From Natronolimnobius sp. AArcel1 (lineage in GTDB: Archaea; Halobacteriota; Halobacteria; Halobacteriales; Natrialbaceae): a stretch of 64,000 bases of DNA. Of this stretch, positions 1 through 64,000 are shown one piece after another (position 1 is the first letter of the stretch; every line of letters begins with the position of its first letter). The stretch spans positions 248,001 to 312,000 of the forward strand of contig NZ_JAAKXY010000004.1 of the NCBI RefSeq assembly GCF_011043775.1, in the 5' to 3' direction. The notes under the pieces are model-generated. The model saw only the letters and a program-made list of their open reading frames with translations, did not search any database and was not told the origin of the DNA. Position numbers and translations under genes: made by a program.

Positions 1-1
1 G

Positions 2-465
2 GTCGACGGCGAGAAAAAGTGGCTGTACGCCGCGATCGACACAGAATCGAAGCTACTGCTCGAAATCGACGTCGACAGCCGCCGCGGGACTGACCCCGCG
101 ACGTTCACGAGAACAGAGTTCTCGTGCAGCCCATCAGAAACGCAAAGCGTTTCTGAGGACGGCGTTTCTGCACCGACTCACCGAGAAACACGATATCGAC
201 GATACAGAGTTTCTTGTCGATGCTGGCGGCTATCTGACTGCCCTCGCGCGCCACGAATTGGGCGGTCAACTCAATACAGCGACCGAAACCACGTCGAAAA
301 GTGGTTTCAGACCATCTCAATGCGGATTGACCGCTTTCACTCCTTCTGGCGGGGCAGTCCGGCCAGCGCAAGACGCTGGCTCAGACGCTTCAGACACCAC
401 TACAACCACGATCGACCGAATCAAGCACTCAATGGCCGAACGCCAGCCGAGGAGGTGCTGAACTA
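2..465 (+). pseudogene. IS6-type DDE transposase, 5'-truncated by the window and frameshifted
   Basis: The reading frame begins off the left edge with a typical IS6-like catalytic core (WLYAAIDTESKLLLEID, first Asp). It continues in another frame as FLHRLTEKHDIDDTEFLVDAGGYL (second Asp) and returns to the first frame as NHVEKWFQTISMRIDRFHSFW (Glu) and the typical C-terminus ALNGRTPAEEVLN. The first shift is explained by an inserted hairpin block of about 58 nt (104-161). The second is a one-base loss near 275. The net change restores the frame, but the middle third, including the second catalytic Asp, is read out of frame. I infer a dead transposase; the active form would cut and paste the IS. 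Confidence 0.85.
104..161. repeat. Double-hairpin insertion inside the IS6 transposase
   Basis: Two perfect stem-loops lie side by side. Positions 106-126 have 9-bp arms (CACGAGAAC/GTTCTCGTG) and positions 134-156 have 10-bp arms (TCAGAAACGC/GCGTTTCTGA). Removing about 58 nt rejoins the transposase frame between GTDPAT and AFLHRL. The linker CCCATCAGAA and the flank CTGAGGACG recur, in reverse complement, in the array at 3411-3511, so both are the same kind of palindromic insert. Confidence 0.8.
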
Positions 466-496
466 GACAGTGCCTCTCTTGTTGAGCTGTCTGGAA

Positions 497-582
497 CTAT
501 AGTAGCCACTGCAAGTCAATGCACACCTGATCGCCAGACGGGTCGGCGATCAGTGTGTAAATAGTTGCAGTTGTTACTATAG
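497..582. repeat. Palindromic MITE-like block
   Basis: An 86-nt near-palindrome runs from CTATAGTA to TACTATAG. The arms are about 38 nt and roughly 80 percent complementary, converging on CTGATCGCC and GGCGATCAG. It lies just after the IS6 transposase remnant and contains no ORF. The structure is that of a non-autonomous element or of two abutting inverted IS ends; the parent element is not identified. Confidence 0.6.
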
Positions 583-717
583 GTACGTCGGCTGGTTGCC
601 AACGTATCAGACTCGCCGACGGCTAGAGTGATCAGCGAAACAGCTGAACCCTTCGGTCAAGAGCAAATCGATACCCAAGCGAAATACGGCTGAACGAGAC
701 CTGAACGGAGCCAGAAC

Positions 718-966
718 ATATGCAGACCACTCAAGCCGTCGCGGGTCGCGGTTGATGAAACCACAATCAGGATTAACGGCGACTGGTTCTGGATCTATGC
801 TGCAATAGAACTCGATACGAAATTCATTCTCAACGTAGCGCTCTTTGGACGACGAGGTACCGACCCAGCTGCTCCGTTTCTGCATGGACTCGCTGAGAAA
901 GACGATCTGCCGAGGTAGAGTTTCTCGTCGATGGTGCTGGCTATCTGACTGCCCTCTCTCGATTAA
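718..966 (+). pseudogene. Second IS6-type transposase remnant
   Basis: The fragment reads RVAVDETTIRINGDWFWIYAA followed by ELDTKFILNVALFGRRGTDP (first catalytic Asp region). A stop sits at 916-918, and a neighbouring frame continues with VEFLVDGAGYLTALSRL (second Asp region). N- and C-terminal parts, including the catalytic Glu, are missing. It is related to, but distinct from, the fragment at 2-465. The 3' end is cut at about 966 by another transposase fragment on the other strand. Confidence 0.75.
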
Positions 967-1104
967 GATTCCGGTCACTGTCTTGCCGCGGCCCGCAGCA
1001 AGACCTGTGACGTACGTTTTAGCGTGGTGAATCTGGTGATGTGACGGCGAGTCAAACTCGTCCAGCGGATTAGTACATGATAGGAAGCCCTTGATCGGCA
1101 GCAT
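967..1104 (-). pseudogene. N-terminal fragment of a second transposase type (IS701/IS4-like)
   Basis: Reading from an ATG at 1104 on the minus strand gives MLPIKGFLSC, NPLDEFDSPS and HHAKTYVTGLAAGRGKTVTG. I recognise this as the start of a haloarchaeal IS701/IS4-like transposase. Similarity ends where the IS6 remnant begins, so only about 46 residues survive. Together these fragments show repeated, nested IS insertion in the first kilobase. The family name is from memory and would need a search. Confidence 0.55.
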
Positions 1105-1180
1105 CAAGCATCTACCCTATCTATAGAGACTACAATTTAAATATTAGATTCAAATAATATGGGTATATGGTAATGGAAAT

Positions 1181-1188
1181 TATTAATA
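1181..1188 (+). promoter_or_regulatory. TATA box of the Cys-rich secreted protein gene
   Basis: TATTAATA lies about 27 nt before the ATG at 1213, in a very AT-rich stretch (1133-1205) that contrasts with the GC-rich surroundings. The spacing fits a leaderless transcript. Confidence 0.5.
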
Positions 1189-1212
1189 GTAGTAACATTA
1201 TATGTATGGTTG

Positions 1213-2319
1213 ATGTCATCGGACGACAACCCGCGACAGGTGAACCGTAGATCAGTGCTCCGAAGCACCAGCGTCGGTGTGGTTGGAGCTACGGCTGGTG
1301 GGGCGGCGTTGAGTTCCCTGCTCGGAACCGTCTCCGCTGAGGAGCCGACACAATCGGACCGGGAACGCTTGGAAGACGTGGAGGAGATCCAAGAGATACT
1401 CGTGGAACTCGGCGTCGAACGACTTCCCGGTCCGGGTCGGATCGAAAAACGGCAGATCAAAGATGACGGCGAGATCACCGACGGAGAACTCCTCCTGTGG
1501 AAAGTGGAAATCAGGCAGTACGGCACCCTGCTGGTCACCGAGAACGGCGACGACATCGGTTCGGTGTTCATGTTCGACCCAGAACTGTCGAAGGCGCCAT
1601 CGGGTTACGCGGCTGCGGAGGAGGCGAACGCGTCACTGGGCCCCACTGGCTCTGATCTCACCTTCAGCCGAAACGCGACTGATCAGGAGGAAAAAGCGAT
1701 AGTGTCGGCAATCGGTGATGAGGACATCGATGGGATTCAGGCAACAGCCTCGACGTCAATTGACGGGTTCTACGTGTCGGCCGGTCCCGAGGATCCGGAC
1801 GATGACGATGTGACGACGAGCGAGTACGTCGTCGAAGTCGACGACTCCTTCGACGTCGCTACGGAAACGCTCTCCGAGATTGATCGATTGGGAGAGGGCG
1901 ATCTCGCCGAGCTGCTGTCGGTTCGCGAAGCGGACTTCCATATCGCTGCGATTCCGGATCCGAGGGATATCGTCGTGGACATCATCAGGGATTGGATCGT
2001 CACCTCGCTCGCGAGCGAAAGCCTTGACTATCTGGGTGTCGAGTGCAACACGACGTGTCCGGACTGCGTCATGTACATCATAGATGTCGCGACGACCTGC
2101 AGGAGTTGCCTCCCAGCCTGCAGTTCCGGCGCGTCGGGTGTCGGCGCCATCGTGTGCGTCGCTTGCTTCTACGCGTTCTGTAATGATTCGCTGGCTCAGG
2201 CGGATTGTCTCGCCTGTCTCGCCTGTGTCATTGAGGGGGAAGAACCGGACACGCCGGAGACGAATCCCCCCCGATGGGTGCTGGACCAACTTCCGAGTCC
2301 ACCGTCCAATCCGCTGTGA
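1213..2319 (+). CDS. Tat-exported precursor with C-terminal Cys-rich, halocin-C8-like domain
   Basis: A 368-residue protein of unproven function. The N-terminus has a twin-arginine signal (NRRSVLRSTSVGVVGATAGG, then LLGTVSAEE), so export in folded form is likely. Residues about 30-270 are acidic with no motif I recognise. Residues 278-338 hold 12 cysteines in pairs (CNTTCPDC, CRSCLPAC, CVACFYAFC, CLACLAC) within a hydrophobic, Gly/Ala-rich stretch, followed by a Pro-rich tail. In halocin C8 the N-terminal part of the precursor is an immunity protein and the released C-terminal peptide is Cys-rich and hydrophobic; this architecture is similar. A TTG two codons upstream is less likely as start. 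Neighbours are IS remnants and a small membrane protein on the other strand. Alternatively it is an ordinary Cys-rich surface protein. Confidence 0.6.
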   Translation: MSSDDNPRQVNRRSVLRSTSVGVVGATAGGAALSSLLGTVSAEEPTQSDRERLEDVEEIQEILVELGVERLPGPGRIEKRQIKDDGEITDGELLLWKVEIRQYGTLLVTENGDDIGSVFMFDPELSKAPSGYAAAEEANASLGPTGSDLTFSRNATDQEEKAIVSAIGDEDIDGIQATASTSIDGFYVSAGPEDPDDDDVTTSEYVVEVDDSFDVATETLSEIDRLGEGDLAELLSVREADFHIAAIPDPRDIVVDIIRDWIVTSLASESLDYLGVECNTTCPDCVMYIIDVATTCRSCLPACSSGASGVGAIVCVACFYAFCNDSLAQADCLACLACVIEGEEPDTPETNPPRWVLDQLPSPPSNPL

Positions 2320-2451
2320 CCGGCGCCGTCGTCCCTTCGGCGGGCGGGGTGCCGGGTTCGGACCGATTGACCGGGTTTGATGATCTGATCAGCGGTACTC
2401 AAACGTACAGCCTACCATGTCAATCAGACTGTCTCGGCCGAACCGGTGGTC

Positions 2452-2832
2452 CTACCGACCCGACGAACGGCGGAACAACTGGAAGAGATGTGTCGCCGCG
2501 AGAACGAACCCGATCGCCAGCGCGGGTGCAAAACTGATGAGTGTGGCCCGGCCAGTGGCGACCAGAACCGATCCGGCGATCACGCCGAGGATGAATAACA
2601 GGGTGAGCCCTGCCCACGGATCCGAGAGTGCGAGATTCGAGAGTGGCCTGGCGTACGCCCACCAGACGAACAGCGCGTAACAGGCAACGATCCCGACGAG
2701 TTGCGCGAGGCCGCCACGGGTGGTGAGATCGTCGACGGATTGCACCGCGAGCGCGGCGAAAATGAGGCCGCCAACGGCGAAAGCCAAGGTCTCGATCGCG
2801 TCGGGTCGAATACGGCCGGCCTTTCCGTCCAT
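2452..2832 (-). CDS. Small four-helix membrane protein
   Basis: The start is placed at MDGKAGRIRPDAIETLAF rather than at the longer Arg/Pro-rich extension, giving 126 residues. Four hydrophobic segments are visible (about 12-33, 44-63, 70-92 and 98-120), with a short RRSSGR cytoplasmic tail. No family was recognised. It converges on the Cys-rich precursor gene with a gap of about 130 bp, so a role in export or immunity is possible but only by proximity. Confidence 0.6.
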   Translation of the reverse strand: MDGKAGRIRPDAIETLAFAVGGLIFAALAVQSVDDLTTRGGLAQLVGIVACYALFVWWAYARPLSNLALSDPWAGLTLLFILGVIAGSVLVATGRATLISFAPALAIGFVLAATHLFQLFRRSSGR

Positions 2833-3239
2833 CGTACAGTAATGCCACGAGCGGATACAAAAGTATGATGAACCGGGCCGCCGCCCGCGACTGTGGACGG
2901 GTTCATTGGGTGACGGCCCACTACGTTCAGACGGTGCGGCGGTTGTTGTGTGCACATCTCAACTACCGCACCGTCTTCCTAAGAACCTGAAATGCCCCGT
3001 CGCTTCCGCCAGCGACGCGACGACTTCTCGTTGAATCTCCCACTTAACGGGTAGAATACGTCGAAGGGCACCGTCTAGTTAGTGCAGTTTGAGAAGCGAG
3101 CAGGTCGTAAAACTATTCATTTGTAACCAGGAGAACGCGAGACCACGCAGTCCAGGGAATGGTCGCCGTCAGACCTATGCATTATTCCCTACCTTCCCAA
3201 CACGTCACCAGCAGGCCGAAACGCCAACACCTCTCGAGA

Positions 3240-3369
3240 GCAAACGGCGTGTGTGGCCGAGGAATCAAACGAGCGAGACGAAGATGGCGCTCTCTGTGAA
3301 CTCTGTGGCGAGACGGTGCCCGCAGCAATCTATCACGAGCACCTGCTCAAAGCCTGTCGAGGACGATGA
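3240..3369 (+). pseudogene. Zinc-finger-like C-terminal gene fragment
   Basis: An open frame without a usable start ends in CELCGETVPAAIYHEHLLKAC, a CxxC followed by His and Cys as in small treble-clef or C2HC zinc modules. It lies between the membrane protein and the IS605 element. It may be the tail of a gene broken by IS activity. The rest of 2833-3380 holds nothing else I can recognise. Confidence 0.3.
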
Positions 3370-3387
3370 CTATCTTTAAACAGCGAG

Positions 3388-3410
3388 AGAATCCCACCGT
3401 TTACGGCGTT
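3388..3410 (+). other. Possible relic of an IS605-type right end
   Basis: AATCCCACCGTTTACGGCG resembles the right-end hairpin of the element at 5287-5306 (CCTCGCCG-TTTA-CGGCGAGG), but the second arm is interrupted by the hairpin array that starts at 3411. It may mark an earlier IS605 insertion. Confidence 0.35.
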
Positions 3411-3511
3411 CGCAAGACCTGCGGTCTTGCGTGCCAACCAGAAGTCGTGACTTCTGGTGACGTCCTCAGAACGCTTTGCGTTCTGATGGGCATCGCAAAC
3501 CGAAGGTTTGC
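3411..3511. repeat. Array of four perfect hairpins
   Basis: Four stem-loops follow one another: 3411-3431 (CGCAAGAC arms), 3438-3457 (CCAGAAGTC arms), 3466-3486 (TCAGAACGC arms) and 3495-3511 (GCAAACC arms), with loops of 2-5 nt. The third hairpin and its flanks (CGTCCTCAG and CTGATGGGC) match the reverse complement of the insertion at 134-160. The array lies about 115 nt before tnpA and has no coding content. Confidence 0.85.
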
Positions 3512-3585
3512 TCAACGGGCGTGAATCGCGTCGGTCGATTACACTAACCACGAGTCACAACTCACCGAATACCCCACGAAACAAG

Positions 3586-3592
3586 GTTTAAT
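3586..3592 (+). promoter_or_regulatory. TATA box of tnpA-tnpB
   Basis: TTTAATA lies 33-39 nt before the tnpA ATG in a locally AT-rich stretch, which fits a short leader. Confidence 0.5.
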
Positions 3593-3624
3593 ACAATTGG
3601 CCCTCTCGTATCTGGTGAGGCCAA

Positions 3625-4017
3625 ATGAAGTACAACCTTCAAACCGGGTCGCACACGGTCTACGCGCTCCAATATCACTTTGTGACCGTTACGAAGTACC
3701 GTGCGACCATCCTCACCGAAGAAATCGCGGAGCGTATCGGTGAGATTGCGAACGAACTCTCAGACGACTTTGGGGTAGGAATCCAGAACGTGAACGGTGG
3801 GAGCGACCACATTCACATCCTGTTCACCGCGAAACCGACCACCGACATGACGAAGTTCATCAACTCGCTAAAGGGCGTCACGTCGCGGAAGGTTCGCAGT
3901 GAGTATCCCGAAGTGAAACAGACGCTGGAAGATTCGTTCTGGCAGCCGGGGTACTTCCTCGCCAGCACCGGGCAAGTGAGCATCGACGTTCTCATGGACT
4001 ACGTGGAGGATCAGTGA
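3625..4017 (+). CDS. tnpA: IS200/IS605 Y1 (HUH) transposase TnpA
   Basis: A 130-residue single-strand transposase that excises and integrates the element through a 5'-phosphotyrosine intermediate. The HUH motif is HIHILF (His62, His64). The likely catalytic tyrosine is Tyr126 in DYVEDQ, matching the Y-x-x-x-Q helix of IS608 TnpA. Length is normal and the gene looks intact. It shares TGATG with tnpB, so the two are translationally coupled. Confidence 0.93.
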   Translation: MKYNLQTGSHTVYALQYHFVTVTKYRATILTEEIAERIGEIANELSDDFGVGIQNVNGGSDHIHILFTAKPTTDMTKFINSLKGVTSRKVRSEYPEVKQTLEDSFWQPGYFLASTGQVSIDVLMDYVEDQ

Positions 4018-5240
4018 TGTCGGCTACGGCGACTAAGACACTCCAAGCGACGCTTGCCCCGCCGACGGCTCACAAAGAGGAGAAGCTACAGGATACACTC
4101 GGGACGTACCGCGAAGCGTTGGACGATGCCTTCGAGAGTGGCGAGGACACCATGACTGGCGTCAGTGACGTTGTGACGCCCTACGACCTTCCGTATCAGG
4201 CGAAGGCTGCTCTCTGCAACTACGTTCCGAAACTCCGGAAGACGTACAACGCTCGTGAAATCGGCGACGAACACCCGCTTCGTCTAACGAACCAAGCTGC
4301 AAAGTTCGACCACTCGAGCGAACGTGAGCACGAGTTCACGTGGTGGGCACCGCGACCGGGACGCGGAACGAACTTCTGGATTCCGCTCCGAATCAATCCA
4401 GAGCAAAAATCGCTGTGGCACGATCTCCTCAGCGAGGACGCGAAGGCCGGACAGATTCGACTTCGGCGTCATCGGAAGAACTGGGTACTTCACGTCACTG
4501 TCGAGTACCCGATTAAGGAACCGACGATAGACGGTGACACCACGCCAGTCGGGCTTGATATCGGTGAGACTGCGCTAATTACGGCCTGTGGCCTTAAGCG
4601 CGGTACACCGACAAGACCCGTTCTCTGGAGTGGCAAGCGTGCGAAACACCTCCGAAAGGAAATGTCGACCACGCTTCAGCGACTACAGGAACGCGATGCT
4701 GAATGGCGCATTGACGAACGGTTCGACTACTACCAGAACGCTCTCACGGATATCCTCGAGAAGGCCAGCTGCGAGGTCGTCGAATACGCCGAGTCCTTCG
4801 AGAACCCGGTGATCGTGATGGAGGATCTGACGCACATCCGTGAGAATCTGGACTACGGGAAGTACATGAACCGTCGACTCCACGCATGGGCCTTTGCACG
4901 GCTTCAGGGTCGTGTTGAGGACAAAGCGAGAGACGCCGGTATCCCAGTCGAATACGTGAATCCAGCCTACACGTCTCAGACGTGCCACGAGTGTGGACAC
5001 ATCGGAAAGCGGGCTTCACAAGCAGAACTCCGATGCACGAACGACGACTGTCATATCTCGACGTTTCAGGCGGACATCAGTGCAGCAGCAAGCATCGCTA
5101 AGCGGGTTGACCCGTGGGGAGAGAGTGTTCCTTGGAAATCGGAACGCAATGACTCGCCTCGGGATGGGAGCGGTAGTGACACCGCCGTAAGACCACCCCA
5201 AGCCGAGCGCACCTACGCAAATGACGCTTGGAGCGTATGA
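4017..5240 (+). CDS. tnpB: RNA-guided nuclease TnpB of the IS605 element
   Basis: A 407-residue TnpB (OrfB, IS1341 type). The RuvC residues are present: Asp181 in GLDIGET, Glu269 in VIVMEDLTH and Asp353 in FQADISAAAS. The zinc finger CHECG...C...C starts at Cys323. All catalytic positions are intact, so the protein should be active. TnpB uses an omegaRNA from the right end to cut the donor joint and favour retention of the element. The start is the ATG overlapping the tnpA stop; a GTG one codon earlier is possible. Confidence 0.93.
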   Translation: MSATATKTLQATLAPPTAHKEEKLQDTLGTYREALDDAFESGEDTMTGVSDVVTPYDLPYQAKAALCNYVPKLRKTYNAREIGDEHPLRLTNQAAKFDHSSEREHEFTWWAPRPGRGTNFWIPLRINPEQKSLWHDLLSEDAKAGQIRLRRHRKNWVLHVTVEYPIKEPTIDGDTTPVGLDIGETALITACGLKRGTPTRPVLWSGKRAKHLRKEMSTTLQRLQERDAEWRIDERFDYYQNALTDILEKASCEVVEYAESFENPVIVMEDLTHIRENLDYGKYMNRRLHAWAFARLQGRVEDKARDAGIPVEYVNPAYTSQTCHECGHIGKRASQAELRCTNDDCHISTFQADISAAASIAKRVDPWGESVPWKSERNDSPRDGSGSDTAVRPPQAERTYANDAWSV

Positions 5241-5316
5241 GTTTTAAAACCTACCGGAAAGCCCGGTATTCCTACTGCGTGGGAAGCCTCGCCGTTTACG
5301 GCGAGGAGGATGTCAC
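5130..5316 (+). ncRNA. Predicted omegaRNA region and right end of the IS605 element
   Basis: In this family the guide RNA derives from the tnpB 3' end and the element right end. Here that region has two stem-loops: ACCGG-AAAG-CCGGT-like at about 5253-5268, and CCTCGCCG-TTTA-CGGCGAGG at 5287-5306. The end itself is close to GGATGTCAC (5308-5316). The guide would be the adjoining flank, the 3' end of arcS. The 5' boundary is a guess from the family. Confidence 0.5.
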
Positions 5317-7064
5317 GTTTCTTCGACGTGACGGATTTCGCAGGCGATCCCGCGCGTGCTTTCGGCCATTTCACGGCCAAACATTTCGGCGCGACCAACG
5401 GCGAACGCCTTCGGTCCTTCAACAATGACCTCATCGCCGACGCGAATATCCTCGTCTGCGTCGACGACACCCGGCGCAAGGACGCTGCCGTGGGGGACGA
5501 AGCCGTCGATTTCAACGCGCTTCGTGGGGGCATCGCTCTCGAGCCAGCGTTTTGCGCCCTCGAGCGTAAAGGAGAGGGTGCCGTACTGGGGAACCATCGT
5601 CGCGAGTTGGGTGTCCTCGCGGTCGCGGACCTGAATCTTGGGGTAGCGACTCGTCGTCTGGATGTCTGCAAAGAGGTCGTCGCCAGCGCCGTCGCCGAGG
5701 AGGTAGTCCGCGATGGCGCGGACGGTGTTGTGCTCGCGCTCGCGTTTGGAGTACTTGAGTTCGCCCGAGAGCGCCTCGCCGAGGTTGGCGAGTGACTCGT
5801 CGTCTGTCGGGTGTTCTGCGACGGTGTATGTCACATCGAGGCCGAGTGATTCCTCGACGCGGCCCACAATGTCGCGATAGCCCTCTCCGGGGACGTGTGC
5901 GATGATTTTCGAGTACTCGTTGCGCTCGAGGTAGCGTTCCAGCACCGAACTCACGAACTGCTTTTCGTCTTCGGACCAGCGACCGGTGACGACGGTGTCG
6001 TAGTGTTGGGCTGGATACGTCGTCTCGAGTTCCTGTGGAACAACGCCGATGGGACTCGTCATCGAGACGAGGTGGGCGCGCCACTGGATGACGTCGTGGA
6101 ACTGGCGGTGGCTTTGAGACTCGCTGTAGGGTTTCGCGGCCGAACACGGAACGAGCACGAGCGGGTTATCGAATCGGTTGCGGTACCGGCTCGTCACGCG
6201 GTCAGCGTAGCGCTGAATCTCGACGCGTCGAAGGGTGTCTTCGGTGGCAGCCGAAATCTGGGCATCCCGGAGGATCGGCGTTCGCTCCTCGAGATACCCC
6301 CACTGCGAATCCAGTTCGCGCATAGCCGCGGTAAGCCACTGGTCCTGACGGGCTTGGCCCTCGAGGTAGTCCCGAAGTCGGCCGTCGCGGATACGCCGAC
6401 GGACAATGCCGAGTTCGGCTTCGAGCGCGTTGACGTTGTGCTCGGCGCAGTCCTCGCGGGTAAACTCCTCGCGGGGCTGCTGGCAGACTGGACACGAACA
6501 GGGCAGTTCCTCGAGATCCTCGAGGAAGTACGCCTCGTCGGTCGTGAGATACCGGCCTTCTGTGCCTTTGATGACGGCAGCAGTCTCGTCGAACAGGTCG
6601 ACGCCAGCGTAGGCGAGCAAGGCGACGTTACGCGGTGTGGCGACACCGGAAAAGTAGAGGGCGGTGTCGGCGGGAATCGATTCGCGGACAGAGATGACGG
6701 TGTCGACGAGCGCCGCGCCGTGACCCATCGCGGACTGGACATTGGAGACCGCATACGCATCGGTGCCGTGGTCCTCGACTGTCTCACTCGAGATGACGGC
6801 AACGCTCGGGAACTCGACGTCAGGGTGATCGACGGCAAACGATGCTTGCACTTCCTCGGCCGTGCCACCGGGGAATCCGCGGTGGGGAAGCACGGTAAGC
6901 GTCGACTCGTCGCCCTCGGGAACGTCGCGGTCGGCGGCCCACAGCGAGCCAGCATCCTCGAGAATATCGTCGACAAGCGCAGGGGTCGTTCGCGCGTCGG
7001 CGAGGCGCAACTCACCGATGCGCGCGGCCCCATCGCGCTCGTGAACTTCGAAGTAGTCGGTCAT
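5313..7064 (-). CDS. arcS: Archaeosine synthase ArcS (TgtA2)
   Basis: A 583-residue paralogue of TgtA that converts preQ0 at tRNA position 15 towards archaeosine. The N-terminal half is TGT-like but lacks the TGT active-site signature. A zinc site (CSCPVC) lies near residue 195. The ArcS-specific motif VLVPCSAAKPYSES is near residue 330, and a PUA domain forms the C-terminus (KRVEIDGFVPHGSVLAPGV to the end). The IS605 right end touches the stop codon, but the PUA domain appears complete. The gene lies close to tgtA, which acts first in the pathway, and 56 bp downstream of the TRAM gene, so an operon is possible. Confidence 0.9.
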   Translation of the reverse strand: MTDYFEVHERDGAARIGELRLADARTTPALVDDILEDAGSLWAADRDVPEGDESTLTVLPHRGFPGGTAEEVQASFAVDHPDVEFPSVAVISSETVEDHGTDAYAVSNVQSAMGHGAALVDTVISVRESIPADTALYFSGVATPRNVALLAYAGVDLFDETAAVIKGTEGRYLTTDEAYFLEDLEELPCSCPVCQQPREEFTREDCAEHNVNALEAELGIVRRRIRDGRLRDYLEGQARQDQWLTAAMRELDSQWGYLEERTPILRDAQISAATEDTLRRVEIQRYADRVTSRYRNRFDNPLVLVPCSAAKPYSESQSHRQFHDVIQWRAHLVSMTSPIGVVPQELETTYPAQHYDTVVTGRWSEDEKQFVSSVLERYLERNEYSKIIAHVPGEGYRDIVGRVEESLGLDVTYTVAEHPTDDESLANLGEALSGELKYSKREREHNTVRAIADYLLGDGAGDDLFADIQTTSRYPKIQVRDREDTQLATMVPQYGTLSFTLEGAKRWLESDAPTKRVEIDGFVPHGSVLAPGVVDADEDIRVGDEVIVEGPKAFAVGRAEMFGREMAESTRGIACEIRHVEET

Positions 7065-7120
7065 ACCAGAACTGGGTGCGGGCGCGTGAAAGAGGCTGTC
7101 GGTCGCGGGTCGGCCGACTC

Positions 7121-7483
7121 TTACGCACGACCCTGAAACGTCGCCGTCGCGGACGTGTGACCGCGATTGAACGAGAGAATCTTGACCTCGAGTGTGTCTC
7201 CGACCTCGAGGTCGGCGGGGATGTCTTCGACGAAGACGACGAAGCCTTCGACTTTGCAGACGGCCTGTGTCTCGCCGGTGTGGTGTTCGGTGAACTCGTG
7301 GACGGCGACGGTGTGAGTGTCGCCGATATCCACGGGCGGGTCGCGTTGTTGGGCTTCTTCGTGGCGTTTCCGAGATTCACGCTGGGCTGTACTGGATCCC
7401 GTGCCACGAGCACGCCGAAACAGCCACGTAAGGAACACAACGCCCACGATTCCACCGAGCACAATCGAGGTGGTCCCGAGCAT
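7121..7483 (-). CDS. Membrane-anchored TRAM-domain protein
   Basis: 120 residues from an internal ATG at 7483 (MLGTTSIVLGG). The N-terminus is one transmembrane helix (about 5-24) followed by a basic stop-transfer RRARG. The C-terminal 65 residues (VDIGDTHTVAVHEFTEHHTGE to the end) form a TRAM beta-barrel, a fold that binds RNA, often tRNA. Lying between tgtA and arcS, it may help tRNA modification at the membrane, but this is inference from position. Confidence 0.75.
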   Translation of the reverse strand: MLGTTSIVLGGIVGVVFLTWLFRRARGTGSSTAQRESRKRHEEAQQRDPPVDIGDTHTVAVHEFTEHHTGETQAVCKVEGFVVFVEDIPADLEVGDTLEVKILSFNRGHTSATATFQGRA

Positions 7484-7600
7484 AGTGTTCGAAACAGGTG
7501 TCGCGGCCGTCTTTGCTGTTCTGATCCACAGCGCTGGACGATCTCGGAATGAATCGGTCGCATTACCGAACACTCCTCCGGACTGAACATCGCCAACGGC

Positions 7601-7607
7601 CTTTTAT
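7601..7607 (+). promoter_or_regulatory. TATA box of the HalOD1 gene
   Basis: TTTTATG lies 23-29 nt before the ATG at 7630, consistent with a leaderless transcript. Confidence 0.5.
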
Positions 7608-7629
7608 GCACTCGAAGGATGCAACATAT

Positions 7630-7956
7630 ATGAACCAGACAGCCACCGGACTCGAGTCGATCACAGGGACGAGCGATCCACAGCTCAGTGTTGCGGTTAT
7701 CACTGCCGTTGCAGACCGTCAGGAACGTGACCCAATCGACTTGCCACCGCTGTACGATGCAATCAATCCGGATGCACTCGATGCGGTCTTCGAGTCAACG
7801 CGCGCGAACGGGGAGCGACGGGGTCATCTCTCATTTACGTACGCTGGTCATGAAATCTACATCGAGTGTGGCGAACAGACGCGACTTATCATCGACGGGA
7901 CCGTCGTCGGCGGGGCACAGGCGACGATTGGGGCGGATTTGCCGGCCGGTCCCTGA
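7630..7956 (+). CDS. HalOD1-type output-domain protein
   Basis: A stand-alone 108-residue protein that resembles the halobacterial output domain 1: VAVITAVADRQERDPIDLPP, LYDAINPDALDAVFES, then GHLSFTYAGHEIYI. In haloarchaea this domain occurs alone or at the end of sensor proteins; its molecular role is not established. The start is chosen by the TATA spacing; the longer upstream frame is unlikely. It converges with tgtA. Confidence 0.75.
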   Translation: MNQTATGLESITGTSDPQLSVAVITAVADRQERDPIDLPPLYDAINPDALDAVFESTRANGERRGHLSFTYAGHEIYIECGEQTRLIIDGTVVGGAQATIGADLPAGP

Positions 7957-8007
7957 GAATAGGCGGCAGTCTGCGTGCGGCCACGGCATATTCGTTTTTG
8001 CAGGCGC

Positions 8008-9483
8008 TCACTTCGTAGTGAGATCTATCAGTGCCACGCTGTCGGGCACGTGCTCGAGCACACCCGCGGGCCAGCCACGGTGACCAAGCGTCACGTCGGT
8101 GTCGGGGTTGGCCTCAACGAGTCGGGCGACCCCCTCGGCTGCGGCCTCGAGTGCGGCGCGGTCGGTTCGATCCGGCACCTCAGCAGTGAGCGGGTAGCTC
8201 TTTGAGAGCGCTCGTGGGAACGGCCCGAACGGTGGTTCGACGCGCCAGGAGTCATCGAACTCGTCGCTGCTGGTGGGCTGGCCCTCCGTGAGAAACAGCG
8301 ACTCCGGCACCGACAGCCGCTCGAGACGCTGGTGGTGGCGAATCACTTCTGGTCGGCGGGCGCTTTCCTCCGAGGTATAGAAAAAGGCCCCTTTCGAGAC
8401 AGGATCTGTCTGCTCGAGTTGCTCGGCGTGGTCGAGCAGAGCGCGGTAGCCGTCGAGCATAGTCGGATGCGCTCGAGCGCGCTGTTCGACCAACTCGAGG
8501 AGGTTGCCCGCGCGAATCGCTTGCTTGATGCGCCGAATTTCCTCGAAGGTAACGTGGAGGTTGTGGGCGGCGAGTTCCGTCTCGCGTGCGTCGTCATCCA
8601 GCGCGCGCAGGTCGTCGGGCGAGTGTTCGGTACAGACTGGACACGAACAGGGCAGATAGTCCAGATCGTCGAGGTGGCGCGTGCCCCGAACGGTCAGGTA
8701 GCGGTCGTCGCGTGCATAGAGCGCGTAGGCGGCGGAGTCGAACAGGTCACAGCCTATCGCGACGCCCAGCGCAAACATCATGGGGTGGCCGGCACCGAAG
8801 AGGTGGACGGGCGCATCGGCCCCCAGTCCGCGTTTTGCGCCGGCAACAGCGTCGACCATGTCGTCGTAGCGGTAGTCGTTCATCAGCGGGACCACCGCGC
8901 CGACAGGGAACACGTCGAGGTCCGTCGCGTTCGCGTGCCGACCCGCTTCCTCGCGGAGGTCTGGATAGGTCGAGCCCTGTACCGGCGCGTTGACCAGCAT
9001 GTCGCCTGTGTCGACGTCTTCGGCGCGCTCGAGTCGTTCCTGGGTCGTCGCCAGTTCGTCTTCGGCGCGAACGCGGTCGACATCCGGCGGCGTTGGAATG
9101 TCGACGGGTGTTCCGATATCCGAGCCAATCGCGTGCTGGAACTCGAGGATTTCCTCGCTTGTGACGTCGATTTCGCCGTATTCGGAGAGTTGGAACGAGC
9201 CGGAGTCGGTCATGATCGCGCCGGGGAAATCGAGCACGTCGTGGAGCCCATCCTCGAGGGCACGTTCGCGGACGTCCTCGGTGCCGTGGATGATGTAGGA
9301 GTTCGTGATGAGAATTTCAGCGCCGAACTCCTCGGCCATCCGGCGGGGACTGAGGGTGTCCAGATTCGGATTGATGACGGGTAATAGAGCAGGCGTCTCG
9401 ACGGTGAGGCCGGCACGCGGAACGGTCAACTCCCCGATCCGCCCGCCAGCATCGAGATCCCGAATTTCGAAGCACTCGCGCAT
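8008..9483 (-). CDS. tgtA: Archaeal tRNA-guanine(15) transglycosylase TgtA
   Basis: 491 residues. It exchanges guanine-15 in the tRNA D-loop for preQ0, the first committed step to archaeosine. The TGT (beta/alpha)8 barrel shows the nucleophile region [38 protein letters not shown] and the zinc site CSCPVC with a following His. The C-terminal C1 domain is present, with no obvious PUA at the very end, as in haloarchaeal orthologues, where arcS carries it. It starts at [11 protein letters not shown]. Confidence 0.93.
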
Positions 9484-9493
9484 TAGTCGGTGA

Positions 9494-9775
9494 TTGCGCC
9501 CACGAACGTAAGTCAGTGAAGATTCGCGCTCACAGCCCCAGAAACGTTACTGTGGCAACACGACGGTAAGACGGCGTCTGGAATAATGGCCTAATTTATC
9601 GACACATGCATATAGGGCGGCCAGCGCAAGCACAACGACCACCCACACCCGAGTACGCATTTACATGCGAGCGCCGAGACAGTCTGGAAATCGAAACTGA
9701 TGAAACACGGATTAGCGACCGTTGCAAAAGTTCTAACTGTGCTTTTTGCCGAGGTAACACCGTAACAGTCTGCCC
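9494..9775. other. Intergenic region, tgtA to acidic protein 1
   Basis: Nothing coding was recognised. The last 100 bp resemble the region before the second acidic paralogue (shared GTAACAGTCTGC and CGTTTTAG), so the promoter was copied with the gene. Confidence 0.5.
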
Positions 9776-9782
9776 GTTTTAG
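9775..9782 (+). promoter_or_regulatory. TATA-like element of acidic protein 1
   Basis: CGTTTTAG lies about 30 nt before the ATG and is preceded by GTAACAGTCTGC. The same pair of motifs precedes the paralogue at 11709, which supports a functional promoter. Confidence 0.5.
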
Positions 9783-9809
9783 TCCGGATCCCCGGCAAGG
9801 AGAGAGCGC

Positions 9810-11267
9810 ATGGCTTCACGACCGCAGCAAATCGGTGTCGTATTCGTCGCATTGCTCGTTGCACTCTCGAGCCCCGCGCTCGCAGGTGCAACCTCACAAA
9901 CAGCAGCCGACGGACCAAGCGCAACGCTTGAAGACACAGAGGTAGAGACGCTCGAACTCGAGCACGTAACAGTCGAGGACGCGACCATCGAGGAACTGAA
10001 CGTCGACGAACTTGACGTCGACCAAGAGGAACTCGATGAACTCCTCGACGAACACAACGGCGCAGATGACGCTGACGATGAAGACGACGCTAACGACAAC
10101 GGCGTCAACGAGGCCGACGACGATGACAATGGCCTCGATGACGAAAATGACGAGGCTGACGACAACGGCGTCGACGATGCAGATGACGCCGAAGAGGTGA
10201 CCATCTCGGACATCGAGATCGAACACCTCGAACTCGAGGATGTTTCCGTCGAGGACCTCGAAATGAACGGTGACGATGTCGACGAGGCCGACGATGACGA
10301 CAACGGCCTCGACGATGAAGATGAGGCTGACGATGAAGACAACGGCGTTGACGAGGCCGACGACGATGATAACGGACTTGACGATGAGAACGACGAGGCT
10401 GATGACGACGACAACGGTGTCGATGACGAGGATGACGCGAACGACGAACACGATCTGATCGACGAAGATGCTGACGAGCTCACCGTCGAAGAGCTCACCA
10501 TCGAAACGATGGATGTCGATCACCTGACGCTCGAGGAACTGACCGTTGAGGACGACGAAGCTGACGACCTCGACGACGAGGACGAAGCTGACGACGACAA
10601 CGGCCTCGACGATGAAGACGACGCTAACGACGACGACAATGGCGTTGACGAGGCTGACGATGACGACGAGATGAACGACGAGGATGACGAGGCTGACGAC
10701 AACGGCCTCGATGACGACGAAGCCGACGAAGATGACGACTACGACGAGGCAGACGGTGAGCAGATTGACGAACTCACCATCGAACAGTTCGATGTTGAGG
10801 AACTCACCGTCGAATCGATGACTGTCGAGTCATTCGAGGAAGCTGACGATGACGAGATGGCTGACGATGACGATGAGATGGATGACGACGAGAACGGTCT
10901 CGACGATGAAGACGACGCTGACGACGAAGACAATGGCGTCGACGAGGCTGACGACGATGACAACGGCCTCGACGACGAGAATGACGAGATGAACGACGAG
11001 GACGACGAGATGGACGATGACGAGATGGCTGACGGCGAGACCGTCAGCGAAGTCTCCGCCTCCTCCATCACCGTCACTGACGCAACCGCAGAATCCCTGA
11101 CCGTCGGCGACCTCGAGGACCTCGAGGACTACGACGCTGACGACGATGCGGATGCTGACGATGACGACGAAATGGACGTCGATGATGATGACGAGGACGA
11201 CACGGACGAGGATGACGACGAAAACGATGACGACAACGGCATCCTCTCCGTTGGTCTCCTGAGCTAA
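9810..11267 (+). CDS. Exported hyper-acidic protein with five-residue-period islands and DxDxNG repeats (paralogue 1)
   Basis: 485 residues with a Sec signal peptide (VVFVALLVALSSPALAGA, likely cut after ALA). The mature protein alternates two designs. Five islands have a period of five residues, for example LTVEE LTIET MDVDH LTLEE LTVED and VTISD IEIEH LELED VSVED, with hydrophobic residues at positions 1 and 3 as in pentapeptide-repeat or beta-helix folds. Between them lie Asp/Asn/Glu-rich tracts with about 14 DxDxNG-like loops (DDDDNGL, DDEDNGV) spaced 10-20 residues apart, resembling dockerin or thrombospondin-3 calcium loops. No enzyme motif is seen. I infer a calcium-binding surface or matrix protein. 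The codon bias follows Asp/Glu content, so many antisense ORFs are artefacts. Confidence 0.8.
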   Translation: MASRPQQIGVVFVALLVALSSPALAGATSQTAADGPSATLEDTEVETLELEHVTVEDATIEELNVDELDVDQEELDELLDEHNGADDADDEDDANDNGVNEADDDDNGLDDENDEADDNGVDDADDAEEVTISDIEIEHLELEDVSVEDLEMNGDDVDEADDDDNGLDDEDEADDEDNGVDEADDDDNGLDDENDEADDDDNGVDDEDDANDEHDLIDEDADELTVEELTIETMDVDHLTLEELTVEDDEADDLDDEDEADDDNGLDDEDDANDDDNGVDEADDDDEMNDEDDEADDNGLDDDEADEDDDYDEADGEQIDELTIEQFDVEELTVESMTVESFEEADDDEMADDDDEMDDDENGLDDEDDADDEDNGVDEADDDDNGLDDENDEMNDEDDEMDDDEMADGETVSEVSASSITVTDATAESLTVGDLEDLEDYDADDDADADDDDEMDVDDDDEDDTDEDDDENDDDNGILSVGLLS

Positions 11268-11690
11268 GATCAGCGACCCACCAGCCTGACAGAGATCGGC
11301 TGCGGCCCGCAGTGTCGGCCCACCGATCAGTTCCCCCGATTGCATCGGGAGCCGACAGCGATCGACCAGCCTGCACACAGGGAAAGTGTGTCAGAGCGGG
11401 ATACAGCCGATTCGGTTTCTTTTATTGCGCTCCACTCGAGCAGTGGCGACGGCACTGTCAACGCGTGTGCCCGCCGTGGACAGCAACAGCTAGTAATCTC
11501 ATGTTCAGTGACGGGAGCAATAATCACGTAGCAGTCGCAGGCAACACACGAATTACACTTGGTTGTACGTACTCGAGCGACGAGGGCTACTGCGGGCGAT
11601 GAAGCGGTGATTAGCAGGCTGTGGCGGCGTGCCAACTACGCTTTTCGTCATGATAATCCTGTAACAGTCTGCTCGTTTTAGCCGGGAGAG
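11268..11690. other. Intergenic region between the acidic paralogues
   Basis: About 420 bp without a convincing gene. The short frames on both strands lack family similarity and codon bias. The last 80 bp are similar to the region before the first paralogue. Confidence 0.4.
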
Positions 11691-11708
11691 CAAAGTACCG
11701 TAGAGCGC

Positions 11709-13004
11709 ATGGTTTCACGATCTCAGCAATTCGGAGTCGTCGTCGTGGCACTGCTGGTCGCGCTTTCCGGTGGCCCCGCACTCGCCGGTGCAACAGCGCC
11801 AGCAGCCGACGACACGAGCACAAACGCAGCACTCACAAACGTACAGGTCGATACACTCGAGCTCGATCACATCACGATCGAGAACGCGACCATCGAGGAA
11901 CTGAACGTTGACAATTTCAATGTTGACGACGAGGAACTCGAGGAAGAACTCGATGAAGCGGACGATGAAGACGACGATGCAAACGATAACGGCGTCAATG
12001 ACAACGACAACGACAACGATGACGCCGCGACCGACGATGATGACAACGGCGTCGACGACAACGACGCCGACAACGGCGAGCAGGTGACGCTCTCCGACAT
12101 CGAGGTCGACCACCTCGAGTTCGATGACGTAACGATCGACGACCTCGAGCTCGACGAAGATGAAATGGATGATGAGATGGATGATGACGAGGCCGACGAC
12201 GAGGACAACGGCCTCGACGACAACGATGACGCAGCTGCGAATGATGAGGACAACGACGAGAACGACGACGCAGACGAGGCTGACGATGACGACAACGGCG
12301 TTGACGACGAAAACGACGAGGCGGACGGACAGGACCTGATCGATGAGGACGCACAGGAACTTACCGTGCACGAACTCACCATCGAAACGATGGACGTCGA
12401 TGAGATGACCATCGACGACCTCGAGATCGAAGATGATGACGGCATCGTCGACCAAGTCGGCGACTTCTTCGAGGGACTGTTCAACGGTGACGACGACAAC
12501 GATAACGACGCGACCGACAACGACGAGGAGAACGACGATGCTGACGCAGATGACAACGATGAGATGAACGATGAGGACGAGAACGACGACGCGACCGCCG
12601 ACGATGAAAACGGCGACACCCAGGAACTCGAGGAACTCACGATCGAGCAGTTCGACGTTGAGACGGTGACGATCAACGCGATGACCGTGGAGTCACTCGA
12701 GGAAGCGAATGACGAAGATAACGACAACGACGACGCTGCTGCGGACGACAACGATGCGAACGACGATGACGAGAACGACAACGATGAGATGAATGATGAC
12801 GACGAGGCAGACACCGGCGAGACTGAAACCGTCTCACAGGCCACGGCAACGTCGATCACCATCGACGACGCAAACGCCGACACGGTGACCCTCGGTGACA
12901 CGAGCGAACTCGAGGACGTTGCTGACGACGAAGACAACGACGAGGATGAGATGAACGATGACGACGCAGACGACGACCAGTCGTCCATTGCGCTCCTGTC
13001 GTAA
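11709..13004 (+). CDS. Exported hyper-acidic protein with five-residue-period islands and DxDxNG repeats (paralogue 2)
   Basis: 431 residues, the tandem paralogue of the preceding gene. The signal peptide is nearly identical (VVVVALLVALSGGPALAGA), the first island is ALTNV QVDTL ELDHI TIENA TIEEL, and the C-terminal motif (SSIALLS against LSVGLLS) is also shared. Islands LTVHE LTIET MDVDE MTIDD LEIED and LTIEQ FDVET VTINA MTVES follow. The DxDxNG loops are fewer and more eroded to plain Asp/Asn runs, and one amphipathic segment (VDQVGDFFEGLFNG) is unique. Likely role is the same extracellular calcium-binding or surface function, but this is inferred. Confidence 0.8.
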   Translation: MVSRSQQFGVVVVALLVALSGGPALAGATAPAADDTSTNAALTNVQVDTLELDHITIENATIEELNVDNFNVDDEELEEELDEADDEDDDANDNGVNDNDNDNDDAATDDDDNGVDDNDADNGEQVTLSDIEVDHLEFDDVTIDDLELDEDEMDDEMDDDEADDEDNGLDDNDDAAANDEDNDENDDADEADDDDNGVDDENDEADGQDLIDEDAQELTVHELTIETMDVDEMTIDDLEIEDDDGIVDQVGDFFEGLFNGDDDNDNDATDNDEENDDADADDNDEMNDEDENDDATADDENGDTQELEELTIEQFDVETVTINAMTVESLEEANDEDNDNDDAAADDNDANDDDENDNDEMNDDDEADTGETETVSQATATSITIDDANADTVTLGDTSELEDVADDEDNDEDEMNDDDADDDQSSIALLS

Positions 13005-13165
13005 GGTGATCCAGCGGACTGTCGTTTACACAGCTATCTTTTTTCAGCACCCAACGCGACCGACAGCGATGCGATCATTACCTCGAGACTCGAGGTGAGC
13101 GCCGAGGTTGTGGCTCACCACGACCGGGCAGAGAACTTGAGTTCGGTGTGCTGGCAGGCACGCAG

Positions 13166-13726
13166 TTACGTTTCCGTCTCACCAGCAAGCAACTGGTAGT
13201 GCGATACCGCAAGCACCGTGCGTCCATCACGGATCTCGCCATCGCGAACGGCGTCGAGCAACTCGTCAAACGCCATCGTCTGTGGCCGAATGCTCTCGTT
13301 GTGATCGAGTTGCTGTTGGGCAGTCGGCCGACAGCCGTGAGCAACGAAAAAGTGCATCACGGAGTCGGCAAAGCCGTTCGCGGGTTCGACAGTGACGAGG
13401 GGCTCGAGGCGCTCGGCCTCGTGGCCGGTCTCTTCGGCGAGTTCACGTCGGGCCGCGGCCTCGAGATCATCATCGTCGGGTTCGGTGCCGCCGACGGGGA
13501 GGCCACGGTTGACTCGGGAGACGGCCTGGCGCCACTCCTCGATACAGACGACATCCCCATCGGGCGTGAACGGGAGGATGCAGACACTTGCAGGTTCGGA
13601 GACGTAATCGAAGTCCGTCTCGGTGCCGTCGGGGAGTCGAACGGACTCGTTAATAACGTCGAAGCCGGGACAGGAGTAGGCTACGTCGCGATCGTGAGTT
13701 TCCCAAGCGAGCGGATCCGTTGGCAT
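13166..13726 (-). CDS. Nudix hydrolase, ADP-ribose pyrophosphatase-like
   Basis: 186 residues from MPTDPLAWETHDRDV. The Nudix box is GGTEPDDDDLEAAARRELAE followed by ETG, with Asp in place of the first Glu of the GX5EX7REUXEEXGU pattern. The beta-strand context (CILPFTPDGDVVCIEEWRQ) is that of the ADP-ribose or general nucleoside-diphosphate-X group. It stands alone, pointing back towards the acidic paralogues. The longer upstream frame lacks similarity and was rejected. Confidence 0.82.
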   Translation of the reverse strand: MPTDPLAWETHDRDVAYSCPGFDVINESVRLPDGTETDFDYVSEPASVCILPFTPDGDVVCIEEWRQAVSRVNRGLPVGGTEPDDDDLEAAARRELAEETGHEAERLEPLVTVEPANGFADSVMHFFVAHGCRPTAQQQLDHNESIRPQTMAFDELLDAVRDGEIRDGRTVLAVSHYQLLAGETET

Positions 13727-13928
13727 AGCGGCCTCTACGGACGGGTTTTTGAAAAGCGCCGCGGCACGGAGCCTCGAAGATGGAACACACGCGAGAGTAT
13801 CGAGTGCCTCACTGTAGATATGAGCCCCTGTCGCAGCCATACGTGGTGCGTTCCGATTCCAGGGAATTTCGTACCAGCTCTATAACAAAGCCACGAATCG
13901 ATGAACGTTAGTTCTCAGAGGGTGATCC

Positions 13929-14204
13929 ATGGATCAACTAACTGGATTCCAGCGTGACTTGCTGTACGTCATCGCCGGAAAAGAACGGCCGTCCGGACAG
14001 GAAATACTCGACGACATCAATCGGTACATCGACCAGCCCGTTACACATGGGCGACTGTATCCGAATCTCGACACGCTCGTCGAAACAGAACTCGTCGAAA
14101 AAGGACAACTCGATCGACGAACAAATTACTACGCGCTGACGCCGAAAGGACGACGCGTCCTCGAGCAGCGCCAGGAGTGGGTCGACCAGTACGTCGACGT
14201 CTAA
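13929..14204 (+). CDS. PadR-like winged-helix regulator
   Basis: 91 residues: FQRDLLYVIAGKERPSGQEI, helix-turn-helix, THGRLYPNLDTLVETELVEK and a short wing ending in ALTPKGRRVLEQR. This is the minimal PadR fold common in haloarchaea, a dimeric DNA-binding repressor. Target unknown. TATAACA about 45 nt upstream may be its promoter. Confidence 0.8.
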   Translation: MDQLTGFQRDLLYVIAGKERPSGQEILDDINRYIDQPVTHGRLYPNLDTLVETELVEKGQLDRRTNYYALTPKGRRVLEQRQEWVDQYVDV

Positions 14205-14867
14205 CGTCGCTCCTGAGACACACTTTCGCTACGTATCTCGTCCCCACACTCCGTAGTGCACCGTCTCGCGATTGCTCCCTCGAGTGTACGAACGCCGAGC
14301 CCTGCGTGTTCGTCTCGACGAGTCAGGACAGACTGTACGTCCGTCAGTGGCCCACCTGCAGACGAATTCGCCGTGCTCGAGTTACCACTACTGGTGACCA
14401 GATGCACTGATTGCGCTGTTCAAACCGACTTCGTGGCTCCCGGCTGCTTGACCGAGATTGCAAAATCTGTGATCTCGCGCTATTCGCAGCAACGCAGTGC
14501 TCGCTCACTCCAGTAATCGGCCAACGCCTCTACGTGACTCCAACGTCCACCTCGGGACGGGCATAGCTTTCAGCCCTAACAGCGGAGAGGGTGTCGATGA
14601 GAAGTCCATCCCTACAGTTCGCCACTGGGAGGGGTATGCAGTCCTTTACTGGGCACAGGAGCCGTCTCGAGCGATGCTGTACCCTCTCGTCTCGAGTCAG
14701 TAACACTGAGATGAATAGTTGGTAGTCCGTGATAACGGCGTGCGTGGATTCCCGATCACTGGACCACTGGCACAACAAGTATCAGACTGTGACAGCGCCA
14801 CGGCTGGACAAACAGGGGATCGACCAAAAAACGAGAGAACGGCGTACGCTCGAGACGCGGCTAGTGC
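14205..14867. other. 660-bp intergenic region with one possible gene relic
   Basis: No complete gene was recognised. On the minus strand at about 14505-14610 one frame reads LLGLKAMPVPRWTLESRRGV and ends LLE-stop. It looks like an eroded protein C-terminus, but I cannot name it. The rest shows no motif. Confidence 0.3.
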
Positions 14868-16139
14868 TCAGTACTCGCCGTTGTCGTCGTTATCGTCGTA
14901 GCCATCAGCGTCGTCCTCGTCATAATCGTCGTCTGCATCTTCATCGTCTTCGTCGTAGACATCGTCATCATCGTAGTCATCGTCCTCCTCCTCGACTGGC
15001 TCCTCATCGGGTTCTTCATCTTCGTCTTCGACCGGCTCTTCGTCAATTTCGTCTTCGGCGTCGTAGTCGGCGTCGTCTTCGTGTTCGTCGTCTTCGTCAG
15101 TCACGCCATCGAGGAGGGTGACGACGTCGAAGGAGCGGTCATCATCGTCGTCAACGTCTCCCTCGGTCTCCGGCGGCTCGAGGTAGCCAATCGCGTAGAC
15201 GGAGTACGCCTGCCAGGCCTCGACATCGACTTCGACGGAGGCGACCGGCTCGGCCTCATCGTCATCGTAATCGTCATCGTCGTCGTCGTCCTCGTCATCC
15301 GGTTCAATCGTTTCGCCATCCTCGGCTTCACCCTCAGGATCGAGATCTGTCCCCTCCTGTGGCTCGGGTGCCTCGCCAGCGGGGTAGATATCGAGGGTCA
15401 CCGTCCCGGCCATCGCAGCAGCGTAGCCGGACGGAATCGTGAACTCGAGGTCCTCGAAGATGGGCATCAGTGAATCGCTATCGACGATGTCGACAGCCGG
15501 CGCATCCGGTGATGCGTGGACTGCTCGAATCTGTCCAGCATCCTCGCCGTCGACGTCTTCCTCGACCTCCTCCGGCGTCCGGTCAGCTAACAGGAGGATT
15601 TCGAAGGTTCCCGTCTCGAGGCCATCGTCATCATCGTCATCCTCGACGTCCTCTACATCGTCGTCGTACCCGTCAGCCTCGTCTTCGTCGTAGTCGTCGT
15701 GGTTGTCATCGTAGTTGTCGTCCGCCTCAGCATCGTCATACTCGTCTTCCTCTTCGACGGCACCGAGTTCGCCGATCGCAGCGGCCGTATAGAAGCCGTC
15801 CTCAACAGCGAACTGCTGCTGGGCGACGACTTCGTCCGGATCGCCAGCGGCCGTCACTGTCAGCGAGTAGGTACCGGGGACGATCTCGAGGTAGGGGGAC
15901 ACGTCATCGTACGCGACGTCAGCGAGGACTCGCTGATCGTTGATGTATACGTCGACGTTCGGTGCGTCAGGCGAGAAGTGGGCCACGCGAAGCGCGCCCA
16001 TATCCTCGTCTTCAGGGACCGATTCGGCGTCACGTTCGTCGTCTTCGTGTTCGCTAACACCGAGTACTGTGCCGGATAGGGCAGTTCCCGTGCCGACGAT
16101 ACCGATCGTCTTGATTGTCGAGCGTCGTGAGAGAGTCAT
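14868..16139 (-). CDS. Tat-exported hyper-acidic protein with DUF4397-type domains
   Basis: 423 residues with a twin-arginine signal (SRRSTIKTIGIVGTGTALSG). Two domains of the DUF4397 type are visible, each opening with the signature LRVAHFSPDAPNVDVYIN or IRAVHASPDAPAVDIVDS. They are separated by an Asp/Glu/Tyr tract (residues about 150-195), and a second acidic insertion follows in the second domain. The C-terminal 90 residues are almost pure Asp/Glu/Tyr (DDDYDEDDADGYDDN). DUF4397 domains occur in extracellular archaeal and bacterial proteins of unknown role. It is the third exported hyper-acidic protein in 6 kb. Confidence 0.82.
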   Translation of the reverse strand: MTLSRRSTIKTIGIVGTGTALSGTVLGVSEHEDDERDAESVPEDEDMGALRVAHFSPDAPNVDVYINDQRVLADVAYDDVSPYLEIVPGTYSLTVTAAGDPDEVVAQQQFAVEDGFYTAAAIGELGAVEEEDEYDDAEADDNYDDNHDDYDEDEADGYDDDVEDVEDDDDDDGLETGTFEILLLADRTPEEVEEDVDGEDAGQIRAVHASPDAPAVDIVDSDSLMPIFEDLEFTIPSGYAAAMAGTVTLDIYPAGEAPEPQEGTDLDPEGEAEDGETIEPDDEDDDDDDDYDDDEAEPVASVEVDVEAWQAYSVYAIGYLEPPETEGDVDDDDDRSFDVVTLLDGVTDEDDEHEDDADYDAEDEIDEEPVEDEDEEPDEEPVEEEDDDYDDDDVYDEDDEDADDDYDEDDADGYDDNDDNGEY

Positions 16140-16503
16140 GCAGCACTCGGAAGGGAGACCGTTACCCGGAAAAACCAGATAGTAAGTTTCAGTGAGTGTC
16201 GGGTCGTTTACCCAGTCCGCTCCAGCGTAGCAGTGCCATACCAAATCGAAAGACCGTCCTACAGACGCGTAGTGACACCGAACGCCCACTCGAGTATTGC
16301 TGGCCGACCCACACTATGAACTGCGGCAAACAGCGCCAGTCAGGATTTCCGACGGTCGATTATAGTGTAAATACGTGAGCGACGAGTCGAGTGCGTCAGG
16401 TGATGGACTGTGTGAGTATCGTCTGAAATCTCAGACAGTGTCTCCACACCTAATTACGACCAATTGGAATATATACTATTCTCTATAATAATCCAAGAAA
16501 CTA
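16140..16503. other. Divergent intergenic region
   Basis: Separates the DUF4397 gene from the membrane protein gene. AT-rich patches near 16360 (TTATAGTGTAAATA) and at 16467-16495 (ATATATAC, CTATAATAAT) are probable promoters. No ORF stands out. Confidence 0.4.
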
Positions 16504-17175
16504 ATGGACAAAATGGCACGTCTTCTCACTCGGCTCGAGGCGACTCTCCCTCGCGTCATCGGATTACTAGCGACTGTGGTGGGGCTGTGCTGTGTACTGG
16601 TCTATCCACTTGCGCTCCCAATCGTCTATCCCCTTGTTCCATCCGCCCTGGTCCCAGGGAACAATCTGGCTCTCTTTGGCCCTACACATCCGCTCGTCGT
16701 GCATTTTAGTGCAATCGTCGGCCCGATACTCCTCACATGGGGCCTCTTCGCTGTTCGCTACCGAACACGTGCACCGATGACGGTCCGTCGTGCCGTTCTC
16801 GCACCGCTTTTGAGCCTGTTCTCACTTGGTGGCGGCGTCGCTGTGTTCACCTATACATGGGCTCGAGGAATGCCGGTTGGCTGGTGCGCTGCTGAGCCAC
16901 AAACGCAGTTCTCGGTGTCTCAAATCATGCACGTGGAAGTCGCAATCGCTCACTTCGCTGCTCTATCTGCCGTCTCGATGGTCGTCGTGGGAGCAGTCGC
17001 GGCCCGACATGAGCTGCGAATCGCTCTCGCGAGTGTTGTGGTACCAGCGGTGATCGTTGTCTTCGGGTTCGTCTGGCAGTCTTCCGTCCCACCGCTGCTC
17101 GAGTTCGCACTTCTCGTCGTGTTCGCAAGTATACCCTTCGCCATCGGCTACGTCACGACACGCACAGCATCGTAA
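16504..17175 (+). CDS. Polytopic membrane protein, unknown
   Basis: 223 residues with about six hydrophobic segments (roughly 17-43, 62-84, 96-117, 138-162, 168-190 and 196-217). The loop between the third and fourth carries WARGMPVGWCAAEPQTQFS. His residues within or near helices (HPLVVHFS, MHVEVAIAH) could bind a metal or heme, but no family was recognised. A second ATG three codons on is possible. The upstream AT-rich box fits a leaderless start. Confidence 0.6.
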   Translation: MDKMARLLTRLEATLPRVIGLLATVVGLCCVLVYPLALPIVYPLVPSALVPGNNLALFGPTHPLVVHFSAIVGPILLTWGLFAVRYRTRAPMTVRRAVLAPLLSLFSLGGGVAVFTYTWARGMPVGWCAAEPQTQFSVSQIMHVEVAIAHFAALSAVSMVVVGAVAARHELRIALASVVVPAVIVVFGFVWQSSVPPLLEFALLVVFASIPFAIGYVTTRTAS

Positions 17176-17242
17176 CGCGAGGCTGGAACGAGTTGCGTTT
17201 TAGAAACACGTCTCTGCCGTTGCCGACCCGCATGCCAGATGT

Positions 17243-18475
17243 CTACTGGTAGAAGTACCCTGCCGACGCGATGACTTCACTCGAGTCGTCGTCTTCGATC
17301 TTCTCTATGGCGTCGACAAAGTCCTGATGAGTGATCTCGTCGCGTTCGTTGCGGATGGCGAACATCCCGGCTTCAGTGGCCAGACTCTCGATTTCAGCGC
17401 CGGAGTAGCCTGCCGTGTCGTCGGCCAGATCAGCAAAGTCCACCGTGTCGGTGACGTTCATCCCGCGCGTGTGAATCTCGAGGATCTGTTCGCGGCCGTC
17501 GCGGTCGGGTTCGGGCACTTCGATAAGGCGGTCGAATCGGCCGGGACGCAGGATGGCACGATCGAGCATGTCGAAGCGGTTCGTCGCGGCGATGATGCGG
17601 ATTTCACCGCGAGCCTCGAAGCCGTCCATCTCCGAAAGCAGTTGCATCATCGTCCGCTGGACCTCGGCATCGCCGGAGGTCTTGGATTCCGTCCGAGTGG
17701 TCGCGATGGCGTCGATCTCGTCGATAAAGATAATAGCGGGTTCGCGCTCGCGAGCCATCTCGAAGAGGTCACGCACGAGTCTCGAGCCCTCGCCGATGAA
17801 TTTGCGGACGAGTTCCGAGCCAGCCATCTTGATGAACGTGGCGTCGGTCTTGTTCGCGACGGCCTTGGCGAGCATCGTCTTGCCCGTCCCTGGCGGGCCA
17901 TAGAGGAGAACGCCACTCGGTGGCTCGATCCCAACCTCATCGAAAATTTCGGGGTCGGCCAGCGGCTGCTCGACGGCTTCGCGGACCTCGCGGATCTGCT
18001 CGTCGATGCCACCGATATCCTCGTAGCCGACTGCTGGCTTTTCGGTGATCTCCATCGACTGGGCGCGCGCGTCGGTCTCGGCGTTCAGGATGGTCTGAAT
18101 CGCAAAGGAATCGTTGACCGCGACGCGGTCACCGGGTTCGACTTCTTCGGCGATCCGTGGCGAGACATCCGTGAGCACCTCCTGGTTGTTACCGTGTTGT
18201 TTGACGATAACCTCGTCATTGTCCATGATGTCTTCGACCGTCGCAATGTACAGCGAGGAGCTTTTCAGCGCCTCGTTTTCGCGTTCGACGCGGTCGACTT
18301 TCTCACGAAGACGCTGTCTGCGTTCGTCGGCGTCATCGAGTTGCGCCGAAAGCTGGTCGTTGACATCGACGATATCTTCGAAATGGCCCCGGAGCGCCTC
18401 GAGCCGTTCGTCATCGGGAAGGTCGGGGTCGATATCGCGATGTGGTCGGTCAGGGAGAGACGGGCTTCGAGACAT
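17243..18475 (-). CDS. pan: Proteasome-activating nucleotidase PAN
   Basis: 410 residues. This AAA+ hexamer unfolds substrates and feeds them to the 20S proteasome. It has an N-terminal coiled coil (about 15-75), an OB domain, Walker A GPPGTGKT, Walker B IIFIDEID, the second region of homology with AATNRFDMLDRAILRPGRFD, and a C-terminal HbYX motif (final residues FYQ) that docks into the 20S pore ring. All parts are intact. The start MSRSPSLPD is supported by a TATA box about 30 nt upstream; a longer frame starting MEIHPRPKG is unlikely. Confidence 0.93.
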   Translation of the reverse strand: MSRSPSLPDRPHRDIDPDLPDDERLEALRGHFEDIVDVNDQLSAQLDDADERRQRLREKVDRVERENEALKSSSLYIATVEDIMDNDEVIVKQHGNNQEVLTDVSPRIAEEVEPGDRVAVNDSFAIQTILNAETDARAQSMEITEKPAVGYEDIGGIDEQIREVREAVEQPLADPEIFDEVGIEPPSGVLLYGPPGTGKTMLAKAVANKTDATFIKMAGSELVRKFIGEGSRLVRDLFEMAREREPAIIFIDEIDAIATTRTESKTSGDAEVQRTMMQLLSEMDGFEARGEIRIIAATNRFDMLDRAILRPGRFDRLIEVPEPDRDGREQILEIHTRGMNVTDTVDFADLADDTAGYSGAEIESLATEAGMFAIRNERDEITHQDFVDAIEKIEDDDSSEVIASAGYFYQ

Positions 18476-18503
18476 CTTGTCGTACACGGGTAAGGCCCCG
18501 ACG

Positions 18504-18511
18504 ATAAATGT
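18504..18511 (-). promoter_or_regulatory. TATA box of pan
   Basis: ATTTATC on the minus strand lies about 30 nt before the ATG at 18475, indicating a leaderless transcript. Confidence 0.5.
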
Positions 18512-18693
18512 GCCTTTGGGTCGCGGATGGATTTCCACACCCTATATGTTCTGAACCCCCCGTCAGACAGGCTGTTGAGAGGTCCTCAAGGATGGAATTT
18601 CGACTGGAAAGAGCATTCTATGAAAGAATCGTCGGCACGCTGTCTACAACAGTGGACGCGCTCGAGGGCACGACTAATGCAACATACTGATAA

Positions 18694-18758
18694 CTGTTAT
18701 AACCGGTTTCAGAACTAGCAACATGTTCACAGCTATTTGTAATTGGTTTTAGGACTAG
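18694..18758. repeat. Two imperfect 25-26-bp direct repeats
   Basis: CTGTTATAACCGGTTTCAG-AACTAG (18694-18718) and CTATTTGTAATTGGTTTTAG-GACTAG (18733-18758) are spaced 39 bp apart. They lie between pan and the CPBP gene and could be paired operators or promoters. Confidence 0.4.
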
Positions 18759-18872
18759 GCGTCATGAGAGAGACACGGACGTGCGGACGAACGCTGATAG
18801 TGTGTTCGAACGGGTATCGTGATCAACTCGAGTTGAAATCGATCACCCGCAGTGGTACCTGTAGCGATACCC

Positions 18873-19796
18873 ATGACTGACATCGATCGTACTCGGCTTG
18901 GATTGTTCATCGGGACGGTAACCGTCCTCATGGCGGGATGGTTCGTCGGAACGCCACTGCTGATCGATCAGTGGGACGAAACACTGCATCCAGCGTTTTT
19001 TGGACGTATTCATATGTTCACGCCGATGGTCGCCGCACTCGTCGTCTGTTTCGTCAGCGGGATCTCGCTCTCGACGGTCGGTCTTCGACTCGGTCGCGTG
19101 CGGTGGCTCGGGATCGCTGTTGGAGTGGCCTTCTCGCTCGTTGTACTCGCGATTCCGGTGGCAGTTGCCGTCCCAGGCATCGATTTTCAGCCGACGATCT
19201 ATCACTACGAGTTGCCGTTTCCGTCTCTGCTGCCAGAGATTCCACCGGACGCTCTGACAGTCGGTACTGCCGTTGGAATCGTCGTGGTCACTGGCGTTAC
19301 CATCTATGCGGTATTTGGGTTTGGCGAGGAATTCGGCTGGCGAGGGTATCTCCTGTGGGAACTCGCCCCGCTTGGATTCTGGCGAGCGTCGGTCATCATT
19401 GGTATCGTCTGGGGACTGTGGCACGCACCGGTTGCGTTCTCCACGTGGGGAATGGGTGTAATCGACGGGTGGCCGCTACTCGCCTGGCTCCTCACGGGTA
19501 TCGTGTTCTCACCGGTGTATACGTACGTCGTCATTCGGGCGAAGTCAGTGCTGGCTGCGGCGCTCTTTCACGGTGTCTTCAACGCGACCACATCGCTGTT
19601 CAGTGCCGTCGTCTATACAGACGAGTTTATGTTGGGAACTATCCTCCAGCCAGTCGGCGTCGCCGGACTCGTGACGTTCGGCGGAGCCGTCGCCATCATC
19701 GCCGTCCGCGGCCCGCCGGAACTCACCCGCGAGTTTGCACACTCTCCACGATCCAGTCAGAACCGGACGACGCCAACGACCGATACCGACGCGTAG
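18873..19796 (+). CDS. CPBP-family intramembrane metalloprotease
   Basis: 307 residues with about eight transmembrane segments. The CPBP (CaaX-protease/bacteriocin-processing, abortive infection) signatures are present: EEFGWRGYLLWEL (motif 1), GIVWGLWHAPVAF (motif 2) and HGVFNATTS (motif 3). These supply the Glu and His ligands of the active site in the membrane. The substrate is unknown. The Ser/Thr-rich tail is typical of haloarchaeal membrane proteins. The ATG at 18873 is preferred over an upstream in-frame start. Confidence 0.87.
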   Translation: MTDIDRTRLGLFIGTVTVLMAGWFVGTPLLIDQWDETLHPAFFGRIHMFTPMVAALVVCFVSGISLSTVGLRLGRVRWLGIAVGVAFSLVVLAIPVAVAVPGIDFQPTIYHYELPFPSLLPEIPPDALTVGTAVGIVVVTGVTIYAVFGFGEEFGWRGYLLWELAPLGFWRASVIIGIVWGLWHAPVAFSTWGMGVIDGWPLLAWLLTGIVFSPVYTYVVIRAKSVLAAALFHGVFNATTSLFSAVVYTDEFMLGTILQPVGVAGLVTFGGAVAIIAVRGPPELTREFAHSPRSSQNRTTPTTDTDA

Positions 19797-19852
19797 TACC
19801 GTCTCGAGGATACCTGATTGTCGATTACACTTTCACAACAGTGGAGAGGATA

Positions 19853-21673
19853 TTACTCGAGCAGTGCCTCGAGTTCGTCTAACCGATCCCCGTAGGTCGC
19901 GAGCGCGCGGTCGATTGGCTCGGACGTACTCATGTCGACGCCGGCGACCTGCAGGAGTTCGAGTGGATAGTCCCGCGAGCCCTGTCGGAGGAACTCGAGG
20001 TAGTCCTCGGCGGCGTCACGTTCGGGGTCGCTGCCGGGGCCATCGGGGAGGATACCGTCAACGATGGCGAGCGCAGCCGAAATACCGGTCGAGTACTGGT
20101 AGACGTAGAACGCCCGGTAGAAATGCGGGATACGCATCCACTCGCGGGCGATGCGGTCGTCGACGACGGCGGGTTCATAATATTGCTCCTTGAGGTCGCC
20201 GTAGAGTTCGTCCAGTCGGTCGGCAGTCAGGGGTTCGCCCTCCTCCTCGAGTTCGTGGGCCTTGTGCTCGAACTCCGCAAAGAGGGTCTGACGGTACAGC
20301 GTCGAGCGAACGCGCTCTAGGAACTCGTTCAGGACGTGTTTGCGGAACTCGGGGTCCTCGACGGTTGCGAGCAGGTGATTCGTCAGCAGGGCCTCGTTGA
20401 CCGTGCTGGCGACTTCGGCCACGAAAATTTCGTACCCCGAGTAGACGTAGGGCTGTTCCTCCTTCGTCAATTCGGAGTGCATCGAGTGACCGAGTTCGTG
20501 CGCCAGCGTGTACATCGAGGAGATGTCGTCCTGATAGTTCATCAGGATGAACGGCTGGGTGTCGTAGGTGCCGCCGGAGTAGGCCCCCGACTGCTTACCC
20601 TCGTTCTCGTAGACGTCGACCCACTGAGACTCCAGTCCTTCCGCGACGCGCGATTGGTACTCTTCGCCAAGTGGCTCGAGAGCGTCGACGATGTACTCGG
20701 TCGCTTGGTCGTACTCCACGTCGGGGCCCTCATCGCCGGTCAGGGGCATGTAGAGATCCCACATCTGGAGGTCGTCGACCTCGAGCGCCTGCCGTTTGAG
20801 TTCGGCGTGATGGTGGAGTTTGTCGAGGTTGTCGTGGACGGAATCAACCAGGTTGTCGTAGACGGAGACGGGGACGTTCGGGCCGTCGAGAGCCGCCTCG
20901 CGCGCGGTGTCATAGTTGCGTGCCTGGGCCGTCTTCACGTCGGCTTTGACGCTGTTTTTGTAGGCCGCGGCGACGGTGTTTCGCATGTCCGACCACTCGT
21001 CGAAGTAGCCCTCGTAGACGCGCTGGCGGAACTCCCGATCAGGTCGCTTCAGGAGGTTCGTAAAGTTGCTCTGGGTAATTTCGATTGCGTCTTCGTCGTC
21101 CTCAGCGGGCGCTTCGACCGTGGGGAACTCCATATCCGCGTTCGAGAGCATGGTGTAGACCTCGCCGGTCCCGCCCATGACCTCGCCCAGATCCGCGAGC
21201 AACTCCTCGACTTCGGGCGAGCGCGTGTGCGGTTTCATCCGAAGCACGTCATCGACGTAGTGTTCGTAGGTCTCGAGGTCGCTCTCAGAATCAACGAACT
21301 CGTCGAACTCCTCGCGAGTCAACTCCTGCAGTTCGGGTTCGATGAACGACGCCGCAGACTGGGCGTCGGACGCAAGCGACTGTGCACGCGCGGTCAGCGC
21401 CTGATACTGCTGGTTCGTCGTATCCTCGTCGCGGCGCATTCGCGCGTAGGCGGCAACGGTCGAGACCTCGCGCATGATGTCGTTTCGCAACTCGAGGACC
21501 TCGAGCAGCGTGTCGGCGTCGTCGGTGACCTGCCCCTCGTAGCCGGCGAGTTCGTCGACGCGCTCGGCGACGGTTTCGTAGGCGGCCTCCCAGTCCTCGT
21601 CGGTCGCGTAGATGCTCTCGAGATCCCAGGTATAGTCCTCGTCGATCTCGGAGCGGTCGGGTACGGAACTCAT
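19853..21673 (-). CDS. pepF: Oligoendopeptidase F (M3B)
   Basis: 606 residues. This cytoplasmic zinc peptidase cleaves short peptides, probably proteasome products. The HEXXH motif is HELGHSMHSE, with the downstream Glu ligand in VAEVASTVNEALL. The N-terminal helical lid and the typical start YTWDLESIYATDEDWEAAYE are present. Length is normal for PepF. It is divergent from the M28 peptidase gene with 97 bp between them, so the two may share regulation. Confidence 0.93.
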   Translation of the reverse strand: MSSVPDRSEIDEDYTWDLESIYATDEDWEAAYETVAERVDELAGYEGQVTDDADTLLEVLELRNDIMREVSTVAAYARMRRDEDTTNQQYQALTARAQSLASDAQSAASFIEPELQELTREEFDEFVDSESDLETYEHYVDDVLRMKPHTRSPEVEELLADLGEVMGGTGEVYTMLSNADMEFPTVEAPAEDDEDAIEITQSNFTNLLKRPDREFRQRVYEGYFDEWSDMRNTVAAAYKNSVKADVKTAQARNYDTAREAALDGPNVPVSVYDNLVDSVHDNLDKLHHHAELKRQALEVDDLQMWDLYMPLTGDEGPDVEYDQATEYIVDALEPLGEEYQSRVAEGLESQWVDVYENEGKQSGAYSGGTYDTQPFILMNYQDDISSMYTLAHELGHSMHSELTKEEQPYVYSGYEIFVAEVASTVNEALLTNHLLATVEDPEFRKHVLNEFLERVRSTLYRQTLFAEFEHKAHELEEEGEPLTADRLDELYGDLKEQYYEPAVVDDRIAREWMRIPHFYRAFYVYQYSTGISAALAIVDGILPDGPGSDPERDAAEDYLEFLRQGSRDYPLELLQVAGVDMSTSEPIDRALATYGDRLDELEALLE

Positions 21674-21770
21674 ACACACGGTTTCGGAACGTAGGTGGTA
21701 AAGCGTGTCGAAGCCCCACATATCGTACCCGGACCCGCGATTTTTGCCGCCGGCCGTCGAGAAGAGTAGT

Positions 21771-23198
21771 ATGGACGACCACGGAGCCAACGAGCAGACG
21801 AGCGAGAACCCCACGCTCGAGTGTGCCCTCGGCCGCGCGTGGACCGACGAGCGAGCCTGGACGCTGCTAACGAACCTGACCGAACTCCCGCATCGAATGG
21901 GCGGCTCGAGCGGCGAGCGCCGCGCGGCTGAATCCGTCCAGGCAGCGCTCGAGGAAGCAGGTGTCACGGACGTGCAGGTCGACGAGTTTCCGATGCAGTA
22001 CTGGGAGCGCGGGTCGACGGCGCTTACTGTTCTAGGCGGAGACGGATCTGAGACTGCCAATTCGACAGCGGATGGAACAGACACGGCGCGCCTCGAGCGC
22101 GAATTCGACGCCATCGCGTTGCCGTACTCGCCCGACGCACGCGTCGAAGGGCCGCTCGTCGACGTTGGCTACGGCACTCCCGAAGAGATTGCGGCGGCCG
22201 ACCTGCAGGATGCAATCGCCGTTGCGAGCACGACGACGCCACCGGAACAGCGGTTCGTCCACCGAATGGAGAAGTTCGGCCACGCGCTCGAGGCCGGTGC
22301 GACGGCCTTTCTCTTCGCGAACCACGTCCCCGGCCAGTTACCGCCGACCGGCGCGCTGACGTTCAACGCCGAAGCCGCCGCGCCCGGTGTCGGCGTCAGC
22401 GCGGAAACGCACGACTGGCTCACGACGTACGCCGAGCGCGGAACGCGCGCACGAATTCGGGTCGACGCCGAGACGACTGCAGGGTCGAGTCAGAACGTCC
22501 ACGGGACGGTCGGCCCGGACACCGACGAGGAAGTCCTGGTCGTTGCACACTACGACGGCCACGACATCTCCGAGGCCGCGCTGGACAACGGCTGTGGCAT
22601 CGCGACCGTCGTCGCCGCGAGTGCGATCCTCGAGTCCATTGCGGACGACCTCGCCTGTCAGGTCCGGATCGCAGGCGTGGGCTGCGAGGAAATCGGCCTC
22701 CTTGGAGCAGAGGCACTGGCCGACCGCGCCGACCTCGAGTCGGTTCGAGCCGTGGTCAACGTCGACGGGGCAGGCCGATTCAGGAATCTTCGGGCGCTTT
22801 CACATGGCTCGGAGGCGCTGGCCGACCTCGCTGATGACGTAGCGAGCGACGCGGGCCAGCCAATCGGTCACGATCCGGACCCACATCCGTTCAGCGATCA
22901 CTGGCCGTTCCTGCGCGCCGGGGTTCCGTCACTCCAACTGCACAGCGAGCCACCGGAGGGACACGAACGCGGGCGCGGGTGGGGCCACACGACAGCCGAC
23001 ACGCGGGATAAAGTCGACCCGCGAAACCTGCGCGAGCACGCACTGATGACGGCGTTGCTGGTCCGAGTACTCACGCGGGCCGAGATTCCACGAATCGACG
23101 ATCAGGAGTTGCGAACACAGTTGCGAGAACAGGACTACGAACCGGGCATGCGAGCAGCAGATATCTGGCCGGCCGCGTGGGAGAGCAACGACGAGTAA
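21771..23198 (+). CDS. M28-family aminopeptidase
   Basis: 475 residues. The metal-ligand motifs are VVAHYDGHDISEAALDNGCG (His, Asp), GCEEIGLLGAEAL (Glu-Glu), NVDGAGRF (Asp) and GWGHTTADTRDKVDP (His). A PA-like insertion lies between residues 90 and 220. No signal peptide is visible, so it is probably cytoplasmic. The start MDDHGANEQ follows the promoter region shared with pepF. Together with PAN and pepF it would complete protein breakdown to amino acids. Confidence 0.87.
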   Translation: MDDHGANEQTSENPTLECALGRAWTDERAWTLLTNLTELPHRMGGSSGERRAAESVQAALEEAGVTDVQVDEFPMQYWERGSTALTVLGGDGSETANSTADGTDTARLEREFDAIALPYSPDARVEGPLVDVGYGTPEEIAAADLQDAIAVASTTTPPEQRFVHRMEKFGHALEAGATAFLFANHVPGQLPPTGALTFNAEAAAPGVGVSAETHDWLTTYAERGTRARIRVDAETTAGSSQNVHGTVGPDTDEEVLVVAHYDGHDISEAALDNGCGIATVVAASAILESIADDLACQVRIAGVGCEEIGLLGAEALADRADLESVRAVVNVDGAGRFRNLRALSHGSEALADLADDVASDAGQPIGHDPDPHPFSDHWPFLRAGVPSLQLHSEPPEGHERGRGWGHTTADTRDKVDPRNLREHALMTALLVRVLTRAEIPRIDDQELRTQLREQDYEPGMRAADIWPAAWESNDE

Positions 23199-23225
23199 TC
23201 GAGACGTCCGACAGCGCACTCGACC

Positions 23226-24014
23226 CTATGCTGGCTCGCTTTCGGTCCCGTCGACACCATCTTGCGAGTCAGTAGAGTCGGTCACACTCGGCAGGTTCGG
23301 ATCGCGGTACGGGTTCCGACCGTACGCAGGCAGGTCGTCCTCGAGTTGGTCTTTCAGGACCCGGCGAAGCCGGTTGAGACTCGTCGTATCGAGCCCGTAG
23401 GTCGCGGCGAGTTGCTTGAACCGCGATTCGTCGGTGATGTCGTGGGCGCGGTACTGAGCGAACAGTTCCTCCATCCGGTCGGCTGATAGTGCCTGCGCGT
23501 CGATATCGTCCAATCCGAAGTACGACTGGCGGTCGACGTCGACGACGTGGCGGATCGCTACCAGCGCAACCTTCTCAATGGCGCGCTGGCTACCGAACTC
23601 GGTCAGATCGATCTCGTCCATCACACCGAGTGCGAGGTCGCGCTGCCACGGCGTCACCTCGAGTGCGTTACACAGCGCCTGTGTCGTCCGCAGTCGGTCG
23701 AGTCGGTGGGCGCGCTCGCTGTAGCCGGGCGTCGCCGCGTGCTGTTCGTCGTGGAGGCGACGGACGTTCTCCGAGAGGTCCGCGTCGGGTGACTCCGCGC
23801 GGCCGATGACGGTCGCACTCGGCGTGACGACACCCCACTGGCGGACCGTCGAGTCGCGCTGGACATCCGCCCGCGAGAGCGACCCGGAGCCGGGCCGAGT
23901 CTCGAGACGGCGATTCTGGGTGGGTTCGGCGTCGTACTCGCCGCGTGGAGGCTGGTCGCGATTGTGCTCGCGGCCCGGACCGCGCGGACCGGGTTCGGGA
24001 CCGTCGTCGTGCAT
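23226..24014 (-). CDS. RNA polymerase subunit epsilon-like protein of haloarchaea
   Basis: 262 residues. The central block SATVIGRAESPDADLSENVR and the following helices (LCNALEVTPWQRDLALGVMD, GSQRAIEKVALVAIRHVVDV) match what I recall of the haloarchaeal protein annotated as RNA polymerase subunit epsilon; the helical core resembles a TFIIB cyclin repeat. The N-terminus is Gly/Pro/Arg-rich and disordered, and the C-terminus is acidic. It is expected to act with RNAP, but its role is not firmly established. Identification is from memory. Confidence 0.7.
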   Translation of the reverse strand: MHDDGPEPGPRGPGREHNRDQPPRGEYDAEPTQNRRLETRPGSGSLSRADVQRDSTVRQWGVVTPSATVIGRAESPDADLSENVRRLHDEQHAATPGYSERAHRLDRLRTTQALCNALEVTPWQRDLALGVMDEIDLTEFGSQRAIEKVALVAIRHVVDVDRQSYFGLDDIDAQALSADRMEELFAQYRAHDITDESRFKQLAATYGLDTTSLNRLRRVLKDQLEDDLPAYGRNPYRDPNLPSVTDSTDSQDGVDGTESEPA

Positions 24015-24130
24015 CTTGGTACTCGCTCAGACAGGGAGACGGAAAAAGGCTCGCTCGTTTGCGCGCTGACTGACAACAGCCGTCGGTCGAGTGATAGCTC
24101 TCGAGGGTACTGACCAACCGCAAAAGCGCT

Positions 24131-24168
24131 CCGTATCTTCATCTTGTGACCAGAGGCACTTAAAGGAC
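24131..24168. repeat. Intergenic repeat, copy 1 (divergent)
   Basis: Contains CTTGTGACCAG and CACTTAAAG of the 11-copy family. The upstream half is shortened. It lies between the epsilon-like gene and the small membrane protein. Confidence 0.8.
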
Positions 24169-24225
24169 GATGCGATTCATCTCATCGAACCAATACGTGT
24201 ATCGCACGCGTCATCAAACCGGCAC

Positions 24226-24468
24226 ATGACGACCGAGACAGAGCGCCAGCGGGACCTGCTGTCGATGCTCGTTGCCATCCAGTTCACCCTGTTCATCATC
24301 CTCATTCCGTGGGCGTGGCCGCTGCTGGCCGTCCCAGGACTCAGAACGAATTGCGTGAATCGTTCTGAGTACCATCGACGACTGACCGAACACGAATCCG
24401 GGGCCGAGATTGGAGAGTCCTCATCCGCAAAACAGGGCCTCGAGTCCGATGACTCACCGACACAATAG
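24226..24468 (+). CDS. Small single-pass membrane protein
   Basis: 80 residues: a polar start (MTTETERQRDLLSM), one hydrophobic helix (LVAIQFTLFIILIPWAWPLL) and an acidic tail. A perfect 11-bp-arm hairpin at 24339-24370 begins directly after LAVPGL, so the last 40 residues may be an altered C-terminus. Function unknown. Confidence 0.55.
   Translation: MTTETERQRDLLSMLVAIQFTLFIILIPWAWPLLAVPGLRTNCVNRSEYHRRLTEHESGAEIGESSSAKQGLESDDSPTQ
24339..24370. repeat. Perfect hairpin inside the small membrane protein gene
   Basis: ACTCAGAACGA and TCGTTCTGAGT flank a 10-nt loop. The sequence CTCAGAACG...TTCTGA resembles hairpin 3 of the array at 3466-3486. Confidence 0.7.
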
Positions 24469-24506
24469 CAACTCGAGAAAGTATCGACTGGTCACGCACA
24501 CTATCC

Positions 24507-24557
24507 AGAGAATATCCCGTCGTATCTATTCCTTGTGAGCAGAGGGACTTAAATGGA
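24507..24557. repeat. Intergenic repeat, copy 2 (subtype 2)
   Basis: Carries AGAATATCCCGTCGTATC, CCTTGTGAGCAGA and GACTTAAATG. It is followed 54 nt later by copy 3. Confidence 0.85.
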
Positions 24558-24611
24558 CAACGCTTTGAATCAAATCCGAGTGCAGAGTCCCCACTGTGAA
24601 ATATGAATCCA

Positions 24612-24668
24612 GTAGAACCCGCCTTCCTGCCATATCTCTACCTTGTAACCAGAGACACTTAAAGAAAG
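24612..24668. repeat. Intergenic repeat, copy 3 (subtype 1)
   Basis: Carries GTAGAACCCGCCTTCCTGC, CTCTACCTTGTAACCAGAG and CACTTAAAGAAAG. It ends 14 bp before the stop of the nucleotidyltransferase gene. Confidence 0.85.
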
Positions 24669-24682
24669 ACCGCCACCGGGTG

Positions 24683-25621
24683 TCATTGCACAGCGCCAAT
24701 CAGGTCATCAACGAACGCGTTCAATCGCTTCGGATTGGGGCCCTCGAGCGCGTGAACCTCGGGATCTATCCGTTTCGGTGGGTGGGCGAACTCGCGGTCG
24801 ACCTGATCGCCGACGACAGCGCTTCCTTCGCCACGGCGCTTTCGCTCGAGGAGATCGCGGGCGCGGTCGATCCGGTCGGCCTCGAAGACGGTCGGGGCCT
24901 GTTCGTCCAGAAACGTCCCGAAGTCGATCACTGGCAGCTCGTGCGCGCCGTCGTCGCCCGTTGCCGTGAGATAGTAGGCGGACATCGCCGCGCGGGTGAT
25001 CGTGAGATTACGCTTGACCGTTGGCTTCGTCTGTGTCTCGGTAAATCGCTCGTCGTCAGCACCGACAGTCATCGTCTCCTCGCCGGTTTCGTCACTGTCG
25101 CAAGCGACGACGTAGCCCTCAGCCGTGCGCTCGAGAATGGGAAAAATTTCGTCGTCGGACCGAACCAGATGGTCAGACAGGTACTTTCGGTAGTTGGTCG
25201 ACGCAATGGCGCGCCAGTCGTGATAGAGGTCGATTGGGTTGTACGCGCGCGTCATGTATTCCACGAGGTCAGTCGGATCGAACTGCATCCGATACTGGAC
25301 TGGGCTGCGAAGAAGATCGAGCGCGCTCTCGTTCGAATCTGCGAGCAAGGAGGCGAAGTTCCGGACGCTCAGCCCCTGTAGTTCGATCTCGGCGCGGCTG
25401 TCGTCGATGGTCTCGATGGTGCCACCGAGATGGGCGTATTGGCGGAGGTCGTCGGGAACGAAGACGAACCCAACGTCGTAGTCGCTGTCGGCACTCGCCC
25501 CACCCCACGACCGACTGCCGCGGGCGACAGCCAGCGGAATTGCGATTTCGTGTGTCGCCTCGAGATCTGCGAGACAGGCCTCAATTCGGCTACGGACGGC
25601 TGGTGGAACGGTAGGGATCAC
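24683..25621 (-). CDS. RlaP-type nucleotidyltransferase (COG3541-like)
   Basis: 312 residues from a GTG (MIPTVPPAV); a TTG six codons upstream is the alternative. The polymerase-beta nucleotidyltransferase core is GSRSWGGASADSDYDVGFVF, with the DxD metal pair, followed by the family-typical IELQGLSVRNFASLLADSNE and RAYNPIDLYHDWRAIA. Bacterial relatives accompany RNA-repair operons (RlaP), but no ligase or Pnkp is nearby here. Intergenic repeats flank both ends; copy 4 carries a TATA-like box about 65 nt before this start and could drive it. Confidence 0.8.
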   Translation of the reverse strand: MIPTVPPAVRSRIEACLADLEATHEIAIPLAVARGSRSWGGASADSDYDVGFVFVPDDLRQYAHLGGTIETIDDSRAEIELQGLSVRNFASLLADSNESALDLLRSPVQYRMQFDPTDLVEYMTRAYNPIDLYHDWRAIASTNYRKYLSDHLVRSDDEIFPILERTAEGYVVACDSDETGEETMTVGADDERFTETQTKPTVKRNLTITRAAMSAYYLTATGDDGAHELPVIDFGTFLDEQAPTVFEADRIDRARDLLERKRRGEGSAVVGDQVDREFAHPPKRIDPEVHALEGPNPKRLNAFVDDLIGAVQ

Positions 25622-25643
25622 GCTAATCAGGTAAGACAACCGG

Positions 25644-25695
25644 CCAGAATATCCCGTCGTATCTACTCCTTGTGACGAGAATGACTTAAAGGAAG
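25644..25695. repeat. Intergenic repeat, copy 4 (subtype 2)
   Basis: Carries CCAGAATATCCCGTCGTATC, ACTCCTTGTGACGAGA and GACTTAAAGGAAG. It lies just upstream of the minus-strand nucleotidyltransferase gene. Confidence 0.87.
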
Positions 25696-25761
25696 CCGAG
25701 GACTCGAGTCAGCGCACGCGAACAGTTTGGAGACAGCGACCGCTGAGTAAAATGTGATATC

Positions 25762-25819
25762 GGTAGAACCCGTCTTCCTGCTATATCTCTACCTTGTGGG
25801 CAGAAGCACTTAAAGAAAG
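25762..25819. repeat. Intergenic repeat, copy 5 (subtype 1)
   Basis: Carries GTAGAACCCGTCTTCCTGC, TATATCTCTACCTTGTGGGC and CACTTAAAGAAAG. Confidence 0.87.
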
Positions 25820-25886
25820 AGTGGAACGAGGGGACTCGTTCGCTCGAGTGAGCGCAAGTGACGCCGCTCTCAGGGACAGAGAGCAC

Positions 25887-25936
25887 AGAGAATGTCCGAC
25901 GTATCTGTTTCTTGTGGCGAGTGTGACTTAAATGGG
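25887..25936. repeat. Intergenic repeat, copy 6 (subtype 2)
   Basis: Carries AGAGAATGTCCGACGTATC, TTCTTGTGGCGAG and GACTTAAATGGG. Confidence 0.85.
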
Positions 25937-26028
25937 GTCGAGCTGGCGGCCAGTGGATGGGATAGGACTCGTAGCCACTGAAGTCAGAACGACACAGCTG
26001 GTACTGCAATGTTTTGAACGAAGATACC

Positions 26029-26086
26029 AGAGAATCCGTCTTCCTGCTATATCCTTACCTTGTGACCAGAAGCACTTAAACGAACG
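26029..26086. repeat. Intergenic repeat, copy 7 (subtype 1)
   Basis: Carries AGAGAATCCGTCTTCCTGC, ACCTTGTGACCAGAAG and CACTTAAACG. It is the last copy before the ABC exporter pair. The remaining 190 bp to the exporter GTG show no other motif. Confidence 0.87.
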
Positions 26087-26276
26087 CCAATTTCGGCCAG
26101 CCCATGGGACAGCGAACCACACGACCGGTATATTAATTGACAACCCGAGACCACACAATCGTATGTTCTCTTTGGGGGGTCGATTCACGGCACGGTTGTC
26201 CCAATGGCAGCGACAAAGGGTTCTCACCCCATGGGTCGCTCGTAGTAGTTCGCATACCGTTTGGAGTGGTTGAAAC

Positions 26277-28337
26277 GTGACGGAGAACCAGTTCGAGCCA
26301 CCCGATCATATCGACAACTCGCTGTGGCTGCTGGTCCGTCGGTACGCCCGGCCCCACACGCTCCGGTACGTCCTCGCGGCAATCGGGACGCTACTCGCCC
26401 AGATTCCCCAGCGGCTGCCGGCGCTCGTCATCGGCGTCGCGCTGGATGCGATCCTCCTGCAGGACACGCCGTATTCGCTCCCGTTGCTTCCTGACGCCTG
26501 GATTCCCGAGACGACGACCGGTCAGGTCCAGTTCACTATCGGGTTGCTCGTTGCGGCTTACATCCTCGACGGGACGATGACCTGGTTCGCCGGTCGACTC
26601 GAGGGGACGGCGCGGTTGCAGACGCTCCACGAGATCCGGGTTGACGCCTTCGATGCAGTCGTCGGCCACGAGCGGTCCTTTTTCGACCGCCACCAGACGG
26701 GCGATGTCATGAGCGTCCTGAACAATGATGTCTCGAACATGAACCGCTTCGGGAGCAACGCCTACGAGGGGATCAGGCTCTCGGCGCAGATCCTCGTCGC
26801 CTTCGCGTTCATGCTCACGATCCACGTCCCGCTGGCCGCGCTACTGGCGCTCATGCCGCTGCTGCTGATCGCGCTGTGTCAGTGGTACACGACTCGCGTC
26901 GGGCCTCGCTACGAGAACGTCCGCGAAAGCGTTGGCCGGGTGAATTCGCGGCTCGAGGACAGCATCGAGGGTATCGCGACGGTCAAAGCCTTCGCGCGCG
27001 AGGATGCAGAACGGGATCGACTCGAATCCGCCTCGCGGTCGTACCTTGATCGCAACTGGTCGGTGATCCGGCTGCGGCTCGTCTTCAGTCTCGCGAGTTG
27101 GGTAATCGTCTCGTCTGCGTTCATCGGTCTCCTCGCTCTCGGCGCGTATCTGGTCCTCGAAGGGGCGCCAGCGTGGTTCGGGGGTTCGCTGACTGCTGGT
27201 GCGCTGTTGACGTTCCTGATGTACAGCCAGTCGTTCTACGCGCCGATCCGCCAGCTGATGCTCGACGTGCTGGACAGCTACGAGGACGCGCTGGCCTCGA
27301 GCAAGCGAATCACCTCGGTACTGGAAGGCGACCACCCCGACCGAAACGAAGGCCGGGAACTGACGGTCCTCGAGGGCCGCGTTGAGTACGAGGACGTCTC
27401 CTTCACCTATGAGGGGGCCGATGAGGAGACGCTGACTGGTGTCACCGTTACCGCGGAACCGGGCTCGCTTATCGGCGTCGTCGGGCCGACGGGTGCAGGC
27501 AAGTCGACACTGACGAAGCTACTCTTCCGGTTCTACGAGCCGGATCGGGGTTCGATCCGGATCGATGGGACCGACATCAGCGATGTCTCCCGCCGAAGCC
27601 TGCGCGAGCACCTTGGCTACGTCTCGCAGGATCCGTTCCTCTTCTATGGAACCGTCCGGGAGAATATTACGTACGGGCTTCACGAGACCGACTATCAGGA
27701 GGTCTCGGATAGAGCGAGCGGAGAGGAACGATCCGCGAGCCGCGAGGTCGACCGAAGGGAGACCTCGAATAGTGCGAGCGGGGAGCACGAGGCGCGACGC
27801 GCCTCGAAAACCGTCGACCACGCAGCTGTCGTTGACGCCGCGACACTCGCGGGGGCCCACGAGTTCATCACCGACCTCGAGAATGGGTACGACACCCAGG
27901 TCGGCGAGCGTGGCGCGAGCCTCTCGGGGGGCCAGCGCCAGCGAATCGCCATCGCGCGGGCGATTCTCAAGGAGCCCGATGTCCTCATCTTGGACGAGGC
28001 GACGAGTCATGTCGACAACGAGACCGAACGCCAGATCCAGCGCAGTATCGACGCGACGGCGGGCGAGCAGACGACAATCGCGATTGCCCACCGACTGTCG
28101 ACGATTCGCAACGCCGACCAGATCCTCGTCGTCGACGACGGCGAGGTCGTCGAGCGCGGCACGCACGACGAGTTACTCGAGCAGGACGGACTCTACGCCG
28201 ATCTCTGGCGGGTGCAGGTCGGCGACCTCGAGGCCGTCTCGGACGCGTTCCTCGAGCGGGCCCGCGCCCGCCTCGGCGAGTCTGCGCGGCGACGCGGCGC
28301 AGCAGAGACCGAGCGACCTGAGGAGGTGTCACGATGA
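26277..28337 (+). CDS. ABC exporter half-transporter 1 with an inserted segment
   Basis: 686 residues, GTG start. Six transmembrane helices (about 25-330) precede a nucleotide-binding domain with Walker A VGPTGAGKST, Q-loop YVSQDPFLFYG, signature LSGGQRQRIAIARA, Walker B VLILDEATSHVD and H-loop IAHRLST, all intact. Residues about 474-512, between YGLHETDY and TVDHAAVVDAAT, are extra compared with the partner gene and are encoded by palindromic DNA (27699-27806). The gene overlaps the next by ATGA, so the two should form a heterodimeric type IV exporter of unknown substrate. Confidence 0.9.
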   Translation: MTENQFEPPDHIDNSLWLLVRRYARPHTLRYVLAAIGTLLAQIPQRLPALVIGVALDAILLQDTPYSLPLLPDAWIPETTTGQVQFTIGLLVAAYILDGTMTWFAGRLEGTARLQTLHEIRVDAFDAVVGHERSFFDRHQTGDVMSVLNNDVSNMNRFGSNAYEGIRLSAQILVAFAFMLTIHVPLAALLALMPLLLIALCQWYTTRVGPRYENVRESVGRVNSRLEDSIEGIATVKAFAREDAERDRLESASRSYLDRNWSVIRLRLVFSLASWVIVSSAFIGLLALGAYLVLEGAPAWFGGSLTAGALLTFLMYSQSFYAPIRQLMLDVLDSYEDALASSKRITSVLEGDHPDRNEGRELTVLEGRVEYEDVSFTYEGADEETLTGVTVTAEPGSLIGVVGPTGAGKSTLTKLLFRFYEPDRGSIRIDGTDISDVSRRSLREHLGYVSQDPFLFYGTVRENITYGLHETDYQEVSDRASGEERSASREVDRRETSNSASGEHEARRASKTVDHAAVVDAATLAGAHEFITDLENGYDTQVGERGASLSGGQRQRIAIARAILKEPDVLILDEATSHVDNETERQIQRSIDATAGEQTTIAIAHRLSTIRNADQILVVDDGEVVERGTHDELLEQDGLYADLWRVQVGDLEAVSDAFLERARARLGESARRRGAAETERPEEVSR
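27699..27806. repeat. In-frame palindromic insertion in the ABC gene
   Basis: The block opens with GAGGTCTC (27699-27706), whose complement GAGACCTC lies at 27759-27766. A direct repeat AGCGAGCGGAGAG/TGCGAGCGGGGAG follows each. It closes with a 9-bp-arm hairpin, CGAGGCGCG-A-CGCGCCTCG (27788-27806). It reads through without stops and adds about 36 residues. Confidence 0.8.
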
Positions 28338-30214
28338 GCGACGACCCCGGTCGCGAGGGTGAGGGTGAAATCGCGGCCGCCGCCGACGAACGGTGGCCGC
28401 TGGTCGCCCTGTTGCGCGAACACGGCCGGGGCGACCTGAAGTGGCTCGGCCTCGGTAGCGCCAGCTCAGCCGGCTCGCAGTTCCTCTCGAACATCGACAT
28501 GCTGATCATCGGGTTGGCGTTCGATGCGATGTTCAACGACGAGCCGTACGCGCTGTTTCTGGTGCCTGACGTCTGGATCCCGGCCGACCCGACCGGACAA
28601 CTCCTGTTTACAGTCGCGCTGCTGGCGGGAATAAAGGTGATCGACATGGGCCTGGCCATCTTCTCGCTGTGGGCGCTGTTCCTGTTCGGCCAGCGAACCA
28701 TACACCGCGTCCGGGTCGCCGTCTACGATGACGTCCAGCGCTTGGACGCCGGCTTCTTCGACGACCAGCGGACCGGCGAGGTGATGAGCGTGCTCAACAA
28801 CGACGTCAACTCCTTAGAGGAGTCGCTGACGCAGGGCCCGAACCTCGCGGTCTTCGCGACGACGACTGTCGTCAGTTCACTGCTGTACATGCTGATCCTG
28901 AACTGGCAGTTGGCGCTACTCCCGCTGACGCTCGTCCCAATCGTTGCTATCGTCAACTGGTGGTTCAGCCGCAAACACGAGCAGCGCAACGACGAGGTTC
29001 GCGAGGAGACTGGCGTCGTCAACGCCTTGCTTGAGACGAACGTCAGCGGCGTCTCGACGGTCAAAGCTTTCGGCGGTGAGCGATACGAGACCGGCCGCGT
29101 CAGGGAGGCGTCCGACGCCTATCGGGAGGCCTCTTGGTACGCCCACATAGTCGGCGTCCTCCACCAACCGTCGATGCGGCTGCTCGCTGGTGTTGCGTTC
29201 GTCCTCACCCTGTTCGTCGGCACCGAGTGGGTCCTCGACGAACGGTTCTGGATCTTCGCCGGCACGATCACCGCCGGCGAACTCATCCCGTTTCTCTACT
29301 ACACCCAGCAACTCGCGCAGCCGATGCGGTTTCTCGCCTGGGTGACCGGCCTCTACAAGGCCGGGAAGGCCGCCGCCAAGCGCGTCCTCGGGCTCCGGCA
29401 GCTCTCCCCGCCCCGCGATGACGGAGATCACGTCCTCAAGGACCCGCGTGGCGCGGTCCAATTCGACGACGTCACGTTCGGGTATGACGCCGAAGACGCC
29501 GACCCGGTCCTCCGAGACATCTCCGTCGATGTCGAACCTGGCGAGACGGTCGGGCTGGTCGGTCACACGGGCGCGGGGAAATCGACGCTGCTGAAGCTCT
29601 TGCTGGCGTACTACGAGCCCGGCAAGGGCCGAATTACGGTCGACGGTCACGACCTGCAGGACGTTTCGCGGTCGTCGCTACGCCAGTCGATTGGCTACGT
29701 GCGACAGGACCCGTTCCTGTTTTCGGGGACGGTTCGAGAGAACATCGCCTACGGGCTGGATGATCCCGCAGACGGCGACAGCACGGTCTCCGACAACGAC
29801 ATCGTGGCCGCCGCGCGAGAGGCTGGTGCACACGAGTTCATCACCGAACTGGACGATGGCTACGACACCGAGGTCGGCCAGCGCGGCGTCCGCCTGTCGG
29901 GCGGCCAGCGCCAGCGGATCGCCCTCGCTCGCGTCCTGCTGACTGACCCCGCGATGTTCGTCTTCGACGAAGCGACGAGCCACGTCGATAACCGGACCGA
30001 AGTCCTGATCCAACGGAGTCTCGACCGACTCACGGCCGAGAAGACGACGTTCATCGTCGCCCATCGGCTTTCGACGGTGCGAAACGCAGATCGGATTCTC
30101 GTCCTCGATGACGGCGAAATCGTCGAACGCGGCACGCACGATGACCTCCTCGAGTGCGATGGAACCTACGCCGACCTCTGGAAGGTACAGGTTGGCGAAC
30201 TCGACGCCGACTGA
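28334..30214 (+). CDS. ABC exporter half-transporter 2
   Basis: 626 residues, the partner of the preceding gene. The transmembrane domain spans about 40-340. The nucleotide-binding domain has Walker A VGHTGAGKST, Q-loop YVRQDPFLFSG, LSGGQRQRIALARV, Walker B MFVFDEATSHVD and VAHRLST. It shares many segments with half-transporter 1 (TGxVMSVLNNDV, STVKAFxxE, GAHEFITxLxxGYDT), so the pair arose by duplication. It lacks the palindromic insert. The start ATG overlaps the upstream stop. Confidence 0.92.
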   Translation: MSDDPGREGEGEIAAAADERWPLVALLREHGRGDLKWLGLGSASSAGSQFLSNIDMLIIGLAFDAMFNDEPYALFLVPDVWIPADPTGQLLFTVALLAGIKVIDMGLAIFSLWALFLFGQRTIHRVRVAVYDDVQRLDAGFFDDQRTGEVMSVLNNDVNSLEESLTQGPNLAVFATTTVVSSLLYMLILNWQLALLPLTLVPIVAIVNWWFSRKHEQRNDEVREETGVVNALLETNVSGVSTVKAFGGERYETGRVREASDAYREASWYAHIVGVLHQPSMRLLAGVAFVLTLFVGTEWVLDERFWIFAGTITAGELIPFLYYTQQLAQPMRFLAWVTGLYKAGKAAAKRVLGLRQLSPPRDDGDHVLKDPRGAVQFDDVTFGYDAEDADPVLRDISVDVEPGETVGLVGHTGAGKSTLLKLLLAYYEPGKGRITVDGHDLQDVSRSSLRQSIGYVRQDPFLFSGTVRENIAYGLDDPADGDSTVSDNDIVAAAREAGAHEFITELDDGYDTEVGQRGVRLSGGQRQRIALARVLLTDPAMFVFDEATSHVDNRTEVLIQRSLDRLTAEKTTFIVAHRLSTVRNADRILVLDDGEIVERGTHDDLLECDGTYADLWKVQVGELDAD

Positions 30215-30256
30215 GGCAAGTGAAAAGCGCAGCCGCTCGAGAAAAGTGAGGACGGT

Positions 30257-30313
30257 GTAGAACCGGTCTTCCTACTATATCTCCACCTTGTGACCAGAAG
30301 CACTTAAAGGAAG
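30257..30313. repeat. Intergenic repeat, copy 8 (subtype 1)
   Basis: Carries GTAGAACCGGTCTTCCTAC, CCACCTTGTGACCAGAAG and CACTTAAAGGAAG. First copy after the ABC pair. Confidence 0.87.
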
Positions 30314-30390
30314 AACGGGACCCTTGCTCGAGGAACGGACTCACCTCTCGGGTGAAGACGCGAAACGCAGCGCTGACGGGTATAGGTCGC

Positions 30391-30440
30391 AGAGAATGTC
30401 CGTCGTATCTACTCCTTGTGACGAGAGTTACTTAAAGCGG
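30391..30440. repeat. Intergenic repeat, copy 9 (subtype 2)
   Basis: Carries AGAGAATGTCCGTCGTATC, ACTCCTTGTGACGAGAG and TACTTAAAGCGG. Confidence 0.87.
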
Positions 30441-30503
30441 TACGCAGTTTAGGTGAAAACGAGTGAAATCCACTGCAGTGCTTCCGCTCTGAGCGAAGAT
30501 GTC

Positions 30504-30559
30504 GTAGAATCCGTCTTCCTGCTATATCTCTACCTTGTGACCAGAGACACTTAAAGGAC
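30504..30559. repeat. Intergenic repeat, copy 10 (subtype 1)
   Basis: Carries GTAGAATCCGTCTTCCTGC, CTCTACCTTGTGACCAGAG and CACTTAAAGGAC. Confidence 0.87.
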
Positions 30560-30648
30560 GGACGACTATGCGGAGCGCTCGAGTGAAACTAATACCTAAG
30601 TCAGTCAGGAAAACGCTGTGGCTGAGCACAGAAACTCTCAGGAGAACC

Positions 30649-30697
30649 GGCTACGTCTCGTCATAGGTCTACCTTGTGACCAGAGATAGTTAAAGGG
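30649..30697. repeat. Intergenic repeat, copy 11 (divergent)
   Basis: Carries GGTCTACCTTGTGACCAGAG and TAGTTAAAGGG. The upstream half has drifted (CTACGTCTCGTCATAG). Last copy, 147 bp before mptA. Confidence 0.8.
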
Positions 30698-30843
30698 CTT
30701 CGAGCAGGCCTACACTCGAGCAGTGGGCCGTCACCCCCACGTCAGCCGGAAAGACAGTGACTTGCAGCTTGCGAGGCCAGTTCACTGCGTCCGAAATTGT
30801 GTGTTCCGAAAGGCCTAATCGGACGCTGTCCTGAGTATCGCCA

Positions 30844-31779
30844 ATGAGTCATCAGCTTCCGGACGTGCAGGCAACGTCGCCAGACGTGACCGTCGGCCTG
30901 AGCCAGGTCGGCGTCACCGGCGTCGAAAAGCTCGTCAAGATCGCCCGCGAAGACGACCGCCCAATCGTCCTCACCGCCGAATTCGAGGTCTTCGTCGACC
31001 TGCCCGCCTGGCGCAAGGGTGCAGACATGAGCCGCAACATGGAGGTCATCGACGAAATCCTCGAGGATGCGACCCGCGAGGAGGCCTACCGCGTCGAGGA
31101 CGTCTGTGGCGACGCCGCCGAACGACTGCTCGAAAAACACGATTACACCTCCACGGCGAAGGTGTCGATGCAAGCGGAGTTCATGCGTCGTGAGCAAACA
31201 CCTGCAAGCGACCGCGAGACCCAGCACACGGTCGACATCATCGCCTCCGCGACGGCGACCGAGGAGGGCACACGCGAAGAGATCGGCGCGGAAGTGACGG
31301 GAATGACTGTCTGTCCATGCTCGCAAGGAATGTCTGCCTCGCGCGCGAAACAGACACTCGAGGATCTGGGTGTCGAAGAAGAGACGATTACCGAGTTCTT
31401 AGACGAAGTCCCACAGCCGGGTCACTCCCAGCGCGGGCACGCGACGCTGACGGTCGAAGCGGGCGGCGACCCCGAGGTCGATCTGAACGACGTCATCGAC
31501 ATCGCACGCGATTCGATGAGCGCACGGATCTACAACCTCGCAAAGCGCCCGGACGAAGATCACATGACCTACGCGGCCCACGCGGACGCAAAGTTCGTCG
31601 AAGACTGCGTGCGCGCACTCGCCGAGGGCGTAATCGATGAGTTCGACCATCTCGCAGATGATGCAGTCATTACGATGAAACAATCTAACGACGAGTCGAT
31701 CCACCAGCACAACGCGCACGCCGAACGCAAAGTCGAGATGGGCACGTTGCGCGAGGAAGTCAACGGCGGCAGCGAATAG
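30844..31779 (+). CDS. mptA: GTP cyclohydrolase MptA (type IV)
   Basis: 311 residues of the FolE2/MptA family. It converts GTP to a 7,8-dihydroneopterin cyclic phosphate for tetrahydrofolate or tetrahydromethanopterin-type pterins. The metal-binding Cys/His motif TVCPCSQ is near residue 157, followed by [18 protein letters not shown] and [17 protein letters not shown]. Start [15 protein letters not shown] is typical of the haloarchaeal enzyme. It follows the second repeat cluster, which might supply its promoter. Confidence 0.9.
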
Positions 31780-31785
31780 CACCGG

Positions 31786-32589
31786 TCAAAACTGTAGCGG
31801 GTCGGCCGCTTCCCACCGCGGAACGAACTCCTGATTGACGCTCGCAGCGAACTCTGGATCTTTCAAGTCAATCATGCCGAACGCCTCGCCTGAGGAGAGC
31901 GGGTTCGGAACCTGAATACAGATCTCGAGATCGTCGAGGATGTTGAACGACCCAGTTACGTCGTCGTTCGTCCGCACGTCGAAGTCGTCTCGAGCCTGCA
32001 ACGTGTCGCGATACCGCCGCCCCACCTTCTCCGAGATCGACGACACCATTTCCCGAGTCATCAGCACGTCGACTGAGACGCCGCGGTCGAGTGCGTCCTC
32101 GAGGTGTGCCAGCACTTCCTCACTGACAGCCTGAATATCACGTTCTGGGACTGGGTCCGCTGCAACCATTACGATATGATCGTCCGCGGCTGCCAGTCGC
32201 TCCAAGAGGAGATCCGTCGTCTCCTCGGGACCGACGGCGGCGGTCCAGAACTGATCCTCGACAGGATCGGCCGCGTCGAGTTCGTCCGAGAGATCATCGA
32301 CGATGGATTCGTACTGGTCTGCCTTTTCGTCGAGTTCGCGTTTCTTATCCTCGAGCAATCGATCCAGTGCGGTCGATGGTTCGACCGCAACGTACTTTTT
32401 TGGACGGCTCGCGGTCTGGCTCCGCACGAGGTTGTACTGTTCGATGCTGTTGAGCACGTCATAAATCCGGCCCATCGGCACGTCGCTCGCTCGCGACAAC
32501 TCCTTGGCCGTTGTCGGGCCCGTATTTAGCAGTGCACGATACGCTCGAGCCTCGTACTCTGAAAGCCCGAGGTCCCTGAGACTGGCCAT
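31786..32589 (-). CDS. TrmB-family transcriptional regulator
   Basis: 267 residues. The N-terminal TrmB winged helix is LGLSEYEARAYRALL, TTAKELSRASDVPMGRIYDV and SRPKKYVAVEPSTALDRLL. A coiled coil (about 85-115) follows, then a C-terminal effector-like domain. In haloarchaea TrmB proteins control sugar and central metabolism; its target here is unknown. It converges with mptA, with 6 bp between the two stops. The ATG at 32589 is preferred over a TTG two codons earlier. Confidence 0.85.
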   Translation of the reverse strand: MASLRDLGLSEYEARAYRALLNTGPTTAKELSRASDVPMGRIYDVLNSIEQYNLVRSQTASRPKKYVAVEPSTALDRLLEDKKRELDEKADQYESIVDDLSDELDAADPVEDQFWTAAVGPEETTDLLLERLAAADDHIVMVAADPVPERDIQAVSEEVLAHLEDALDRGVSVDVLMTREMVSSISEKVGRRYRDTLQARDDFDVRTNDDVTGSFNILDDLEICIQVPNPLSSGEAFGMIDLKDPEFAASVNQEFVPRWEAADPLQF

Positions 32590-32657
32590 ACTCAAAGCAA
32601 CCGACTATAGAAACATAAACGCTGTGGTGGTTTGCCGAGAAACCTGAGTGACGTCGT

Positions 32658-34346
32658 TCAGGCCTGTGAGTGCTCGAGAACGGATTGGACGCGCTTGCTC
32701 AACTCGCCGGGAGTTTCAGCGGGAGCGGACTGGTCGTCGCCGCGCTTGACACAGGCCGTACCGTTGTCGAGACTGGTCGCGTTCGGAACGACGACTTTCT
32801 CGTGGTCGGCCATCCGAAGCGCGGCGCGGTGAAGGTCCGAACCGGGGTCGGCGGCGACGGTGATCGTCAATGGCCCCTCGAGCAACCTCGAGACTGCCGT
32901 CGCGTAGTGGGCGATCTGGACGCCGAAACGGTCGCTCGCACCGGCGAAGGCCGAAAGTGTCTCACGGGCGTAACGACGGTATCGATCGGCGTCGATATCG
33001 ACATCGCCGCCAACGTCTGCGTCCGCGAGCGCCGCGAGATTAATCAGCGCGTCCGCGAACGCGACGTTCGCATCGAGTGGACGAAGTGGCCGCTCGAGCA
33101 AGCCTGCGCCGGTCCGGGGACCGTCGATGAACGACTCGCCATCGTGGAGTTCGTCGAGTGTCGTCTCGGCGACGGCAACTGCATCCTCAAGGACAGCGGG
33201 ATCGAGGACGTTCCCAGCAGCCGTGAGCGCGGTGAGCGTACGAGCCTGTGTCAGAAGCAGCGGCGTCGATTCGCTGTCATCGGTTGCAGTCTCGTACTGA
33301 TGAGCAACGACGCCGTCTGCGAGCAAATCCTCGCGGAGAACGGCGAGTGCGCGTTCGGCGTAGCGGCGAGCGCGTTCGTCGTCGGTGTAGGCGTAGTACG
33401 TGAGCAGGCCATCGATTGCGAGCGCGTTCGGTCCGGCGAAGACGCCGTCGTCGACCGGCGGGTCGTCAACCGCAGCGCGTTCAGTTGCATCGATGCTGTG
33501 TGCGCCGGGCTGACCGGGTGCTTGACTGTTCGCGAAGGCGTCGACCTCGTCGTTCCAGAGCGTTGTCGTCAGGTACTCGAGTGTCCGTTCGGCGGGTTCG
33601 CGGTACTCCTCCTTGCCCGTATGGAGATAGGCATTGGCGAACGCTCGGATGAGTGCGGCGTTCGAATCAAGCAGTTTCTCGTGTTGGACGTTCGACCAGT
33701 CACGTTCGCCCGCGAATCGATAGAACCCACCATCGTAGGTATCCAGCAGGTTCGCGCCGACGGCGTCGAACGAGCGCAAGGCCATCTGCCGGTCGCGTTT
33801 CAGCGCGAACTCGAGGGCGTCGGGCAACGGGAACTTTGGTTCGGTGCCCCAGCCACCAGCAGTCTCGTCGTACGTTTCGGTTAGCTGGCCGAGCATTGCG
33901 GCCTCGATATCGCCGGTCAGCTCGCCTGCTGGCGGGTTGTCCTCTCGGAGCGAGCGCGGGACACTGGCCGCGTCGGTGCCTTTCGTCTGCCACATGGAGC
34001 GGACGCTGTCGAGTACCTGGCGCATGCCGTCCTCGCCGAGATAGCCCGCGCCCGTCAGGACGGTCCCGTCGGGGGCGAGAAAGACCGTCGACGGAAAGCC
34101 GCCCATGTTGTACCGATCACGCACGCGCGGGTGGCGGTCGACATCGACGCGAACCGGGACGAAGCTATCGTTGATGTTCGCCGCAATCCGTGGCTCGGCG
34201 TAGGTTTCTGCATCCATTTCGTGACAGTGATCACACCACGTCGCCGTCAGCGAGAGCAAAACGGGGATCTCAGCCTCTGCCGCCTCGGCGAAGGCATCCT
34301 GTCCCCACTCGCGCCACTCGACGCGCGTTACGTCGTCCATTGTCAT
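32658..34346 (-). CDS. DUF255 thioredoxin-domain protein (YyaL/SPATA20-like)
   Basis: 562 residues. The N-terminal thioredoxin-like DUF255 domain has LTATWCDHCHEMDAETYAEP (CxxC) and NMGGFPSTVFLAPDG. The C-terminal part is an (alpha/alpha)6 barrel-like region (EPKFPLPDALEF, GGFYRFAGERDWSNVQHEKL). Family members are about 650-700 residues in bacteria; haloarchaeal ones are shorter. The biochemical role is unknown, perhaps redox-linked carbohydrate processing. The start is MTMDDV at 34346 (or the ATG at 34340); the long upstream extension is not coding. Confidence 0.85.
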   Translation of the reverse strand: MTMDDVTRVEWREWGQDAFAEAAEAEIPVLLSLTATWCDHCHEMDAETYAEPRIAANINDSFVPVRVDVDRHPRVRDRYNMGGFPSTVFLAPDGTVLTGAGYLGEDGMRQVLDSVRSMWQTKGTDAASVPRSLREDNPPAGELTGDIEAAMLGQLTETYDETAGGWGTEPKFPLPDALEFALKRDRQMALRSFDAVGANLLDTYDGGFYRFAGERDWSNVQHEKLLDSNAALIRAFANAYLHTGKEEYREPAERTLEYLTTTLWNDEVDAFANSQAPGQPGAHSIDATERAAVDDPPVDDGVFAGPNALAIDGLLTYYAYTDDERARRYAERALAVLREDLLADGVVAHQYETATDDSESTPLLLTQARTLTALTAAGNVLDPAVLEDAVAVAETTLDELHDGESFIDGPRTGAGLLERPLRPLDANVAFADALINLAALADADVGGDVDIDADRYRRYARETLSAFAGASDRFGVQIAHYATAVSRLLEGPLTITVAADPGSDLHRAALRMADHEKVVVPNATSLDNGTACVKRGDDQSAPAETPGELSKRVQSVLEHSQA

Positions 34347-34454
34347 ACCGGAACGTGGGTTGTCCCAAGCGTAAGCCCTTCGCTCGCGGACGAGGGGAGC
34401 CGATTCGAGGACGCGACGCCGGTGTTTTTGACAACGGAGTGCGTACGTCGGCCT

Positions 34455-35444
34455 ATGCAAATCGTCACGACGCTTCCCTCGGCGACCGAGATCGTCGCCG
34501 CGCTCGGCCACGATCCGGTCGGCGTCTCTCACGGCTGTGATTTCCCGACGAGAGCCGCGTCGATTCCATCCATCACGCGCTCGCGAATCGACGCCGACGC
34601 CTCGAGCGGCGAGATCGACGAGCAAGTGCTGGAAACGACCGCTGAAAGCGACGACACCGGCGTTTACGACATCGACACGGCAACGCTCGAGGCGCTCGAG
34701 CCGGATCTGATCGTCACGCAGGGAATGTGTGACGTCTGTGCGGTCGACGAAGTGATCGTCGCGGATGCGGTCGACGAAATAGATGCAGATCCCGACATTC
34801 TGACGACGGACCCACACAGTATAGCGGACGTGCTCGAGGATATCGAGCGAATCGGGCAGGCGGTGGGCCGCGAGGACCGCGCTCGCGAGCTTCGGGCCGA
34901 CCTCGAGGCACGGATCGACCGGATTCGAGAGCGAACGCGAGCCGCAGACCTCTCGAGTGCGGACCGCCCTCGAGTCACGGTTTTCGACTGGACGGACCCC
35001 GTCATGCTCGCAGGCCACTGGACGAACGAACTCGTCGAGTGGGCCGGCGGCGAGTACGGGCTGGGCGGAACCGGCGAGCGCTCACGGCCGCGCGAGTGGG
35101 ATGAAATTCTCGAGTACGATCCCGAGTGCATCATCGTCGGCCCCTGTGGGTTCGACCTCGCCCAGACTGCAGCGAATCGAACCGACCTGACCAACCGCGA
35201 GGGCTGGGAAGAGTTGACGGCAGTGCAAGAGGGTCGCGTCTGGGCGATAGACGGCAATCACTACCTGAACCGACCCGGCCCGCGGCTGGTTGATACCCTC
35301 GAGACGCTGGCCCCGATCATCCAACCGGACCTGTTCGACCAGTCGGTGACGCCCGCGAGTGACGGTCGAATGGCCGCCCGCTTCAACAACCTCGAGACGC
35401 ACGCCGCGGGCGACAGAGAGACTCGAGCAGAGACTAGGCCGTGA
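34455..35444 (+). CDS. BtuF-like substrate-binding protein without signal peptide
   Basis: 329 residues of the helical-backbone (class III) binding-protein fold used for vitamin B12 or iron chelates: MQIVTTLPSATEIVAALG, LEALEPDLIVTQGMCDVCAV, VTVFDWTDPVMLAGHW and EYDPECIIVGPCGF. No signal peptide or lipobox is present, so it is probably cytoplasmic, as is usual for this sub-family. It overlaps the JAMM gene by 4 nt (GTGA), so both are co-translated. No ABC permease is adjacent. Confidence 0.82.
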   Translation: MQIVTTLPSATEIVAALGHDPVGVSHGCDFPTRAASIPSITRSRIDADASSGEIDEQVLETTAESDDTGVYDIDTATLEALEPDLIVTQGMCDVCAVDEVIVADAVDEIDADPDILTTDPHSIADVLEDIERIGQAVGREDRARELRADLEARIDRIRERTRAADLSSADRPRVTVFDWTDPVMLAGHWTNELVEWAGGEYGLGGTGERSRPREWDEILEYDPECIIVGPCGFDLAQTAANRTDLTNREGWEELTAVQEGRVWAIDGNHYLNRPGPRLVDTLETLAPIIQPDLFDQSVTPASDGRMAARFNNLETHAAGDRETRAETRP

Positions 35445-35941
35445 CGCCAGCGCCGGACTCGAGCGACGAAGCGCGGACTGCACCTCCGGACCAACAGCCA
35501 GTGCTCGTCATCCCAACTGCTATTCGAGACGAGATTCGCGAGCGCGCTCGGGGCGGCTCCCCCGCCGAAATCTGTGGCGTTCTGGGCGGCGAGTTCGGTA
35601 CCAAAAAGAGTCGCGTCGACTCGCAGTATCCCGCCGAAAACGTCGCCGACAGTCCGCGGACGCGCTATCGAATCGACCCCGAGGAGCAACTCGAGGTGTT
35701 CGAGCGACTCGAGGCCGGCGGCGAGGAAATCGTTGGCTTCTATCACTCACATCCCCGTGGGCCGGATCAGCCGAGCGAAACGGACGCCCGACAGGCGACC
35801 TGGCCCGACCGCTCGTATCTGATCGTCTCGCTCGAGCCACCCGCGGTGGGGTCCTGGCGGTGGCGAACCGGAGACGGCCGCGACGAGTCGGTGGCGTCCA
35901 CCGGTGGTCAGTTCGAGCGCGAGCGACTCGTCCTCGAGTAG
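35441..35941 (+). CDS. JAMM/MPN metalloprotease, desampylase-like
   Basis: 166 residues, GTG start overlapping the upstream gene. The zinc motif is complete: Glu in PAEICGVLGGEF, then HSHPRGPDQPSETD (HxH-x7-S-xx-D). Haloferax HvJAMM1, the same family, removes ubiquitin-like SAMP proteins from targets and from the C-terminus of MoaD-like partners. It could therefore work with PAN and the MoaE fusion elsewhere in this window. Coupling to a binding-protein gene is unexplained. Confidence 0.87.
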   Translation: MTPAPDSSDEARTAPPDQQPVLVIPTAIRDEIRERARGGSPAEICGVLGGEFGTKKSRVDSQYPAENVADSPRTRYRIDPEEQLEVFERLEAGGEEIVGFYHSHPRGPDQPSETDARQATWPDRSYLIVSLEPPAVGSWRWRTGDGRDESVASTGGQFERERLVLE

Positions 35942-36003
35942 CACACAAAAGCGACAGCGCACTCATGGCCACAATTATGTCGGTCAAAGAATAACTATCC
36001 GAT

Positions 36004-36498
36004 ATGAGAGTCGATCTGCGCGAGTTCGTCGCGGAGGACCTCTGGTTACTGATCGGTCTCGTGACGTTCGTGTTGATCAGTCTCGCCGGCGTGGTCGGCC
36101 TCGAGATGCTTGCGGGGGTACTCGCGATCATCGGCTGGTTCCTTCTGGTACCGATTTTTCTCTTCTGGGGCGAGGAAGCCGCTGCGCTCATGTTTGACGA
36201 GGAGACGATCACCGCCACACAATCGCCGGATGGAGACCGTGATCGCGACCGCGATGCGTTCGAGGAACTCAAACACCAGTACGCCAGCGGGACGATCAGC
36301 GAAGCCGAGTTCGAACACCGACTGGACCGCCTGCTCGAGGCCGACGACGCCTTCGAGGACGGGACGCGACCAGACCGGGCGGGCACAAGCCGGAACGATC
36401 GGACGGGAACAAACCGGAACGGCCGGACGGGACCGAGAAAAGACAGACAACAGCGCGAACGAGAGCGGGAACGGGAACGAGACCGAGAGTTCGAATAA
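36004..36498 (+). CDS. SHOCT-domain membrane protein with a basic Arg/Glu tail
   Basis: 164 residues. Two hydrophobic segments (about 12-33 and 37-58) precede a SHOCT domain (AFEELKHQYASGTISEAEFE...LDRLLE, about 80-110). The last 45 residues are low-complexity and Arg-rich, ending in RERERERERDREFE, which is unusual for a halophile. SHOCT domains often mediate oligomerisation; function unknown. A related gene lies at 38665. Confidence 0.78.
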   Translation: MRVDLREFVAEDLWLLIGLVTFVLISLAGVVGLEMLAGVLAIIGWFLLVPIFLFWGEEAAALMFDEETITATQSPDGDRDRDRDAFEELKHQYASGTISEAEFEHRLDRLLEADDAFEDGTRPDRAGTSRNDRTGTNRNGRTGPRKDRQQRERERERERDREFE

Positions 36499-36534
36499 CA
36501 ATTCGCTCGAGTGTACCACTCGGAGGCGATTCGA

Positions 36535-36993
36535 TTACGCGTCGTCTGCAGCGGACTCGAGGTCAGCCGCGCGCTGGCGCGCCTTCGCGGCCTGTTCGCG
36601 AAACTCGTCCATCTTATCTTGCAGTTTCTTCCCGACGAGGTATTTGAAATCGTCCGGCATCAGGCCGGGCTGAATGTCGATCGTAACCATCACGTCGCAG
36701 TCGTCGACGATTTCGGGAGCCCACTTGCCCTGAGCGAGTTTCGACTCGTCGGTGACGATTGCCTCGCCGTCCTCGATATCGATAAACGCCGTGACTATGT
36801 TCCAGATACCCGGGTTACTCGTTGTCGCCTCGTCGAACAGTCCCTCGAGTCGTGACTCTCGAATCGGCTCATCGCGAAGTTCGACGACCAGGTCCTCGAG
36901 TGCGTCGACGGTTTCCTCGTACTCGGCGGCTTCCGCGCGCAGGTCGGCGGGATCGGGGTCGGGATCAGCACCGGAATCCGGCTGTGGGGTCAT
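36535..36993 (-). CDS. Conserved haloarchaeal protein, unknown
   Basis: 152 residues. A charged N-terminus and a helical segment (DALEDLVVELRDEP) are followed by an alpha/beta core (GIWNIVTAFIDIEDGEAIVT, DVMVTIDIQPGLMPDDFKYL) and a basic-acidic coiled coil at the C-terminus. No signal peptide or membrane helix. I do not recognise the family. It points away from the sulfatase gene and converges with the SHOCT gene. Confidence 0.65.
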   Translation of the reverse strand: MTPQPDSGADPDPDPADLRAEAAEYEETVDALEDLVVELRDEPIRESRLEGLFDEATTSNPGIWNIVTAFIDIEDGEAIVTDESKLAQGKWAPEIVDDCDVMVTIDIQPGLMPDDFKYLVGKKLQDKMDEFREQAAKARQRAADLESAADDA

Positions 36994-37068
36994 GTCGTGA
37001 CGGTAGCCGCTTTAGGACCGTAAACGTACGCTTCCCCGTCGGTGGATCACGGGGGAGACGGGCAGTTG

Positions 37069-38550
37069 TCACTCGTCCGCGCTCGAGGCGCGTTCTAATA
37101 CATCGGGCACCCAGCCCTGATTCGGATCGTCCGTCTCCGCCATCCAGTCGATGAGTCGCTCGCGCATCTCCGCGCGAACGTCGCCGTACTCGGGGTGGTC
37201 GATCAGGTTGGTGAGTTCAGCCGGATCGCGCTCGAGGTCGTACAGTTCGTCGATATCGGGGCCGTTGTAGATGTACTTGTACTTCGCTGTCCGAACCATT
37301 CGCTGCGTGTAGAGGCCGAACTCGTCGCCGTGATACTCGGAGAACGTCGAATCGGGCCAGTCGTCGGGCGCGTTACTGTCCGCCTCGAGCAGCGGAACGA
37401 GACTCCGTGCGTCGAACGCGTCCGGCACCGGGACATCACCGATCTCGAGAAACGTCGCGGCGAGGTCGTGTAAGTGAACAGGTGTAGTACAGAGCGAACC
37501 CGATTCAGTGACGCCGGGCCAGCGAACCTGTAGCGGGATGCGGTAGGTGTCGTCGTACATCAGCGGCCCCTTGTTGAACTGGCGGTGATTTCCAATGAAG
37601 TCACCGTGGTCTGCAGCGTGGACGACGACCGTCTCTTCGGTGAGGTCGTGTGCCTCGAGTGCGTCGAGAACCCGCTCGAGTTGGTCGTCGATCAGGGTCA
37701 CGAACCCCCAGTACTTCGCAGTTGCTTCGGCCCAGTGGTCCCACTCGAGGCCGTCTGCGCCCCGGTAGTGGAGATAGTTGTCCTGTACCTGCGGTTTGCC
37801 CGCGAACGTTTCGGCGTAGCTTGCGGGTGGCTCGATCTCGTCGGGGTCGTACATCGAGGCGTAGGGTTCGGGGACGACGTAGGGGTGATGCGGGCCGTAG
37901 AAATCCGCGCGGTGGAAGAGAGGATCAGTTCGATCGCCTGCTGCGTGGGCCTCAATTGCGTCGATGGTTCGCTCGGCGAGGAACCAGGCGCGCGTCTCCT
38001 CGACGTCGACCGGCGTCGTCGCGGCGACGAACGTTCCGTCGCTGCTCTCCCGTGGATCGTCGCCGGTGTACAGTTCGTCCTCGAGGTCGACATCACCGAC
38101 TGGCACACCGCGCTCTCGGCGGTACTCACGGAACGCATCGTCGATATCGTCGTGATGGACGTCGCTGCCGCCGAGATACGAGAAGCCGAAGTCCTCAGGC
38201 GTCTGATCGCGGCCGACGTGCCACTTGCCGGTGTAGCTCAGGGTGTAACCACTCTCGCTCAACAGTTCGGAGAACGTCTCCAGTTCGGCCGGCAGATTCG
38301 GCTGGATCGCATCCGCCTCGTGGCTGTTGTTGAGCATCCCGTGACTGTGTGGATACCGGCCAGTCATGAGCGAGGCGCGTGCGCTCGTACAGATACTGAT
38401 CGGCGTGACAGCGTGCTCGAATCGCATCCCCGTCTGCGAAAGGTGATCCATCGTCTCGGTCTCGACCGGTGGCCCATCGGGCGCGGTGCAGTCGTAGCGC
38501 TCCTGATCAGTGAGGATGAACAGCACGTTCGGTCGGGTGTCGTCAGCCAT
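37069..38550 (-). CDS. Sulfatase-family hydrolase
   Basis: 493 residues. The alkaline-phosphatase-superfamily fold shows the N-terminal metal site NVLFILTDQERYD, the active-site loop ISICTSARASLMTGRYPHSH, YTGKWHVGRD and HAADHGDFIGNHRQFNKGP. The formylglycine position would be Cys in CTSAR, which has Ser where the consensus CxPxR or CxAxR has Pro or Ala. No signal peptide is seen, so the enzyme is cytoplasmic. Substrate unknown; relatives cleave sulfate or phosphonate esters. Confidence 0.87.
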   Translation of the reverse strand: MADDTRPNVLFILTDQERYDCTAPDGPPVETETMDHLSQTGMRFEHAVTPISICTSARASLMTGRYPHSHGMLNNSHEADAIQPNLPAELETFSELLSESGYTLSYTGKWHVGRDQTPEDFGFSYLGGSDVHHDDIDDAFREYRRERGVPVGDVDLEDELYTGDDPRESSDGTFVAATTPVDVEETRAWFLAERTIDAIEAHAAGDRTDPLFHRADFYGPHHPYVVPEPYASMYDPDEIEPPASYAETFAGKPQVQDNYLHYRGADGLEWDHWAEATAKYWGFVTLIDDQLERVLDALEAHDLTEETVVVHAADHGDFIGNHRQFNKGPLMYDDTYRIPLQVRWPGVTESGSLCTTPVHLHDLAATFLEIGDVPVPDAFDARSLVPLLEADSNAPDDWPDSTFSEYHGDEFGLYTQRMVRTAKYKYIYNGPDIDELYDLERDPAELTNLIDHPEYGDVRAEMRERLIDWMAETDDPNQGWVPDVLERASSADE

Positions 38551-38664
38551 CGGCCGTCGTACACCGCCTGCGTAATTAACGCTGGGCCCGTCTCCTGAAT
38601 CAGAGATGGCCGATGTGTGTGACAGTCCAATAACTACAAGTGAGCGGAACCTGTCAGTTAAAAC

Positions 38665-39021
38665 ATGTCACAGAGACGGGTGAACGGCGCCCTCGTCGTT
38701 GCGCTCTCGTCGTTCGGGTTTGGGTTTGCGTTGCATCCGTTCGTCGAGAATCTCAGTATCAGCCTCATGTTCTTCGGGCTGTTCGCTGGCGCACCGCTGT
38801 TTTACTTTCTGTACCCTATCGTTGGCCGCGACTCCAGCGACCAATCCACAACGGAGTCGGATACTGACCACGCCGATCCGCTCGAAACACTCAAACACGA
38901 GTACGCAGCCGGTCGACTCACTGAATCCGAGTTTGAGCACAAACTCCAACGACTCGTCGACCTCGAGGATGAACCCCCAAACCGTCACGCTCGCAACCAA
39001 GAATTCAATCGAGAACGGTAG
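38665..39021 (+). CDS. Small SHOCT-domain membrane protein
   Basis: 118 residues. Two hydrophobic segments (about 8-26 and 30-52) precede a SHOCT domain (PLETLKHEYAAGRLTESEFE...LQRLVDLED, about 70-100). It is clearly related to the gene at 36004 but has a short, ordinary tail. It converges with hisS, with 6 bp between the two stops. Confidence 0.78.
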   Translation: MSQRRVNGALVVALSSFGFGFALHPFVENLSISLMFFGLFAGAPLFYFLYPIVGRDSSDQSTTESDTDHADPLETLKHEYAAGRLTESEFEHKLQRLVDLEDEPPNRHARNQEFNRER

Positions 39022-39027
39022 AACGCC

Positions 39028-40326
39028 TTACTCGAAATCTGAAATCGTCGGGCGCTCGAGGTCGCCGGGGAACGCCTCGACTGGAACCTGCAACTGGTCG
39101 CCGGACTCCATGTCTTTGATCGTCACTTCCTCGTTTGCGAGGTCCTGTTCGCCGGCGATGACAACCGTTTCGGCGTTGATCGAGTCGGCGTAGTTGAGTT
39201 GCGAGCCGAAGGATCGGCCAGCAATATCGGTTTCGACAACGTGGCCCTTCTCGCGGAGGTCGCGCGAGATTCGGGCTGCCTCAGGGCGTGTATCACCTAT
39301 CTGGAGCACGTAGTAATCCGTCGAGACTTCTTCATCGGGCCAGACACCGGCGCGTTGGCAGAGCAGCGAAAGGGTCGCGTGGCCGGGTGCAACACCGACC
39401 GCGGGCGTTGGCTGGCCACCGAAACTCTCGATCAGATCGTCGTAGCGGCCGCCACCAAAGATCGACCGCGAGACCTCGCCGGTCGAATCGAAGCACTCGA
39501 AGACGACGCCGGTGTAGTAATCCAGCCCGCGGGCCGTCTCGAGCGAGATCGTACAGTGCTCGCGCGCGCCGAAGTCCTCGGCGGCCTCGAGAACGTTCTG
39601 GAGGTTCGAAACCGCATCGTCGACCTGTTCGGAGTCCGCAAAGTCGGCAACCTCCTCGAGGTCGCCGCTTGCGATGAGGTCGTCGAACTCGGCGGCCTGA
39701 TCGTAGGTTAGCCCGGCCTCGACGAGTGCGTCGTGATACTCCGGCGTCGAGAGTTTGTCCGATTTGTCGACGGCGCGAATCGCCTCGTCCAACTCGAGGT
39801 CGGTGTCGTAGCTCTCGAGGACGCCGCCCAAAATATCGCGGTGGGAGATACGGAACTCGAAGTGCTCGTCAGTCAGACCGAGATTCGTCAGCGCGTCGCC
39901 AGCCCACGCGAGAATTTCGGCGTCAGCCTCGGGTTCGCTCGAGCCAAAGATATCGACGTTCGTCTGGTAGAATTCGCGCTGTCGGCCCTGCTGGACCTGC
40001 TCGTAGCGCCAGAACGGACGGGTCGACACCCACTTGATCGGCTTCGAGAGTTCCTGCTGTTTAGCGACGACCATCCGCGCGACGGTCGGTGTGAGTTCGG
40101 GCGTCAGGGTTACGTGCCGGCCGCCCTGGTCCTCGAATGAGTACAGTTCGTCGACGATATCGTCGCCGCTCTTGTCGGTCCACAGCTCTGCGCGCTCGAG
40201 CGCTGGCGTGCCTATCTCCCGAAAGCCATACCGCCGAGCGGTGTCCTCGAGCGTGTCAATCGTCTCCCGACGCGCGGTCATCTCGCCGGGGTAGAAGTCA
40301 CGAAAGCCCTTGATCCGGTCGTACAT
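39028..40326 (-). CDS. hisS: Histidyl-tRNA synthetase
   Basis: 432 residues from MYDRIKGFRDFYPGE (an ATG two codons earlier is possible). Class II motifs are present: motif 2 around FWRYEQVQQGRQREFYQTNV, the histidine-specific LDYYTGVVFEC and motif 3 GGGRYDDLIESFGG...AVGVAPG. The anticodon-binding domain (YYVLQIGDTRPEAARISRDL to the end) is complete. It charges tRNA-His in the cytoplasm. Confidence 0.93.
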   Translation of the reverse strand: MYDRIKGFRDFYPGEMTARRETIDTLEDTARRYGFREIGTPALERAELWTDKSGDDIVDELYSFEDQGGRHVTLTPELTPTVARMVVAKQQELSKPIKWVSTRPFWRYEQVQQGRQREFYQTNVDIFGSSEPEADAEILAWAGDALTNLGLTDEHFEFRISHRDILGGVLESYDTDLELDEAIRAVDKSDKLSTPEYHDALVEAGLTYDQAAEFDDLIASGDLEEVADFADSEQVDDAVSNLQNVLEAAEDFGAREHCTISLETARGLDYYTGVVFECFDSTGEVSRSIFGGGRYDDLIESFGGQPTPAVGVAPGHATLSLLCQRAGVWPDEEVSTDYYVLQIGDTRPEAARISRDLREKGHVVETDIAGRSFGSQLNYADSINAETVVIAGEQDLANEEVTIKDMESGDQLQVPVEAFPGDLERPTISDFE

Positions 40327-40413
40327 GCACATCCGTTCGGGCAGGGCTCACTTTTACCTTCCTTCTCGAGCCCTCTCAGAAAGCGGTGAAACCGAACGGC
40401 TGAACGACGGTGA

Positions 40414-41004
40414 CTATTGGACGTCGGTGACGTACGTCTGCTCGTGGTCCGGGAAGAAGTCCCGAATCGCCTCGTGGCCGTCCTCGTCGGCGATGATCGC
40501 GCGCAGTTCGGCCTCGTAATCCGCGCGGCTGATCTCCTCGCTCGGTCCGACAGTGACCTCGAGTTGGGCCTCGACGAGTCGGTCGACCGCGCCGCGGCCA
40601 AAGCCTGACAGCGGCGAGATGTAGTCGATGCCGTGGCGATCCTCGAGACTCTGAGCCTGTGCGCGCGAGACGGTCGGCACGCGGTCATCGCGCCGGGTGC
40701 CGTCCGCGATGGCATCGAAGCCGGCGGCCGCGAGTTCCTCGAGGGCGTGCTCGTGGACGTGCTGGACGCCGTTTCGTGGGAATCCATCCTCGCGAATGCG
40801 GGCGACGGCTTCGTGGGCGATATCGGGGTCGAGTTCCAGCTGTTCGAAGGGGAACGCGAGTGCGCCAGCGGTCTTCTCGGCGTGTTCCCAATCGTCGGTG
40901 ATCCCGAAGGTGGCCGTCACGAGTGTGACGTCGTAAAACTCCTCGAGAAGCAACGCGGCGAGCGTGGAGTCCTTACCGGCACTGTAGAGCAGTCCAAGCT
41001 CCAT
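40414..41004 (-). CDS. PP-loop ATPase (alpha-hydrolase-like)
   Basis: 196 residues of the adenine-nucleotide alpha-hydrolase superfamily. The PP-loop is LLYSAGKDSTLAALLL near residue 5, with IADGTRRDDRVPTVSRAQAQ later. Relatives include tRNA thiolation and asparagine synthetase-like enzymes; this haloarchaeal group (DUF7411, from memory) has no assigned substrate. Its ATG overlaps the stop of the PDCD5 gene by one base, so it is coupled to it. Confidence 0.8.
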   Translation of the reverse strand: MELGLLYSAGKDSTLAALLLEEFYDVTLVTATFGITDDWEHAEKTAGALAFPFEQLELDPDIAHEAVARIREDGFPRNGVQHVHEHALEELAAAGFDAIADGTRRDDRVPTVSRAQAQSLEDRHGIDYISPLSGFGRGAVDRLVEAQLEVTVGPSEEISRADYEAELRAIIADEDGHEAIRDFFPDHEQTYVTDVQ

Positions 41005-41351
41005 TACCGGCGCTGGATATCGAAGCTCTTGGAATCGGGCTTCAGCTCTTGGAGCAGCTGTTTCATCTTCTCGTCGTCAATTTTGCCCTGCAGGCGACCG
41101 CTGCGGGCGAGTGTCACGACCTGGCGTTCGACCTGCTCGCCGAAGTCGGGCTTGCTCATTTTGACCGTGTTGAGGCGCTTTCTGGCCTCGTCGGTCAGGT
41201 GCTGGCGCAGGACGGCGTTTTTCTGGGCTTCAGCTTGCTGCTGGGCGGCTTCCTGTGCCTCGCCGGGTTGGCCGTCAGCGCGGTCCTGAAGCTCTTCCAT
41301 CTTCTGCTCGCGAAGTTCCTCGAGTCGGTCGTCATCTTGGCGTTCGCTCAT
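41004..41351 (-). CDS. PDCD5-like DNA-binding protein
   Basis: 115 residues from [20 protein letters not shown]. Gln/Ala-rich helix ([20 protein letters not shown]), then [20 protein letters not shown] and a C-terminal helix typical of the archaeal PDCD5 (TFAR19) family of three-helix nucleic-acid-binding proteins. It sits between rps19e and the PP-loop gene, an order I recall as common in haloarchaea and consistent with a translation-linked role. Confidence 0.9.
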
Positions 41352-41451
41352 ACGTGTGACTTCAGGTGCAGCAAGGAAAATGATTACGGACGACACTCGA
41401 GAGGGCAGTCGCTATCGGTGAAACAGACAGGAAGTTGTGTCGAGAGTCCGA

Positions 41452-41907
41452 TTAGGCGTAGCGCTCGAGTTCCGGACGGTCGAGATCCTCGAGAACAGCA
41501 CCAGCGGTATCATCGAGCAGGCTGCGTCCGTCAGCAGTGATGCGTCGACCTTCACCCTCAGCGGTTTCGACGAGGTCTTCGTCCTCGAGTTGCTGAAGGA
41601 TCGTTCGGATCACGTTGCGTGAGCCGTCGACGCGCTTGTCGGGAGCGACGCGGTAGCGGTTCGAACCGGGCTTGCCGCCGCCGTACTCGGTTGCGAGTCG
41701 GCCGACACCGATCGGACCGCGGTCAGCGACCTTTCGCAGGAGGCTTGCTGCTCGGACAGCCCAGAAGTCATCCTGTTCTGGAGGGAGTTCGCGGTCGACG
41801 CCAGTCTTTGCAAACTGCGCCCAGTCGGGTTCATCGAGTCGTTCCTCGAGGTCCTCGGCGAGCGCTTCGATGAGCGCATCCGCCGGAACATCGTACATCG
41901 TAGCCAT
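41452..41907 (-). CDS. rps19e: Small-subunit ribosomal protein S19e
   Basis: 151 residues from MATMYDVPADALIEALAEDL. The family signature is DWAQFAKTGVDRELPPEQDD, WAVRAASLLRKVADRGPIGV and the winged-helix C-terminus with LQQLEDEDLVE and GRSLLDD. It starts a three-gene cluster with the PDCD5 and PP-loop genes. Confidence 0.93.
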   Translation of the reverse strand: MATMYDVPADALIEALAEDLEERLDEPDWAQFAKTGVDRELPPEQDDFWAVRAASLLRKVADRGPIGVGRLATEYGGGKPGSNRYRVAPDKRVDGSRNVIRTILQQLEDEDLVETAEGEGRRITADGRSLLDDTAGAVLEDLDRPELERYA

Positions 41908-42008
41908 TGGGGTTAGGTTCCCTTCGGCGGCATTTAAGACCATCGTATCGCCTGCGTCAGCGAGGGCCGTCCCGGACCGCTTTTCGTCCTCGAGTCAGAA
42001 CGTGGCGT

Positions 42009-42917
42009 ATGGACGAACGCGGGGCGCTGGCGCTGCTTGCGGACGAACTCGAGCCGGTTGGTGATGATGCGGCCGTCGTCGACGACCTCGTGGTGACGAC
42101 AGATATGCTTCACGAGCGGACGGACTTTCCGCCAGGGACGACCCGCTACACCGCGGGTTGGCGGGCCGTTGGTGCGTCGCTATCGGACGTCGCGGCAATG
42201 GGCGCTGCGGCGCGCGCGGCGGTTGCAGCCTACGCAGCCCCCACGTTCGAGGACGAGGAACTGCTCGCCTTCGTTCGTGGCGCGAGTGACGTTTGCGAGG
42301 CTGTTGGGGCAGAATACGTTGGCGGCGACCTCGATGGCCACGAGGAGTTTACCGTCTCGACGACTGCTATTGGCCGGACAGACGACCCTGTTCTACGCAG
42401 TGGCGCGAGCGTCGGCGAGATCGTCTGTGTCACCGGTACGCTCGGGCGAAGCGCCGCCGGCCTCGAGTTGTTCGAGCGCGCGAGCGACGAAGACGACGCG
42501 CAGAGTGCGGCCAATCTTCGCGAACGCGCGAACGACCTCTTTCGATTCGAGCCGCGAGTCGACGCCGGGCGCGCGCTTGCAACCGAGGCAACCGCAATGA
42601 TGGACTCGAGCGACGGACTCGCGCGCTCGCTCCACCAGCTATCAGAGGCCAGCGACTGCGGGTTCGAGATTGACTCGGCGACGGTGCCGGTCGACGACGC
42701 CCTCGTCGAACTCGCCGCAGACGACAAAAGCGCACTCGAGCGCGCGACGACCTTCGGCGAGGACTTCGAACTGGTCGTGACGCTTCCCGAAGCCGCCCTC
42801 GAGCCGGTACGGAAGGCCGCCGATGTCCCAATTACGGCAATCGGTTCGGTAACGGCTGCTGGATCGGGCGTGAAAATGGACGGGGACGCACTCGAGGATC
42901 GCGGATTCACCCACTGA
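42009..42917 (+). CDS. thiL: Thiamine-monophosphate kinase ThiL
   Basis: 302 residues of the PurM/AIR-synthetase fold. It phosphorylates thiamine monophosphate to the diphosphate. Motifs: PVGDDAAVVDDLVVTTDMLHE, GWRAVGASLSDVAAMGA, VGGDLDGHEEFTVSTTAIGR, and MMDSSDGLARSLHQLSEASD. The N-terminus is shorter than in bacteria (no GEF(x)LI segment), as is common in haloarchaea. No other thiamine gene is nearby. Confidence 0.9.
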   Translation: MDERGALALLADELEPVGDDAAVVDDLVVTTDMLHERTDFPPGTTRYTAGWRAVGASLSDVAAMGAAARAAVAAYAAPTFEDEELLAFVRGASDVCEAVGAEYVGGDLDGHEEFTVSTTAIGRTDDPVLRSGASVGEIVCVTGTLGRSAAGLELFERASDEDDAQSAANLRERANDLFRFEPRVDAGRALATEATAMMDSSDGLARSLHQLSEASDCGFEIDSATVPVDDALVELAADDKSALERATTFGEDFELVVTLPEAALEPVRKAADVPITAIGSVTAAGSGVKMDGDALEDRGFTH

Positions 42918-43012
42918 GACGGCCTACTGTAAGTCAGTATCGCTGCACTCGGAGGATAGGTCTCGAGTGTGGCGGTAAACAGTTACAGCGATTCGTATGA
43001 ACGAGGGGCGCG

Positions 43013-44173
43013 TTACTGAATAATCTCGATTGGGACTGGCATAAAGCAGAGCACGCCAAGTGCGAACGTGAGGATTCCAAGCAGGAATCGACCAACGCCG
43101 AGGCGTTCGTCTTGGACTGGCTGTGCTGGTCCGACAGAGGCGAGTACGGCCGTGAAAATGCCCCAGACACCCCAGATGAATACGGAGTCTGCGCTGTGAC
43201 CACTGACGTAGTAGAGGTATGCACCGAGGCCAAACAGTGCCCCCGGGACGAGCGCGGCGATCAGTTGCTGGGATCGACCAGCCATCGCACGCAGGATGTG
43301 TCCGCCATCGAGTTGTCCGACCGGAATCAGATTCAAGAACGTAATGAACATCCCAACCCAGCCGCCGATAACGACCGGATGCACCGCAGTCGCTGGATCG
43401 TCCCGATACAACGGCTGATCGAACGCCGCGGCAAGGCCCTCGAGCAGCGGCGGATAGCCGAGTTGGATCTGGATCGCACCGGGGTCTTGAACGACCGATT
43501 CGGGTGCCGTCACTGGCGGCAGATGGAGCCCGACAATTGTCACTCCAACCGTCGCGATGAGGCCCGCAAGAGGGCCGGCAACACCAATATCGAACAGTGC
43601 CTTCCGGCTTGGCATTCGGCCGTTCATCTTGATGACCGCACCCATCGTCCCGATCAGCGTCGGAATCGGAATGAAGTAGGGTAGCGAGGCATCCACGTCG
43701 TGGTACCGACTCATCACGTAGTGGCCCATCTCGTGGACGCCAAGGACGCCCAAAATTGCGACCGTAAACGGCCACGCGCGCCACATCTCACCCGGGTTCG
43801 CAATCGGGTCGATATGGTACCACATCGACCCCGCAAACAGCGTCGAAAGGATCGTCAACCCGAGTAAGATGAGATTCGTCCACGGAATGCCGTCGATCCC
43901 GACGTTCGTCGGTTCCGCGACGAGGACAAACGATCCCTCGCGCGTCGTCAACTCGAGGTCGTAGCCGTCCTTGTGAAAAAGTGGCCACAGCTCGCGAACA
44001 GCCTGTTCTGGCGACTGCAGCGGCTCGCCGTAGTAACAGAGCCGCTCATCCTCGATTCGCGTCTCGTAGACCGCAAACACCGACTCGATGCGCTCGAGTG
44101 CGGGTCCGACCTCGAGTTCTCGAGTGCCGGGTCGCGGTGGGGCGAATTCGGACGGATCGCCGTCATCCATCAT
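43013..44173 (-). CDS. Site-2 protease-type metalloprotease (M50) 1
   Basis: 386 residues. A cytoplasmic N-terminal domain of about 105 residues precedes six or so transmembrane segments. The zinc motif is VLGVHEMGHYVMSRYHDVDA (HEMGH), with the third ligand in VGQLDGGHILRAMAG (LDGG). GTMGAVIKMNGRMPSRKALFD links the two as in the archaeal S2P family. It cleaves membrane-bound substrates within the bilayer, probably regulators. The MMDDGDPSE start is preferred to a longer frame. Confidence 0.9.
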   Translation of the reverse strand: MMDDGDPSEFAPPRPGTRELEVGPALERIESVFAVYETRIEDERLCYYGEPLQSPEQAVRELWPLFHKDGYDLELTTREGSFVLVAEPTNVGIDGIPWTNLILLGLTILSTLFAGSMWYHIDPIANPGEMWRAWPFTVAILGVLGVHEMGHYVMSRYHDVDASLPYFIPIPTLIGTMGAVIKMNGRMPSRKALFDIGVAGPLAGLIATVGVTIVGLHLPPVTAPESVVQDPGAIQIQLGYPPLLEGLAAAFDQPLYRDDPATAVHPVVIGGWVGMFITFLNLIPVGQLDGGHILRAMAGRSQQLIAALVPGALFGLGAYLYYVSGHSADSVFIWGVWGIFTAVLASVGPAQPVQDERLGVGRFLLGILTFALGVLCFMPVPIEIIQ

Positions 44174-44465
44174 CCATGGTTCACTATTGGAACGTATATA
44201 TCGCCTGTGGTCAGTCACAACAACAAAGACAGCAAGGAGAGGGGGGACGTGATCGATGGAGCGATCACGAACAGGGCGGTGTGCCGGATAGCGTCAATGA
44301 CGCGCCGACACGGACGGGGTGGCGCAGTTTCGTGTGTGTCTGCGAGTTGTGCGTGTGTGTTTGAGTCTGCGGTTGCGAGTGTCGGAGTGTGTGATGTGTC
44401 CGATGGCGCAACGTGGGTGTGTGCGTGTGCTCGTCAGCGGAGTGTTCGTTCAGGGGCGAGCGTCA
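44174..44465. other. Intergenic region with a GT-rich strand-skewed tract
   Basis: Between about 44325 and 44450 the plus strand is dominated by GTGTGTG, TGTGTTTG and GTGTGTGCGTGTG runs, with little A. It encodes no recognisable protein. Confidence 0.5.
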
Positions 44466-44711
44466 TTAGGCTGGCTCGACACGCCAGGTAGTCGCGCTCG
44501 TATACGACCATTTCTCGATCTCGAGTTCGGTGGCCGACTCGGAGAGTTTGACCATGAGCGCGCCGATCTCTTTCGGGGACATACCGACTTCGTCCGCGAT
44601 GAACTTGCCTTTGAAGTACAGTTCGCCTTCTTCGGCGCGGTCGCGAAGGTACTGTTTGAGGCGGCGTTCCTTGGTTTCCGTGGAGGGTTGTGCTGTCGTG
44701 CTCATCGACAT
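44466..44711 (-). CDS. Small haloarchaeal winged-helix protein (DUF7123-like)
   Basis: 81 residues. The core KGKFIADEVGMSPKEIGALM is helix-turn-helix-like, followed by a short wing ending in SYTSATTWRVEPA. I recall this as DUF7123, an abundant small protein of unknown role. A TATA box (TTTATA, about 44735) lies roughly 25 nt upstream, so it is leaderless. A second ATG two codons on is possible. Confidence 0.75.
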   Translation of the reverse strand: MSMSTTAQPSTETKERRLKQYLRDRAEEGELYFKGKFIADEVGMSPKEIGALMVKLSESATELEIEKWSYTSATTWRVEPA

Positions 44712-44961
44712 TACCTGCTTGTGGCGACGATATGTTATAAAGGAAGGTTACTTCGGGAAATTTCGATTGCCTTCAGAAATCCAGCGGGTAATAGACCTTT
44801 TATCTTCAATTACGATACGTTTTACAACGGCCGCAGATCGCTCGAGAAATTTTAAAACCGGTTCTAACGTATTATCTCCGTTCAGTCGGTCTCGAGTAGT
44901 AAAGAGTCTCCGACTGGTGACGTTCATTCATTGCTTGAAGTCCGTAGGTAAATATTTTCCT
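44712..44961. other. AT-rich intergenic region
   Basis: Holds the TATA box of the minus-strand small gene and two other TATA-like stretches (CCTTTTATC near 44796, AATTTTAAAACC near 44850). No ORF was recognised; an unannotated small RNA is possible. Confidence 0.35.
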
Positions 44962-45798
44962 CTATGGCCGGTCGTGGACCCAGAACTCATCGTCGACCGT
45001 CACTTCCTTTTTGAAGAGAGGGACCTCGTCTTTCAATCGATTGATGCCGTCTTCGACTGCCCGGAACGCCTCCTCGCGGTGGCCTGCGAGCACGACAACG
45101 AAGACGATATCCTCGCCGTCTTTGATCACGCCCGTTCGGTGCGCGAGTTCGACCTCGAGAACGCCCGCGCGGGCCTCGAGTTCCGTTTCGATTGTCTTCA
45201 TGCGCTCGTCGGCAACACCATCGTACTTCTCGAACTCGAGGTACTCCGTGCGCGCATCGTCGTCGCTATCTTTCGCCCGGACACGACCGGTAAAGGTTGC
45301 AATTGCACCCGAGCGCGCCGCCTGTGGCGAGCGTTTGACGCGGGCGACGAGCGACTCGAGCGTGTGGTATGGCTCGGTGGCCTCAAGATCATCGATGAGG
45401 TCATCAGTAAGGTCGATGGCACCATCGATGGCAGCGAGCACCGGACCGCCTGCGTCGGCGGTCTCCGTACTGTCCGTACCGATTACAACCGACGGATACC
45501 GTAGGTCCGAGACACCGATGACGAGTGCGTAGTCACAGTCGAGAGCCAGTTGGTCGAGGGCACCCTGTACCGAAAGTCCGGTGCCAGTCGCCGTCCAGTC
45601 ACCGTCAGCGCCGAGTTCGTAGGTTACGTCGCCGCCGACCGTTCCTGCCTCGTGGATCGCCGTCCCATCAGCGATCGTCGCATCGTACCTAATTACACCG
45701 ACGCGTCCCGCCTGCGAGAGCACATCGACGGCTCGGTCGACGACCTGCTCGAGTGTATCCTCGTGTGCCCCGCGACCATAGATACCGAGTACGTGCAT
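44962..45798 (-). CDS. MobB-MoaE fusion, molybdopterin synthase large subunit
   Basis: 278 residues. The N-terminal half (MHVLGIYGRGAHEDTLEQVV, YALVIGVSDLRYPSVVIG) is like MobB but lacks a clear P-loop. The C-terminal 150 residues are MoaE: ARSGAIATFTGRVRAKDSDD, LEFEKYDGVADERMKTIETE, VELAHRTGVIKDGEDIVFVV and PLFKKEVTVDDEFWVHD. MoaE pairs with a SAMP-type MoaD to sulfurate precursor Z. The JAMM protease at 35441 can act on the same MoaD-like proteins. Confidence 0.88.
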   Translation of the reverse strand: MHVLGIYGRGAHEDTLEQVVDRAVDVLSQAGRVGVIRYDATIADGTAIHEAGTVGGDVTYELGADGDWTATGTGLSVQGALDQLALDCDYALVIGVSDLRYPSVVIGTDSTETADAGGPVLAAIDGAIDLTDDLIDDLEATEPYHTLESLVARVKRSPQAARSGAIATFTGRVRAKDSDDDARTEYLEFEKYDGVADERMKTIETELEARAGVLEVELAHRTGVIKDGEDIVFVVVLAGHREEAFRAVEDGINRLKDEVPLFKKEVTVDDEFWVHDRP

Positions 45799-45917
45799 AG
45801 TCAGAAGATGGTGGTGTTGGGGTTTGTAGCTGTCGGCGAGAGGCAGTGTCGTGGTTTCGTCGGGCGCTATATGAGCGATGTACAGCTATATCTCGAGGCG
45901 GGCGAAACGCCCTCCGT

Positions 45918-46931
45918 ATGCACGCCTCGCGCTATCCAACCGTGTCACTGCACAACGTTGCTGCACTCGAGACAGCACCGTGGGCTGACGACGGACAGCA
46001 ACTCGTTCGGCTGCCACGTGACGTCCGCGAGCGACTGAACGTGTCCGCTCGTACGCGGACGCGCCATCCGGCGGGCTGTGAGCTTCGATTCGTCCCCGCT
46101 CGAGACGAGTGTTCGATTACAGTCACGCTGTCGGCAGCGACCGACACACAGGTGCTGCCGTACTGGGGGCCGTTTCAGTCGACCGAAACGATTCCAGTCG
46201 GTCCGGAACCGACGACCGCCACGTTCGCGGTTCCCGACCGGGTTCGCCGCCTCGAGTCGAGGTCGATCTCGAGTGCGTTTGACCCGCGGGTGTGTCGGCT
46301 GCGGTTCGATCCCAAATCACCGATAGCCATCCACGCAGTGAGTGGCGACTGTCGCCCGCCGCGTGCGGACGAGTTGCCTGCCCGGCGCTATCTCGCTTAC
46401 GGGACCTCGATTACGGCGGGCTATGGCTCACTGCCACACTGCTCCTATGTCGCACAGGCCGCACGCCACCTCGCGCTCGATCCGATCAATCTCGGGCTGG
46501 CGGGGGCCGCGTTCTGTGAGCCCGCGATTGCAGACTATCTCGCCGCGCGCGAAGACTGGGACGTTGCCACGCTCTCGCTGTCAGTGAATATGGCAAATCG
46601 CGGCTTCACGCAGGAGCAGTTCCGCGAACGCGCCGGCAATCTGGTCGAAACCGTCGCTGAGGCCCACCCGGAGTCACCAATCGCTTGTATCACGCTGTTT
46701 CCGTACCACGCGGACCATGTTCGTGGTGATGATCCAGCGCGCGCAGCGGCGTTTCGAACCATCCTCCGCGAGATTGTTGCCGAGACAGATCATGATGACC
46801 TGCACATCCTCGAGGGACCGGACCTCCTCGAGCCGACCGGGTTGACGACCGATCTACTTCATCCGGGCGATGAGGGACTCATCGACATCGGGCGTGGCCT
46901 TGCAGGCGAACTTGATGGGATTCTCAAGTAA
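45918..46931 (+). CDS. SGNH/GDSL-type hydrolase
   Basis: 337 residues. A beta-rich N-terminal domain (about 1-140) precedes the SGNH domain: block I YLAYGTSITAGYGS (Ser nucleophile), Gly in INLGLAGAAFCEPA, Asn in LSLSVNMANRGF and the Asp/His pair TTDLLHPGDEG. No signal peptide, so cytoplasmic; likely an esterase or deacetylase of unknown substrate. GCTATATC about 30 nt before the ATG fits a leaderless promoter. Confidence 0.83.
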   Translation: MHASRYPTVSLHNVAALETAPWADDGQQLVRLPRDVRERLNVSARTRTRHPAGCELRFVPARDECSITVTLSAATDTQVLPYWGPFQSTETIPVGPEPTTATFAVPDRVRRLESRSISSAFDPRVCRLRFDPKSPIAIHAVSGDCRPPRADELPARRYLAYGTSITAGYGSLPHCSYVAQAARHLALDPINLGLAGAAFCEPAIADYLAAREDWDVATLSLSVNMANRGFTQEQFRERAGNLVETVAEAHPESPIACITLFPYHADHVRGDDPARAAAFRTILREIVAETDHDDLHILEGPDLLEPTGLTTDLLHPGDEGLIDIGRGLAGELDGILK

Positions 46932-47033
46932 GGTCTCGAGACGAATGCGCGGGTGCGTGCACCCTGTGGGCCAGCCACGCTCGCTCGCCAGTTGGCAACC
47001 CTTAAGATAGCAACCCGGTTACTCCGGGGTAGT

Positions 47034-47780
47034 ATGAAAGTGGTCGTTTCTATCGGCGGGAGCGTGCTCGTGCCCGAACCGGGCGGGGCTCGGGTGGCTG
47101 AACACGCTGACGTTATCGAGGAACTGGTCGCGGATGGCTGTCGCGTCGGTGCTGTCGTTGGGGGCGGCGGCGTCGCACGCGAATATATCAGTGCCGCACG
47201 CGATCTCGGCGCAAACGAAATCGAACTCGACCAGTTGGGCATCGACGTCACGCGACTGAACGCTCGATTGCTTATCGCTGCACTCGGTGAAGACGCTGTG
47301 ACCGCACCGGCGACAAACTACGATGACGCCGGCGAAGCACTGCGACGGAGCGACGTGTCGGTCATGGGCGGCGTCGCGCCGGCCCAGACCACCGACGCCG
47401 TCGGTGCCGCACTCGCAGAGTACGTCGACGCCGACTTGCTCGTCTACGCGACGAGCGTCCCCGGCGTCTACAGCGACGACCCTAACGAAACCGACGACGC
47501 GACGAAGTACGACCGCCTCTCCGCGAACGACCTCGTCGACGCCATCGCCGGCCTCGAGATGAACGCAGGCGCTTCCGCACCTGTCGACTTGTTGGCCGCC
47601 AAAATCATCGAGCGCTCGGGAATGCGCACCATCGTCCTCGACGGAACCGATCCCGACCGCATCGCTCGAGCGGTTCGCTACGGCGACCACGACGGGACGG
47701 ACGTGATCCCGGACGGCGTTGGCGAAGAACCGACCTACTGGGCAAGCCACGAAGCGGAGCCCGACACTGACAACCAATGA
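47034..47780 (+). CDS. pyrH: Archaeal UMP kinase
   Basis: 248 residues of the amino-acid-kinase fold: MKVVVSIGGSVLVPEPGG, VVGGGGVAREYISAARDLGA, YVDADLLVYATSVPGVYSDD. It phosphorylates UMP for pyrimidine nucleotide supply. CCTTAAGATA about 30 nt upstream is the probable TATA box. Its stop overlaps the lysS start by ATGA, so the two form an operon. Confidence 0.92.
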   Translation: MKVVVSIGGSVLVPEPGGARVAEHADVIEELVADGCRVGAVVGGGGVAREYISAARDLGANEIELDQLGIDVTRLNARLLIAALGEDAVTAPATNYDDAGEALRRSDVSVMGGVAPAQTTDAVGAALAEYVDADLLVYATSVPGVYSDDPNETDDATKYDRLSANDLVDAIAGLEMNAGASAPVDLLAAKIIERSGMRTIVLDGTDPDRIARAVRYGDHDGTDVIPDGVGEEPTYWASHEAEPDTDNQ

Positions 47781-49477
47781 GCGCGGACGAGCCAGACACC
47801 GACCAGACGGCGGTGCCTGCAGAATACAGCCCGTACACGCTCCAACACGACGACGGCGACGAACAGCACGTCTTCTGGGCGGATACGGTCGCGGATCGAA
47901 TCGAAGCCCGCGACCCCGACGAGCCAATCGTCATCAAAGGCGGCATCTCTCCCTCTGGCGTGCCCCACCTGGGCAACGTCAACGAAATTATGCGCGGCTA
48001 CTTCGTCGCCGAAGTGCTTCGCGAACGCGGCCACGAGGTTCGCCAGGTGTTCACCGCCGACGACCGCGACCCACTGCGCGGACTGCCACGCACCCTCTGT
48101 GACCTCGAGGGGAATCTCGTCGACCTGGGCGATGTCGATGCGGGCGCACTCGGGCGCAACCTCGGCTCGCCCTATACTGATATTCCGGACCCCTTCGGCT
48201 GCTGTGACTCCTACGGCGACCACTTTGCGACGATCATCGCAGACAGCGCCGACGCCGTCGACGTTCCCATCGAACTGCTCTCGAACACCGAACTGTACGA
48301 ATCGGGCGACCTCGAGGACGTGACCCGATCCGTCCTCGAGAACCGTGAGCGCGCACGCGAAGTCCTCTCGAAGTATCAGGACTCCGTCGACGCGGACGGC
48401 GATTATGTGCCGTTCAACCCCATTTGTGAAGAATGTGGGAAGATTACGGAGACAGTCACGAGCGTCGACCTCGAGAGCGAGCCCGCGACCGTCGACTACG
48501 AGTGTACCGACATGGACGCCGGCGACCAGACGATCAGCGGCTGTGGCCACGAAGGGACCGCGACGCTTCGTGAGGGCAAGCTTCCGTGGCGCTTCGAGTG
48601 GCCCGCTCAGTGGCAGGAACTCGGCGTCGACTTCGAGCCCTTCGGCAAGGACCACGCCGAAGGCTCCTGGCCGAGCGGGCAAGATATCGCCCGCAACGTC
48701 TTCGAGAACGAACCACCCGTCCCGATGGTTTATGAGTGGTTCACACTCGAGGGCGAACCGTTCTCCTCCTCAGCTGGGAACGTCATTCTCGTCTCGGATG
48801 TCCTCGAGTTGTTAGAGCCCGAGGTTCTGCGATACTTCTTCGCGAAAGATCCCTCGAAGGCACGGGATTTCAGCATCGAACGCCTCGATCAGCTGGTCGA
48901 TGAGTTCGACCGCCTCGAGGCGATCTATTTCGACGAGATCGACGCCGACGAGGACGAGCAGGCGTTTGCCGAGCGGGTGTATCCGCTCGTCGTCGAGGAC
49001 CCCAGAGCAGAGCGCATTCGGCTGCCGTATACCTTTGCGGCCGTGTTGGGCATGACCGACGACCCGGACCTGCGCGAAGAGATCGCGCGCCGCGAGGGCC
49101 ATATTCCCGAGGATGCTCCCGAGTGGGCGGTCGAGGGCGCACTCGAGCGGGTCGAGCAGGCCAGAAACTGGGCGCGACGCACTGAAAACGAGTTCGACTA
49201 CGAACTCAAGCGAGCGACAATTCCCGACCACGACTTCGACGAAGCGACCGAAGCCGCGCTCGCGGATCTGGCGGACTTCATCGAGGCTGGCAACGACGCC
49301 GAGGCGATTCAGGGCGAGATCTACGAGGCAGCCAGACGCCACGACGTCGACGTCGGCGACTTCTTCAGCGCCGGCTACCGGCTCTTTTTCGACGAAGAAC
49401 AGGGGCCAAAGCTGGGGCCGTTCCTCGCGAAAGTCGACCAGTCGTTCGTCGTCGGTCGGCTTCGGCGCGAACAGTAG
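47777..49477 (+). CDS. lysS: Class I lysyl-tRNA synthetase
   Basis: 566 residues. This is the archaeal class I enzyme, not the class II form. The HIGH-type motif is GISPSGVPHLGNVNEIM; the KMSKS-type loop is PFSSSAGNVI. A zinc module (CEECGKITETV...YEC...CGHEGT) lies in the connective region near residue 220. The C-terminal anticodon-binding helices are complete. It is coupled to pyrH. Confidence 0.93.
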   Translation: MSADEPDTDQTAVPAEYSPYTLQHDDGDEQHVFWADTVADRIEARDPDEPIVIKGGISPSGVPHLGNVNEIMRGYFVAEVLRERGHEVRQVFTADDRDPLRGLPRTLCDLEGNLVDLGDVDAGALGRNLGSPYTDIPDPFGCCDSYGDHFATIIADSADAVDVPIELLSNTELYESGDLEDVTRSVLENRERAREVLSKYQDSVDADGDYVPFNPICEECGKITETVTSVDLESEPATVDYECTDMDAGDQTISGCGHEGTATLREGKLPWRFEWPAQWQELGVDFEPFGKDHAEGSWPSGQDIARNVFENEPPVPMVYEWFTLEGEPFSSSAGNVILVSDVLELLEPEVLRYFFAKDPSKARDFSIERLDQLVDEFDRLEAIYFDEIDADEDEQAFAERVYPLVVEDPRAERIRLPYTFAAVLGMTDDPDLREEIARREGHIPEDAPEWAVEGALERVEQARNWARRTENEFDYELKRATIPDHDFDEATEAALADLADFIEAGNDAEAIQGEIYEAARRHDVDVGDFFSAGYRLFFDEEQGPKLGPFLAKVDQSFVVGRLRREQ

Positions 49478-49568
49478 CGAGGCGACTCGAGGCACACGTT
49501 TTCGACTTTCGGGGCCGGCCGCAGACAGACAAAAGCCATTTGAGACCGCCACCCCTGAGAGAAGATAG

Positions 49569-51410
49569 ATGGAATACGGCGTGTTTACGTTCGTCTCGGT
49601 GCCCGAACTCTTCGGCTCCGAACTACTCACCTGGGCCGTCATTGGATTGGCGCTCTACTGGCTCGGGGTTATTGCGCTCAGACAAGCGGATCTTCTCCCC
49701 TCGTTCGTCGGAACACAGGGACCAATGTTGACGTTCCACACGAAGCGTGGGCGAGAGTTTCTCGACTGGGCATCCGGGCCGAAACGGTTCTGGCGCGCCT
49801 GGGCGAATCTCGGCATCGGCATCGCGGTCATCGTGATGATTGCGATGTTCGGCTTCCTGTTGCTGGCAGCTGTCGGCGCGCTTACCTCGCCACAGCCGTC
49901 GACAGTCCAACAGCCACGGAATGTTCTCGTTATCCCCGGCGTCAACGACTTTCTGCCACTCTCTGCGACGCCTGGCATCGTCGCCGGCCTGCTCATTGGC
50001 CTCGTCGTCCATGAGGGTGGTCACGGCCTGCTCTGTCGTGTCGAAGACATCGACATCAACTCAATGGGCGTCGTCATGCTTGCCATTCTCCCGATTGGCG
50101 CGTTCGTCGAACCCGATCAAGAAAGCAGCAAAAAAGCCTCTCGAGGCGGTCAGACCCGGATGTTCGCCGCTGGCGTGATGAACAACTTCGTCATTACGAT
50201 CATTGTCTTTGCACTCCTGTTCGGTCCTGTTGCCGGCGCAATTGCAGTCGCACCCGGAGCCGCAATCGGCGGTGTCGCTCCCGACTCGCCCGCCGCGGAC
50301 GCCGGTATCGAGCCGAACGACCGGATCACCGCGATCAACGGCGAGCCAGTCGACGACAACGACGCGCTCGCGGACATGATCGAAGCCACGGACGGGAATC
50401 AGGTCACCGTCGAACTCAACGGCGAACAGACCGTCGACGTTGATCGCTCCTTGCTCGTCACTGCTGCAATTGAGACCGAGATGACCGGCCTCGAGATCGG
50501 TGATGTCATCGCTACCGTCAACGGCCAAGAGGTTGCGACCGAAGACGAGTTCCTCGCGGCTGTCGGCGACGACGACCGGGCAACGCTCGAGGTGTCCCCG
50601 GTCGATGGTGACGGCGAAACTGACGAGCGCGAAATCCCAATTGGTGCCCTCGTTCAGGTCGCTGAAGATGGACCGCTCGAGGCTGCGGGTGCGCCAGTTG
50701 ACGAGTACATGATCGTGACGGAATTCGACGGCGAGCAGGTCCAATCCCACGCCGAGTTGACGAACTTGCTCGGCGAAACTGACCCCGGTGACGAGGTGGC
50801 GTTCGGTGGCACGGTCAACGGCGAGCAGGTCGAATACGATGTCACGCTCGGCGAGCGCAGCCAGTCGACCGACGGCGGCACCGCCGGCTTCTACGGCGTG
50901 CCGGGCATCTCCGGAATTTCAGCAGAGACACTCGGGCTAGAGCTGTACCCAGCCGAAACGTATCTGGGGGTGCTGGGCGGTGACACGGACGAAGGCTTCG
51001 GTGCGGTCACTGACTCGTTCCTCGGGAAGATTGGCGTGGCGCTCTTCTTGCCAATTGCCAGCCTCCTCGAGGTGTTGCCGTACAACTTCGCGGGCTTTAC
51101 CGGGGGCGTCGAGAACTTCTACGAAACGCAGGGGCCGCTCTCGGCACTTGGTGACTGGACGGTGTTTGCCATTGCGAACATCCTGTTTTGGACCGGCTGG
51201 ATCAACGTCCAGCTCGGGTTCTTTAACTGCATTCCGGCGTTCCCACTCGATGGCGGGCACATCCTCAGAACCAGTACAGAGGCAGTCATATCCAGACTGC
51301 CAATCGATGCGACACGCGGAATGGTCCGCATCGTCACGACGACAGTCGGGTTGACCATGCTCATTAGCTTCCTGGCGATGCTGTTCGCGCCGGGACTGCT
51401 TGCCGGCTAG
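49569..51410 (+). CDS. Site-2 protease-type metalloprotease (M50) with PDZ domains
   Basis: 613 residues. The zinc motif is IGLVVHEGGHGLLCRVEDID (HEGGH) and the third ligand lies in IPAFPLDGGHILRTS. Between them are two PDZ-like domains (GVAPDSPAADAGIEPNDRIT near 235; EMTGLEIGDVIATVNGQEV near 300) facing outside. About six to eight transmembrane segments. The two-PDZ design resembles bacterial RseP, which cleaves membrane anchors after a first cut. It follows lysS by 90 bp. Its stop shares bases with the convergent PadR gene. Confidence 0.9.
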   Translation: MEYGVFTFVSVPELFGSELLTWAVIGLALYWLGVIALRQADLLPSFVGTQGPMLTFHTKRGREFLDWASGPKRFWRAWANLGIGIAVIVMIAMFGFLLLAAVGALTSPQPSTVQQPRNVLVIPGVNDFLPLSATPGIVAGLLIGLVVHEGGHGLLCRVEDIDINSMGVVMLAILPIGAFVEPDQESSKKASRGGQTRMFAAGVMNNFVITIIVFALLFGPVAGAIAVAPGAAIGGVAPDSPAADAGIEPNDRITAINGEPVDDNDALADMIEATDGNQVTVELNGEQTVDVDRSLLVTAAIETEMTGLEIGDVIATVNGQEVATEDEFLAAVGDDDRATLEVSPVDGDGETDEREIPIGALVQVAEDGPLEAAGAPVDEYMIVTEFDGEQVQSHAELTNLLGETDPGDEVAFGGTVNGEQVEYDVTLGERSQSTDGGTAGFYGVPGISGISAETLGLELYPAETYLGVLGGDTDEGFGAVTDSFLGKIGVALFLPIASLLEVLPYNFAGFTGGVENFYETQGPLSALGDWTVFAIANILFWTGWINVQLGFFNCIPAFPLDGGHILRTSTEAVISRLPIDATRGMVRIVTTTVGLTMLISFLAMLFAPGLLAG

Positions 51411-51931
51411 TCGTCCTCGTCGACGCCGTACCGTTCGTAAAATTCCTCGGGCGTCGACTCGATGCGCTCGAACTCGGTCTCGAAGTAGTGTTCGTGATGG
51501 CGCACGACCTGTTCGACGATCCACTGGCTGAACGTCTCGTCGAAGCGCCACTCGCCGTTTGTCTCTGGAATTTCGAAGCGTTCGTCGGTTGAGAACGCCG
51601 CGTAGACGTGGAAAAAACCCAAGATCACATCAGCAAAGTCCTTGGCTTTCTCCGTCCCCCGTTCGCGTCGCTCCTCGAGTTCGTCGTAGCCGTCGTCGGT
51701 CAGTTCGAAGTATTTCCGATCCGGTTCGTCTTCCCGTTCGATCCGTGCTGCCCACCCCTTGTCCTCGAATTTGTAGAGAATCGGATACACCGACCCGTAG
51801 GATGGCTCCCAGTGTCCCCCACTGATTTCGCGGATTTCTTTGAGTATCTCGTAGCCGTATCGCGGCTTTTCCTCGAGCAACTCGAGGACGAGATAGGCGA
51901 TAAGTCCTTTCGGCGGCCCACTTTTCCGCAT
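51407..51931 (-). CDS. PadR-family transcriptional regulator
   Basis: 174 residues: PKGLIAYLVLELLEEKPRYG, SYGSVYPILYKFEDKGWAAR and YFELTDDGYDELEERRERG form the PadR winged helix; residues about 100-170 are the vinculin-like helical dimerisation arm. TTTAAATAC lies only about 12-20 nt before the ATG, closer than a normal TATA box. It may instead be the operator of an autoregulated promoter, or the true start lies downstream. Confidence 0.88.
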   Translation of the reverse strand: MRKSGPPKGLIAYLVLELLEEKPRYGYEILKEIREISGGHWEPSYGSVYPILYKFEDKGWAARIEREDEPDRKYFELTDDGYDELEERRERGTEKAKDFADVILGFFHVYAAFSTDERFEIPETNGEWRFDETFSQWIVEQVVRHHEHYFETEFERIESTPEEFYERYGVDEDD

Positions 51932-52114
51932 ACGAGATGGTATTTAAACGGACGGACGTAAAGGGTTTCGGTCGCTGGAGTTGTGGCCGACAAAAACCCG
52001 GATTAGCGGGCCCCTGTGGCGTCTACGGACGGTGAAGGCAACGGGGTTACTCCTCGGGAGGACGCCGCAGCCGAAACCCGGTCCTTCTTAGCGTCGCCGC
52101 CACTACTGACGGCC

Positions 52115-53647
52115 ATGGAACGACGGCAGCCACCACAGACCGAAGAGGGTTGGTACGTCCTGCACGACTTCCGGTCGATTGACTGGGATGCCTGGCGCGA
52201 CGCACCGGACCACCGGCGCTCGCAGGCGATCGACGAGGGAATTGAGTATCTCGCCGCCGCCGAGCGCGTCGACGACGCTGACGAGGGCGACTCCGCGACG
52301 TTCTCCGTCCTCGGGCACAAAGCCGACCTGCTCGTTCTTCACCTGCGGCCGACGCTCGCCGATATCGACGCTCTCGAGCGCAGTTTCGAGCACACCGCGC
52401 TTGCGGCGTTTACCGAGCGCGAGGACTCGTATCTCTCGGTGACTGAAGTGTCTGGCTACATGTCTCAGGAGTACTTCGAAGAGGGTGAAGAGGTCGAAGA
52501 CACCGGGATGAAACGCTACATCGAAACCCGGATCAAACCCTCGGTTCCCGACAGCGAGTTCATGAGTTTCTATCCGATGGACAAACGCCGCGCCGCCGAA
52601 GACAACTGGTACGACCTGCCATTCGACGAGCGCGCCGAGCACCTCTCGAGTCACGGCGAAATCGGCAAGCAGTACGCGGGTCGAGTCACCCAGATCATCT
52701 CCGGCAGCATCGGACTCGACGACTACGAGTGGGGCGTCACGCTGTTCGGAAACGATCCCACGGACGTCAAAGACCTCCTCTACGAGATGCGATTCGATCC
52801 GTCGACCTCGCGCTACGCCGAGTTCGGCCAGTTCATCTCCGCGCGACGATTCCCACCCGAAAACCTCGGCGCGTTCCTCGCCGGTGAGCCTGTTCCACAG
52901 GAAGGGGCCTCGAGTCCGCACCCATCCGACCATCACCACGGTAACTCGGACAGCGACGGACACCACCACGGTGACGGCGAGTCGGGCGGACACCATCACG
53001 GCGGAGACGATGAAAGCGGCGGCCACCACGGCGATGACGGCGAGAGCGTCCGCACCGAACTCGAGGAGTTGGGCGTCTACGCAGGCCAGCCCCACGGCGA
53101 GGATATCCACGCCGTCGTGTTGTACTCGGCTGCGGACCCGGACGAGTTGTATGATGAAATCGACGGACTCCGTGCGAACTTCGACCACTACGATACGCAC
53201 GTGAAAACGGCAGTCTACGAGTCGACCGGCGACGAGGACGCCGAAACTGGCATCGTCAGTCTCTGGGAAACCGAACGGGCGGCCAACACTGCAGCGGGCT
53301 TCCTTGCTGACCTTCCCGACGTCGTCCGACAGGCCGGTGACGACGAGGACGACTCGTGGGGAACGATGGGGATGTTCTACACCGTCAAACCCGAACACCG
53401 CGGCGACTTCCTCGGCACGTTCGATGAGGCCGGCGAACTCCTCGCAGAGATGGACGGCCACCGGAAGACCGACCTCCTCGCCAACCGCGAGGACGAAAAC
53501 GACATGTTCATCGCCAGCCGCTGGGACTCGCGCGAAGACGCCATGCAGTTCTTCCGCAGTGATGCCTTCGCCGAAACCGTCGAGTGGGGCCGCGACGTCC
53601 TCGCAGACCGACCTCGGCACGTCTTCCTCTCGAGCGGACAGGACTGA
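52115..53647 (+). CDS. pitA: PitA-type heme protein: chlorite-dismutase-like domain, His-rich linker, ABM domain
   Basis: 510 residues from MERRQPPQTEEGW. Residues about 1-260 are a chlorite dismutase/HemQ-like fold (YVLHDFRSIDWDAWRDAP, FMSFYPMDKRRAAEDNWYDL, WGVTLFGNDPTDVKDLLYEM). Residues about 268-310 form a His-rich linker with HHHG runs. The rest holds a second ferredoxin-like ABM monooxygenase domain (GQPHGEDIHAVVLYSA to the end). This fusion is described in haloarchaea as PitA. Likely roles are heme handling or coproheme decarboxylation; no catalytic proof here. Confidence 0.88.
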   Translation: MERRQPPQTEEGWYVLHDFRSIDWDAWRDAPDHRRSQAIDEGIEYLAAAERVDDADEGDSATFSVLGHKADLLVLHLRPTLADIDALERSFEHTALAAFTEREDSYLSVTEVSGYMSQEYFEEGEEVEDTGMKRYIETRIKPSVPDSEFMSFYPMDKRRAAEDNWYDLPFDERAEHLSSHGEIGKQYAGRVTQIISGSIGLDDYEWGVTLFGNDPTDVKDLLYEMRFDPSTSRYAEFGQFISARRFPPENLGAFLAGEPVPQEGASSPHPSDHHHGNSDSDGHHHGDGESGGHHHGGDDESGGHHGDDGESVRTELEELGVYAGQPHGEDIHAVVLYSAADPDELYDEIDGLRANFDHYDTHVKTAVYESTGDEDAETGIVSLWETERAANTAAGFLADLPDVVRQAGDDEDDSWGTMGMFYTVKPEHRGDFLGTFDEAGELLAEMDGHRKTDLLANREDENDMFIASRWDSREDAMQFFRSDAFAETVEWGRDVLADRPRHVFLSSGQD

Positions 53648-53698
53648 GACGGGAGACTTGCTGTGTGCACAACCGCACGAAAAACGTGTTTTCGGACG

Positions 53699-53872
53699 TT
53701 ATGCTGAGTCTTCGTAGAAGAGGTAGCCGGCAATGCCTGCAAGCCCGAGTGCGAGCGTAATGTACGGCCAGTTGCCGGCTTCTTCGCCCGTAAACCGTGC
53801 GTGGCCCGCGACCATAATCGCGAACCCAATGTGGGCAACCGCGGTCGCGAGCAGGAACGCTGCGATATCCAT
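53699..53872 (-). CDS. Small two-helix membrane protein
   Basis: 57 residues from MDIAAFLLATAVAHIGFAIM. Two hydrophobic helices (about 3-22 and 35-52) are joined by GHARFTGEEAGNWPY. No family recognised. It converges with pitA. An upstream ATG would add 11 residues. Confidence 0.6.
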   Translation of the reverse strand: MDIAAFLLATAVAHIGFAIMVAGHARFTGEEAGNWPYITLALGLAGIAGYLFYEDSA

Positions 53873-53971
53873 TGTCTGGATATACGACGGTGCGCAGATA
53901 GCCATTTCGAAGCCGACTGAGTTGTCAATACTACTCGGACAAACCGATAGCAAACAAAGAGCTACGCTCAG

Positions 53972-54362
53972 TTACGCGTCGACGTCGTGATCAGGGTCGT
54001 CCTCGACAGAGCGCTTCAGCGAGTCGCGGCGAGCCTTGGCGTCTCGGCCAGTCGCCTCGAGCAGGAAGTCGTTTTTCGCGTCGACGGCCTCACCAGCGGC
54101 CTCGAGTTCGTCGGGTCCGAGTTCGGTTGGGTCGCGTTCGTGGAACTCGACGCCGAGTTTGTCCTTCTTGCCAGAGTATTCGACGGTACCTGCGACGATT
54201 TTCTCGAAGACGGGGTTGTCGGGTTCGCCGATGACGAACAGATCGCTGCCCTTGAACTCCTGTGTATCCGTGATTGGGCCGAAATAGTCCTCAACAGTTG
54301 CCTCCATATCAGGGATTCGCTCCTCGAGGTACTCACCGCGGCGCATCTTGTACTCCTTCATG
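53972..54362 (-). CDS. DUF5611-family protein
   Basis: 130 residues from MKEYKMRRGEYLEERIPDME. A small alpha/beta fold (GSDLFVIGEPDNPVFEKIVA, DKLGVEFHERDPTELGPDEL) with a charged C-terminus. I recall this as DUF5611, conserved in haloarchaea and of unknown role. A longer frame starting at 54398 or beyond is less likely. Confidence 0.75.
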
Positions 54363-54517
54363 GATTGGAGATACACGGCGGACTGTTTACCTCTTTTCAT
54401 ACCCGACGTTTCGGCGAACCGACACAGTAGCGCACTGAAGCGGTTCACTCTCTCGAAAACACGGCGAAATGGCTGAAAAGCAATCACAGAGACGGGCTGA
54501 GTAGCCCGATTGGTCGG

Positions 54518-55513
54518 TTAGCGCTGTGGTCGCTCACCGAGGTAGCCCTTGCGACAGTCGGGACAGATATCGCCAGCACGCAGGGAAGCACGCGTTTCTG
54601 CGGCAACAAACTCACATCGCGGACAAAAGTACTCCATCGGCACGTCTCGGGCGGGGCCAGTGTCCTCGGCCGGGACGGGCGCGTCAGCTGCGCGTTCGAT
54701 GCCACTGTCGGGAACGGACTCAGCAGTCGATTGCTCGGCTTCAGCGTCACCACCGGCGACAGCAGCCGGTTTCCGACCTGCAGCGAGGTCACGGACTGAT
54801 ACCTCCTCATCCGTTGTGGCATCGCCAGCACTGTCGGCACCGTCGACGGTGTCCGATTTGACCGCCGTCTCGTCGCTGTCGTCATCCGTTCCAGAATCAT
54901 TCTCGAGGACGACAGCGTCGTCTTCGACTGGCGGTTCGTCGTCGGTATCGGGCCAGGCGGCCGGGTCGTTCTCGGCACCGACTGGTGGGCCGACATCGTC
55001 GGTTTCGGGCCACTCGCCGCGCTCACGGTTGCGCTCGCGGGCGGGTTCGTCATCCGAGTCCTCGAGGATTTCTCCGTCGTCGGTTATTGGCTCGCCGTTC
55101 TCGTCAGTCGGATACGCTGTGTCCGAATCGGCGTCAGCTGTGTCTGCCGGGGCCGACGTGTCTGGCGACGAGGTGGCGCCAGCGTCGTCCGGGTCCGGGT
55201 TCTGGTCCGCCTCATCATCAATAAAGACGGCATCTCGTCCATCAGTGCCTGGTTCGTCGGGTGATGGAGGGTCAGTACGTGCGTTCGCGGTTTCAGCCGA
55301 TTGGTCGGCTTCGGAGGGCGACTCGAGGGAGTCATCAGCCATCGAGAGACTCGTGACTTCAGTATTTTCACTGATAACGTGTCGATCACCGCAGCGAGCA
55401 CATTCTTCGTACTCTTGGACGGTAACGACCACCTCGCTGCCTCGTTCTTCGCGTTCGCGTTCAATATCGGGGTCACCGTAATCGTGACCGAGCAGCGAAC
55501 ATCGCAGGACCAT
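54518..55513 (-). CDS. Zinc-ribbon protein with a long acidic linker (DUF7093-like)
   Basis: 331 residues. Both ends carry metal-binding modules: MVLRCSLLGHDYG...YEECARCGDRH at the N-terminus, and YFCPRCEFVAAETRASLRAG plus CPDCRKGYLGERP at the C-terminus. About 240 residues between them are disordered, Asp/Glu/Pro/Thr-rich. This build is common in haloarchaea (annotated DUF7093, from memory) and suggests an adaptor joining two nucleic-acid or protein partners. Function unknown. Confidence 0.78.
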   Translation of the reverse strand: MVLRCSLLGHDYGDPDIEREREERGSEVVVTVQEYEECARCGDRHVISENTEVTSLSMADDSLESPSEADQSAETANARTDPPSPDEPGTDGRDAVFIDDEADQNPDPDDAGATSSPDTSAPADTADADSDTAYPTDENGEPITDDGEILEDSDDEPARERNRERGEWPETDDVGPPVGAENDPAAWPDTDDEPPVEDDAVVLENDSGTDDDSDETAVKSDTVDGADSAGDATTDEEVSVRDLAAGRKPAAVAGGDAEAEQSTAESVPDSGIERAADAPVPAEDTGPARDVPMEYFCPRCEFVAAETRASLRAGDICPDCRKGYLGERPQR

Positions 55514-55715
55514 TGCTCCACCGTTCCAACTCAGGCCATAAAAAACGTACCGCCTGAAGCGTTCGTCGGGCTGTCATCTCAAGGCGATTCTCTCGAGACA
55601 GTCCGGATCAAAGCAGAGAGTGACAACGTGGTGTCGAGAGAGGTTGTGAATTCGTGGCGAAGAATTGTTGGGCAACGACAAACGTCAAATCCCCGGTCAT
55701 CGAAGGGACAGACGA

Positions 55716-56015
55716 ATGAGAGCCAAGCGGGAGTTCCGAAATCGAGACGGAACGGAGGTTGCGGTACTCGACGAACTCGTCGATCGCGCCGACGACGGAA
55801 TGACCGTCCTCGAGATCCGAGCGGCCGTCGAGGCAGACATCGATGGACTGGAAGAGGCTCTCTCGAGGCTCAAGTCCGACGGCCTGATCGACGTCGAACG
55901 CGACGGTCAGCAGACGGTGATCAAACCGAACGACCGCGTCGTTCCGGACGATCCAGCCGATGCGGAGACTGATGACTCGCTCGTTGAGCGACTCCGCGAC
56001 CGATTCGGCTTGTGA
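55716..56015 (+). CDS. Small winged-helix protein (DUF6432-like)
   Basis: 99 residues: VAVLDELVDRADDGMTVLEI, IDGLEEALSRLKSDGLIDVE and a wing with QQTVIKPNDRV. Fold is a MarR/ArsR-like winged helix, probably DNA-binding. It is upstream of, and codirectional with, the YgfZ-like gene (130 bp apart). The family number is from memory. Confidence 0.75.
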   Translation: MRAKREFRNRDGTEVAVLDELVDRADDGMTVLEIRAAVEADIDGLEEALSRLKSDGLIDVERDGQQTVIKPNDRVVPDDPADAETDDSLVERLRDRFGL

Positions 56016-56144
56016 GACGACTAACCAACAGTCAGTGACGATTTTCGACCCCTTATTCGATCGAACAGCTGTCGGTCGTGTTGTCCGGCCGTATGAACAG
56101 CGACAATCGAAACGCCTGTGCCCGTCAATCCCCAGATGATAGCC

Positions 56145-57260
56145 ATGAGCGTTATCGAGTCCGTCCACGAAGCCCACGGCGCGACGTTTGGCCAGCGCGA
56201 CGACCGGACTGTCGTCGAACACTTCGGCCGACCCGAACGCACCCACCGGGCGGTTCGCAACGGCGTTGGCCTCCTCGAGATGGCCTACGGCGTCATCGTC
56301 ATTGAGGGCGAAGACCGCCTCGAGTACGTCGATAACGTCGTTTCGAATCGCGTGCCGAGCGAAGATGGACAGGGCTGTTACGCACTGGTGCTTGACCCAC
56401 AGGGCGGTATTGAGACGGAGCTGTACATCTACAACGCGGGCGAGCGACTGCTGCTCTTTACGCCGTCGTCGAACGCCGAGCCACTGGCAGAGGAGTGGGC
56501 AGAAAAAGTGTTTATCCAGGACGTCGAAATCAGCGTCGCGACCGACGAGTACGCGATTTTCGGCATCCACGGGCCGAAGGCAACCGAGAAAGTCGCGAGC
56601 GTGCTCACCGGCGCTGGCTCGCCAGACGAGCGCTACTCGTTCGTCCGGGGGTCGATGGGCGATGAGGGTGTCACCGTCGTTCGAACCGATGCCCTGACCG
56701 GTGAGGAAAGCTACGAGGTGATCTGTGCCGCCACAGACGCTGCGGCCGTCTACGACACACTGCTCAATCACGGCATCAACGCCGCCCCCTTCGGCTATCA
56801 AACCTGGGACACGCTCACGCTCGAGGCCGGCTCACCCCTCTTTGGGACCGAACTCGAGGGAACGGTCCCGAACGTCCTCGGTCTTCGGAACGCACTCGAT
56901 TTCGAGAAGGGCTGTTACGTCGGACAGGAAGTCGTCTCCCGCGTCGAGAATCGCGGACAGCCGAGTCGGCGACTTGTCGGCCTGCGACTCGAGTCGGGCA
57001 GCGATAGTGGTGATGAGAGAGCCATGGTCCCCGAGTCGGGGGCGGCCGTCTTCGACGGTGATGCCTCCGTCGGCGAAGTCACTCGCGCAGGCGAGAGTCC
57101 ACTACTTGAGGACGTTCTTGCGCTCGCAGTTGTCGACTACGGCCTCGAGAGCGACGCGTTGGCAGTCCGCGTCGACGGCGAAGAGAGATCGGCGACGCGG
57201 GTCGCACTCCCGTTTGTGGAGGGATCCGATCAGTCGGATCGTCTGCCAGAGTACCAGTAA
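56145..57260 (+). CDS. YgfZ/GcvT-like folate-binding protein
   Basis: 371 residues. The YgfZ signature KGCYVGQEVVSRVENRGQPS is near residue 255, with the GcvT-like N-terminal barrel (NGVGLLEMAYGVIVIEGEDR, YVDNVVSNRVPSEDGQGCYA). Compared with GcvT it fits the YgfZ/IBA57 group that helps iron-sulfur enzyme maturation with a folate cofactor. In haloarchaea it is usually annotated as an aminomethyltransferase. No gcvP or gcvH is adjacent, favouring the YgfZ-like role. ATGs 3 and 9 codons upstream are possible. Confidence 0.85.
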   Translation: MSVIESVHEAHGATFGQRDDRTVVEHFGRPERTHRAVRNGVGLLEMAYGVIVIEGEDRLEYVDNVVSNRVPSEDGQGCYALVLDPQGGIETELYIYNAGERLLLFTPSSNAEPLAEEWAEKVFIQDVEISVATDEYAIFGIHGPKATEKVASVLTGAGSPDERYSFVRGSMGDEGVTVVRTDALTGEESYEVICAATDAAAVYDTLLNHGINAAPFGYQTWDTLTLEAGSPLFGTELEGTVPNVLGLRNALDFEKGCYVGQEVVSRVENRGQPSRRLVGLRLESGSDSGDERAMVPESGAAVFDGDASVGEVTRAGESPLLEDVLALAVVDYGLESDALAVRVDGEERSATRVALPFVEGSDQSDRLPEYQ

Positions 57261-57346
57261 CTCGAAGCAGCGCTAGAACCGTATAGCGCCGGCCACACCG
57301 GCATATCAAGCCGACGATACACGAGGCTCGAGCCCAACGGGTGTGT

Positions 57347-58546
57347 ATGAACGAGACGGTCAGTTGGAGTGAGGTGAGTGCAGCCACGGAACCGATCGAG
57401 GCGGTCGATGGGTTCGCCGAGCAGGCACGATGTCGTGCCCATCTCGAGTGCGAGGCAGTCGAGTGGGCGATTGGAGAACTAGCGACGTTCATCGACGAGC
57501 GCGAGGTTGACCTCGAGCCGTTGCTCGAGTACGCCAGGCGCAGTCGCAAGAGCCTCCCAAATCGTCACGACAAGGCATACGAGGCGATGGCGGACGTCTT
57601 CGATGTCGATCCAGCGGTCTACGAGACCTACGTCTTCGCGTATTCGGAACTGTGCGAAGAGTTGTCGGATACCGGACGTTCTGAGAAGCATCCGCGAGGC
57701 TGTACGAATGCATTGGTCTCTCGGCCAATGGTCGATCTCGAGGGTGAAACGAACGGGCCACTCGTGCTCAAAAATCGCGATATTGCGGGTCGTGGGCTCC
57801 GCCCGAAAGCAGTCGTCGAACAGCCGCCGATCGATGACTATTATGGCTTTCTGACGGTCGACACCTGCGGGACGATTTCGATCTTCAAAGGCGTCAACGA
57901 TCAGGGATTGGTTGCAGCCAACACCTACATCGACAGCGAGCGCGATGATATCGACCCCGCCGTACAACTGCGAAACGGCACGGTCATCCGAACCATTCTC
58001 GAGGAGGCAGCCACTGTCGAGGAGGCCCGTACGCTGCTCGAGTCGTATCCGACGCGCCGACTGATGGGCCAGACACTGTTTCTGGCGGACGAAACTGACG
58101 CCGTTTTGCTTGAGGTCGATCCCGTCGCCGAGCAGATTACGGCTGTAGACGACCCCGTCGTCACCCGGACGAATCATTTTGTATGCTCGCACTCGACGGA
58201 GACAGCGAGTTCGACGATGCGACGGGAACGCGCACAGGAACTACTCGCAGACCATGGCCACCTCGACCGAGACGATCTCTGGCGACTCGCGCGCGATCAC
58301 GAGCATGGACCGGGTGACGACTCGATCTGTCGCCATCCCGAACCCGAGATGGGCGAGCACGCCTTTGGCCAACTCACGACGGCGAGTGCAGCACTCTTCG
58401 AGGGTGGTGTGACAGAGGTCGAAATGACGCTGGGCACCCCCTGTGACGGTGAGACAACACGCTGTGTATTCGGAGAGTCGATACCAGCGCCATTGCGGAC
58501 AGGGAAGCGGTGGCTCGAGCGCTGTGCGAGTCAGGAGACGGACTGA
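57347..58546 (+). CDS. C45-family autoproteolytic acyltransferase/hydrolase
   Basis: 399 residues of the Ntn-hydrolase type (acyl-CoA:6-aminopenicillanate acyltransferase-like). The probable new N-terminal nucleophile is Cys in HPRGCTNALVSRP near residue 125, preceded by a helical pro-region as in the family. Downstream motifs are LVLKNRDIAG, VTRTNHFVCSHSTE and the C-terminal TTASAALFEGG. Family members cleave or form amide bonds in small acyl compounds. The ATG at 57347 is preferred over a GTG two codons earlier. Confidence 0.82.
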   Translation: MNETVSWSEVSAATEPIEAVDGFAEQARCRAHLECEAVEWAIGELATFIDEREVDLEPLLEYARRSRKSLPNRHDKAYEAMADVFDVDPAVYETYVFAYSELCEELSDTGRSEKHPRGCTNALVSRPMVDLEGETNGPLVLKNRDIAGRGLRPKAVVEQPPIDDYYGFLTVDTCGTISIFKGVNDQGLVAANTYIDSERDDIDPAVQLRNGTVIRTILEEAATVEEARTLLESYPTRRLMGQTLFLADETDAVLLEVDPVAEQITAVDDPVVTRTNHFVCSHSTETASSTMRRERAQELLADHGHLDRDDLWRLARDHEHGPGDDSICRHPEPEMGEHAFGQLTTASAALFEGGVTEVEMTLGTPCDGETTRCVFGESIPAPLRTGKRWLERCASQETD

Positions 58547-58576
58547 AAACGGACCGACTCCCCTGGCAAAAAGAGC

Positions 58577-59662
58577 CTACGCGTGAACACGGCGCGTCGA
58601 CAGTTCCGATTCGAGTGCGTCTGCGGCCTCGAGCCGGAGTGCTGCTGCCTCCCGATCCGAGAGGTGTTTGTCCGGTAGCTGATCTGCCAACGGCGTGTAC
58701 GACGACGGATCGAAGCCGAGTTGTCGAAGGTACTGTTGGACGCTCGAGTCCTCGAGGCCGTGCTGGATGGCCGCATCAACTGTCGATTCGACAGTGTCGA
58801 ACGCAGGGAGCGCAAGCGGCTCGTCGCTACGGGCGTCTGAGGTGGGTTCGCCGTCGATTGCCGTTCCGTGCGCATCGGCATGACTTACGAGCGAGCCAAT
58901 CGATTCTACGAGCGGGAAGATCTGACTTGGCAACGCCGTATCAGGCGAGCGCCACTCGACGGTTGGCACTTCTTTCCGAAGTCGGACCGGCGTCCAGACC
59001 GCACCGTAGGGCTCGAATTCGTCTTCGAAGGCCGCGGTGTCGACGCCATGCTCGAGTGCGCGCTCGCGGAACGATTCATAGGCCGACTCGAGGCGCTGTT
59101 CCCACTCGTCAACGCTGTCAACATACGACCAGAGCTGGCCCTGTTCTGGGCAGGCGCTGTAACATGAGCGCCGATACAGATAGGGGCGCGCACAGCCAAG
59201 GATCGGCTCGCCACGGTAGTGGGATGCGCTGTTGACGAGGGCAAACGCGGGATCGATCGCGGTCAGTGTATTGAGTTGGTCGGGAACGTTCGACTGTTCG
59301 AAGTGAACGTGTGTGCCGGCACAGACGCGGGCGTCATCGAACGTCGGGCCGACAATCTGTCGCTGAAGGTCAGTGCCGCGTTTCTCGCGGAACGGAATGT
59401 CAGCCGGCGATGACGACAACGGGGTTGCAAGCGGTACGAGGCGTTTGTCCTGTTCGCGCGCTGCGGTGATGACGCGCTCGAGCAGGTCGAGAAACTCGCC
59501 CTGCAGTTCGGTCATCGAATCGCACGGCGTCGTCTTGAGTTCGATCATCGGCTCGACGAACTCCGGATCGATCTGTTCCGACATGTCGAGCAGTGTGCCA
59601 GGTGAGACCAGATCGCCGCTCTCGTCGACGACCCAGTACTCTACCTCGAGACTGGTTTTCAT
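58577..59662 (-). CDS. Glutamate-cysteine ligase-like enzyme (GCS2 family)
   Basis: 361 residues: SLEVEYWVVDESGDLVSPG (ATP/metal site), EPMIELKTTPCDSMTELQGE, GTHVHFEQSNV and TVEWRSPDTALPSQIFPLVE. This is the carboxylate-amine ligase (YbdK/GCS2) fold. In haloarchaea a member of this family makes gamma-glutamylcysteine, the main thiol. No glutathione synthetase is needed. It is divergent from the redox/VOC/esterase operon, which suggests thiol-linked chemistry. Confidence 0.83.
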   Translation of the reverse strand: MKTSLEVEYWVVDESGDLVSPGTLLDMSEQIDPEFVEPMIELKTTPCDSMTELQGEFLDLLERVITAAREQDKRLVPLATPLSSSPADIPFREKRGTDLQRQIVGPTFDDARVCAGTHVHFEQSNVPDQLNTLTAIDPAFALVNSASHYRGEPILGCARPYLYRRSCYSACPEQGQLWSYVDSVDEWEQRLESAYESFRERALEHGVDTAAFEDEFEPYGAVWTPVRLRKEVPTVEWRSPDTALPSQIFPLVESIGSLVSHADAHGTAIDGEPTSDARSDEPLALPAFDTVESTVDAAIQHGLEDSSVQQYLRQLGFDPSSYTPLADQLPDKHLSDREAAALRLEAADALESELSTRRVHA

Positions 59663-60024
59663 GGATGTGTCTGTGGAAGTGAAATCGGTGGCCCCGACGC
59701 GAGCGCGGGGAAGCGATTAGGAGACAGACACCCGAACTGCACAGCCGAGTTCGGGTCCTGTCTCGCGGTTTGGTGTGGAATAAGATATAGCCCGCTCCAG
59801 AGTGAAACGATTGAGCCTGCGAGCGCAGGGCGAGGGTATGGATGGTAACGACGCCATACACGCACAAAAAACCAGTTTGGGTCATATTACGCACGACGGC
59901 AACAGCCACCATGCATGTGTATGACTATCTTACCGGCACCAGCACCCACTAACACGAGTGTTACGTGATTGTGACAATGTCTCTGCTGGGTTCATACGCG
60001 TGCAGTAACATAATGTAACTGTAT
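59663..60024. other. Divergent intergenic region, GCS2-like gene to FAD oxidoreductase
   Basis: 360 bp with no gene. TAACAC-GA-GTGTTA (59950-59963) is a perfect short palindrome. GTAACATAATGTAACTG just before the downstream ATG is a second inverted-repeat-like site. Either could bind a regulator of the downstream operon. Confidence 0.45.
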
Positions 60025-60633
60025 ATGACTGAGACGACTGACGATGCAGCTGAATCGGTACTTGTTGTTGGCGGTGGCCCCGCAGGCCTGAGCGCAGCGC
60101 TATTCACCCAGAAAAACGGCCTCGAGACGACAGTGTTCGACAGTGATGGGACGTGGATGCACAAAGCGCATCTGTTCAACTACCTTGGCATCGGCTCGGT
60201 CGGTGGCAGCGAGTTCATGGCGACAGCGCGCCAGCAAGTCGATGATTTCGGTGTGGACCGCAAGCAGGGCGAGGAAGTGACGAGCGTGACCGATGCAGAC
60301 GACGGCTTTGTCGTCGAAACCGACGAGGGCGAGTATGAAGGTGACTATCTCGTGCTGGCGACGGGTGCAAACCGCGACCTCGCGGAAGAACTCGGCTGTG
60401 CGTTCACTGACGACGATGTCGTCGACGTTGGCGTCGAGATGGAAACGAGTGTCGACGACGTCTACGCGACGGGCGCAATGGGGCGCAAAGAAGAGTGGCA
60501 AGCAGCGATTTCGGTCGGCGACGGTGCCGCCGCTGCACTTAACATCCTCTCGAAGGTACGTGGTGAACACTACCACGACTTCGACGTTCCCGCGGACGCA
60601 GCGCGCGTCTTCGGCGACGAAATCGCGGAGTGA
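60025..60633 (+). CDS. Short FAD/NAD(P)-dependent oxidoreductase
   Basis: 202 residues. The FAD-binding Rossmann motif VLVVGGGPAGLSAALFTQKN starts near residue 13; the second FAD contact is YLVLATGANRD, and DDVYATGAMGRKEEWQAAIS is the C-terminal FAD motif. It is like thioredoxin reductase but lacks the central NADPH domain and the CxxC pair, so it is about 110 residues shorter. Electron donor and acceptor are unknown. It leads a three-gene operon (4-nt gap, then ATGA overlap). Confidence 0.85.
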   Translation: MTETTDDAAESVLVVGGGPAGLSAALFTQKNGLETTVFDSDGTWMHKAHLFNYLGIGSVGGSEFMATARQQVDDFGVDRKQGEEVTSVTDADDGFVVETDEGEYEGDYLVLATGANRDLAEELGCAFTDDDVVDVGVEMETSVDDVYATGAMGRKEEWQAAISVGDGAAAALNILSKVRGEHYHDFDVPADAARVFGDEIAE

Positions 60634-60637
60634 GCCT

Positions 60638-61258
60638 ATGTCCAACAATCACGAGACCCCAGTCACGCCCGAGTTGCCAGAGAGTGCCTTCCACACGACC
60701 GGAACCGATCATATCACGGTCTGGGGAAGCAACGAGGCGGATACGGTGGCGTTCTATCAGGATCTGCTTGGAATGCCCCTCGTCCTCCGCCAGCCAAATC
60801 TCGACGACCCCTCCCAGACACATCTCTTCTTCGACACCGGCGATGGGCGCATCCTGACCTTCTTCGTCAGCGACGACCGCCCCTCTGCCCGCGGCCAGCG
60901 CGCCGGCGTCGGGGCCGTCCATCACCTCTGTTTCAGCGTCGACCCCGACGAGTACGAAGACATTATGGACGCCTTAGAGGAGGCCGGCCACGGCTACAAC
61001 GTCTTTGACCGCGGAATCTTCCACTCGATCTACACGCGGGATAACAACGGACTCGTCATCGAACTGAGTGCCGACAAGTACGAGATGCCAAACGACCGCT
61101 ACGGCGAAATCCTCGCGAAAGCACAGCAACTGCGCGAGGCTGACGGCGCAGAGTACGCCAAAGACGAGCATCTGCGCGGCGCACTCGAGGAACTCGGCCT
61201 CGAGGTCGTCAAGAACGACCTGCCCGCCGCCAGCGCGGGTGTCGGTGGTGTCGAATGA
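60638..61258 (+). CDS. VOC-family (glyoxalase/dioxygenase-like) protein
   Basis: 206 residues. Vicinal-oxygen-chelate module: HTTGTDHITVWGSNEADTVA, VAFYQDLLGMPLVLRQPNLD, GVGAVHHLCFSVDPDEYEDI and VIELSADKYEMPND give the His/His/Glu metal ligands. The C-terminal 70 residues are helical. Relatives are glyoxalase I, extradiol dioxygenases and thiol transferases. Overlaps the next gene by ATGA. Confidence 0.85.
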   Translation: MSNNHETPVTPELPESAFHTTGTDHITVWGSNEADTVAFYQDLLGMPLVLRQPNLDDPSQTHLFFDTGDGRILTFFVSDDRPSARGQRAGVGAVHHLCFSVDPDEYEDIMDALEEAGHGYNVFDRGIFHSIYTRDNNGLVIELSADKYEMPNDRYGEILAKAQQLREADGAEYAKDEHLRGALEELGLEVVKNDLPAASAGVGGVE

Positions 61259-61935
61259 GCGGGCGCGGACCCGGGGGACACGACGGCGACAGTCCACATC
61301 AGGGCCAAGAGCTAGCAACGGCCGGGACCGACCTCGAAGACGCCGAAGCCGCAATCGTCCTCGTCCACGGACGGGGCGCAACCGCCCAGAGCATCCTCCA
61401 GATGGGCAGCGAACTCCACCGTGAGGGTATCGCCTTGCTCGCCCCGCAGGCCGCCCAGCGAACCTGGTATCCGAACTCCTTTCTCCAACCCGTCGAGTCG
61501 AACGAACCCGGCCGGACCTCCGGCCTGCAGGCTATCGCAGACGCAATCGGCGAAGCGACTGATGCGGGCATCCCCACCGAGCGCATCATGGTGCTTGGCT
61601 TCTCGCAAGGAGCCTGTCTCTCGAGTGAGTTCGTCGCGCGCAACCCTGACCGATACGGCGGCCTCGTCGCCTTCAGCGGCGGCCTAATCGGTCAGGACAT
61701 CGATCGTGAGGAGTACACGGACATCGACGACAATCTCGAGGGAACGCCAGCCTTCCTCGGCTGTAGCGACCGCGACCCACACATTCCCGAAGAACGCGTC
61801 CACGACACCGCCGACGTCCTCGAGGCCCTCGGCGCAGACGTCGAGACGCGCATCTACGAGGGAATGGGCCACGGCGTCAACGAGGACGAACTCGAGTACG
61901 TCTCAGGACTGGTTGCGGACCTGCTCAAGGCGTAA
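61255..61935 (+). CDS. Alpha/beta-hydrolase (phospholipase/carboxylesterase family)
   Basis: 226 residues: oxyanion loop VLVHGRGATAQSI, nucleophile VLGFSQGACLSSEF (GxSxG), Asp in LGCSDRDPHIPEE and His in YEGMGHGVNEDEL. The triad is complete. This family includes small carboxylesterases and lysophospholipases. The tight overlap with the VOC gene suggests it acts on that enzyme's product, for example a thioester. Confidence 0.87.
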   Translation: MSGRGPGGHDGDSPHQGQELATAGTDLEDAEAAIVLVHGRGATAQSILQMGSELHREGIALLAPQAAQRTWYPNSFLQPVESNEPGRTSGLQAIADAIGEATDAGIPTERIMVLGFSQGACLSSEFVARNPDRYGGLVAFSGGLIGQDIDREEYTDIDDNLEGTPAFLGCSDRDPHIPEERVHDTADVLEALGADVETRIYEGMGHGVNEDELEYVSGLVADLLKA

Positions 61936-61955
61936 GCCCGCGGCACTTCCAGAAA

Positions 61956-62567
61956 TCACAGTTGGAGCGTCGTCTCACCGACAGCAAGTAGCTCTTCGAG
62001 TCCCGCAGTCTCACGCAACTCATCAAACGGCGTAATCGGCTCTGGCTCGGCCGGCTTCTCCGACAGCGGCCGTCGCCACCAGGCCACGTCGCGCCACTCG
62101 CCATTTGAATGCCCCATCGCCGGAAAGTCGACGAGACGCTCGAAGCCCAGTCGCTCGTGGAACGCTTCGGTTTCGGGATTCGGCATCGTTGTCACCGCGT
62201 AGGCATCATAGATGCCCTGGTGCTCGAGCACGGCAAACAGCGACTCGTAGAGTCCACGCCCAACACCAGCGCCGCGGGCCGACTCGGCCACGTAGACCGA
62301 GAGTTCGACAGTCCACTGGTAGGCCCGGCGTTTTCGCAGTCGGCTCGCGTAGGCGTACCCAAGGATCTCGCCGTCGCGTTCGCAGACGAGCCAGGGGTAC
62401 GCCTCGAGTGTCGAGTCGATCCGGTCAGCGATCTCGGCGGTGGATGGTGCGGATTCTTCGAACGTGACTGCTGAGGAGTCACAAAACGGTGCGTAAATCG
62501 ACTGCACCGGCTCCGCGTCGGCTGGCGTTGCAACGCGAATCGCTGCCGTCCTCGAGTCCGTTGACAT
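61956..62567 (-). CDS. GNAT acetyltransferase, phosphinothricin-acetyltransferase-like
   Basis: 203 residues from MSTDSRTAAIRVATPADAEP. Signature ESARGAGVGRGLYESLFAVL (acetyl-CoA loop) and TMPNPETEAFHERLGFERLV match the Pat/MnaT group that acetylates amino-acid analogues such as methionine sulfoximine. It converges with the esterase gene. A TTG four codons upstream is less likely. Confidence 0.85.
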   Translation of the reverse strand: MSTDSRTAAIRVATPADAEPVQSIYAPFCDSSAVTFEESAPSTAEIADRIDSTLEAYPWLVCERDGEILGYAYASRLRKRRAYQWTVELSVYVAESARGAGVGRGLYESLFAVLEHQGIYDAYAVTTMPNPETEAFHERLGFERLVDFPAMGHSNGEWRDVAWWRRPLSEKPAEPEPITPFDELRETAGLEELLAVGETTLQL

Positions 62568-62699
62568 TGGGTGAGACAACCCAGTGAGCGGAGAAAAAGT
62601 CGCTGATCGCCAGTCGGTCTATCACATTGAGGCCCCTACGAGTCGCACCAGCCGAGAGCCACACCAATCCTTTTGGCCGCAATCGATGTGACGACGGCT

Positions 62700-63143
62700 A
62701 TGAACACCACCCAGCGAGTGACGGAACTAGATGCATCGACGGCAGAGACACTCGCCGCTCAGGCCCTCGAGACCACGTCGGTTACACGCCTCAAGTCACA
62801 CTTCGCCGACGCGTACGACGAGACGGTACCGACGGACGAGCCTCGAGCGTTCGAACGCGACGACGGCGTTCGAGCCGTCACCTTCGAGGCACACCCGGAT
62901 GGAGACAGCCAGCCAGACCGCGGAATTACAGTGCATCTCGACGGTGAAACGGTTATTCAGGCGACTGGCGAACGCCGCGGCGAGGCCGTCGATGGCGACC
63001 TCGAGTTGCTGTTTCCAACCGAAACGGCACCGAAACCGGAAACAGCGGTCCGAGAGCTGTACCAGCCCGAGGGTGACGCACTCGAGGTTGAGGTGACCGT
63101 TACTGAGACGGACGACGTGACATCGTATACTATCGACGCCTGA
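62700..63143 (+). CDS. Conserved haloarchaeal protein, unknown
   Basis: 147 residues. No signal peptide or helix; a beta-rich middle (GVRAVTFEAHPDGDSQPDRG, ITVHLDGETVIQATGERRGE) and an acidic C-terminus (EVEVTVTETDDVTSYTIDA). I do not recognise a family. CCTTTTGG about 30 nt upstream is a poor TATA match. Confidence 0.6.
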   Translation: MNTTQRVTELDASTAETLAAQALETTSVTRLKSHFADAYDETVPTDEPRAFERDDGVRAVTFEAHPDGDSQPDRGITVHLDGETVIQATGERRGEAVDGDLELLFPTETAPKPETAVRELYQPEGDALEVEVTVTETDDVTSYTIDA

Positions 63144-63195
63144 AACGGACGTGTCTACTCGTTCGAGTGGGCGATGAAAATGCAGTTGCAGCCAG

Positions 63196-64000
63196 TCAGT
63201 GGCCCTGATCGTGCGGGTTCAGCGCCGTCCCGTAGTTCTCAGCGTGGTCCGTGTAGTCGATGAACCGAGGTGCGTCAGGATCGAACGGCCGCTCGAGGCT
63301 CTCGAAGGCCTTCTTCTTGTCCCAGCCTTGGAGTTTGCCGACTGCCGATTTGTCTTCGAGGTCGTGGTACTCGAGGTTCGGCTCGGTGAGGTCCCATGCC
63401 TTGACACCCTGTTCGGTTCGGAGGATGACACTCGAGTACTCATCGGAGGAGCCGACGGAGCCGACTGTCACGTCGGCACAGAAGCCGGTGAAGTCAGCAC
63501 ACTCGTCACAGCCTTTGAGCGCGGCGTCGTGGAAGTTCTTGATGTCCTCCTCTAAGATCATCTCGCCGTCGTGGCCGTAGATCATCATCTTGCCGTGAAG
63601 GACGTCCATCTTCCCGATGTCTTCGGGGTCGATACCGCGCTGTTCTTGAACCATCTCACCCATGAGGCTGTGATAGTTGAAGTTCTTCGTACACATCAGG
63701 GCGATCGTGTAGTCGATGGCGCGGACGCCTTCGTTCTGCTTCTGGTAGTCCCACTCGAAGTCCTGCAGCGCGCGGATGCCTTCGATCTCACACGGCGTGC
63801 CGACGAGTGCGAGCGAGAGGTCGTCCCAGTCCTTGTCCGGGAGTTTGTCCTCCCACTGCTCTAAGTTGAGGTGGCCGAGTGCCATCGTCTGGTTGTAGAC
63901 GGTGCCGGCGTTTGCGATGAGTTCCTCTTTCGTCGTTGCGAGGAAGCTCTCTGCTTTCCAGGCGTCCTCGTCGCTTTCGGTTGCGATGAGTGCGCCGTCG
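63196..64000 (-). CDS. FrhB-family coenzyme F420 hydrogenase/dehydrogenase beta subunit, 5' end outside the window
   Basis: The C-terminal 268 residues are seen; the frame remains open to the right edge. Segments LALVGTPCEIEGIRALQDFE, YTIALMCTKNFNYHSLMGEM, KGCDECADFTGFCADVTVGS (Cys pair and Cys for iron-sulfur ligation) and SSDEYSSVILRTEQGVKAWD are FrhB-like. Members move electrons between F420H2 or FAD and ferredoxin-type partners. Start and N-terminal ferredoxin module, if any, are not visible. Confidence 0.85.
   Translation of the reverse strand, partial: DGALIATESDEDAWKAESFLATTKEELIANAGTVYNQTMALGHLNLEQWEDKLPDKDWDDLSLALVGTPCEIEGIRALQDFEWDYQKQNEGVRAIDYTIALMCTKNFNYHSLMGEMVQEQRGIDPEDIGKMDVLHGKMMIYGHDGEMILEEDIKNFHDAALKGCDECADFTGFCADVTVGSVGSSDEYSSVILRTEQGVKAWDLTEPNLEYHDLEDKSAVGKLQGWDKKKAFESLERPFDPDAPRFIDYTDHAENYGTALNPHDQGH

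Follow-up and report, generated by a model that had tools for sequence, protein, structure and literature searches.

Tandem haloarchaeal genes for secreted proteins with conserved period-five islands and variable hyperacidic linkers

The locus and its two products

The analysed window comprises 64,000 nt of a 4.56-Mb haloarchaeal genome and contains two tandem paralogues, gene 1 and gene 2, both present as open reading frames (Table 1). Each product starts with a Sec-type signal peptide (MASRPQQIGVVFVALLVALSSPALAGA for gene 1 and MVSRSQQFGVVVVALLVALSGGPALAGA for gene 2), and neither has a lipobox or an obvious anchor. Behind the signal peptide both proteins show the same layout: five hydrophobic islands, more than a preliminary description of this DNA had counted, alternate with hyperacidic linkers that consist mostly of D, E, N, A and G. 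Cys, Lys and Arg do not occur after the signal peptide in either protein. D and E account for 246 of 458 residues in the gene 1 protein and for 185 of 404 in the gene 2 protein, and the net charges are approximately −246 and −185, respectively. Elsewhere in the window we noted a TnpB-like transposase ORF with a zinc-finger motif (4014-5240, + strand), for which the listed part shows no obvious TnpA partner.

Table 1. Positions of the two genes, their upstream elements and the segments of their products in the window
Feature	Position	Strand	Description
Upstream control element, gene 1	9710..9782	+	GATTAGCGACCGTTGCA..TCTAACTGTG..GTAACAGTCTGCCCGTTTTAG; TTTTAG ends 27 nt before ATG
Gene 1	9810..11267	+	485 aa, secreted five-island protein, helix-less paralogue
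Gene 1 island 1	9918..10025	+	about 7 pentads
Gene 1 island 2	10197..10271	+	25 aa, 5 pentads
Gene 1 island 3	10479..10553	+	25 aa
Gene 1 island 4	10764..10838	+	25 aa
Gene 1 island 5 and short helix after it	11040..11132	+	
Upstream control element, gene 2	11609..11681	+	motif and spacing as for gene 1
Gene 2	11709..13004	+	431 aa, secreted five-island protein, helix-keeping paralogue
Gene 2 island 1	11826..11930	+	7 pentads, then predicted helix EELEEELDEA
Gene 2 island 2	12084..12158	+	
Gene 2 island 3	12360..12434	+	
Gene 2 amphipathic helix after island 3	12441..12482	+	GIVDQVGDFFEGLF
Gene 2 island 4	12627..12701	+	
Gene 2 island 5 and short helix after it	12828..12920	+	

The preliminary description had reported a five-residue period with hydrophobic residues at positions 1 and 3, and this period is far above chance. 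Compared to shuffles that preserve local composition, the autocorrelation of hydrophobic residues at lag 5 reached z = +7.6 for gene 1 and +6.4 for gene 2. It also peaked at lag 10 (z = +6.4 and +5.6) and at lag 15, and lags 4 and 6 were depleted. In the family alignment the pattern h.h.. spans all five islands. Positions 1 and 3 were both hydrophobic in 97.5% of 995 family pentads, compared to 91% in haloarchaeal pentapeptide-repeat proteins (PRPs). Across these 995 pentads position 1 is L, V, A, M or I and position 3 is I, V or L; position 2 is mostly T, E, D or S and position 4 mostly E or D.

Behind the acidic tract both C-termini end in short hydrophobic tails (GILSVGLLS at 11238-11264 and SSIALLS at 12981-13001). 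At least two of V, I, L, M or F were found within the last seven residues in 32 of 43 members, compared to ∼31% of windows taken from the residues ahead of them.

Distribution, conservation and duplication of the family

A protein search detected relatives in 30 of 61 genomes. A profile of island 1, searched against 391 genomes of the class, detected the family in 111. By our manual count from the result table, 82 of these are among the 101 sampled Natrialbaceae genomes and the other 29 belong to four further haloarchaeal families. An alignment-based scan of the genome contigs gave 49 loci; a first contig scan with a single window protein as the query had given zero relatives. The named relatives belong to the Natrialbaceae (Natronorubrum, Natrinema, Halopiger, Natronococcus and others); the one exception is a weak match in Halosimplex. 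Sequence searches against Pfam, NCBIfam and the PDB returned no family over threshold, the plasmid searches did not match the family and the literature searches found nothing on it. These secreted haloarchaeal proteins make up a large, uncharacterised family without a name, present in about four fifths of the sampled genomes of the host family and in four others.

The lengths of the islands hardly vary. Islands 2, 3 and 4 comprise exactly 25 residues in all of 41 members from the Natrialbaceae, and island 5 does so in 39, while the linkers at matching positions range from 19 to 116 residues. With lengths and patterns this invariant, a low-complexity artefact can be ruled out, and the islands are not the random variation among orthologues that the preliminary description had allowed for. 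The alignment points to the islands as the part that evolution conserves and to linkers that vary freely. We found no support for a relaxation of constraint in the linkers alone: between sister species dN/dS was 0.147 and 0.095 for the islands and 0.153 and 0.154 for the linkers, where the linker dS is inflated, possibly through misalignment.

The gene order tgtA, one or two copies of the island gene, NUDIX, PadR and DUF4397 is preserved in most Natrialbaceae examined. The DUF4397 gene of this neighbourhood lies at 14868-16289 (− strand) in the window and encodes a secreted hyperacidic protein (E = 9.6e-30) with linkers that are also rich in D and E. Several relatives outside the Natrialbaceae have the gene between two others, whose products, named by eye from the sequence, we take to be a methionine aminopeptidase and an isoaspartyl peptidase/asparaginase. 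The latter adjoins the loci L060, L061, L098, L107, L109 and L110, several of which also adjoin the former.

We then compared the two copies, which were assigned as first or second by gene order. A tree built from the islands has a branch (support 95/66) with the twelve first copies on one side, and this clustering was matched by none of 500 label shuffles. The linkers behave differently: their composition distance averaged 0.38 between copies of the same genome and 0.49 between orthologues (Wilcoxon p = 0.019, 11 genomes). Linker composition thus follows the genome and the islands follow the orthologue. Judged from the island tree, the two copies derive from one ancient duplication. The copies also differ in an amphipathic helix after island 3, GI[VIL]DQ[VI]GDFFEGL: all 12 second copies have it, none of the 12 first copies does, and among the 19 single or other copies it occurs in 15. 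Because the relative L106, which belongs to another family, has a similar helix, the first copy has probably lost what the second kept. It follows from this difference that the two copies probably have separate partners or sites.

A promoter element shared by both copies

Both genes are preceded by a conserved stretch of ∼70 bp that ends in GTAACAGTCnnCTCGTTTTAG, 27 nt ahead of the ATG, and has the form GTAACAGTC...TTTTAG. The element is kept before both copies across seven genera and was found in 38 of 47 upstream regions with at least 17 of 21 core positions. At up to two mismatches the 4.56-Mb host genome contains exactly two copies, both at this locus. A search for the core pattern gave matches in 80 of 121 family genomes; the reversed control pattern gave zero matches in the same 121. 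Genomes with a listed island gene contain 91 occurrences, of which 90 are located at most 400 nt upstream of such a gene and on the same strand. The lone exception (L204, G390:C1:2365000-2368500) is an old tgtA-NUDIX locus from which the gene is gone and where the full element is left beside NUDIX and PadR; that genome has an island gene elsewhere. One more match, in a genome without an island gene (L203), is located ahead of a gene for an ABC transporter, and the conserved upstream part is missing from it. Members from the other haloarchaeal families do not carry the element.

By its distribution this is a promoter element dedicated to the gene family and shared by both copies. It is almost exclusive to these genes, which points to dedicated regulation. 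TTTTA at the observed distance would fit the TATA box of a leaderless transcript, a class that makes up 72% of the protein-coding transcripts in Haloferax (PMC4983044). We also considered the neighbouring PadR gene as the dedicated regulator and found no support for it, as its orthologue persists in genomes without the island gene and is located elsewhere in G006, G015 and G033.

Predicted architecture and possible roles

AlphaFold, run on the gene 2 protein with 42 sequences, predicted beta structure in all five islands (mean pLDDT 56.6, pTM 0.48), so the complete disorder of the islands that would have spoken against the preliminary description was not predicted. Within the islands the pLDDT of 10-residue blocks was about 64 to 91, and most of the linkers, with values below 50, are predicted to be disordered. 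The model of L106, a relative with shorter linkers, gave the same picture (pTM 0.54). The ordered residues amount to 208 of 431 (0.48) in the gene 2 protein and to 174 of 310 (0.56) in L106. In both cases the pTM is close to the ordered fraction, which would be hard to reach with independent island bodies and suggests that the islands are packed into one domain. Furthermore, some relatives have linkers of only ∼5-20 residues between islands 1 and 3, with the islands in register and nearly contiguous. In L060 and L098 islands 1 and 2 are only a few residues apart, joined almost without a gap unlike in the window proteins, which argues for one continuous column. Foldseek comparisons of the gene 2 and L106 models with the PDB and with viral models gave no significant match. 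For the gene 2 model the weak matches comprised the pentapeptide-repeat protein AlbG (E = 8.7) and two enzymes with a beta-helix; loops of 20-60 residues between the coils would hide a true match.

The preliminary description had read the linkers as regularly spaced, cysteine-free DxDxNG loops resembling the calcium sites of dockerin or thrombospondin type 3 repeats. The motif is indeed present, without cysteines, with six strict copies in the gene 1 protein and two in the gene 2 protein. The excess of its loose form over shuffled linkers is only modest: 7 compared to 2.2 (sd 1.4) for gene 1 and 3 compared to 0.9 (sd 0.9) for gene 2. The linker DNA consists of degenerate tandem repeats of 15, 21, 30 and 39 bp, which accounts for the regular spacing in gene 1. 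The resemblance to known calcium sites was not borne out, as dockerin, thrombospondin-3 and EF-hand models are absent among the Pfam matches of the window proteins with E up to 1. The strict motif is missing in 26 of 40 orthologues and the loose form in 20; at least three loose copies were found in only nine of the 40, and one relative, L056, has 17 strict copies.

Other species fill the same linker positions with DEENDV, NET/NAT or ETTT repeats. Natrinema-type linkers are built from NET/NAT/NES repeats, a single protein containing as many as 33 NxS/T sequons where shuffles give ∼6, and the linkers of relatives from other families are rich in ETTT or NET. Across 40 members the acidic fraction and the sequon density were anticorrelated (Spearman −0.87). 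Composition accounts for part of this effect and the species are not independent of one another, so that the p-value has to be read with caution. Acidic and sequon-rich linkers are interchangeable at the same positions. N-glycans of Haloferax bear hexuronic acids or sulphated sugars (PMC3871713), and by analogy glycans could supply the charge that is given here by Asp and Glu. The exchange of acid for N-glycosylation sites would offer a natural experiment on surface hydration in halophiles.

We propose with moderate confidence that the family forms a compact pentad beta-solenoid which displays long hydrated loops, polyanionic or glycosylated, and serves as an extracellular brush or matrix component. 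Both genes would encode secreted scaffold-and-brush proteins whose five islands (about 7+5+5+5+5 pentads) pack together into one small period-five beta-solenoid. This column would resemble that of PRPs, with a bulkier core of V, I and L. The four linkers and the C-terminal tract would be disordered loops that leave the column between the islands. They would form a hydrated, cation-holding layer, polyanionic by Asp and Glu in the window proteins and probably through N-glycans in Natrinema-type relatives. Outside the cell the result would be a surface or matrix brush that holds water and counter-ions around it. The solenoid topology, the direction of the loops and the brush or matrix role are what we infer from the observations above; a matrix or surface role, as the preliminary description had suggested, remains plausible. 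A rigid, strictly conserved core would here be decoupled from freely evolving loops, and one possible use of the design is as a display scaffold that withstands high salt.

A more specific version is speculative, and we would sooner expect it to be wrong than right. It describes an interrupted solenoid, in which cassettes of five pentads (25 residues, invariant in length) sit on a four-sided column and each loop leaves one corner further than the last (5 mod 4 = 1). The four loops would point in four directions, and their polyacid, N-glycan or mucin-like chemistry would evolve freely in each genome under the dedicated promoter. If true, this would be a new kind of archaeal extracellular brush material.

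By analogy, the nearest known haloarchaeal protein in the proposed function would be halomucin (Hmu1) of Haloquadratum walsbyi, which has been proposed as a water-holding shield around the cell (PMC1544339). Likened by description, both are secreted haloarchaeal proteins with negatively charged or glycosylatable tracts. Halomucin has 9159 aa and mucin-like domains, whereas the family members have 360-550 aa and a period-five core.

The preliminary description had also likened the islands to pentapeptide-repeat beta-helices. For the periodicity this likeness held: like PRPs (PF00805, PF13599; MfpA, QnrB1, AlbG, HetL) the islands combine a five-residue period with two inward hydrophobic residues per pentad and predicted beta structure. 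The fold that defines PRPs is a right-handed quadrilateral beta-helix. The consensus of PRPs is (A/C/S/V/T/L/I)(D/N/S/K/E/I/R)(L/F)(S/T/R/E/Q/K/V/D)(G/D/E/N/R/Q/K) (PMC8145042). Only 9.6% of the family pentads fit this broad form, compared to 47% in canonical haloarchaeal PRPs. Position 1 is L, V or M where PRPs have A, and position 3 is I or V where they have L or F. The Pfam pentapeptide model reached at best E = 0.14 and 12.7 bits in the window proteins against a cut-off of 38. All 42 members searched with the Pfam pentapeptide models stayed under the cut-off (best E = 1.8e-4), and L098 reached 21.8 bits. The longest island of the window proteins has seven pentads and the others have about five, and thus fewer than eight contiguous repeats. 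Further differences from PRPs are the secretion, the hyperacidity and the four fixed sites that carry loops of 19-116 residues. The mode of action is probably that of a PRP column, but we do not class the family with the PRPs, because of the low share of consensus pentads, the missing Pfam pass and the short runs of repeats. As a side observation, several canonical haloarchaeal PRPs (L161, L162, L170, L181 and similar) have C-terminal membrane segments that resemble ion-channel pore domains, with YGD motifs.

Alternatively, the family may be a true member of the PRP superfamily that has drifted and acquired long loops at the corners of the column. This is compatible with our proposal, and we regard it as possible though rather improbable. 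The inward hydrophobic residues are spaced alike, Pentapeptide_4 matched weakly in 8 of the 42 members and a profile comparison with haloarchaeal PRPs scored 17.4, above all 60 column shuffles (prob 5.0 compared to ≤0.3). Short outward loops are also known in QnrB1, AlbG and HetL (PMC8145042). Against this stand the deviating consensus, the uniformly subthreshold Pfam matches and an hhalign probability of only 5-10%; convergence is equally possible.

A functional-amyloid-like fibre, which together with the drifted PRP is the main rival of our proposal, seems unlikely to us. Here the islands would stack from molecule to molecule and build a beta-solenoid fibril, with the linkers as its fuzzy coat. 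The design recalls Pseudomonas FapC, which has three imperfect repeats, a linker 2 of 35-259 residues and 'fuzzy coats' (PMC12392863). Both combine conserved beta repeats with disordered linkers that vary greatly in length and sequence, the solenoid ends have no obvious caps and the tandem paralogues could be nucleator and fibre. However, FapC has three Asn/Gln-rich repeats where this family has five islands of 25 aa with a period of five. The Asn/Gln-rich inner core is missing, as positions 1 and 3 are L, V, I, M, A or F and the outer positions are acidic. No secretion or chaperone operon, Fap-like or other, was recognised beside the genes, and at salt below the molar range the very high negative charge would work against polymerisation.

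Less likely still is a secreted polyanionic reservoir for counter-ions or metals, with islands that serve only as an anchor to the S-layer or membrane by means of the helix and the hydrophobic C-tail. The net charge without any K or R, the helix in all second copies and the C-tail of most members agree with such a role, but an anchor would need neither nearly so many islands nor such strong conservation of them, and the first copies have no helix. Polyacid tracts bind divalent cations in bulk, and this, together with the strict motifs of the window proteins and L056, is what speaks for the calcium-gated elastic or matrix protein of the preliminary description, whose DxDxNG loops would bind calcium and compact the linkers; we consider it very improbable, because a motif that most orthologues lack, that no calcium-loop family in Pfam matches, whose spacing tandem-repeat DNA explains and which sequon- or ETTT-rich linkers can replace is not the conserved mechanism of the family, and we found no evidence of elasticity. 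The scaffold with hydrated loops remains our preferred reading.

Variants of the layout were also encountered. L060, L061, L098, L109 and L110 have an extra C-terminal Ig/CARDB-like domain, and L036:8660-11107 (− strand) encodes a variant of 815 aa with an additional island-4-like segment and Cys in the linkers.
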